Source: a virus. Taken from it: a DNA stretch of 25,712 nucleotides. Shown here piece after piece: positions 1 through 25,712 of this stretch. Each line of letters starts with the position of its first letter. Position 1 is the first letter of the stretch. The translations under genes and the position numbers were made by a program. The stretch is from positions 1-25,712 of IMG/VR virus record IMGVR_UViG_3300047586_000050; one strand, given 5' to 3'. Under the pieces are notes generated by a model. The model saw only the letters and a list, made by a program, of their open reading frames with translations. It was not told the origin of the DNA and made no database searches.

Positions 1-1
1 A

Positions 2-184
2 CAAACGGTGGCCCTGGCCGCGGCGACGGCGGCCGACTCTGCGCTGGCCGAGATCAAGGGCATCCACGACGACATCCGCTTCGCGCTGCGCCTCTTTGGG
101 GCGATCGGAGCGGTGCTGCTCTTCTGCGTCACGTTCCTGGCCTACGGCTCCACGGTCTTGCACAACCTCGGGGTCATCCGATGA
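2..184 (+). CDS. Partial membrane-anchored protein, C-terminal end
   Basis: The reading frame enters from the left edge and stops at TGA 182-184, giving 60 visible residues. An Ala-rich, acidic helical stretch (about residues 5-25) is followed by one strong hydrophobic segment (about residues 33-55, rich in Leu, Ile, Val and Phe) and a short polar tail. A helix followed by a C-terminal membrane span is the layout of small phage membrane proteins near lysis genes, such as XhlA-like proteins. That assignment is inference from topology and neighbourhood only. The stop overlaps the next start as ATGA, so the frame is real and co-translated with the next gene. The true start is outside the window. 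Confidence 0.6.
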   Translation, partial: QTVALAAATAADSALAEIKGIHDDIRFALRLFGAIGAVLLFCVTFLAYGSTVLHNLGVIR

Positions 185-471
185 CCGAGCATCGCCACTC
201 CCCGAAGCAGTTCAACGGGCGCTGCGTCGAGATCAGCGACGACGTCTGCATCGTCCCATCCGAAGCCGACGATCGCGAACACGGCGGCTACTTCTTCTGC
301 CACGCTCGGCCCGATGGCACGCGCTGCACGGGCGGCCTGGCCAAGCACACCGTCACCGGCACTCTGGGCCAGCCGGACTTCAACGTCTCGCCATCGATCC
401 TCTGCAAGGGCTACCTCGACTGCGGCGGCATCCACGGCTTCATCAGTGACGGTAAGTGGGTGCCGGCATGA
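181..471 (+). CDS. DUF6527-like small protein (tentative)
   Basis: This gene encodes 96 residues, starting at an ATG overlapping the previous stop (ATGA). The second half carries a Ser-Pro-Ser-Ile motif (about residues 70-73), then a Cys-Gly-Gly-Ile-His-Gly-Phe-Ile pattern and a final Asp-Gly-Lys-Trp. This spacing resembles the DUF6527 family of small proteins, which is common in phages and is also known as a component of bacterial ubiquitin-like conjugation operons. Three further Cys and several His residues earlier could bind metal. No E1, E2 or ubiquitin-like gene is visible here, so a role in such a pathway is not supported. The family call is from motif memory, not a search. The stop overlaps the next gene as ATGA. 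Confidence 0.5.
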   Translation: MTEHRHSPKQFNGRCVEISDDVCIVPSEADDREHGGYFFCHARPDGTRCTGGLAKHTVTGTLGQPDFNVSPSILCKGYLDCGGIHGFISDGKWVPA

Positions 472-992
472 CGCTTCTGCGGCGCACCCTGGCCGAGATG
501 GCGTTCTACCCCGTTCACGCCCCGCGGACGGCGAGCGCGCTCTACACCCGCGAGCACCACGAGCTCGTGGTCGTGCAGGACCAGCCGTGTCGGGTCTGCG
601 GCGTGCGGAGCTCGACACTCACGATGGGGCCGCTCTACAACCCGCACGGCGCGAAGGCCCTCGAGACCCACCACGACCTGATCGAATGGGCCGGCCAGAC
701 CGAGGTCGATTGGGACAAGCTCGCTGCCGATCATCCGACCCTGCCGAACCTGGCCGCCGTCGCTCGCGCCTACCACGCCCACCTGCTCGCCGGCGGCAAG
801 CCCGGCGACATCATCGACCCCGCGATCGTCACGCAGTTCGTCGACAGCGCTGAGCAGCTCGAGGTCCTGTGCGACGTCCACCATCGGGCGCCGTTCAAGG
901 GCATCCACTCGATCACGTCGCCGCTCTTCGAGCTCCAGCAGTACGAGGCGCCGGGCTACAGCTTCGTCGATCCGCCGGCGGCCAAGCCATGA
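468..992 (+). CDS. HNH-like zinc protein upstream of the packaging genes
   Basis: The ATG at 468 overlaps the previous stop as ATGA and gives 174 residues; an in-frame ATG at 456 is possible but less coupled. Visible metal-site elements are a CxxC knuckle (C41, C44), a tandem His (H68, H69) after Glu-Thr, and Cys-Asp-Val-His-His (135-139) followed by Gly-Ile-His. This order (CxxC, HH, C..HH) matches HNH/treble-clef proteins, but the central Asn is not obvious (Asp-Ser-Ala at 126-128) and the second zinc knuckle is C..H rather than C..C. It may be a divergent nuclease or a structural zinc protein. HNH proteins beside terminases assist DNA packaging in HK97-like phages. That role here is inference. 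The stop overlaps the next small gene as ATGA. Confidence 0.6.
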   Translation: MTLLRRTLAEMAFYPVHAPRTASALYTREHHELVVVQDQPCRVCGVRSSTLTMGPLYNPHGAKALETHHDLIEWAGQTEVDWDKLAADHPTLPNLAAVARAYHAHLLAGGKPGDIIDPAIVTQFVDSAEQLEVLCDVHHRAPFKGIHSITSPLFELQQYEAPGYSFVDPPAAKP

Positions 993-1075
993 CGCCCTTC
1001 TGGACCCTCTACGCCCTGATCGTCGGCGCCTGGGCATTCTCGAAGCTCGCCAGCGAGCCAGGGAGGAAGCGATGA
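989..1075 (+). CDS. 28-residue single-span membrane peptide
   Basis: A very short frame starts at an ATG overlapping the previous stop (ATGA, 989-992) and ends in a TGA overlapping the next start (ATGA, 1072-1075). It encodes a hydrophobic core of about 16 residues (Phe-Trp-Thr-Leu through Trp-Ala-Phe) followed by a Ser/Glu/Pro and Arg/Lys-rich tail, a typical minimal membrane anchor with a positive cytoplasmic end. An AGGGAGGAAG stretch near its end supplies the ribosome site for the downstream peptidase. Coupling on both sides is the main evidence for reality. The place beside the peptidase and holin candidate would suit a lysis accessory such as a small spanin-like or holin-modulating peptide, but no motif proves this. 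Confidence 0.5.
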   Translation: MTPFWTLYALIVGAWAFSKLASEPGRKR

Positions 1076-2025
1076 ACCCGAAACTCGGCTGTCTGCCGCC
1101 CGTCAACAAGCCCGCCCTGACGCTGTCGGACTTCTTCACCCTGCCGCCGACGCCGCCGGTCGATTGGCTCGCCTATCGCACGAGCTGGCCGTGGTGGCTG
1201 AACAACAAGTACGGCGTCTGCGTCGCTGCGACGTGGGCTGGCGTCAAGGCGCTCGTCTCGGCGAAGCTCACCGGGACCGAGGTCATCCTGCCCGATTCCG
1301 AGATCATCGCCCTCTACAAGACGCAGAACCCGGGCTTCCCGGCCCAGGACGGCGGGATGGACATCCAGCTCCTGCTGGAGTACCTCCAGAAGCGCGGCGA
1401 CATCGTCGCCTTCGGCAAGATCGCCCTGGGTTCGCACGACGCGGCCATCTCGATCCTGGGCTTCGAGTGGACGGCGATCACCGTCCGGCAGGCGAGCTAC
1501 GACGACTACAACGCCCGCCGCGATTGGGACTACCACCCCGCCTCGCCGATCGTGGGCTACCACAGCGTCATGTCCGCCGGGCACCGCGACACCGCGCCCG
1601 ACGATGTCCGCTTCGAGACGTGGACCCGCGAGAACGGCTTCACCCAAGCCTTCTGGGCTCACGAGGTCGGCGGGACCTGGGGCGTGATCCTGCCCGAGCA
1701 CCTTGGCTCGCGGGAGTTCATGGCCGGCATGGATCTGCCCGCCCTCGCCGCCGCATTCAAGACCTTCACCGGGCGCGACCTGCCCATCCCAGCACCGGAG
1801 GTTCTCGTGTTCACCGATCAAGGGCCGGACGTCAAGACTGCGACTCTCATCACCACTACCCGCCTGATCGCGCCGGACTCGACCTACGTCCAGCCGGCCT
1901 GTTCCTACCAGACGATCCGCAAGGGCACGATCCCCTGGCGCGGCGTCACCGAACACGTCCACACGACCCTGCTCCCCGACGGTCGGACGGTCTACCTGCT
2001 CGACCGCAATTTCACCCTCGCATAG
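1072..2025 (+). CDS. Papain-like cysteine peptidase, candidate endolysin
   Basis: This gene encodes 317 residues from an ATG coupled to the previous stop, with an AGGGAGGAAG ribosome site just upstream. The N-terminal 215 residues look like a C1-type (papain-fold) domain: a Tyr-Gly-Val-Cys-Val-Ala-Ala motif puts the nucleophile at C50 at the head of a helix, and Gly-Tyr-His-Ser-Val gives H164. A following strand with Asp-Val-Arg-Phe-Glu-Thr-Trp could carry the third residue. The sequence ends that domain with Thr-Trp-Gly-Val-Ile-Leu-Pro. Residues 230-317 form a separate beta-rich module, perhaps wall-binding. There is no signal peptide. A cytoplasmic peptidase directly upstream of a holin-like gene suggests a peptidoglycan peptide hydrolase. 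A structural or maturation peptidase is the alternative. Confidence 0.55.
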   Translation: MNPKLGCLPPVNKPALTLSDFFTLPPTPPVDWLAYRTSWPWWLNNKYGVCVAATWAGVKALVSAKLTGTEVILPDSEIIALYKTQNPGFPAQDGGMDIQLLLEYLQKRGDIVAFGKIALGSHDAAISILGFEWTAITVRQASYDDYNARRDWDYHPASPIVGYHSVMSAGHRDTAPDDVRFETWTRENGFTQAFWAHEVGGTWGVILPEHLGSREFMAGMDLPALAAAFKTFTGRDLPIPAPEVLVFTDQGPDVKTATLITTTRLIAPDSTYVQPACSYQTIRKGTIPWRGVTEHVHTTLLPDGRTVYLLDRNFTLA

Positions 2026-2033
2026 GAGACGCC

Positions 2034-2396
2034 ATGCAGTACATCGCAAAGTTCATCGCCGCCATCCACGACGCCTGGCTCAAGCTCTCGCCCGGAGTGC
2101 GGGTTGCCCTGAGCTTCTCGGCCGCGGTCCTGGCCGCCGCCGCGATCGGTCTCGTGCAGGCCTTTGGCTGGTTCATCCCGGGCTCGATCGCCGGCGCGAA
2201 GGCCGAAGTCATCGCCTTCCTCACATACGCGCTCCCCGTCCTTGCGGTCCTGGCCACGCAGCTGGTTCGGTCGAAGATCGCCCCGGCGCTCGTGGCCTGG
2301 TTCCTCTCGACGTTCGGCTACGCGACCGCCGCCAGGGCGCAGGTCCCCGCGACCCGCGACGGACTGAGCCGGCCCGACATCTGGGTGAGGCTCTAA
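2034..2396 (+). CDS. Candidate holin, two or three membrane segments
   Basis: The protein has 120 residues and starts at ATG 2034 behind an AGGAG site that overlaps the peptidase stop. Hydrophobic segments are seen at about residues 23-48 (Ala/Leu/Val-rich, ending in Phe-Gly-Trp-Phe-Ile) and 63-82 (Phe-Leu-Thr-Tyr-Ala-Leu-Pro-Val-Leu). A third, weaker amphipathic helix lies at about 86-103, followed by a polar tail with Arg and Asp. Size, two strong spans and position directly after a candidate lysin fit a class II-like holin, the protein that forms membrane lesions to release or activate the endolysin. Holins are too diverse for a motif-based call, so the assignment rests on topology and neighbourhood. 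Confidence 0.5.
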   Translation: MQYIAKFIAAIHDAWLKLSPGVRVALSFSAAVLAAAAIGLVQAFGWFIPGSIAGAKAEVIAFLTYALPVLAVLATQLVRSKIAPALVAWFLSTFGYATAARAQVPATRDGLSRPDIWVRL

Positions 2397-2400
2397 CTTC

Positions 2401-2532
2401 ATGACCGACCGACCCGGTAATCATTCCGAGGCCACCTCCCGACACGTTGAGGGAGTAGTGCCTGAGTCGGCCCCCGCGCCCGGCCGGGATAGCCGGGCGT
2501 CCCTCCGCATTGAGGTGCCACCGCTGACATGA
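2401..2532 (+). CDS. Possible 43-residue protein between holin and small terminase
   Basis: This open frame runs from ATG 2401 to TGA 2530-2532, and that stop overlaps the small terminase start as ATGA. It fills the gap that would otherwise be the longest non-coding stretch of this part of the operon. The product is polar, with His, Glu and Arg early and an Ala-Pro-Ala-Pro-Gly stretch late, and no recognisable motif. A GTGAGG stretch about 10 nt upstream may act as a ribosome site. Coupling and position are the only support. It could equally be a leader for translational coupling of the terminase, or chance. Confidence 0.35.
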   Translation: MTDRPGNHSEATSRHVEGVVPESAPAPGRDSRASLRIEVPPLT

Positions 2533-3374
2533 CCAGGCAGACCCTGCCTCGGCGGGCGTCTGGCGAGCGACCGACTGCGCAGCCATTCGGCCCCTCTCCA
2601 GAGCCCACCGCGGCGGGACCGGCAGCCATTACAGCCCGGGCCCAGGCGCCCGGGCTGCGGCCTGTCCATCCCGTCATCTTCGACCCGGAGAAGCACTGCG
2701 GCGCTAAGACCAACCCGCTGGTCGGCGAAAAGCCCTGCCGCATGCGCAAGGGCATGCGGACCGATCACGCCGGCGCCGGCAACTGCTGGCTTCACGGCGG
2801 CCGGGCCCCCAACGGCAAGGTCCACGCTGCCACGGAGGCCGCCGCACAGGCCCTAGCACGCCTCGGCCTGCCCCGAGCCGTGGCCCCGCAGCGAGCGCTC
2901 CTGGAGACCGTCTGGGAGGCTGCCGGCAACGTGGCGTTCCTTCGCGAACAGGCCGGTGCCCTGGGATTCGATCTGACCATGTGCATCTCCGAGATCACCC
3001 AGCAGCGCTCGGAGGTATCTCGGGTGATGTCCGACGGAACGAGGGCCACGCAAGGCTCGTCGACCACCAGCGCAGCCGAGCCCGAGACGACGATCCGCGG
3101 TCACGTCGTGACGATCCGCGAGGACGTCCGGGCCGTCGTGAAGCTCTACGGCGAGTGGCTCGATCGGCTTGCCAAATACGCCAAGGCCGCTGTCGACGCC
3201 GGTATCGCCGAGCGCGAGGTCCGCCTCGCCGAGCAGCAGGCCGAGCAGATCGTCCGCGTCATCGAGGCCGTTCTCGCCGGCCTGGCCATCACGCCCGAGC
3301 AGCGCGAGCAGGGACGAGCGCTTGCCTCATCAGAACTGCGGCTCGTGGCCGCTTCAAACCCCGAACGGAACTAG
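2529..3374 (+). CDS. Putative terminase small subunit with N-terminal zinc motif
   Basis: The protein has 281 residues. After a Pro/Ala-rich leader it shows C57, C70, H80, C86 and H89 in the pattern CGAKT...PCR...TDHxGxGxCWLHGG followed by a Pro-Asn-Gly turn. This signature precedes the helical body of many putative small terminases in GC-rich phages. Residues 115-270 are predicted mostly helical, with a Glu/Gln-rich segment around 210-240 that could form a coiled coil. Small subunits bind the packaging site on concatemeric DNA and hand it to the large subunit. Here the two subunit genes are separated by a fibre-like gene. The start is coupled (ATGA) to the 43-codon frame. The identification is by motif and position, without an HTH seen clearly. 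Confidence 0.65.
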   Translation: MTRQTLPRRASGERPTAQPFGPSPEPTAAGPAAITARAQAPGLRPVHPVIFDPEKHCGAKTNPLVGEKPCRMRKGMRTDHAGAGNCWLHGGRAPNGKVHAATEAAAQALARLGLPRAVAPQRALLETVWEAAGNVAFLREQAGALGFDLTMCISEITQQRSEVSRVMSDGTRATQGSSTTSAAEPETTIRGHVVTIREDVRAVVKLYGEWLDRLAKYAKAAVDAGIAEREVRLAEQQAEQIVRVIEAVLAGLAITPEQREQGRALASSELRLVAASNPERN

Positions 3375-3386
3375 TAGGAGAGTGTC

Positions 3387-4145
3387 ATGGCTATCACCCT
3401 GTCTGCCGCGGTCGGCCCAAACGATTCGCCCCTCCCGATCACGGGCGGCCCGGTCCCGGCGCCGTTCGTCACGCCTTGCGTCTGCCAGCTCGACAACGAG
3501 CAAGTTCTCGTCGTGATGAACGGCACGAGTTCGCTGCTGGTCGTTCGCGGCTACAACGGCACCACGCAACAGGCCCACGCGTCCGGCGCGACCCTGACTC
3601 CGGAGAGCCTTGGCGTGGCTGGCTATCCCCTCCATGTTCCGGCGGGCTTCCTGGCCGAGACGATGGTCCGGGCCGAGTGCCCAGAGGTCAACACCGTCGT
3701 CGGCACCACAGGCCAGATCCCGATGCAGGCCATCTGGCTTCGCGCCGGCATGTCGATCAACAACATCAGTTTCTGCAGCGCCACCACGGCCGCCGGCACC
3801 CCGACCCACTACTGCTTCGCGCTCTACACCGCGGCCCTGGCTCTTTGCGGCTCGAGCGCCGACCAGACCTCCACGGCCTGGACTGCGAACACGCTCAAGA
3901 CCTTGGCCCTGCTGGCGCCGTACGTCGTTCCGACGTCCGGTCTGTACTACCTCGCTCTGCCATTCGTGGCGACCACCGTCCCGACCCTCAAGGGCGGCAC
4001 GGCCAAGACGGACGGCAGCCTCCAGAACGCAGCTCCGGCGTTGACCGGCGTGTCGGGCACGACCTACACGACCGGCACCGCCCCCGCAACCATCACGGCT
4101 ATTGCCGGCGCAGTGACGACCTCCTTCTGGGGAGCCGTCAGCTAG
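3387..4145 (+). CDS. Fibre-like virion protein located between terminase genes
   Basis: The protein has 252 residues; its ATG lies behind a GGAGAG ribosome site 5-6 nt away. The N-terminal 70 residues carry a pattern widespread in phage virion proteins: a glutamine at Glu-Gln-Val-Leu-Val, then Val-Val-Arg-Gly-Tyr-Asn-Gly-Thr and a His-Ala-Ser-Gly-Ala motif. The C-terminal 140 residues are beta-rich and Thr/Ala/Ser-rich. They resemble the jelly-roll-like tip domains of phage fibres, with Trp-Leu-Arg-Ala-Gly, Phe-Ala-Leu-Tyr and Ser-Gly-Leu-Tyr-Tyr-Leu elements. It is probably a surface fibre or decoration protein. Its place between the small and large terminase genes is unusual. Which virion part carries it cannot be told from sequence. 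Confidence 0.6.
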   Translation: MAITLSAAVGPNDSPLPITGGPVPAPFVTPCVCQLDNEQVLVVMNGTSSLLVVRGYNGTTQQAHASGATLTPESLGVAGYPLHVPAGFLAETMVRAECPEVNTVVGTTGQIPMQAIWLRAGMSINNISFCSATTAAGTPTHYCFALYTAALALCGSSADQTSTAWTANTLKTLALLAPYVVPTSGLYYLALPFVATTVPTLKGGTAKTDGSLQNAAPALTGVSGTTYTTGTAPATITAIAGAVTTSFWGAVS

Positions 4146-4147
4146 CC

Positions 4148-5626
4148 GTGTTCCCCGCGGTCCTTTCCTACGGCGCCCAGCCCGATCCGCTGATGCTGGC
4201 AGCGGATCGGCTGGGCCGACCTGCGCTCGAGGCGACCGATCCGGTTGCCTGGGTCACGCGTCGCCTCGAGGAGCACGTCTGGTCCAAGCAGGCCGAGATC
4301 CTGCGATCGGTCCGCGACAACCGCCGCACGGCCGTGCCGTCATGCCACGGCGCCGGCAAGAGCTTCATCGCCGCCCGTGCCGCCGCCTGGTGGCTCGAGG
4401 TCCATGAGCCCGGCGAGGCGTTCGTCGTCACGACGGCGCCTTCCTGGCCGCAGGTCCGCGCCATCCTGTGGCGCGAGATCAACCGCGCCCACCGCAAGGG
4501 CCACCTGCGCGGCACGGTCAACCAGACCGAATGGTGGGTCGACGGCGAGATCGTCGCCTTCGGCCGGAAGCCGTCCGACTACAGCCCCGAGGCGTTCCAG
4601 GGCATCCACGCCGCGGCCGTGCTGGTCGTGATCGACGAGGCCTGCGGCGTGCCCAAGGCCCTGTACGACGCGGCCGACACCCTCGTCACCAACGAAGCCA
4701 GCCGCATCCTGGCGATCGGGAACCCCGACGACCCGTCCAGCGAGTTCGCGACGCTGTGCCGCCCGAGCTCCGGCTGGAACGTGATCCGGATCCGCGCCGC
4801 CGACACGCCCAACCTCTCCGGCGAGGCCGTGCCGGACAAGCTCCACGAGCTGCTCATCAGCAAGCTCTGGGTCGAGGAGAAGGCGATCAGCTGGGGCGTG
4901 GGCAGCCCGCTCTACATGGCCAAGATCGATGGCGAGTTCCCCGAGAACGCCGAGGACACCGTGATCCCGCTGGGCTTCATCAGGGCCTGCCAGCGCGAGG
5001 ATCGGCCGGCGGCGTCCGGTGAGCCTGTGGAGCTGGGCGTCGACGTCGGCGGCGGCGGGGACGAGACGGTCATCTACGAACGTCGCGGGAGCGGCATCGG
5101 CAAGCGCTGGAGCGACCACGGCATCGACTCCGAGGTCGTGGTCGACAAGGTGATGGTCGCCCTGGCCGAATCCAAGGCCACCAAGGTCAAGGTCGACACG
5201 ATCGGCATCGGCTGGGGCGTGGCCGGCTCGCTCGAGCGCCGCGTCCGCGGCATGGAGCCCAAGGTCGCGGTAGTCCGGATCAATGTCGGCGAGGCCTCGA
5301 CCGATCCGGCCCGCTTCCCCAAACTGCGCGACGAGATCTGGTGGACAGCTCGCGAGCTGATCCAGGCCGGCGCTCTCGACCTGCGCGGCCTCGATGACGA
5401 CACCGTCGCCCAGCTGTCGGCCCCGAAGTACGCGATCGACGCGTCGGGCCGCGTCAAGGTCGAGCCCAAGGACGAGACCAGAGCCCGGATCGGGCGATCG
5501 CCCGACGACGCCGACGCGTTCCTGCTCGCCTTCATGGAGCCGCGCCGGGCCGGCCTGAGCGACTTCTATCGGGCCGAGACCGAACGACTCCGCGCGATGC
5601 GCGAGAAAGCGAAGGCCACCGCATGA
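4148..5626 (+). CDS. terL: Terminase large subunit (packaging ATPase and nuclease)
   Basis: The chosen start is GTG 4148, 2 nt after the previous stop with GGGGAG upstream, giving 492 residues; ATG 4193 is the alternative. The ATPase domain shows a Walker A Cys-His-Gly-Ala-Gly-Lys-Ser (66-72) and a Walker B Leu-Val-Val-Ile-Asp-Glu-Ala (159-165), with the motor-coupling stretch Ile-Leu-Ala-Ile-Gly-Asn-Pro after it. The C-terminal RNase H-like nuclease shows its acidic residues in Gly-Val-Asp-Val-Gly (D299), Lys-Val-Asp-Thr-Ile-Gly (D350) and Ser-Pro-Asp-Asp-Ala-Asp-Ala (about 451-457). The enzyme pumps phage DNA into the prohead through the portal and cuts concatemers. All expected catalytic elements are present, so it looks functional. 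The stop is coupled (ATGA) to the next gene. Confidence 0.95.
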   Translation: MFPAVLSYGAQPDPLMLAADRLGRPALEATDPVAWVTRRLEEHVWSKQAEILRSVRDNRRTAVPSCHGAGKSFIAARAAAWWLEVHEPGEAFVVTTAPSWPQVRAILWREINRAHRKGHLRGTVNQTEWWVDGEIVAFGRKPSDYSPEAFQGIHAAAVLVVIDEACGVPKALYDAADTLVTNEASRILAIGNPDDPSSEFATLCRPSSGWNVIRIRAADTPNLSGEAVPDKLHELLISKLWVEEKAISWGVGSPLYMAKIDGEFPENAEDTVIPLGFIRACQREDRPAASGEPVELGVDVGGGGDETVIYERRGSGIGKRWSDHGIDSEVVVDKVMVALAESKATKVKVDTIGIGWGVAGSLERRVRGMEPKVAVVRINVGEASTDPARFPKLRDEIWWTARELIQAGALDLRGLDDDTVAQLSAPKYAIDASGRVKVEPKDETRARIGRSPDDADAFLLAFMEPRRAGLSDFYRAETERLRAMREKAKATA

Positions 5627-5865
5627 CCACGACCCGCCGCTACCTCTGCCGTCGCGATCTCGCCAACCCGCTCAAGGCCGCTCTCCGGACCCGGGAGGTC
5701 CTCACCGAGTGGCAGACCCTCCAGGTCTCCACCGCTCTGGGCGTGAAGTTCCGCCACCACGCCCGCGTGACGCTCCGCCGGCCCTGGTGGATGCCCGGGC
5801 CGCTCTTCCGCTTGCTCCTGGCCTCGATCGTGCTCGAGACCGAGAACGAGGAGCGAGAGCGATGA
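5623..5865 (+). CDS. Small basic protein of unknown function between TerL and portal
   Basis: This 80-residue frame is coupled at both ends: its ATG overlaps the terminase stop and its TGA overlaps the portal start (ATGA in each case). The product is Arg-rich with little acidic content until the last eight residues, which are mostly Glu and Arg. A hydrophobic patch at about residues 58-71 (Pro-Gly-Pro-Leu-Phe-Arg-Leu-Leu-Leu-Ala) is too short and charged to be a convincing membrane span. I do not recognise a family. Position suggests a packaging or portal accessory, but this is only context. Confidence 0.55.
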   Translation: MTTTRRYLCRRDLANPLKAALRTREVLTEWQTLQVSTALGVKFRHHARVTLRRPWWMPGPLFRLLLASIVLETENEERER

Positions 5866-7865
5866 CCACTGCGGCCGACCTCGGAATGGCGCCGATCCTG
5901 CTGCCGAGCGGCGAGCAGATCTGGGTCCGTCTCGCCGGCACGATGCTGGCCAAGGCCACGATCCCGGTCGGCGAGCCGGCGGTCAGTTCCAAGGCCCTTG
6001 CGGACCTTGCCCGCACGCTCGGCACGGACCAGACGACGCTCGGGCCAGGCGCGCCGATCCCGCCCGGCCACACCGATGAAGGCGCACCGCGCCGCTGGGA
6101 CTACCGGATCGGGACCAACATCCCACCGCGCCCGCGCAACGACGAGACCTACAGCTTCGACACGCTCCGCTCGTTCGTGCGCAACTACGACGTCGCCCGC
6201 CTGTGCATCGAGAAGCGTAAGGACGACCTGCGCTCGCTGACCTGGAGCGTCCGGCCGCGGCCGGTCGAGGGCATGACGCGGACCGAGCGGACCGCCCAGC
6301 GGAAGAATGCCGAGGCCGCCATCAATGAGGCGACCGGCTTCCTGCTCACGCCCGACCAAGAGATCATGTGGGGTCCCTGGCTCATGAAGTGGGCGCACGA
6401 TCTGTTCAGCATCGACGCGGCCACGATCTACCTGCGCCCGACCCTCGGCGGCGACCTCTTCGGCCTCGAGGTCGTGGACGGCGCGACGATCAAGGTCCTG
6501 CTCGACCAGCAGGGGCGCCTGCCACAGCCGCCCGAGCCCGCCTACGTCCAGATCGTCAAGGGCATGCCGTGGGGCTGGTACACCCGCGGCCAGGTCGTCT
6601 ATGCGCCCTACTGGCCGCAGACCATGTCACCCTACGGCAGCCCGCCGATCGAGTGGGTGATGATGGCCGCCAACCGGGCCATGCGTCGCCAGACGATCGA
6701 CCTCGCCCGGTTCACCGACGGCAACATCCCGACCGCCCTGCTCAAGATGCCGTCCGAATGGCCGCTGGCCCAGCTGCGCGAGTTCAACGACTGGATGGTC
6801 GAGCTCACCGCCGGTAACGACCAGGCGCGGTCTCACTTCCTGCCGGTCCCCGACTCGGGCGGCACGAACCCGGCCCAGGTGCTCAACACCGAGCCCACCA
6901 CCGAAGGCGAACGCTGGCTGCTGCACATGACCTGCTGGGCCTACGGCGTCAACCCGTCCGAGATCGGCTTCGTGGATCCGGGGTCGGGCATGGGCGGCAA
7001 GGGCTTCGCCGAGGTCGGCCAGGCGGTCTCGTTCCGGCGGTCTATCCGCAACATCGCCCTCCACCTCAAGGGCATCATGGACTCCATCCTCGGGGTGGTG
7101 CCGCGCTGGGCGAACCTGGAGCTGTTCTGCCCGGACCTCGAGCAGAGCGAGGACACCCTGGAGAAGGCCGAGGCCGACAAGATCTACTGGTCGCTCGGCG
7201 GACTCTCGACTGACGAGATCCGCGAGGACCGTCTCGACCGCGACTCCATCGGCCTGGGCAATACCGTCGTCACCGGTCAGGGCGTCGTCCAGCTCGTGGC
7301 GGACCTCCTCGAGGGCCCCGAGCCAGTCCCGGCCGGTCTCGTGCCCTTTGCTGGCGAGAGCCCCTCGACCCCGGTCGAGTCGCAGAGCAAGGCCAGCGAG
7401 ACGCTCGGCACGCCGGGCAACGCAGCCCCCGAATCGCCGAGCGCCGCGCCGGGTAAGAACACCGTGACCGAGGCTGCCGGCAAGCCGCCCGCCGATGAAG
7501 CCGTCGCGTCCGAGGAGAAGGCCGCCCCGGAAACCGTCGCGAAGGTTGCCGGTCTGGGCGACGACCTGGGGCGCTGGGAGCGCAAGGCTCTCAAGGCTCT
7601 CAAGGATGGTCGGTCCCCGGCGGTCCGCTTCGAGTCGGGGGTCATTCCGCGCGGAACGTCCGACCTGCTGCGCGATCGCCTGGCCAAGACCACCGACGTC
7701 GCCGGCGTGCGGGACGCCTTCGCGCTCGCCAAGGCGGCGGGTGAATCCGTCGCCCCTTTAGCGGTCCCGCGCTCGAGCTCCGCGACCTCTTCGCCAACTG
7801 GTTCACCCAGCAGGGCCATTCCCTCGTCGGCCACCTCGGGCTTCGGAAGGCGGCTCTATCCGTGA
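5862..7865 (+). CDS. Portal protein (unshifted product), C-terminal end probably replaced by -1 frameshift
   Basis: The start ATG 5862 is coupled to the previous stop; the unshifted product has 667 residues. The core (about 90-470) has portal features: a region entering the fold with an Arg-Asn-Tyr-Asp-Val-Ala-Arg motif and Glu-Lys-Arg-Lys-Asp-Asp, then Tyr-Gly-Ser-Pro-Pro-Ile-Glu-Trp and a Gly-Met-Gly-Gly-Lys-Gly-Phe-Ala-Glu-Val loop. It should form the dodecameric DNA channel of the head. Residues about 470-560 are an Ala/Pro/Glu-rich linker; 565-630 are a helical module with Arg-Trp-Glu-Arg-Lys-Ala-Leu-Lys. After codon 633 the unshifted frame turns into Ser/Pro/Thr-rich low-complexity sequence. 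A slippery heptamer sits exactly there (7754-7760), and the -1 frame leads into the MuF-like gene, giving an 866-residue fusion. Confidence 0.9.
   Translation: MTTAADLGMAPILLPSGEQIWVRLAGTMLAKATIPVGEPAVSSKALADLARTLGTDQTTLGPGAPIPPGHTDEGAPRRWDYRIGTNIPPRPRNDETYSFDTLRSFVRNYDVARLCIEKRKDDLRSLTWSVRPRPVEGMTRTERTAQRKNAEAAINEATGFLLTPDQEIMWGPWLMKWAHDLFSIDAATIYLRPTLGGDLFGLEVVDGATIKVLLDQQGRLPQPPEPAYVQIVKGMPWGWYTRGQVVYAPYWPQTMSPYGSPPIEWVMMAANRAMRRQTIDLARFTDGNIPTALLKMPSEWPLAQLREFNDWMVELTAGNDQARSHFLPVPDSGGTNPAQVLNTEPTTEGERWLLHMTCWAYGVNPSEIGFVDPGSGMGGKGFAEVGQAVSFRRSIRNIALHLKGIMDSILGVVPRWANLELFCPDLEQSEDTLEKAEADKIYWSLGGLSTDEIREDRLDRDSIGLGNTVVTGQGVVQLVADLLEGPEPVPAGLVPFAGESPSTPVESQSKASETLGTPGNAAPESPSAAPGKNTVTEAAGKPPADEAVASEEKAAPETVAKVAGLGDDLGRWERKALKALKDGRSPAVRFESGVIPRGTSDLLRDRLAKTTDVAGVRDAFALAKAAGESVAPLAVPRSSSATSSPTGSPSRAIPSSATSGFGRRLYP
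7754..7787 (+). promoter_or_regulatory. Candidate -1 frameshift site joining portal to MuF-like protein
   Basis: The heptamer C_CCT_TTA (7754-7760) lies in the portal frame as X_XXY_YYZ with CCC, TTT and A, the tandem-slippage form. Slipping back one base continues as AGC GGT CCC in the frame of the downstream head gene. That frame opens only 9 nt earlier, after its TGA at 7742-7744. A possible stimulatory hairpin follows: GGTC (7763-7766) pairs with GACC (7784-7787), then a 2-nt bulge, then GCG (7769-7771) with CGC (7781-7783) around a 9-nt loop. The 2-nt spacer is shorter than usual. The site is seen directly; its use in translation is inference. Confidence 0.55.
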
Positions 7866-8461
7866 GCGACCTGTCCGCGTTCGATTGGGATGCCGGCATG
7901 CACGTGCTGGTCGACCCCTCCGCCGACCTTCTTGCCCGCATGTTTGCGGCAGGCTACCTCCCGGTGGCCCAGGCCAAGGTCGCCGATGGCGCCTACGACC
8001 TGTCGAACACGCGCGCCGCGGCATACGCCCGGGCACGTGCGGCCGAACTCGTCGCCGGCGTCGATGGCGTGACGCACGACCAGGTCACCACGATGCTGCG
8101 CGACCTGCTCGGCACCGGCCTCGAGGACGCTTCCGTGTCACAGGCAGACATCGCCGCCGCGATTGAAGACCTCTTTGCGGGCATGACCGGCGAGCGTGCC
8201 GGCACGATCGCACGCACGGAGCTCGGCTTTGCCGGCAACCGCGGCACGATCGGCGCTGGCCGCGACACGGGTGCCATCGCTGCGCGGGTCTCCGACGGCA
8301 CCGAATCCGACCAGGAATGCCAGGACGCCGACGGCCAGCTCTGGACGCTCGACCAGGCCGACGAAAACGCCCTCGAGCACCCCAACTGCGGCCGCTCATT
8401 CGAGATGGTCTACGCAGACGAACTCAGCGACGCCGAGCTCGCGGACATAGGAGATCAGTGA
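7862..8461 (+). CDS. MuF-like minor head (head morphogenesis) protein
   Basis: As a separate frame it starts at GTG 7862, overlapping the portal stop (GTGA), with 199 residues. The -1 frame is open back to 7745, and residues encoded before the GTG (Phe-Ala-Asn-Trp-Phe-Thr-Gln-Gln-Gly-His) look genuine, so the main product may be the C-terminal part of a portal fusion. Family marks are an Ile-Ala-Arg-Thr-Glu motif (116-120), a Cys at 153 in Asp-Gln-Glu-Cys-Gln-Asp, and the closing His-Pro-Asn-Cys-Gly-Arg-Ser-Phe (173-180), typical of the SPP1 gp7/Mu F family. These proteins sit inside the head near the portal and aid assembly or DNA ejection. The stop overlaps the protease start (TGATG). Confidence 0.8.
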   Translation: MSDLSAFDWDAGMHVLVDPSADLLARMFAAGYLPVAQAKVADGAYDLSNTRAAAYARARAAELVAGVDGVTHDQVTTMLRDLLGTGLEDASVSQADIAAAIEDLFAGMTGERAGTIARTELGFAGNRGTIGAGRDTGAIAARVSDGTESDQECQDADGQLWTLDQADENALEHPNCGRSFEMVYADELSDAELADIGDQ

Positions 8462-9759
8462 TGACCACCAAGACCCTGACCAACGACGTCGTCCTCTTCG
8501 CTCCGATCGACCTGGCGAAGGTCAGCCAGGAGCCCGACGGAACGCTGTTGGTCCCGGCTGTCTTCTCAACCGAGCGCGTCGACGACCAGGGCGAGCGCGT
8601 GACCTACGAGGCGCTCCAGAAGGCCGCGCCCGATTACATGCAGTGGGCCGCCGTCAACGAGATGCACCAGCTCTCCGCGGTCGGCACCACGGTCGAGCTC
8701 AACCTCGACGACGAGCTGCGTAAGGCGACCGGCACGCTCCACATCGTGGATCCGCTCGCCGTTCAGAAGGTCCTGACCGGCGTGTATCGGGGCACATCGA
8801 TCGAGGGCCGCAAGCTCCACCGCAGCCTCTCGAAGGTCGCCGGCGCCAAGTGGGACGTCGATGACATCCAGTGGAACCGAATTAGCCTGGCCGACCGGCC
8901 ATCCAACCCGGACGCAGTCCTGCTCCTCGCCAAGGCGGCGGGGGCCGACGAGGAGACCGCCATGAAGATAGATGCCACTCCAGAGCCTGTCGCCCCCCAG
9001 ACCGCCTCTCCGGCGGCCACAGAGGCCGTGCCGGCCCTTGCCAAGACGGCCGCGGATGACGCGGCCTGGGCGATGAGCGCCCTCGACAACGTCAACCTCC
9101 TGATCGAGCACGAGGTCACCGAGCCCAAGCTCGACCCCGGGCAGGTGGCGACGCTCAAGGGCATCCAGGCGGGCCTGCTCAAGTTCATCGGCTCCGAGTC
9201 GGCCGAGGTCGACAGCCCGGAGAACATCGCCGAGATCGCCGAGGAGAAGGCCGAGCCGGACATCCTGCTGGTCTACAACACCGCCATCGGCGATTTGCAG
9301 AAGATCACCTCCGCTCTCACCGAGCGGCTCCAAAAGATCACACCCGTCGAGGGCGAGCTCGTAACGCTCGAGGCGTCCGAGGCCCCCGACTTCGGAGCGC
9401 TGCTCAAGGTGGCGCTCTCCGACGAAGAAACCCTCGCCAAGGTCGCAACGGTCGTGTCAGACCGGATTGGCCAGGCCAACAAGGAAGCCCTCGACGCGAT
9501 GAAAGTCGAGCTGCTCGAGGGCTTTAAGCCCTCCAAGGAGCTGCTCGAGAAGGTCGCGAAGATGGCAGCCCCAGGTGGCCCGGTCCGGTATGCCGAGCGC
9601 GGCGGCAGGGTCGGCATCGAGGAGCAGGACGAGGACGATCCCGCGTCCGTGCTCCGCAAGGCCGCGGGCCTGATGGAGTCGAGGAATCCGGCAGCGGCCG
9701 CCTCGGCTCGTGAGATGGCAGCGGCAACGATGGTCGGCCAGATCCGCAAGGGCGGCTAA
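8461..9759 (+). CDS. XkdF-like prohead protease with C-terminal scaffold-like region
   Basis: The protein has 432 residues, its ATG sharing a base with the previous stop. Residues 1-160 form the protease: Ser-Thr-Glu-Arg-Val-Asp-Asp-Gln-Gly, then Asn-Glu-Met-His (candidate catalytic H69), Tyr-Arg-Gly-Thr-Ser-Ile-Glu-Gly (candidate nucleophile S113) and Trp-Asn-Arg-Ile-Ser-Leu-Ala-Asp-Arg-Pro-Ser-Asn-Pro-Asp (about 144-157), as in XkdF-type prohead proteases. Residues 180-432 are Ala/Glu/Lys-rich and helical with heptad-like stretches, the composition of an internal scaffold. Such fusions scaffold capsid assembly and then digest themselves and other internal proteins. It lies directly before the capsid gene, as expected. 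Protease class is inferred from motif order, not tested. Confidence 0.8.
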   Translation: MTTKTLTNDVVLFAPIDLAKVSQEPDGTLLVPAVFSTERVDDQGERVTYEALQKAAPDYMQWAAVNEMHQLSAVGTTVELNLDDELRKATGTLHIVDPLAVQKVLTGVYRGTSIEGRKLHRSLSKVAGAKWDVDDIQWNRISLADRPSNPDAVLLLAKAAGADEETAMKIDATPEPVAPQTASPAATEAVPALAKTAADDAAWAMSALDNVNLLIEHEVTEPKLDPGQVATLKGIQAGLLKFIGSESAEVDSPENIAEIAEEKAEPDILLVYNTAIGDLQKITSALTERLQKITPVEGELVTLEASEAPDFGALLKVALSDEETLAKVATVVSDRIGQANKEALDAMKVELLEGFKPSKELLEKVAKMAAPGGPVRYAERGGRVGIEEQDEDDPASVLRKAAGLMESRNPAAAASAREMAAATMVGQIRKGG

Positions 9760-9791
9760 CCCCACAATCGAATAGTTCGGCGGTCCCTGAA

Positions 9792-9811
9792 AAGCGGCTC
9801 GCAAGCCCCTT
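9792..9811 (+). other. Weak hairpin in the leader of the capsid gene
   Basis: AAGCGGCT (9792-9799) and AGCCCCTT (9804-9811) pair over 8 positions with one C-C mismatch around a CGCA loop. It lies in the 81-nt gap between the protease and capsid genes, upstream of the GGAAGG ribosome site. No T run follows, so it is not a standard terminator. It could be an RNA-processing or stability element, or chance. Confidence 0.25.
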
Positions 9812-9840
9812 CTCAGAGCCCACCGGGAAGGACAACCCCG

Positions 9841-11301
9841 ATGGATCCCTCTATCAGCGTGCAGACGCTGGAGGCCGTCCGGCAGGCGCTCAGCGCGCCA
9901 ATGCCGGCGATGGAACTTGCTAAGGCAACCGCAACCACAGCGGGCGTTCAGGTCGGCTCGCTCCTGTACGGATACAACCTCGAGGCGCCGGCGAAAACGC
10001 TGGTGCCGATCCTGACCCCGCTCCGCAACCGCTTCCCGCGCAAGGGCGGCGGGCACGGCACGGCGGTCGAGTGGAAGGCCGTCATCGCGGTCAACGCGAC
10101 GCACCTCTCGCCAGGCGTCGCCGAAGGCAGCCGCGGCACGACCCCGTCCATCGGAACCGCGACCTTTTCCGCTGGCTATCGAACCCTCGGCTTCCCGGGC
10201 ATCGTGACGATGCAGGCCATCTGGGCCGGCCAGGACTTCGACGATGCCCTCAACCGGGGCACCGTGGCCACGCTCCAGACGACCATGCTCGGCGAAGAGC
10301 AGACCCTCGTCGGCGGCAACGTGACGGCTCTCGGCATGCCGGGCGCCCTGACGTTCCTCGACACGGTCCCGGCGGCCAACGGCGCGCTCACCCCAAGCGC
10401 GACCTACTACTACGCCGTCTCCGCTCTGACCCTCCAGGGCCAGATCAACGGCGCCGTCGGCGCCGTCGGTGCCCCCTCTGCCGATGCAATCGGGGAGAGC
10501 ACCGCCCGAACGGGCAGCCACACATGCACGGGCTCCGGCCCCGGGTCGACGGCGACGATCCTCAACTGGCCGGCCGTTCGCGGCGCGGTCGGATACAACG
10601 TCTTCGTCGGCACGACCTCGACCGTCAAGTACCGCGCGACGGTCACGGCCAACACCTACACGCTCGCCAGCGCCCCGAGCGGCACCGGCAACGTGCCCAA
10701 CGCCGCCGACCAGACTGCCGATGCCACCGTGTTTAACGGCGTCATCGCGCAGATCGAGGCTTCGGCCTCCGGTGCGTACTTCCTCGACGCCGCGGGCGCC
10801 AAGCTGACCGCGGACAACGCGGGCGGCGTGGTCGAGATCGACGTCCTGCTCAAGTACCTCTGGGACACCGCGCGCCTCGGTCCGCGGAGCCTCCTGGTCA
10901 ACTCCCAGGAAGCCCTCACGATCACGAAGGCCGTCCTGACGTCCGGCACCACCGGCGCCATGCGGGCAGTCGTGACCCCCGGCCCCGGCGGCACCCTGCA
11001 GGCCGGGTTCTTCGTGGACAGCTATCTCAACAAGTTTGTGCCGGGTGGTCGCATCGTCTCGATCGAGATCCACCCGAACATGCCCGCCGGCAAGATCGTC
11101 GCGATCGTCGAAGCCCTGCCGGCGTGGTTCCCCAACAACAACGTGGCCAGCGTCTTCGAGGTGGATGTCCGCCAGGAATACATCCAGCTCGACTTCGCCA
11201 TGACCCAGCTCCAGAAGGAGTTCGGCGTCTACGTCGACGAGGTCCTCAAGTGCTACCTCCCGGCTGGCTGCGGAGTCATCACCGGGATCACCGGCTCCTA
11301 A
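9841..11301 (+). CDS. Major capsid protein, HK97 fold with inserted Ig/FN3-like domain
   Basis: The protein has 486 residues behind a GGAAGG ribosome site. The N-terminal arm and E-loop/P-domain region (1-160) and a C-terminal region ending in Phe-Glu-Val-Asp-Val-Arg, Glu-Phe-Gly-Val-Tyr and Tyr-Leu-Pro-Ala-Gly-Cys-Gly-Val-Ile (about 440-480) match HK97-type capsid subunits. Residues about 175-285 interrupt this with a Thr/Ala/Gly-rich beta segment. It contains Tyr-Tyr-Tyr-Ala-Val-Ser-Ala and Leu-Asn-Trp-Pro-Ala-Val-Arg-Gly-Ala-Val-Gly-Tyr-Asn-Val-Phe, strongly like a fibronectin type III domain. The domain probably projects from the capsid surface as a built-in decoration. Position after the protease and length (typical capsid about 300-350 plus the insert) agree. 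It should be the most abundant virion protein. Confidence 0.88.
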   Translation: MDPSISVQTLEAVRQALSAPMPAMELAKATATTAGVQVGSLLYGYNLEAPAKTLVPILTPLRNRFPRKGGGHGTAVEWKAVIAVNATHLSPGVAEGSRGTTPSIGTATFSAGYRTLGFPGIVTMQAIWAGQDFDDALNRGTVATLQTTMLGEEQTLVGGNVTALGMPGALTFLDTVPAANGALTPSATYYYAVSALTLQGQINGAVGAVGAPSADAIGESTARTGSHTCTGSGPGSTATILNWPAVRGAVGYNVFVGTTSTVKYRATVTANTYTLASAPSGTGNVPNAADQTADATVFNGVIAQIEASASGAYFLDAAGAKLTADNAGGVVEIDVLLKYLWDTARLGPRSLLVNSQEALTITKAVLTSGTTGAMRAVVTPGPGGTLQAGFFVDSYLNKFVPGGRIVSIEIHPNMPAGKIVAIVEALPAWFPNNNVASVFEVDVRQEYIQLDFAMTQLQKEFGVYVDEVLKCYLPAGCGVITGITGS

Positions 11302-11322
11302 CCCCTAGCCCCTTCTAGCAAT

Positions 11323-11354
11323 CCCGGCTGGTCGACTAAGCCCGGCCAGCCGGG
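11323..11354 (+). other. GC-rich hairpin after the capsid gene
   Basis: CCCGGCTGG (11323-11331) is a perfect 9-bp inverted repeat of CCAGCCGGG (11346-11354). Two more pairs (one T-G) can extend it to 11 bp, leaving a 10-nt loop. It lies in the 69-nt gap between capsid and fibre genes. AAACCC follows rather than a T run, so it is better seen as a 3'-end stabiliser, processing site or partial terminator than a classic intrinsic terminator. Confidence 0.55.
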
Positions 11355-11370
11355 AAACCCGGAGCAGAGC

Positions 11371-12879
11371 ATGACCGCCGTCGTTCGTCCCACCAGACCG
11401 TCCCTGGGCCGCGGGCTGTTCGTCGCCGCGTCGAACGCCAGCGCAGCGGACAAGGCGGCGGCCGACTACGTCTGCTCCGGCGTGGCGGATGAGGTGCAGA
11501 TCAACGTGGCCATCACGGCGCTTCCAGCAGCGGGTGGTGTGGTCCGCCTGTCGAACGGCAACTTCACCATCGCGGCTACGGTCGCCGTCCCGAGTTACGT
11601 CACCCTGCGCGGCGAGGGCCGACACGCGACGGTCATAACCGGAGTCGCCGGGATGACGGCAACGATGCTCACACTCGGAGCGTCGTTCTCAGTCCTGGAG
11701 AGCGTGCGGATCATCGCACCCACGACCCTCACGAACGATGCCGTGACCTTCGCCAATGAGTCAGACGGCACGACGGTTCGCGATGTCCAGATGTCGGGTG
11801 GGGGAAACGCCACGATCTGGATGCTGTCGGTACGGTCCTCATACCGCTTCCGCCTCGACAACGTGTTCATCTCGACCGACTCGAACGGCATCAACATTGT
11901 CAACGATGGCTCGGCTTACAACGTCGGGAACTCATGCGTCTCCCAGGTCGAAGTATGGACGACGACGACCGGACGAACCGCTTGGCAAATCTCAGGCAGC
12001 ACGGCCGCGCTGAGATCGGAAAACCTGATCTCGTTTAGCTACATCGCTGCGCTCTGCTCGGTCGCCCACGCTGCTGGGTCCGTGGGACTCAACATCATCA
12101 ACTCCTACAATCTCGCCTTCCACCTGGTCGATCTGGAGAACGCCGCCATCTCCCTCAACATCACGGGGTCGGTCGGCAGTGGACCCCCTTCATATGGGCT
12201 CGTCTTTACGGGGCTCTACGCCTCGGGCGCCGCCTCAGTTGTCATGGATGCCAACACGAAGAATGTGACGGTTGCGGCGGGCAATGCCGGTGGGGCCGCC
12301 ATCGGCGTCGATGACACGAACGGAGCGGGCGGAGTGTCCGCCTCGCCGTCCTGGTCATTCTTCGGCCCCAGCATCACAACCGCCTATTTGATGGCCTCGA
12401 ACGGCGGCAACGCTGGCGTCGCTTCAACCACCGCATCGTCAGCGGGCAGCGGCGGTAACGGGATGATCGGCACGTCGGGTGGTGCCGCTGGCGCAAACTC
12501 CGCTGGCGCGGCGCGAGGCGTGGGCAACTCGCCCACCATCGGCGGCGGTGGGGGAGGCGGCTTTGCATCTGGTGGAAATAACGAACTCGTCGGTGGGACG
12601 AGTTCCTGGCCGGGGCCATTCGGCTATCTGACTCTCGACAACCACGGTGCCGTTCACGCCGCAGGCGGGGTGGGCGTCTTTCCTCCTATTGGCACAACGC
12701 TCGGCGGCGCTGGTGGCGGCGGTGGCGGCTCCGGGAACGGAGTGGTCGGCGGCGCAGGTGGTAACGGAACCTCGGTCGGTGCTGGGGGCGGCGGCGGTGG
12801 GGCGTCCACCAACGGTTTCGCCTCGGGCAAGGGCGGCGACGGCGGTCCTGGGCTCTGCATCATCACGACGATCACATGA
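11371..12879 (+). CDS. Right-handed beta-helix fibre with polyglycine-rich C-terminus
   Basis: The protein has 502 residues. Residues 15-85 carry the pectate-lyase-superfamily entry motif common in phage spikes: Ala-Ala-Asp-Tyr-Val-Cys, Asp-Glu-Val-Gln-Ile-Asn, Gly-Gly-Val-Val-Arg-Leu and Leu-Arg-Gly-Glu-Gly. Beta-helix coils follow to about residue 310. Residues 345-495 are Gly/Ala/Ser/Asn-rich with several runs of five to seven glycines and end in Gly-Pro-Gly-Leu-Cys-Ile-Ile-Thr. This composition resembles polyglycine-II bundles described in phage adhesins such as the S16 gp38 tip. It likely binds a surface glycan or receptor. Its place directly after the capsid gene, ahead of the connectors, hints at a head fibre or decoration rather than a tail spike. 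No catalytic residues could be assigned. Confidence 0.7.
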   Translation: MTAVVRPTRPSLGRGLFVAASNASAADKAAADYVCSGVADEVQINVAITALPAAGGVVRLSNGNFTIAATVAVPSYVTLRGEGRHATVITGVAGMTATMLTLGASFSVLESVRIIAPTTLTNDAVTFANESDGTTVRDVQMSGGGNATIWMLSVRSSYRFRLDNVFISTDSNGINIVNDGSAYNVGNSCVSQVEVWTTTTGRTAWQISGSTAALRSENLISFSYIAALCSVAHAAGSVGLNIINSYNLAFHLVDLENAAISLNITGSVGSGPPSYGLVFTGLYASGAASVVMDANTKNVTVAAGNAGGAAIGVDDTNGAGGVSASPSWSFFGPSITTAYLMASNGGNAGVASTTASSAGSGGNGMIGTSGGAAGANSAGAARGVGNSPTIGGGGGGGFASGGNNELVGGTSSWPGPFGYLTLDNHGAVHAAGGVGVFPPIGTTLGGAGGGGGGSGNGVVGGAGGNGTSVGAGGGGGGASTNGFASGKGGDGGPGLCIITTIT

Positions 12880-12897
12880 GCACAGGGAGCTTCTGAG

Positions 12898-13800
12898 ATG
12901 CCGATAATCGCGCAGGGCGCATCGACTCCACCCCTCAGCGCCTACATCCCCGGCCCCGCCGATTTCGACGCCTCGCCCGTCCCGACCGTCACTGTTCTGT
13001 CGCTTGCCGGAGTGGTGCAGGCGGGCTTTCCCGCGACCGGCCTGGTCCATGACGGGCTCGGGCTGTATCACTACGTTTGGGCGGTTCCGCTCGCACAGGC
13101 CCAGGCCACCTACGACGTTCATTTCCAAGGCAACGTCAACGGCGTGGCTTGGGACGGCTGGGATACCGTCGAGGTTGTTGCGGCGGGGAGCGTGCCGACC
13201 GGCACCTGGTGCACGAGCGACGACGTCAAGACACGACTCGCTGGCAATCCGGCGTTTGTCCCGAACCTCTTCAATGCGTCGATCGCCACGATCATCGGTG
13301 GCGTCTCGGCTCGCCTCAATCGCGAGATCGGCCGTCTCCGCGGCGCGCGCGGGCCCTACTCGGTCATCGCCGATTCGGCGGCCAGCGATCGCCGCTATGC
13401 CGCCAGGGTCGGCGCCCCGCGCCTGCTGCCGATCGACGACTGCGTCGAGGTCGACTCGGTCACCGACAACGGCCAGCCCCTGACCCTGGGCGTCGACTAC
13501 GACGTCTATCCGCTCAATGGCCCCGTGATCGAGGGGCTCATCCGCCTGACCGGCTGCTGGTCGGCGATCTATGGCGGCACGACCGTTACCGCCAAGTGGG
13601 GTCTGATGACCACCCTCGACGAGCAGCTCTGGGACGACGCGGTCAGCGAGTCGGTCTCGGTCTACCTGTCGGCCCGGGCCGGGCACGACGACACGATCGG
13701 AATGGATGCCTTCGGCAAAGTCGTGAGCGCGAAGGCTCTGCTCTCCAAGACCTATCACGACATTCGCCAGTACGCCCACGGTGGCGCAGCTCTGAGGTAG
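12898..13800 (+). CDS. Head-tail connector with extra N-terminal Ig-like domain
   Basis: The protein has 300 residues after a GGGAG ribosome site. Residues 1-95 form a beta-rich domain (Pro-Thr-Val-Thr-Val-Leu, Gly-Leu-Tyr-His-Tyr-Val-Trp, Thr-Tyr-Asp-Val-His-Phe, ending Asp-Thr-Val-Glu-Val-Val) that looks Ig-like. From Trp-Cys-Thr-Ser-Asp-Asp-Val-Lys (about 102) begins the HK97 gp6/YqbG-like adaptor: a helical start (Phe-Asn-Ala-Ser-Ile-Ala-Thr-Ile-Ile) with an Arg-rich turn, a central beta part around Val-Asp-Ser-Val-Thr-Asp-Asn-Gly, and C-terminal helices. Adaptors dock below the portal and close the head after packaging. It is first in the usual adaptor, gp10-like, terminator series. Confidence 0.7.
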   Translation: MPIIAQGASTPPLSAYIPGPADFDASPVPTVTVLSLAGVVQAGFPATGLVHDGLGLYHYVWAVPLAQAQATYDVHFQGNVNGVAWDGWDTVEVVAAGSVPTGTWCTSDDVKTRLAGNPAFVPNLFNASIATIIGGVSARLNREIGRLRGARGPYSVIADSAASDRRYAARVGAPRLLPIDDCVEVDSVTDNGQPLTLGVDYDVYPLNGPVIEGLIRLTGCWSAIYGGTTVTAKWGLMTTLDEQLWDDAVSESVSVYLSARAGHDDTIGMDAFGKVVSAKALLSKTYHDIRQYAHGGAALR

Positions 13801-13807
13801 CTAGCCA

Positions 13808-14179
13808 ATGACAACGCTTCACTACATCGGCAACGGGGCTTACCGCCCCGACCTTCCGCAGCGCGATATCGACGCTGCGGAGCTCGCGGTCCTGGCAAAG
13901 CGCAAGGGCATTGAGCCCGAAGAGCTGGCGGCCGATGCCCTCGGCTCCGGGCTCTACAGCGGCGCTGCAGGCGTCAATGAACCTGTCGACGCATTCGCTG
14001 ACGCTAAATCGGGTGACAAGCCGCTCGACGAGATGAGCCGCGAGGAGCTGCGCGCTGCGGCCAAGGACCTCGGCCTCGGCCAGGGTGGCTCCAAGGCGGA
14101 GCTGCTCGAGCGGCTGCGCGGCGCGATCGCGGAAGCCCCGCAGCCCGCGGCCGCGACCCCGGAGGCGCCGGAAGCGTGA
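13808..14179 (+). CDS. Small connector-region protein with C-terminal SAP-like motif
   Basis: The protein has 123 residues with a GAGG ribosome site overlapping the previous gene's end. Residues 5-52 carry the pattern Tyr-Ile-Gly...Pro-Gln-Arg-Asp-Ile...Ala-Leu-Gly-Ser-Gly-Leu-Tyr, shared with the gene at 15277-15588. Residues 70-108 read Pro-Leu-Asp-Glu-Met-Ser-Arg-Glu-Glu-Leu-Arg and Gly-Ser-Lys-Ala-Glu-Leu-Leu-Glu-Arg-Leu, a good SAP/HeH-type helix-extension-helix found at the end of several phage structural proteins and able to bind nucleic acid. The Ala/Pro tail follows. It may be a minor connector component. The biochemical role is unknown. The stop overlaps the next start as GTGA. Confidence 0.65.
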   Translation: MTTLHYIGNGAYRPDLPQRDIDAAELAVLAKRKGIEPEELAADALGSGLYSGAAGVNEPVDAFADAKSGDKPLDEMSREELRAAAKDLGLGQGGSKAELLERLRGAIAEAPQPAAATPEAPEA

Positions 14180-14808
14180 GCGGCTTCTCGGTCCAGGTGG
14201 TCGGCCTCGACTCGGCCGTGGCCAAGCTAGCCCCTGCCCATTGGGAGCAGGGGCTGCGCCGCGGTCTGCTCAGGGTCGGCCAGGCCGCCGCCGATGCCGT
14301 CAAGGAAGACATCGGGGGCCACCACTACACGGGGCGCGCCGAGCAGCAGGTCCACGCCGAAGAGGAGCACCTCAGTAACAAGATCTCGGTCTACGTCGGG
14401 ACCAGTGCCGCTCTCGTGCCGGAGCTCCGCCCGATGGTCGAGGGCTGGTCCTCCAGCAATGGCAAGCGGCCCCCGGTCGGCCCGATCGCCGAATGGCTCG
14501 CCCACAAGCCCGAGGTCACCGGCCGCACCGACCTGCACGGCCGCAACTCAAAGGGCTTCCTGACCTTCCGCTCGATCGGGCGAACTGTCGGCGGCGCCTT
14601 CGGGCCGCATCAATCGCGGACGGTCCGGGGCTCGATCGCCTCCACCGTCGCGGATCCGGGAATCCTGAGCCATGCCTTCTTGATCGCCCGAGCCATCGGG
14701 AAGAAGGGCTACTCCTTCGGCAAGACCGACAGCTTCCGCAAGGCCTGGGAGCGGGTCGCTCCGACCGCAGCCCGGACGATCGGCGAGGAGATGAACCGTC
14801 ATGTCTGA
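14176..14808 (+). CDS. HK97 gp10-like neck/tail completion protein
   Basis: The protein has 210 residues from a GTG coupled to the previous stop. The N-terminal half has the helix-rich start with Val-Gly-Gln-Ala-Ala-Ala-Asp-Ala-Val-Lys and His-Tyr-Thr-Gly-Arg, then strand Ile-Ser-Val-Tyr-Val-Gly. The middle (Arg-Pro-Met-Val-Glu-Gly-Trp, Gly-Pro-Ile-Ala-Glu-Trp-Leu) and the end (Phe-Arg-Lys-Ala-Trp-Glu-Arg) fit gp10-type proteins that cap the tail or connect it to the neck. Gene order between the adaptor and the presumed tail terminator supports this. It is a moderate call based on pattern and position; no sequence comparison was possible. Confidence 0.6.
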   Translation: MSGFSVQVVGLDSAVAKLAPAHWEQGLRRGLLRVGQAAADAVKEDIGGHHYTGRAEQQVHAEEEHLSNKISVYVGTSAALVPELRPMVEGWSSSNGKRPPVGPIAEWLAHKPEVTGRTDLHGRNSKGFLTFRSIGRTVGGAFGPHQSRTVRGSIASTVADPGILSHAFLIARAIGKKGYSFGKTDSFRKAWERVAPTAARTIGEEMNRHV

Positions 14809-15280
14809 CGTCTCCAAGCTGCCGGACATCATCGACGCCTCAGCCGCGGTCGCGCACCGGATCACGGGAGTGGAAACGGTCTTCGGCGTCGGTAATGGCG
14901 TCGTGGTCGACCTCTATACGGGCCTGCCCGTGCCGGCCGCTCCCAGCAATGCGCAGGACATCGGCCCCGGCGTCCACGTCAGCTATTGGCCGTCCGCCTG
15001 GGCGATCAGGTGGATCAGCGCCACGGTGTGCGAGATCACCTGGACGATCCCGATGGAGCTCACGCTGCTGGGCCCGGACCTCGCGACCCTGCTCAGCCAG
15101 GGCGCGCCGATGCTCACGGCCTATGTCGCGGCCTTTGCCCAATACAGCCAGCTCGGCGGACGCTGCAATTCCGCCCTCATCACCGGCGGCCGGCCGCGCC
15201 AGGATCCGCCGGCCGTGGAGTTCACCCTCACCGTCGTGGAGCGGCTCAACTTCGATCTACAGCCTGGAGGCTCCGTGTGA
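14801..15280 (+). CDS. Presumed tail terminator/minor tail protein
   Basis: The protein has 159 residues; its ATG lies 8 nt inside the previous gene, an arrangement typical of coupled translation. It has an N-terminal helix (Leu-Pro-Asp-Ile-Ile-Asp-Ala-Ser-Ala-Ala-Val) and alternating beta strands (Thr-Val-Cys-Glu-Ile-Thr-Trp-Thr-Ile-Pro-Met-Glu-Leu). Its final strand is Val-Glu-Phe-Thr-Leu-Thr-Val-Val-Glu-Arg-Leu-Asn. Alpha/beta proteins of this size between the gp10-like gene and the tail tube gene are usually tail terminators, which cap the finished tail and join it to the head. The function rests on synteny. The stop overlaps the next GTG as GTGA. Confidence 0.5.
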   Translation: MSDVSKLPDIIDASAAVAHRITGVETVFGVGNGVVVDLYTGLPVPAAPSNAQDIGPGVHVSYWPSAWAIRWISATVCEITWTIPMELTLLGPDLATLLSQGAPMLTAYVAAFAQYSQLGGRCNSALITGGRPRQDPPAVEFTLTVVERLNFDLQPGGSV

Positions 15281-15588
15281 AGCCCAAGACCTCGACTCCG
15301 GCGCCCACGCGACGCCTCCGCTGGCTCGGCGGCCCCGAGCCCACCCGCTACATCCCAGGCGTACCGGCGCGAGACCTCGAAGAGAGCGACCTCGACCGGC
15401 TCGACTGGATCCGCTCGCAGGGCAATGCGACCCCGGTCGAGGCCGACCTGGTCGCCTCGGGGCTCTACGAGTACGACACCGAGCCCGACGCGGCCGACTT
15501 TCCGCGCGGAAACGACCCAGGACCCGTAACACCGGAGGACCCGGCACCAGACCCGGCGGAGCAGCCCGCCACCACCTCAGAGGAGTAA
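15277..15588 (+). CDS. Small protein paralogous to the SAP-containing connector protein
   Basis: The protein has 103 residues from GTG 15277, overlapping the previous stop (GTGA). After a basic leader it shows Trp-Leu-Gly-Gly...Val-Pro-Ala-Arg-Asp-Leu...Leu-Val-Ala-Ser-Gly-Leu-Tyr, the same order and spacing as residues 5-52 of the 13808 gene. The SAP-like region is missing; instead the C-terminus is Pro/Glu/Asp-rich and looks disordered. The domain is known to me only as a recurrent small phage structural-region domain without assigned function. It lies between the presumed tail terminator and the tail tube. The next gene begins 4 nt after its stop; the last codons (GAGGAGTAAGG) supply its ribosome site. 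Confidence 0.65.
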   Translation: MKPKTSTPAPTRRLRWLGGPEPTRYIPGVPARDLEESDLDRLDWIRSQGNATPVEADLVASGLYEYDTEPDAADFPRGNDPGPVTPEDPAPDPAEQPATTSEE

Positions 15589-15592
15589 GGCG

Positions 15593-16927
15593 ATGCCATA
15601 CGCCGGCGGCGAACGTGCATTCCACAAGACAGCGTGGGGCAAGCAGACCACGCAGGGCGTGGCCGTCCCCACGACGGCCCTTCTCGGCGGCGACTCGACC
15701 GGCGTGGTCGTACTCGACCGCTCCCCCGATGCCATCCAGGAAGACTATGGCCGCCTGGCCGAGGCCGAGGCCGGCCGCGGCTTCTACGGCGTGCGCCATG
15801 CCACGCTTGCCCGCAAGGGCGTCGTCCGCTTCGAGGACATCATACCGGCCCTTGGCGGCTGCCTCGCCGGCAACGTGACTGCCACGGGCGGCCCCCCCGC
15901 ATACACGCGGCTCTACACCGCGGACATGATCGCCAACACCCTCGACCTCGCGACGATCGAGGAAGGCGACAACGTCGGCGTCTACCAGATGCCCGACTCT
16001 CTCCTCACCGAGCTGCGCCTGGGCTTCTCGGCTCTGGCGGCTCCCGGCAACTCGCCCTGGACGACCACCGAGGCATGGATGGGCTCGGACAAGATCGCGA
16101 TCGCGGGCTTCACGCCAGCCGCGGCCGCGCCGGCCGTGGCCGAGACGGCGATGGGCCACCTGACCCGTGCCTATCTGGGCACGACGGCGACGGCGTTCGC
16201 CGCGCTCTCCGAAGAGGTCGGCCTCCACGCCTGCGAGTTCGTGCTGCCAAGCGGCGTCGTGCCGCGCAAGTACGGCAACGCCGGCGACACCCTCGACGGC
16301 TACGGTCGCGCTCGACGCCGGCCGACCGGCACCTTCACCTTCTACGCCGATGCCACCCGTGAGACCGACATCTTCGGTGTCTACAACGCCGCCGGCGCGA
16401 TCATGGGCGAGAAACGCCTGCGCGTCGTCTGCAACGGCTCCGCACTCGTCGGGACCAACAACGTCCAGACCGTCAGCATCACGGGCTCGCCCACGGGCGG
16501 CACCTTCACCCTAACCTTCGTCGCCGTGACCACGGGCACCATCGCCTGGAACGCGACGGCCGGCGCCGTGCAGACCGCGTTGCGACTGCTCTCCACCATC
16601 GGCCAGTACGGCTGCGTCGTCACCGGCCCGGCAGGCGGCCCCTATGTGGTCACCTTCACCGGTCCTCTCGGCAACATCGTCGCTCCCGGAACCATCACGG
16701 GTACCGGCACCGCCCTCACCCCGTCGGGCGGCGTCTCGGTCGTGAACACCACGCCCGGCGTCGCCGGCGTCTACAAGTCTCTGATCATCGACAGCCGGAT
16801 CCGCTTCAAGGCGGTTCCGGTCGCCGAGTCCAACGGCGCCACGATCTTCCAGGTCGACGCCGAGATGGTCTACGACTCGACCCTCGGGTCCGACGTCGCG
16901 GTGACCCTCGTCAACGCCATCGCCTAG
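15593..16927 (+). CDS. Major tail (tube) protein with inserted Ig-like domain
   Basis: The protein has 444 residues. Residues 1-285 and 392-444 look like one tail-tube fold, with strands such as Val-Val-Arg-Phe-Glu-Asp-Ile and the closing Phe-Gln-Val-Asp-Ala-Glu-Met-Val-Tyr. Residues about 288-390 are a separate domain beginning Asn-Asn-Val-Gln-Thr-Val-Ser-Ile. It contains Thr-Gly-Gly-Thr-Phe-Thr-Leu-Thr-Phe, Ile-Ala-Trp-Asn-Ala-Thr-Ala and a Val-Thr-Phe-Thr-Gly-Pro-Leu strand, a widespread Ig-like domain of phage virion proteins. Such inserts decorate the outside of the tail tube and may hold on to cell-surface sugars. Position right before the chaperone pair and the tape measure is standard. 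The fold call is by layout and the inserted domain is well recognisable. Confidence 0.78.
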   Translation: MPYAGGERAFHKTAWGKQTTQGVAVPTTALLGGDSTGVVVLDRSPDAIQEDYGRLAEAEAGRGFYGVRHATLARKGVVRFEDIIPALGGCLAGNVTATGGPPAYTRLYTADMIANTLDLATIEEGDNVGVYQMPDSLLTELRLGFSALAAPGNSPWTTTEAWMGSDKIAIAGFTPAAAAPAVAETAMGHLTRAYLGTTATAFAALSEEVGLHACEFVLPSGVVPRKYGNAGDTLDGYGRARRRPTGTFTFYADATRETDIFGVYNAAGAIMGEKRLRVVCNGSALVGTNNVQTVSITGSPTGGTFTLTFVAVTTGTIAWNATAGAVQTALRLLSTIGQYGCVVTGPAGGPYVVTFTGPLGNIVAPGTITGTGTALTPSGGVSVVNTTPGVAGVYKSLIIDSRIRFKAVPVAESNGATIFQVDAEMVYDSTLGSDVAVTLVNAIA

Positions 16928-16935
16928 TCCCTCCA

Positions 16936-16968
16936 CGGGAGGCGCCGGGCTGGCGCCGTCGCCTCCCG
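16936..16968 (+). other. GC-rich hairpin after the tail tube gene
   Basis: CGGGAGGCG (16936-16944) and CGCCTCCCG (16960-16968) form a perfect 9-bp stem around a 15-nt loop that contains a GGCGCC palindrome. It lies between the tail tube stop (16927) and the AAGGAG ribosome site of the chaperone gene. CCCTTCG follows rather than a T run. It mirrors the hairpin after the capsid gene and may stabilise upstream mRNA or lower read-through. Confidence 0.55.
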
Positions 16969-16992
16969 CCCTTCGCCAGCAAGGAGAAAACC

Positions 16993-17508
16993 ATGGAAAC
17001 CAGAACGATCGATCTCGGTCCCTGCCGCTGCCCCGGAACGCCCCATGAGCACGACGAGGCCGTGATCCTGCTGCCGGGCTCGATGACCTATGGCGCCCAG
17101 CGGCGCATCCAGTCGGCTTACGCCCTCGAAGTCGAGGACGAGCGGGCCGGTCGCGACCGCTTCGGCGGCCTGGCCGACGCGACTCTCATGGCCACCTGCA
17201 CGGTTAGCTGGACTCCCCAGGGCCCGGACGGCAAGACGCTGCCCGTCGGGATCCGCGAGCCCAATGCCGTGAATGCCATCGACGCGCTCGACCCCCTGAC
17301 GGCGATGGCGCTCCACGACGAGTTCTTCCCGCGGGATGACGCCGGCACCGCCACGGACCGCAACGGCTATTTCCTGCGGGCCATCACCGGAGTGGTACTC
17401 CCAAACCCGTCCGGCGCGCCCTCGGTCGCTGGGCTGCCGGCGTCGCCATCGACGGACTCAGCACCCTCTCCGAAGGCCTCGAAGACGACCAAGCGCGCGA
17501 AGTCCTAG
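16993..17508 (+). CDS. Tail assembly chaperone G
   Basis: The protein has 171 residues behind a strong AAGGAG ribosome site. It opens with Cys-Arg-Cys-Pro-Gly-Thr-Pro-His-Glu-His-Asp, a start seen in chaperones of GC-rich siphophages, and ends in a Pro/Ser/Lys-rich tail. It lies between tail tube and tape measure, the invariant place of the lambda G/GT-type chaperones that coat the tape measure during tail assembly. The heptamer C_CCA_AAC at 17400-17406 is in the G frame, and the -1 frame continues for 102 codons. Thus two products are expected: G of 171 residues and a GT fusion of 240 residues (138 of G, then 102). Confidence 0.85.
   Translation: METRTIDLGPCRCPGTPHEHDEAVILLPGSMTYGAQRRIQSAYALEVEDERAGRDRFGGLADATLMATCTVSWTPQGPDGKTLPVGIREPNAVNAIDALDPLTAMALHDEFFPRDDAGTATDRNGYFLRAITGVVLPNPSGAPSVAGLPASPSTDSAPSPKASKTTKRAKS
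17400..17440 (+). promoter_or_regulatory. -1 programmed frameshift site of the tail chaperones
   Basis: The heptamer C_CCA_AAC (17400-17406) is in frame as X_XXY_YYZ. Four bases downstream a stem-loop can form: CCGGC (17411-17415) with GCCGG (17436-17440), then GCCC (17418-17421) with GGGC (17431-17434), with small bulges and a 9-nt loop. Slippery site, spacer and stem-loop make a standard -1 signal at the position conserved in long-tailed phages. Confidence 0.88.
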
Positions 17509-17714
17509 ACGCCGTAATCGCCCGGGAGATGCGTTGGACACAAGCCGAGCTCGAAGCCGAGACGCCCGAGAGGCGCGAGATCCTCGCTGCGCTGATCTCC
17601 GCCGAGCGGATCGCCGCTATGCCGGCGCGCCTGGCCGCGTTCGGTCAGATGAGCGAGACCGACCAGATGCGCCTCGAGCTCAGGCTCTATCCACAGGACC
17701 CGCCCGATGAATGA
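17406..17714 (+). CDS. Tail assembly chaperone T extension, made as a GT fusion
   Basis: This is the -1 frame reached from the slippery site; it adds 102 residues to the first 138 of G. It is Ala/Glu/Arg-rich and helical, with Trp-Ala-Ala-Gly-Val-Ala-Ile-Asp-Gly-Leu early and Glu-Thr-Asp-Gln-Met-Arg-Leu-Glu-Leu near the end. An internal ATG at 17529 has no ribosome site and would drop the first third, so independent translation is unlikely. In the lambda model the T part binds the tail tube protein while G coats the tape measure. The tape measure start (17707) lies 8 nt inside this frame. Confidence 0.82.
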   Translation, partial: PVRRALGRWAAGVAIDGLSTLSEGLEDDQAREVLDAVIAREMRWTQAELEAETPERREILAALISAERIAAMPARLAAFGQMSETDQMRLELRLYPQDPPDE

Positions 17715-19878
17715 CGTCGGCTTCCGGCTGTTCGCGACCGACGACGTCTCCGGTCCGGCTGGCCGGGCGCGCTCGAGCCTGCTGAGCCTCGGCTCTTCCG
17801 CGTCCACCGTCAGCGGCGGTCTCGGCAAGATCGGCTCGGGGGCCCTGACAGCCGCGAAGAACCTGGCCATGCTCGGCGTGCCGGTCGCCCTGGCCCTCGG
17901 CGGCATCGCGGTCGCCAGCACGAACGCGGCCCGCCAGTTCCAATCCGATATGGCCCTCATCCAGACGCAGGCCGGAGCCAGCGCGGACGAAGTCACCGCC
18001 ATGTCGGCCGCCGTCCTCAAGCTCGCGCCGCAGACGGGCACCGGGCCTGACGAGCTGGCCGCCGGCCTCTATCACGTCGAGTCGGCGGGCATGCGCGGCG
18101 CCAAGGCCCTGGACATCCTCAAGGTCGCGGCCGAGGGCGCCAAGGTGGGCGGGGCCGATCTTGAGAGCACCACCAACGCCCTGATCGCGGCGCAGCAGTC
18201 AGGCGTCAAGGGCGTCGAGGACATGGCCGGGGCGATGGGCACCCTGAACGCCATCGTCGGCGCCGGCAACATGCGGATGCAGGATCTCACCGACGCCATG
18301 GGCACGGGCGTGCTCTCGACGGCGAAGAACTACGGCGTCTCGATCCAGAGCGTCGGCTCAGCCCTGGCCAGCATGACCGACCAGGGCATCCCCGCGGTCG
18401 ACGCCGCGACTCGCCTCAGCAGCGCGATGCGCCTCATGGCCGCGCCGACCACCAAGGCCGCGGCGGAACTGAAGTCGATCGGCCTGTCTTCGACGCAGCT
18501 CGCGAACGACATGCGCGGCCCCGGCGGCATCGACACCGCGATCCACGACCTCAAGGATCACCTGGACAAGTCCGGGCTCTCCCTCACGCAGCAGGCTGCC
18601 CTGATCGCGGCCGCCTTTGGCGGCAAGCAATCGGGCGCGATCCTGACCCTGATCGGCAACGTCGGTCTGCTCGATCAGAAGGTCGCCGCGGTCAACAAGG
18701 GCGCCGGCGACTTCGGGGCAGCCTGGCAGGCGACCGGCAAGACGGTGGCGGAGCAGCAGGCGGAGGTCGGGGCCAGTCTCGACTCTCTCAAGATCCAGCT
18801 CGGCACCGAATTGCTGCCGGTCGAGCAGCGCGTCCTGACCGGGCTCACCACGCTGTTCTCCTCGCCCGCCGTCCAGCAGGGCATCGTCGATTTCGGCAAG
18901 GGCATCAACGACCTGTTCAGCGCGGACAACATCGCGGGCGCCGAGAAGTTCGTTCAGGACGTGATCCCGGGGATCGAGGACTTCGCCAAGACCGCCCTGC
19001 CGCCGTTTATCGCCGGCCTGAAGGTAGCGGGCCAGATCACGAAGGAAGCCTTCGACCTGTTCAACCAGCTGCCCGAACCCCTCAAAGCAGCGATCATCGG
19101 CGGCCTGGCCGTCAATAAGCTCTCCGGCGGCCTGATCAGCTCGGGCGTCATGGACATCATCAAGGCCGCGGGGTCGACGGCAGCGGGCGGAGGCGGGGGC
19201 GTCGGAAGCCTGCTCGGCGTTCAGAAGGTCTTCGTGGTCAACATGGCCGAGGGGGGCATGGGTCCTGGCGGGGTGGTCTCTCCGCTCACTCCGGCCGAGG
19301 AGGTCGCGCCTACCGGCCTCGCTGCCATCGTTCCGGCACTCCTGCCGGCGGCTCTCATCGTCGCCGCATCAGTTGGCGTCATCTCCCTGTTGCAGGGCCA
19401 ATTCGACCCAACGGGCGGCAACCGGGCGAAGGTGGACCAGACGGCCCTTCAGGCCGCGGCTGCCGGTAAATACCTCACCGGGGCTCAACGCAACGACCTC
19501 GCGAGCCTGGGCATCCGCGGCAGCAGCGACCAGATGTCGGCTGAGGCAAAAGCCTACCTCAAGCAGATCGCGGACAATACTCTGCCGGCCAACATCGCCA
19601 TAACCTCCGCGCGCCGTAACGCCTCCGATACCTCCGATCTCAACCTCATTCGCACCATCGACACCAACACGGGCGCGTTGCGCGGGATGCGCGACATCCT
19701 CACTCCGGCCATCGACGAGAACTCGCGCGCGTTGCGCGGGATGCGCGACCTCAAGCCGCCGCCGGTCGTCGTCCCGGCGCCGGTCGTCAACGTCACCGTC
19801 TCGACTACCGTCTCGGCGAAAGACGTGACCACCGGCCAGGCCGCCCGCGTCTGGTACGGAACGATCAGGCCGGTATGA
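17707..19878 (+). CDS. Tail tape measure protein
   Basis: The protein has 723 residues. The first 60 are a typical start (Ala-Thr-Asp-Asp-Val-Ser-Gly-Pro-Ala) leading to a hydrophobic helix at about 52-72. Residues 75-330 match the TP901-type tape measure core: Phe-Gln-Ser-Asp-Met-Ala-Leu-Ile-Gln-Thr-Gln-Ala-Gly, and Leu-Tyr-His-Val-Glu-Ser-Ala-Gly-Met-Arg-Gly. A second hydrophobic stretch lies at about 537-562. Near the C-terminus an Ala-Leu-Arg-Gly-Met-Arg-Asp motif occurs twice. Using the general relation of about 1.5 Angstrom per residue, the tail would be near 110 nm, at the short to medium end for siphophages. It fills the tail tube, sets its length and helps DNA entry. The stop overlaps the next start (ATGA). 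Confidence 0.92.
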   Translation: MNDVGFRLFATDDVSGPAGRARSSLLSLGSSASTVSGGLGKIGSGALTAAKNLAMLGVPVALALGGIAVASTNAARQFQSDMALIQTQAGASADEVTAMSAAVLKLAPQTGTGPDELAAGLYHVESAGMRGAKALDILKVAAEGAKVGGADLESTTNALIAAQQSGVKGVEDMAGAMGTLNAIVGAGNMRMQDLTDAMGTGVLSTAKNYGVSIQSVGSALASMTDQGIPAVDAATRLSSAMRLMAAPTTKAAAELKSIGLSSTQLANDMRGPGGIDTAIHDLKDHLDKSGLSLTQQAALIAAAFGGKQSGAILTLIGNVGLLDQKVAAVNKGAGDFGAAWQATGKTVAEQQAEVGASLDSLKIQLGTELLPVEQRVLTGLTTLFSSPAVQQGIVDFGKGINDLFSADNIAGAEKFVQDVIPGIEDFAKTALPPFIAGLKVAGQITKEAFDLFNQLPEPLKAAIIGGLAVNKLSGGLISSGVMDIIKAAGSTAAGGGGGVGSLLGVQKVFVVNMAEGGMGPGGVVSPLTPAEEVAPTGLAAIVPALLPAALIVAASVGVISLLQGQFDPTGGNRAKVDQTALQAAAAGKYLTGAQRNDLASLGIRGSSDQMSAEAKAYLKQIADNTLPANIAITSARRNASDTSDLNLIRTIDTNTGALRGMRDILTPAIDENSRALRGMRDLKPPPVVVPAPVVNVTVSTTVSAKDVTTGQAARVWYGTIRPV
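19673..19749 (+). repeat. 23-bp direct repeat inside the tape measure gene
   Basis: The same 23 bases, beginning GCGCGTTGCGCGGGATG, occur at 19673-19695 and 19727-19749, offset by 54 nt (18 codons). They encode Ala-Leu-Arg-Gly-Met-Arg-Asp twice. Exact identity at nucleotide level suggests a recent duplication of an 18-codon unit; only the motif has stayed identical. Confidence 0.8.
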
Positions 19879-22577
19879 GCGCGTCAATGCACTACGCCGG
19901 CTCCGCGATATTGACGGTCCCATTTCCCGACGGGATCGGCGAGCCGCCGTGGACGCTCACGGAGGGCGCCGATCGGGGTATCGCGACCATCTCCGGCTTC
20001 GACGTGGAGGACGCGACGCAGGCGTGGTCGATGGTCGGCCTCGGGGACTTCTACGCGGAGGAGTCCGCCGCCTCACCCGTTCGGATCTTCACCGGCTACC
20101 TGGGGGATCGGAACATCGGGCGGGGCGTGCACGAGGTAATGGCCGGAGCGCGGCTCTGGACGGTGCAGGTCGTCGATCTCAACACCCAGCTCAACGATCT
20201 CATCATCCGCGACGGCAAGCGGCCGGCCGAGACGGACGTGGACCGGATCAACTGGCTGCATGCCCTCGCCGGCATCCCCTTCGCCGGTTCGTACCTCTAC
20301 GACGCGTCCGGGCCTGTGAACATGCCGGCGAGCGACTACACCGGCCGGCATCCCTTCGACGTGCTGCTCGACTGCTCGAACCAGAGCAACAAGACGTTCT
20401 ACCTGTTCTACGGCGGGGCGGCATCCCGAACGGGCGCGCCGCTGGCGGTACGCCTCGCCTACCACGCGCCGGTGTGGGCTTCCAACACTGCCGCGGGCGC
20501 GATTAGCAACCTGCCCGGCGACATAAACGGGACGAGCGTGTTCGCGCCCGCTGCGACCGACTACATCACACGCTCGCCGGCCCGGGTCTACAGCGGCTGC
20601 TTCTTCGAGTACTCCGGCGGGTCGGTATGGGTGCCCAATGCCACCACGCTCGCCAACTTCCGCCGGCGCGAGCTTCACTCCGTCGACATGAGCGTCACGG
20701 ATCCGGCGACGGCCACGACTCTCGCCACCGCGTACCTCGCCCGCTGCGGGACCGAGGAAGACACGACCACCGTCCACCTCCACAACGTGCCCGCCGCTTC
20801 TCTGGGCTACTTCCTGCCGGGCCAGCGGGTGAGCGTGACGCTCTCGCACGTCGAGGCCTATGCCGCCGGCGCGTACATGGCGATCACGCAGCGCACCGTG
20901 ATCCCTCACACGGTCGGGTTCTACGATCTCGACCTCGAATGCGCCAACCCGATCCTGACGGGCTTCTGGGGAGTGGGCCACAAGAACGGCCTGGTGATGA
21001 CCCCGCCGCCACTGGTGGACAACACCGGCAGCGCGCAGATGCAAGCCTTCGCGGGCCAGACGGCTACCCCGCTAACCAACTCGCAGATGGCCCTCGCCGC
21101 GCCGGGAGCCCTGACCCTCGGAACCTCCAAGACGGATGCGGCGGGCACGAACAACAACCTGCCGTGGTACACGTGCTGGGCCGGCTCAGGAACGCCGACC
21201 ATGGCGATCGTCGCGGATGCGACCTGGCCGGGGAGCAACTACTTGCAGGCGAGTTTCGATGCGCTCGGGTCGGCTACGACCCATAACCCAGCGGTCACAT
21301 CCGACTTCTTCCCGGTCCGGGGCAATTGGGTGTTGAAGCTGGTCGTGACGCAAGCCGCGCTGGTGAAGGCGGGGTCCACCGTCCAGCGCGTATTCACGGT
21401 GGACTGGTACAAGAGCGACAGGGTAACCCTGATCTCGACCTCCACCATCGCCAGCGATGCCGTCGCCGCGTCGGGCTCTGACTACACGCTGGGGATGGGA
21501 ACGCAGTACCTCGGCTTGCCGGTGACCGCTCCGGCCGCCGCTTCCTACGCGCGGCTCACGGCCAACCTGTACGAGACGGCGGGCCACAACGCCGCGAACT
21601 GGTGGCGATGGGGCGAACTGGGGATGGTGAACGCTGTCACGGCAGACACCCTGGTCGTCGGCTCGTCCGGCCAGATGAACCTCACCAACCCCGACTTCGA
21701 GACAGGCGACCTGACGGGCTGGATGGCCGTAACGCCCGGCTCCTCAGCAATCGCGGTTACGGACCTGACAGCCTGGACCTGCCAAGGCCAGTACGCCTGC
21801 ACAATCTATGGTGGGGGGGCCGGCGACAATCCCTACCTATACCAACCTTGCGGTTCGGTCGCCCCCGGTGAGTACGTGGTCGTGTCTGCTTTGCTGGGCA
21901 ACACCAGCAACCTGACCACGGCCGTCGGGGTGAGTTGGTTCGACAAGACCGGCGCCTTCATCAGCGGCAGCATCGCCAACTTGGGACCGACCGGATTGCC
22001 GCTGATGCGCTACTCCGCGATCCTTGGACCCGCGCCAGCTAACACCGCCGTGGGTACGGTGTACTTCGCGAACCTCCATGCAGGGACCTATTCGCGCGTC
22101 GACGACGTTCAGGTCACCCGCCAACTCGACCTGGTCAATGCGCTCGGCAACGTCGTCATCAACGCGGCGGGCGTGGCGATCACCAACGGCAAACTGACCG
22201 TCACCAACGCTGGCGCGACCGTCATCATCGACGGCACGAGCGACATCTTCAAGATCGTGGCGACCGGGACCGTGCAAACGGCGATCTGCAACCCCAACGC
22301 GACCCAAACTGCAACGGTGGACCTCTCGACGGGCCTAACCTTCGCACCCGCCATTCACTGTCTCGTGCAGTTCGTGACCGGGTACGCATCGCAGACGCCG
22401 TGGATTTCGTGGGGTCTGGGGAATGGGCTGGTCTATACCTCCTGCGAGGCCGATGCCCACATGGTCAACACCAACCAAACGAGGCTCACGGCCACCACCC
22501 GCAACTGCAACAACTCGGGGCAGCCGACAACGGTGCTCGTCTACCGCTACTACATCTTCAAGGAGGTGGCGTTCTGA
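19875..22577 (+). CDS. Large tail-tip/baseplate protein with carbohydrate-binding-like module
   Basis: The protein has 900 residues from an ATG coupled to the tape measure stop. Residues 1-370 look like a tail hub domain (distal tail/Tal-type), with beta strands and Trp-Thr-Val-Gln-Val-Val-Asp-Leu-Asn. Residues about 420-590 form a first beta-sandwich-like region. At about 600 the motif Asn-Leu-Thr-Asn-Pro-Asp-Phe-Glu-Thr-Gly-Asp-Leu-Thr-Gly-Trp begins a carbohydrate-binding-module-like domain. At about 757 Val-Val-Ile-Asn-Ala-Ala-Gly-Val-Ala-Ile and Val-Ile-Ile-Asp-Gly resemble the closing region of host-specificity proteins. The last 120 residues are a separate beta-rich, Cys-containing tip. 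It likely contacts the host envelope and sets host range. Hub fold assignment is less certain than the sugar-binding motif. Confidence 0.72.
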   Translation: MSASMHYAGSAILTVPFPDGIGEPPWTLTEGADRGIATISGFDVEDATQAWSMVGLGDFYAEESAASPVRIFTGYLGDRNIGRGVHEVMAGARLWTVQVVDLNTQLNDLIIRDGKRPAETDVDRINWLHALAGIPFAGSYLYDASGPVNMPASDYTGRHPFDVLLDCSNQSNKTFYLFYGGAASRTGAPLAVRLAYHAPVWASNTAAGAISNLPGDINGTSVFAPAATDYITRSPARVYSGCFFEYSGGSVWVPNATTLANFRRRELHSVDMSVTDPATATTLATAYLARCGTEEDTTTVHLHNVPAASLGYFLPGQRVSVTLSHVEAYAAGAYMAITQRTVIPHTVGFYDLDLECANPILTGFWGVGHKNGLVMTPPPLVDNTGSAQMQAFAGQTATPLTNSQMALAAPGALTLGTSKTDAAGTNNNLPWYTCWAGSGTPTMAIVADATWPGSNYLQASFDALGSATTHNPAVTSDFFPVRGNWVLKLVVTQAALVKAGSTVQRVFTVDWYKSDRVTLISTSTIASDAVAASGSDYTLGMGTQYLGLPVTAPAAASYARLTANLYETAGHNAANWWRWGELGMVNAVTADTLVVGSSGQMNLTNPDFETGDLTGWMAVTPGSSAIAVTDLTAWTCQGQYACTIYGGGAGDNPYLYQPCGSVAPGEYVVVSALLGNTSNLTTAVGVSWFDKTGAFISGSIANLGPTGLPLMRYSAILGPAPANTAVGTVYFANLHAGTYSRVDDVQVTRQLDLVNALGNVVINAAGVAITNGKLTVTNAGATVIIDGTSDIFKIVATGTVQTAICNPNATQTATVDLSTGLTFAPAIHCLVQFVTGYASQTPWISWGLGNGLVYTSCEADAHMVNTNQTRLTATTRNCNNSGQPTTVLVYRYYIFKEVAF

Positions 22578-23023
22578 TGCTTGGCATGTTGCTGGCCTAT
22601 GACGCCGCTGGGAACATCGTGGGCACGCTTGATTACCTCGTGACACACGACGCCGCTGGGAACCTCGTGGGCCTCGTTGACTTCGAGGCCCACGAGGTGG
22701 CGGGCGGTAAGTTGCGTGACCACTGGAACGTCGAAGGTGCCGCAGGCTCGGGGGCTTGGCCCGAATGGCTTGGCTCGGGGGCCCACGGCTTCACGGTCGA
22801 ACTGGCCGATAAACGGATCGTCGCGCTCGTCCACAAGACCAGCGGTCACCGCCGGGAACGCGCCGCAGTCGAGGCCGCCATCGCCGCAGTCGAGCCGAAC
22901 GCCGCTGGGGCAAAGGACATCCGGCACCTCGTGGGCGGGCCCACTCGCCCGCTGGCGTTGGACGACCAGGGATGGACTACAGAACGCCAAGCCGCCGCCA
23001 CAGACGATTCAGCAAACCCCTGA
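22577..23023 (+). CDS. Small protein with duplicated DxxGN motif, end of the tail operon
   Basis: The protein has 148 residues; its ATG shares a base with the previous stop and is preceded by a perfect AAGGAGG. The first 36 residues are two 16-residue repeats, Asp-Ala-Ala-Gly-Asn-Ile-Val-Gly and Asp-Ala-Ala-Gly-Asn-Leu-Val-Gly. The middle has Trp-Asn-Val-Glu-Gly-Ala-Ala-Gly-Ser-Gly and Trp-Pro-Glu-Trp-Leu-Gly. After it come His-Lys-Thr-Ser-Gly-His-Arg-Arg-Glu-Arg and a helix. I do not recognise a named family. As the last rightward gene after the tail tip it may be a fibre accessory or chaperone. The strong ribosome site suggests good expression. Confidence 0.65.
   Translation: MLGMLLAYDAAGNIVGTLDYLVTHDAAGNLVGLVDFEAHEVAGGKLRDHWNVEGAAGSGAWPEWLGSGAHGFTVELADKRIVALVHKTSGHRRERAAVEAAIAAVEPNAAGAKDIRHLVGGPTRPLALDDQGWTTERQAAATDDSANP
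22601..22672 (+). repeat. 24-bp direct repeat in the DxxGN gene
   Basis: GACGCCGCTGGGAAC followed by a variable base and TCGTGGGC occurs at 22601-22624 and again at 22649-22672. The two copies differ at one position and are offset by 48 nt (16 codons). The near identity at DNA level points to a recent in-frame duplication. Confidence 0.8.
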
Positions 23024-23070
23024 GCAACACGACGGGCGGCAAGAGGAACGCAAGATAGGCCGCGTGCGTG

Positions 23071-23101
23071 AAAAGGATGCCGTGATCAATCACGATGATC
23101 C
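23071..23101 (-). terminator. Candidate intrinsic terminator for the leftward transcript
   Basis: Read on the minus strand, GGAT and ATCC flank an inner perfect stem CGTGAT/ATCACG (plus-strand arms 23081-23086 and 23089-23094; outer arms 23075-23078 and 23098-23101). TTTT follows directly (plus strand AAAA 23071-23074). The loop of the inner stem is tight at 2 nt, so the top pairs would open. It lies about 50 nt past the stop of the leftward membrane-protein gene, between convergent genes, a sensible place for a terminator. Confidence 0.5.
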
Positions 23102-23149
23102 CGCCGCGATCGCCATGCTGCCCGAGGCGAGGCTGTTCCCGCCCGCGTC

Positions 23150-23602
23150 CTAGAGGTTGCTGATGATGACCCGGCAACCGAGAAGGCTCGTCACAGCCTG
23201 GCCTGCCACCGTGATCGAGGCGACGGTCGGATCGCCAACGGCCGCGCCGACGGCTTTCCAAGCAGCGGCAAGGCGCGTGCTGTAGACCTGCATTGCGGGC
23301 GGAGTCGCATCCTGGGAGGCGAGCCAGTGGCTTTCGTCCTGAAACAGCAAGTCTAGCGCTCCGAGGCTCGTTACGACCTGGTCGTTAGTGGCGCCCTTCA
23401 TTGAGTCGGAGATGGACTGCACCTGATCGAGCGTGCCGAGGATGTGTGCCCTGGCCGCGGCGTGGGGATCGGCGGTAGCGAGGGTCGAGACTGCGGCCGG
23501 CGCTGTCGTCGGTTGCGCCGGCGCCGTGGCTAGGCCGATCCAGTATTGGGCCACAACCACGATGAAGATGAGAGCCAGAATCACGCCCGCTATCCGTCCC
23601 AT
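23150..23602 (-). CDS. Membrane-anchored protein of unknown function, leftward (moron-like)
   Basis: The start at 23602 gives 150 residues; GGAG and AAAGG lie just upstream, and the start falls right before the anchor. Earlier in-frame starts (to 23665) would add a polar leader and are less likely. Residues 4-24 form a strong membrane span (Val-Ile-Leu-Ala-Leu-Ile-Phe-Ile-Val-Val-Val), then an Ala/Pro/Thr-rich linker (25-40) and an outer helical domain with Asp-Gln-Val-Gln-Ser-Ile-Ser-Asp-Ser-Met-Lys and a single Cys near the end. It reads opposite to the virion genes and in the same direction as the repressor. Expression from the prophage, for superinfection exclusion or another host effect, is a reasonable inference but nothing proves it. 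Confidence 0.6.
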   Translation of the reverse strand: MGRIAGVILALIFIVVVAQYWIGLATAPAQPTTAPAAVSTLATADPHAAARAHILGTLDQVQSISDSMKGATNDQVVTSLGALDLLFQDESHWLASQDATPPAMQVYSTRLAAAWKAVGAAVGDPTVASITVAGQAVTSLLGCRVIISNL

Positions 23603-23683
23603 CGCTCCGACCTTTCCGCGCGGAATGTGGACAACCCCGCGTCGCTCGTGACAGTCAACTGGCACCCCGTGCCGTCAATATCG

Positions 23684-23713
23684 AGTGTACCGGCTCGCCC
23701 GGCCAAATGTCCG
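23684..23713 (-). promoter_or_regulatory. Weak candidate promoter for the leftward membrane-protein gene
   Basis: On the minus strand TACACT (plus AGTGTA, 23684-23689) stands 18 nt after CGGACA (plus TGTCCG, 23708-23713), an imperfect -10/-35 pair, about 80 nt before the start codon. It lies in the 151-nt gap between repressor and membrane-protein genes. That gap also holds a small hairpin (GGAAC 23725-23729 with GTTCC 23736-23740), which may be a weak end signal of the repressor transcript. Confidence 0.25.
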
Positions 23714-23753
23714 GCCCGGGATCGGGAACGGGGGTGTTCCGTGGATCGTGTCG

Positions 23754-24113
23754 TCATGCTGCGTCAGCTCGTCCGCGAGGCCTTCTGGGAGGCGGTGGAT
23801 AGCCTAGGGCTTCCAGCAGGTCCGGAAGCTGAGCCGCGATCTCCGCTACGGCAGCGGCCTTCATCTGATCGATCGGAGCCACTGGCCCATCACCGTCGAT
23901 CGCCGCGACGATCTCGTAAGGCCGGATCTCCAGCGCCCTAGCCACATCCGCCAGGGCCTCCGGGTCCGGGTAGCCGTCGAACTTGGCCGAGGTCCACTTT
24001 GAGATGGTCTGGCGCTTGACGCCGGATTTCTTCACGAGTTCGGCCTGCCAACCCACCCCTCCGCCGGTCATGGCGAGCAGGTAAGCCCTTAGCCGTACCC
24101 CGCGCATGGTCAT
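23754..24113 (-). CDS. XRE-family repressor (CI-like)
   Basis: The start at 24113 gives 119 residues (24107 is also possible). A start at 24188 would add 25 Pro/Thr-rich residues and would cover the promoter and operator region, so it is rejected. Residues 20-42 form a helix-turn-helix: Trp-Gln-Ala-Glu-Leu-Val-Lys-Lys-Ser-Gly-Val and Arg-Gln-Thr-Ile-Ser-Lys-Trp, followed by Asp-Pro-Glu-Ala-Leu-Ala-Asp-Val-Ala-Arg-Ala-Leu, as in XRE/Cro-CI proteins. The C-terminal 40 residues are helical and Ala/Pro-rich; there is no peptidase domain for RecA-driven cleavage, so induction would need another route. It reads divergently from a Cro-like gene. No ribosome site is visible before either start, so a short-leader or leaderless mRNA is likely. 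Confidence 0.8.
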   Translation of the reverse strand: MTMRGVRLRAYLLAMTGGGVGWQAELVKKSGVKRQTISKWTSAKFDGYPDPEALADVARALEIRPYEIVAAIDGDGPVAPIDQMKAAAVAEIAAQLPDLLEALGYPPPPRRPRGRADAA

Positions 24114-24126
24114 AGGCAAAAGGCTA

Positions 24127-24155
24127 TTGACAAGTGTAAGCGGACGGGGTACCGT
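24127..24155 (+). promoter_or_regulatory. Rightward early promoter candidate
   Basis: A consensus -35 TTGACA (24127-24132) is followed after 17 nt by TACCGT (24150-24155), which keeps the three most conserved -10 bases. It points to the Cro-like gene, leaving a leader of about 60 nt. It lies between two divergent regulators, as expected for the early promoter of a temperate phage. The -10 overlaps the dyad at 24142-24157. Confidence 0.6.
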
Positions 24156-24157
24156 CC
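24142..24157. promoter_or_regulatory. Candidate operator, 16-bp dyad over the -10
   Basis: GGACGG (24142-24147), GGTA, CCGTCC (24152-24157) is a perfect inverted repeat with 6-bp arms and a 4-bp centre. It covers the -10 of the rightward promoter, so a protein bound there would block it. The repressor or the Cro-like protein is the natural candidate. Only one clear copy is seen. Confidence 0.5.
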
Positions 24158-24168
24158 TCGGCGTCGGC

Positions 24169-24206
24169 GGTGCCGCGAGCGTAGACATAGGTGCCGCGAG
24201 CGTAGA
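24169..24206 (+). repeat. 17-bp direct repeat at 21-bp spacing in the control region
   Basis: GGTGCCGCGAGCGTAGA occurs at 24169-24185 and 24190-24206, identical, with starts 21 bp apart, which places both copies on the same face of the helix (two turns). The pair lies between the rightward promoter and the Cro-like start. It could be a second regulator site or part of the leader RNA. Confidence 0.8.
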
Positions 24207-24221
24207 ACAGCCGAGGCAGCA

Positions 24222-24434
24222 GTGGCACAGTCAATTCCGGTCCACCCGCTCGCAGCGGTCCTTGAAGCCCAGGAGCGCACAGCCTCCTGGCTGGCCCGCA
24301 AGACGGGCAAGTCGCCGAGCTACCTGACCCGCGTCTTGCAGGGCGAGCGTCGGCCCAGCGCCGACTTCAAGGCCCGCGCCGCTGAGGCGCTCGGCGTCCC
24401 GGTGTCGGTCCTCTTCCCGGAGCAGGTGGCCTGA
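24222..24434 (+). CDS. Cro-like helix-turn-helix regulator
   Basis: The protein has 70 residues from GTG 24222, with GAGG 5 nt upstream. Residues 19-42 give a helix-turn-helix: Arg-Thr-Ala-Ser-Trp-Leu-Ala-Arg-Lys-Thr-Gly and Ser-Pro-Ser-Tyr-Leu-Thr-Arg-Val-Leu-Gln-Gly-Glu-Arg, then Ala-Ala-Glu-Ala-Leu-Gly-Val-Pro. It is a single-domain protein of Cro size at the start of the rightward early operon, divergent from the repressor. It is likely to be a DNA-binding lytic regulator acting on the intergenic sites. The stop shares a base with the next ATG (TGATG). Confidence 0.82.
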   Translation: MAQSIPVHPLAAVLEAQERTASWLARKTGKSPSYLTRVLQGERRPSADFKARAAEALGVPVSVLFPEQVA

Positions 24435-24688
24435 TGGGCGACCTCGTGCGATTCCAGGATCGTCGCATCCTCCGAACGGCCCGCGTGGTCGAAGTCCGCG
24501 CCGCGGCGCTGGCCGAGGCCGGGATGGAGATCAGCGAGAGCCAGCGCCTGATCGTCGAGCTGCTCAACCGCCTGGGTGCGACGCCTGAGCTCTCCGCTCG
24601 CGTGCGACCGGCGATCCGCATCGCCGAAGAGACGCGTCGGACTGGTCGCTGGCTGGCCGGTCTCGCCGACCGAGGGCGGGCCGCGTGA
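24434..24688 (+). CDS. Small helical protein of unknown function
   Basis: This 84-residue frame is coupled at both ends (TGATG before, GTGA after). The product is helical and rich in Arg, Ala, Glu and Leu, with no Cys and no membrane span; a [10 protein letters not shown] stretch (about 36-45) could mediate self-association. I do not recognise a family. Place directly after the Cro-like gene suggests an early regulatory or replication-related role, which is inference only. Confidence 0.6.
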
Positions 24689-24825
24689 GAGCGATCTGGC
24701 ACTACCTCTGGGAAGACCTCGGCCTCGAGGAACCCCACCCGCTGCGCGCCCTGCTCTGGGTCGGGGCTGCGTTGATCCTCGGCTTGGTCTTCTGGGGCCT
24801 GGCGATCATCTGGGCTCTGGCATGA
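24685..24825 (+). CDS. 46-residue membrane protein
   Basis: The GTG at 24685 overlaps the previous stop (GTGA) and the TGA overlaps the HNH start (ATGA). The first 20 residues are polar with Trp and acidic residues; residues about 22-45 form a strong membrane span ([11 protein letters not shown] and Ile-Ile-Trp-Ala-Leu). A single-span early phage protein might act at the host membrane. No motif gives a function. Coupling on both sides supports that it is translated. Confidence 0.55.
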
Positions 24826-25208
24826 CCGCCGTCGCCTCCTTCTGGTCGCGTGTCGACACGACGGGCGGCCTCTTCGCCTGCTGGCCTTGGACTGGCTACC
24901 GAGACGCGAAGGGATACGGCCGGGTCACCGCTCTTGGCCGCCGCTGCACCACGACCCATCGGGTCGCCTTCGAGCTATCGGGCGGCGTCCTCCCCGAAGG
25001 CTTCCTGGCCTGCCACTCGTGCGACAACCCGCCCTGCTGCAACCCCCTGCATCTCTTCGCCGGCACGGCCGCCGACAACACCGCCGACATGGTCGCGAAG
25101 GGCCGATCCAAGATCGGCGATCGCCACTGGACGCGCCGCTTCCCGAAGCGGGCCGCTGAGAACGCGGCCGTCGCTCGACAGGCGCGTGCCCGGAGGGTCG
25201 CGGCATGA
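24822..25208 (+). CDS. HNH endonuclease (HNH_3 type)
   Basis: The protein has 128 residues. It has the N-terminal Cys-Trp-Pro-Trp-Thr-Gly (20-25), Gly-Tyr-Gly-Arg (31-34) and Thr-His-Arg-Val-Ala-Phe-Glu-Leu (45-52) of the family. The nuclease core follows: [15 protein letters not shown] (64-78) and Gly-Thr-Ala-Ala-Asp-Asn (81-86), then Asp-Met-Val-Ala-Lys-Gly-Arg. Candidate catalytic and metal residues H65, N74 and H77 are all present, so it should be active. It may be a free-standing homing-type nuclease or a phage housekeeping nuclease; in the latter case it could nick DNA during packaging or replication. It is coupled in the early operon (ATGA on both sides), which argues for a phage role rather than a recent invader. 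Confidence 0.88.
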
Positions 25209-25712
25209 CGCAGCTCTGTCTTCGATGCGGGCGCCACGAATACGCCGGGTCGTTCTGCTCCTACTGCCGGACCGCCGAGTACGACCTGGTCGACCACGAG
25301 CATGAGAAGGGCGAGGGTAGCCGCTGCCAGCTCGGGGCCTACCGCGACCCGCTGAGCACCGACAAGAGCGATTTGCGCCGCTACCTAGCCAAGGCCTTCG
25401 TCGTGGCGCCGGACCTGCCGATCCGCCATCACCCTCGAACGCCCGGCTACACAGCCGCCTCTGACCCAGAACTCCCCGCGTGGATACCCGGCCGGGCCTC
25501 TGTGAGGCCCCGTCCTGCTCATTCCGGGCCGCAGAGCCACATCGGCGCCATCCCGCCCGAAGAACTGTCCCTGACCGCCTCGTCTGCGCTGAGCCCGCTG
25601 GGGTATCCCCCACCTCGACGGGCTCTGCGGAGCCGAGCGGCGACTCGCAGGCATCGCCTCCCAGGCTGCTCGACTCCACCTCCATCGTCACCGCCTAGCA
25701 GAGAAAGCGGGG
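25205..25712 (+). CDS. Zinc-ribbon protein, open to the right edge
   Basis: The ATG at 25205 overlaps the HNH stop (ATGA), and the frame stays open to the window end (169 codons). Residues 5-21 hold two CxxC pairs (Cys-Leu-Arg-Cys and Cys-Ser-Tyr-Cys), a small zinc ribbon; an Asp/Glu/His-rich stretch follows. A Tyr/Arg region around Leu-Arg-Arg-Tyr-Leu-Ala-Lys comes after it. From about 25605 the frame becomes Arg/Pro/Ser-rich with many A- or T-ending codons, unlike the neighbours. The frame one base back (open 25465-25698) keeps GC-ending codons there. Either the protein really ends in low-complexity sequence or a base is gained or lost around 25590-25620. Function is unknown. Confidence 0.6.

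Follow-up and report, generated by a model that had tools for sequence, protein, structure and literature searches.

Sequence comparisons suggest that a tailed-phage portal gene is joined to its MuF-like neighbour by −1 frameshifting

Whether a tailed phage could join its portal protein to a MuF-like head protein when the two lie in different reading frames is a question raised by a 25,712-base virus record (IMG/VR IMGVR_UViG_3300047586_000050), which was analysed as a whole and is referred to below as the window. The window is GC-rich (68%) and carries tailed-phage late genes, namely terminase, portal, MuF, further head genes, tail genes and a tape measure. The portal does not form one continuous ORF with MuF; frame 0 stops at 7865, and the MuF-like protein is encoded in the −1 frame, which is open from 7745 to 8461. 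Within the overlap lies a heptamer, C_CCT_TTA, whose CCT and TTA are frame-0 portal codons (the sequence at 7753–7761 is CCCCTTTAG). We propose that programmed −1 frameshifting at this heptamer yields a minority of 866-residue portal-MuF chains (633 codons plus 233), and with them few MuF copies per ring; we consider this very likely, at roughly 0.85, in the absence of expression data. The position and phase of the heptamer, the −1 stop upstream of it and the open −1 frame had been pointed out in an earlier reading of the DNA without database searches (the sequence-only reading), as had the lengths of the predicted product and its extension, and all of these held. The features of the junction are collected in Table 1.

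Table 1. Features at the portal-MuF junction, in coordinates of the window
Feature	Position	Strand	Basis or remarks
Portal ORF, frame 0	5862..7865	+	ATG 5862 to TGA 7865; unshifted product 667 residues; phrog_2662 match
GCGGGTGA, possible internal Shine-Dalgarno-like stimulator (lead only)	7737..7744	+	GCGGGTG common to L009; anti-SD energy rank 0.14
Upstream −1 frame stop TGA, the last before the heptamer	7742..7744	+	Sequence
Slippery heptamer C_CCT_TTA	7754..7760	+	In portal frame; C_CCT_TTC at homologous place in L007–L011 and L049; sole TTA codon
−1 frame extension with a MuF-like domain; the predicted shift adds 233 residues	7760..8461	+	phrog_2662 and phrog_2468 matches; codon usage
Unshifted Ser/Pro-rich portal tail, not in the frame whose coding is conserved	7761..7865	+	Codon usage non-coding-like; unconserved in relatives
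GTG overlapping portal stop, possible free-MuF start	7862..7864	+	Sequence; nearest relatives without equivalent

Across the 5,764 codons of 14 window genes TTA occurs just once, in the heptamer, which bears out the earlier remark that this codon is unusual here. The same 5,764 codons contain three in-frame X_XXY_YYZ heptamers with A or T as Y, at 7754 in the portal gene, at 17400 in a presumed tail chaperone gene and at 11802. When Y is A or T, in-frame heptamers of this form number 2 in 7,844 portal-core codons of frameshift-type loci and 46 in 77,054 portal-core codons of all loci then collected, a rate of 0.00026–0.0006 per portal codon. A 40-codon overlap would accordingly contain one by chance about 1–2% of the time, or about 5% if any X and Y are allowed; the sequence-only reading had put the chance at about 15% per 39-codon overlap, which proved too high.

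Codon usage provides a further view of the junction. A likelihood scan locates the switch from frame 0 to the −1 frame at 7755, within the heptamer, and prefers this position by 15.6 nats to a switch at 7863, adjoining the GTG that overlaps the portal stop. Between the slip site and the GTG at 7862 the −1 frame stands 11 nats above frame 0, and none of the 419 gene segments used as a null for frame-0 coding resembles this stretch; its coding character in the −1 frame is weaker than that of typical genes (2nd percentile).

The identity of the −1 reading as MuF is shown by profile matches. Portal residues 71–579 match positions 27–510 of the phrog_2662 profile (E=5e-47), and the −1 reading matches positions 493–679 of the same profile (E about 7.5e-12) from about 7781, upstream of the GTG, so that the two domains are collinear on it as successive parts of a single-chain family. 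The −1 reading also matches the phrog_2468 head morphogenesis profile (E=1.8e-8). A MuF HMM trained on the loci of the survey described below still gives the window 80 bits when built without the window and its kin. AlphaFold modelled the −1 MuF reading poorly before residue 80 (mean pLDDT 60), and the model, which found no PDB match, neither favours nor disfavours translation upstream of the GTG. Continuous portal-MuF ORFs are found in known relatives (Sonali, Mufasa8, THSA-485A, Polewnik and MMB025), the Sonali product being annotated 'portal and MuF-like fusion protein'. As a separate observation, a NUDIX-like domain apparently lies between portal and MuF in two Arthrobacter phage fusions (L002 and L006), and one Mufasa8 record is annotated as a MutT/NUDIX hydrolase.

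Exact-peptide scans with the window portal and MuF recovered no relatives, and profiles were required. By profile search the nearest relatives are six IMG/VR contigs (L007–L011 and L049), whose portal shares about 42% identity with that of the window; the portal tree groups the window with L007 at a support of 100. Despite coming from separately named metagenomes, the six differ from L009 by only 0–2 bases over the 2.5–3.9 kb compared, and for that reason we count them as one phage seen repeatedly and not as six lineages. This phage carries C_CCT_TTC at the place homologous to the C_CCT_TTA of the window. Its portal ends in ..ASAIPFVESRLHPSGLYERS followed by the stop, while the −1 frame carries MuF onward as ..PFRRVKASSVRALRALIAQ.., and the first −1-frame start codon past the heptamer lies 69 nt beyond the portal stop. 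Loss of the heptamer in close relatives had been set beforehand as an outcome that would refute the frameshift; it was not seen, and conservation of C_CCT_TTY in the nearest relatives is shown. The L009 portal tail past the slip site is 14 residues long and unrelated to the Ser/Pro-rich tail of the window; conservation of the latter at protein level, likewise set beforehand as a refuting outcome, was not seen either. The BLASTP alignment of the window with L009 starts only past the −1 stretch that precedes the GTG, and nucleotide conservation between the two upstream of the site (20 of 26 nt) is not exceptional, being equalled in 23 of 288 comparable windows. L009 also has an extra domain of about 100 residues (..DGWHRSLAARHAGKEFIPAYI..), ParB-like by eye, between portal and slip site, at about 5560–5870. 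In another locus, L066, a zinc-ribbon-like CSQCQ..YCIDCG lies directly before the slip site (about 5490–5590) and is absent from the fused L088 and L089.

To place this junction among others, portal and MuF HMMs were built and 243 fetched portal loci (duplicates included) were classified as fused single ORFs (76), separate genes, −1 overlaps or portals without detected MuF. After deduplication, 19 portal-MuF −1 overlaps lack a near start, here meaning an ATG, GTG or TTG no more than 12 nt from the portal stop, and every one of them contains an in-frame heptamer (CCCTTTC, CCCTTTA, TTTTTTC, CCCAAAA, AAAAAAG, AAAAAAC or AAAAAAA). Of the 45 −1 overlaps that served as controls, in which a portal gene overlaps some other ORF, only 1 has a heptamer (Fisher p=2e-15 against the 19), with the caveat that some of the 19 are related by descent and so not independent. 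Where a near start is present (n=9), four overlaps have a heptamer (the window, L136, L147 and L238) and five have none. In a last scan, run once the pattern was known, all five new −1 loci had one (L215, L223, L225, L238 and L239). Apart from the window and its nearest relatives, junction heptamers occur in L061, L066, L084, L086, L091, L093, L100, L104, L107, L112, L113, L119, L136, L147, L158, L196, L215, L223, L225, L238 and L239. In L084 the alignment of the −1 reading to the fusion protein of Sonali begins at residue 12 of that reading, whereas the first ATG is 87 nt past the portal stop. On the portal tree the frameshift state requires at least 12 changes, at least six of them forced by well-supported branches. 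Recurrence of the arrangement in many lineages is shown; that slipping between portal and MuF also takes place in many unrelated phages is well supported by these comparisons, without experiment. A scan of bacterial genomes gave two relatives only, and when the MuF readings of L093, L112, L104 and L215 were used as queries, no annotation of a portal-MuF frameshift turned up in any isolated phage.

A clade formed by L100, L104 and L113, with A_AAA_AAG 93 nt upstream of the portal stop, is close enough for the frame under selection to be followed across the heptamer; the window's own relatives are too few and too distant for this, and in the CCCAAAA and A-run clades, where the pairs are more diverged, noise in the substitution profiles precluded a judgement. 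On the 5' side of the heptamer, substitutions fall chiefly at frame-0 third positions. Between the heptamer and the portal stop they fall instead at −1-frame third positions (14 of 15, 3 of 3 and 11 of 12 in the three pairs, which are not independent), and identity is 29–31 of 31 residues for the −1 peptide against 15–27 of 30 for the frame-0 tail. This switch, shown for the one clade, matches what is predicted if translation passes from frame 0 to the −1 frame at the heptamer. Because the portal tail is unconserved, C_CCT_TTY is kept, the design recurs with other heptamers and selection switches frame in one clade, we regard the frameshift interpretation of the sequence-only reading as supported by sequence comparison, frameshifting itself remaining an inference.

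Other explanations need to be weighed against this one. Portal and MuF could be separate, translationally coupled genes, with MuF starting at GTG 7862 and the heptamer incidental. In favour of this, a GTGA overlap does exist at the portal stop of the window; five loci (L059, L076, L078, L109 and L143) have an ATG, GTG or TTG over the stop and no heptamer; gene 7 of SPP1 begins within gene 6 with its own Shine-Dalgarno (PMC6316719); and the MuF HMM gains a mere 2.6 bits from the pre-GTG residues. However, an NTG in the −1 frame across a TGA stop is almost automatic, both codon usage and the phrog_2662 match begin upstream of the GTG, the nearest relatives have the heptamer without such a start, and the heptamer has only the 1–2% likelihood by chance given above. 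We consider this explanation unlikely, although it remains possible that free MuF is made from GTG 7862 in addition to the fused chain.

It could also be argued that portal and MuF are one continuous ORF from which a base is missing in the record, through a sequencing or assembly error, or that a fresh frameshift mutation has occurred. Many relatives are indeed continuous fusions, and loss of a base within the C or T run would produce the observed pattern; L066, a single contig whose fused relatives are 66% identical, is possibly an assembly error of just this kind. Against this, in all six contigs of the nearest relatives the frame is broken in the same way at the corresponding heptamer, such breaks are invariably −1 and at a heptamer, and the frame under selection switches at the heptamer in another clade, which together leave a missing base very improbable for the window. 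A shift by RNA polymerase slippage, and not by the ribosome, is plausible where runs of about 8–10 A are present (L086, L091, L093, L100, L104 and L112), and we leave transcriptional slippage as a possibility at these sites. It is all but ruled out for the window, where the runs are just CCCC and TTT, and sites such as CCCTTTC, CCCAAAA and TTTAAAA fit tandem tRNA re-pairing instead.

Evidence for a stimulator of the proposed slip is slight. The sequence-only reading had noted a modest stem-loop after the site, which failed, as the downstream stem-loop of the window is no more stable than shuffled sequences (z −0.07, +0.55 and +0.47). Strong hairpins are present downstream in L061 and L107, that of L107 about 7 nt past the heptamer. 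Pairing with the anti-Shine-Dalgarno sequence upstream of the heptamer is modestly above that in the rest of the portal genes (the window has rank 0.14, and the mean rank across 21 loci is 0.27), and the window and L009 have in common a GCGGGTG 10 nt before the heptamer. Both the hairpins and a Shine-Dalgarno-like stimulator are possible leads and no more. At all four CCCTTT sites (window 7744–7759, L009, L107 and L066) a CCG lies a few bases 5' of the heptamer, which may be chance.

In the frameshift model that we favour, most ribosomes would end the portal at 7865, and a minority would slip one base back on C_CCT_TTA, the CCT and TTA tRNAs re-pairing with CCC and TTT, so that reading would resume at AGC (7760) and run into the MuF gene. 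The two types of chain would then co-assemble, placing MuF on a limited number of ring subunits facing the head interior, and a low shift frequency would mean few MuF-bearing subunits per ring. Slipping itself, its frequency, the mixed rings and the purpose of having few MuF copies are all inferred, with no experiment behind them. The 12-fold portal is usually regarded as a ring of identical subunits. If our model is correct, the frameshift would fix the number of MuF copies genetically and make the ring itself mixed, many portal annotations would lack a C-terminal extension, and many such MuF genes would have no real start. Counting MuF copies matters beyond structure, since in some temperate phages MuF-type proteins bring toxin domains into the head (PMC6316719).

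Several known systems share features with this model. The single chains of phrog_2662 (Arthrobacter Sonali and Mufasa8; Microbacterium clusters EA/EB, PMC7302621) have the same two domains in the same order as the window, but as one ORF with MuF on every portal subunit, whereas the window requires a frameshift. The SPP1 portal, gp6, binds a MuF protein, gp7, few copies of which thereby reach the procapsid interior, and among virions lacking gp7 only about 25% are infectious (PMC6316719); unlike in our model, gp7 is a separate protein with its own start and is held non-covalently. The capsid frameshifts of Lactobacillus A2, Listeria A118, A500 and PSA, and T3/T7 (PMC5009743) likewise extend a structural head protein, although there it is the major capsid protein with a mostly Ig-like extension, and not a portal with MuF. 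West Nile virus has a proven −1 site of the same CCC-UUU class (C_CCU_UUU, PMC11507841), but one read by a eukaryotic ribosome with an essential downstream pseudoknot. That phage structural genes use frameshifting is well known (PMC5009743), and fusions of portal and MuF genes are known too (PMC7302621); what would be new is a frameshift joining portal to MuF. We found no description of one in the open literature searched, most subscription journals lying outside its scope; in the PRFect paper MuF-like genes appear only among predicted 'False Positives' (PMC10885494). A bolder reading, which we consider more likely than not, is that portal-MuF frameshifting is a recurrent and hitherto undescribed strategy of tailed phages, in which lineages change among three states (one fused ORF, a −1 frameshift, separate genes) and the rings of frameshifting phages are deliberately mixed, with MuF on only a few subunits.

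The tail-assembly chaperones G/G-T (Xu 2004, as cited in PMC5009743) also use a −1 shift on X_XXY_YYZ, by which a minor product with a C-terminal extension is made in a fixed proportion, but they involve other genes and another function, being two small ORFs just 5' of the tape measure, whereas the site discussed here is in the portal gene. The window has its tape measure gene at 17707–19878, and its presumed chaperone ORF at 16993–17508 contains an in-frame C_CCA_AAC at 17400, from which the −1 frame runs on without a stop until shortly before the tape measure gene (region 16993–17710). A classic G/G-T frameshift in the same phage is therefore likely here; the chaperone identity is presumed, with no PHROG match to confirm it. 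Elsewhere in the window, an 881-residue ORF at 2981–5626 matches terminase from residue 432 onward only, and the true terminase start is therefore probably downstream of the start of this ORF.
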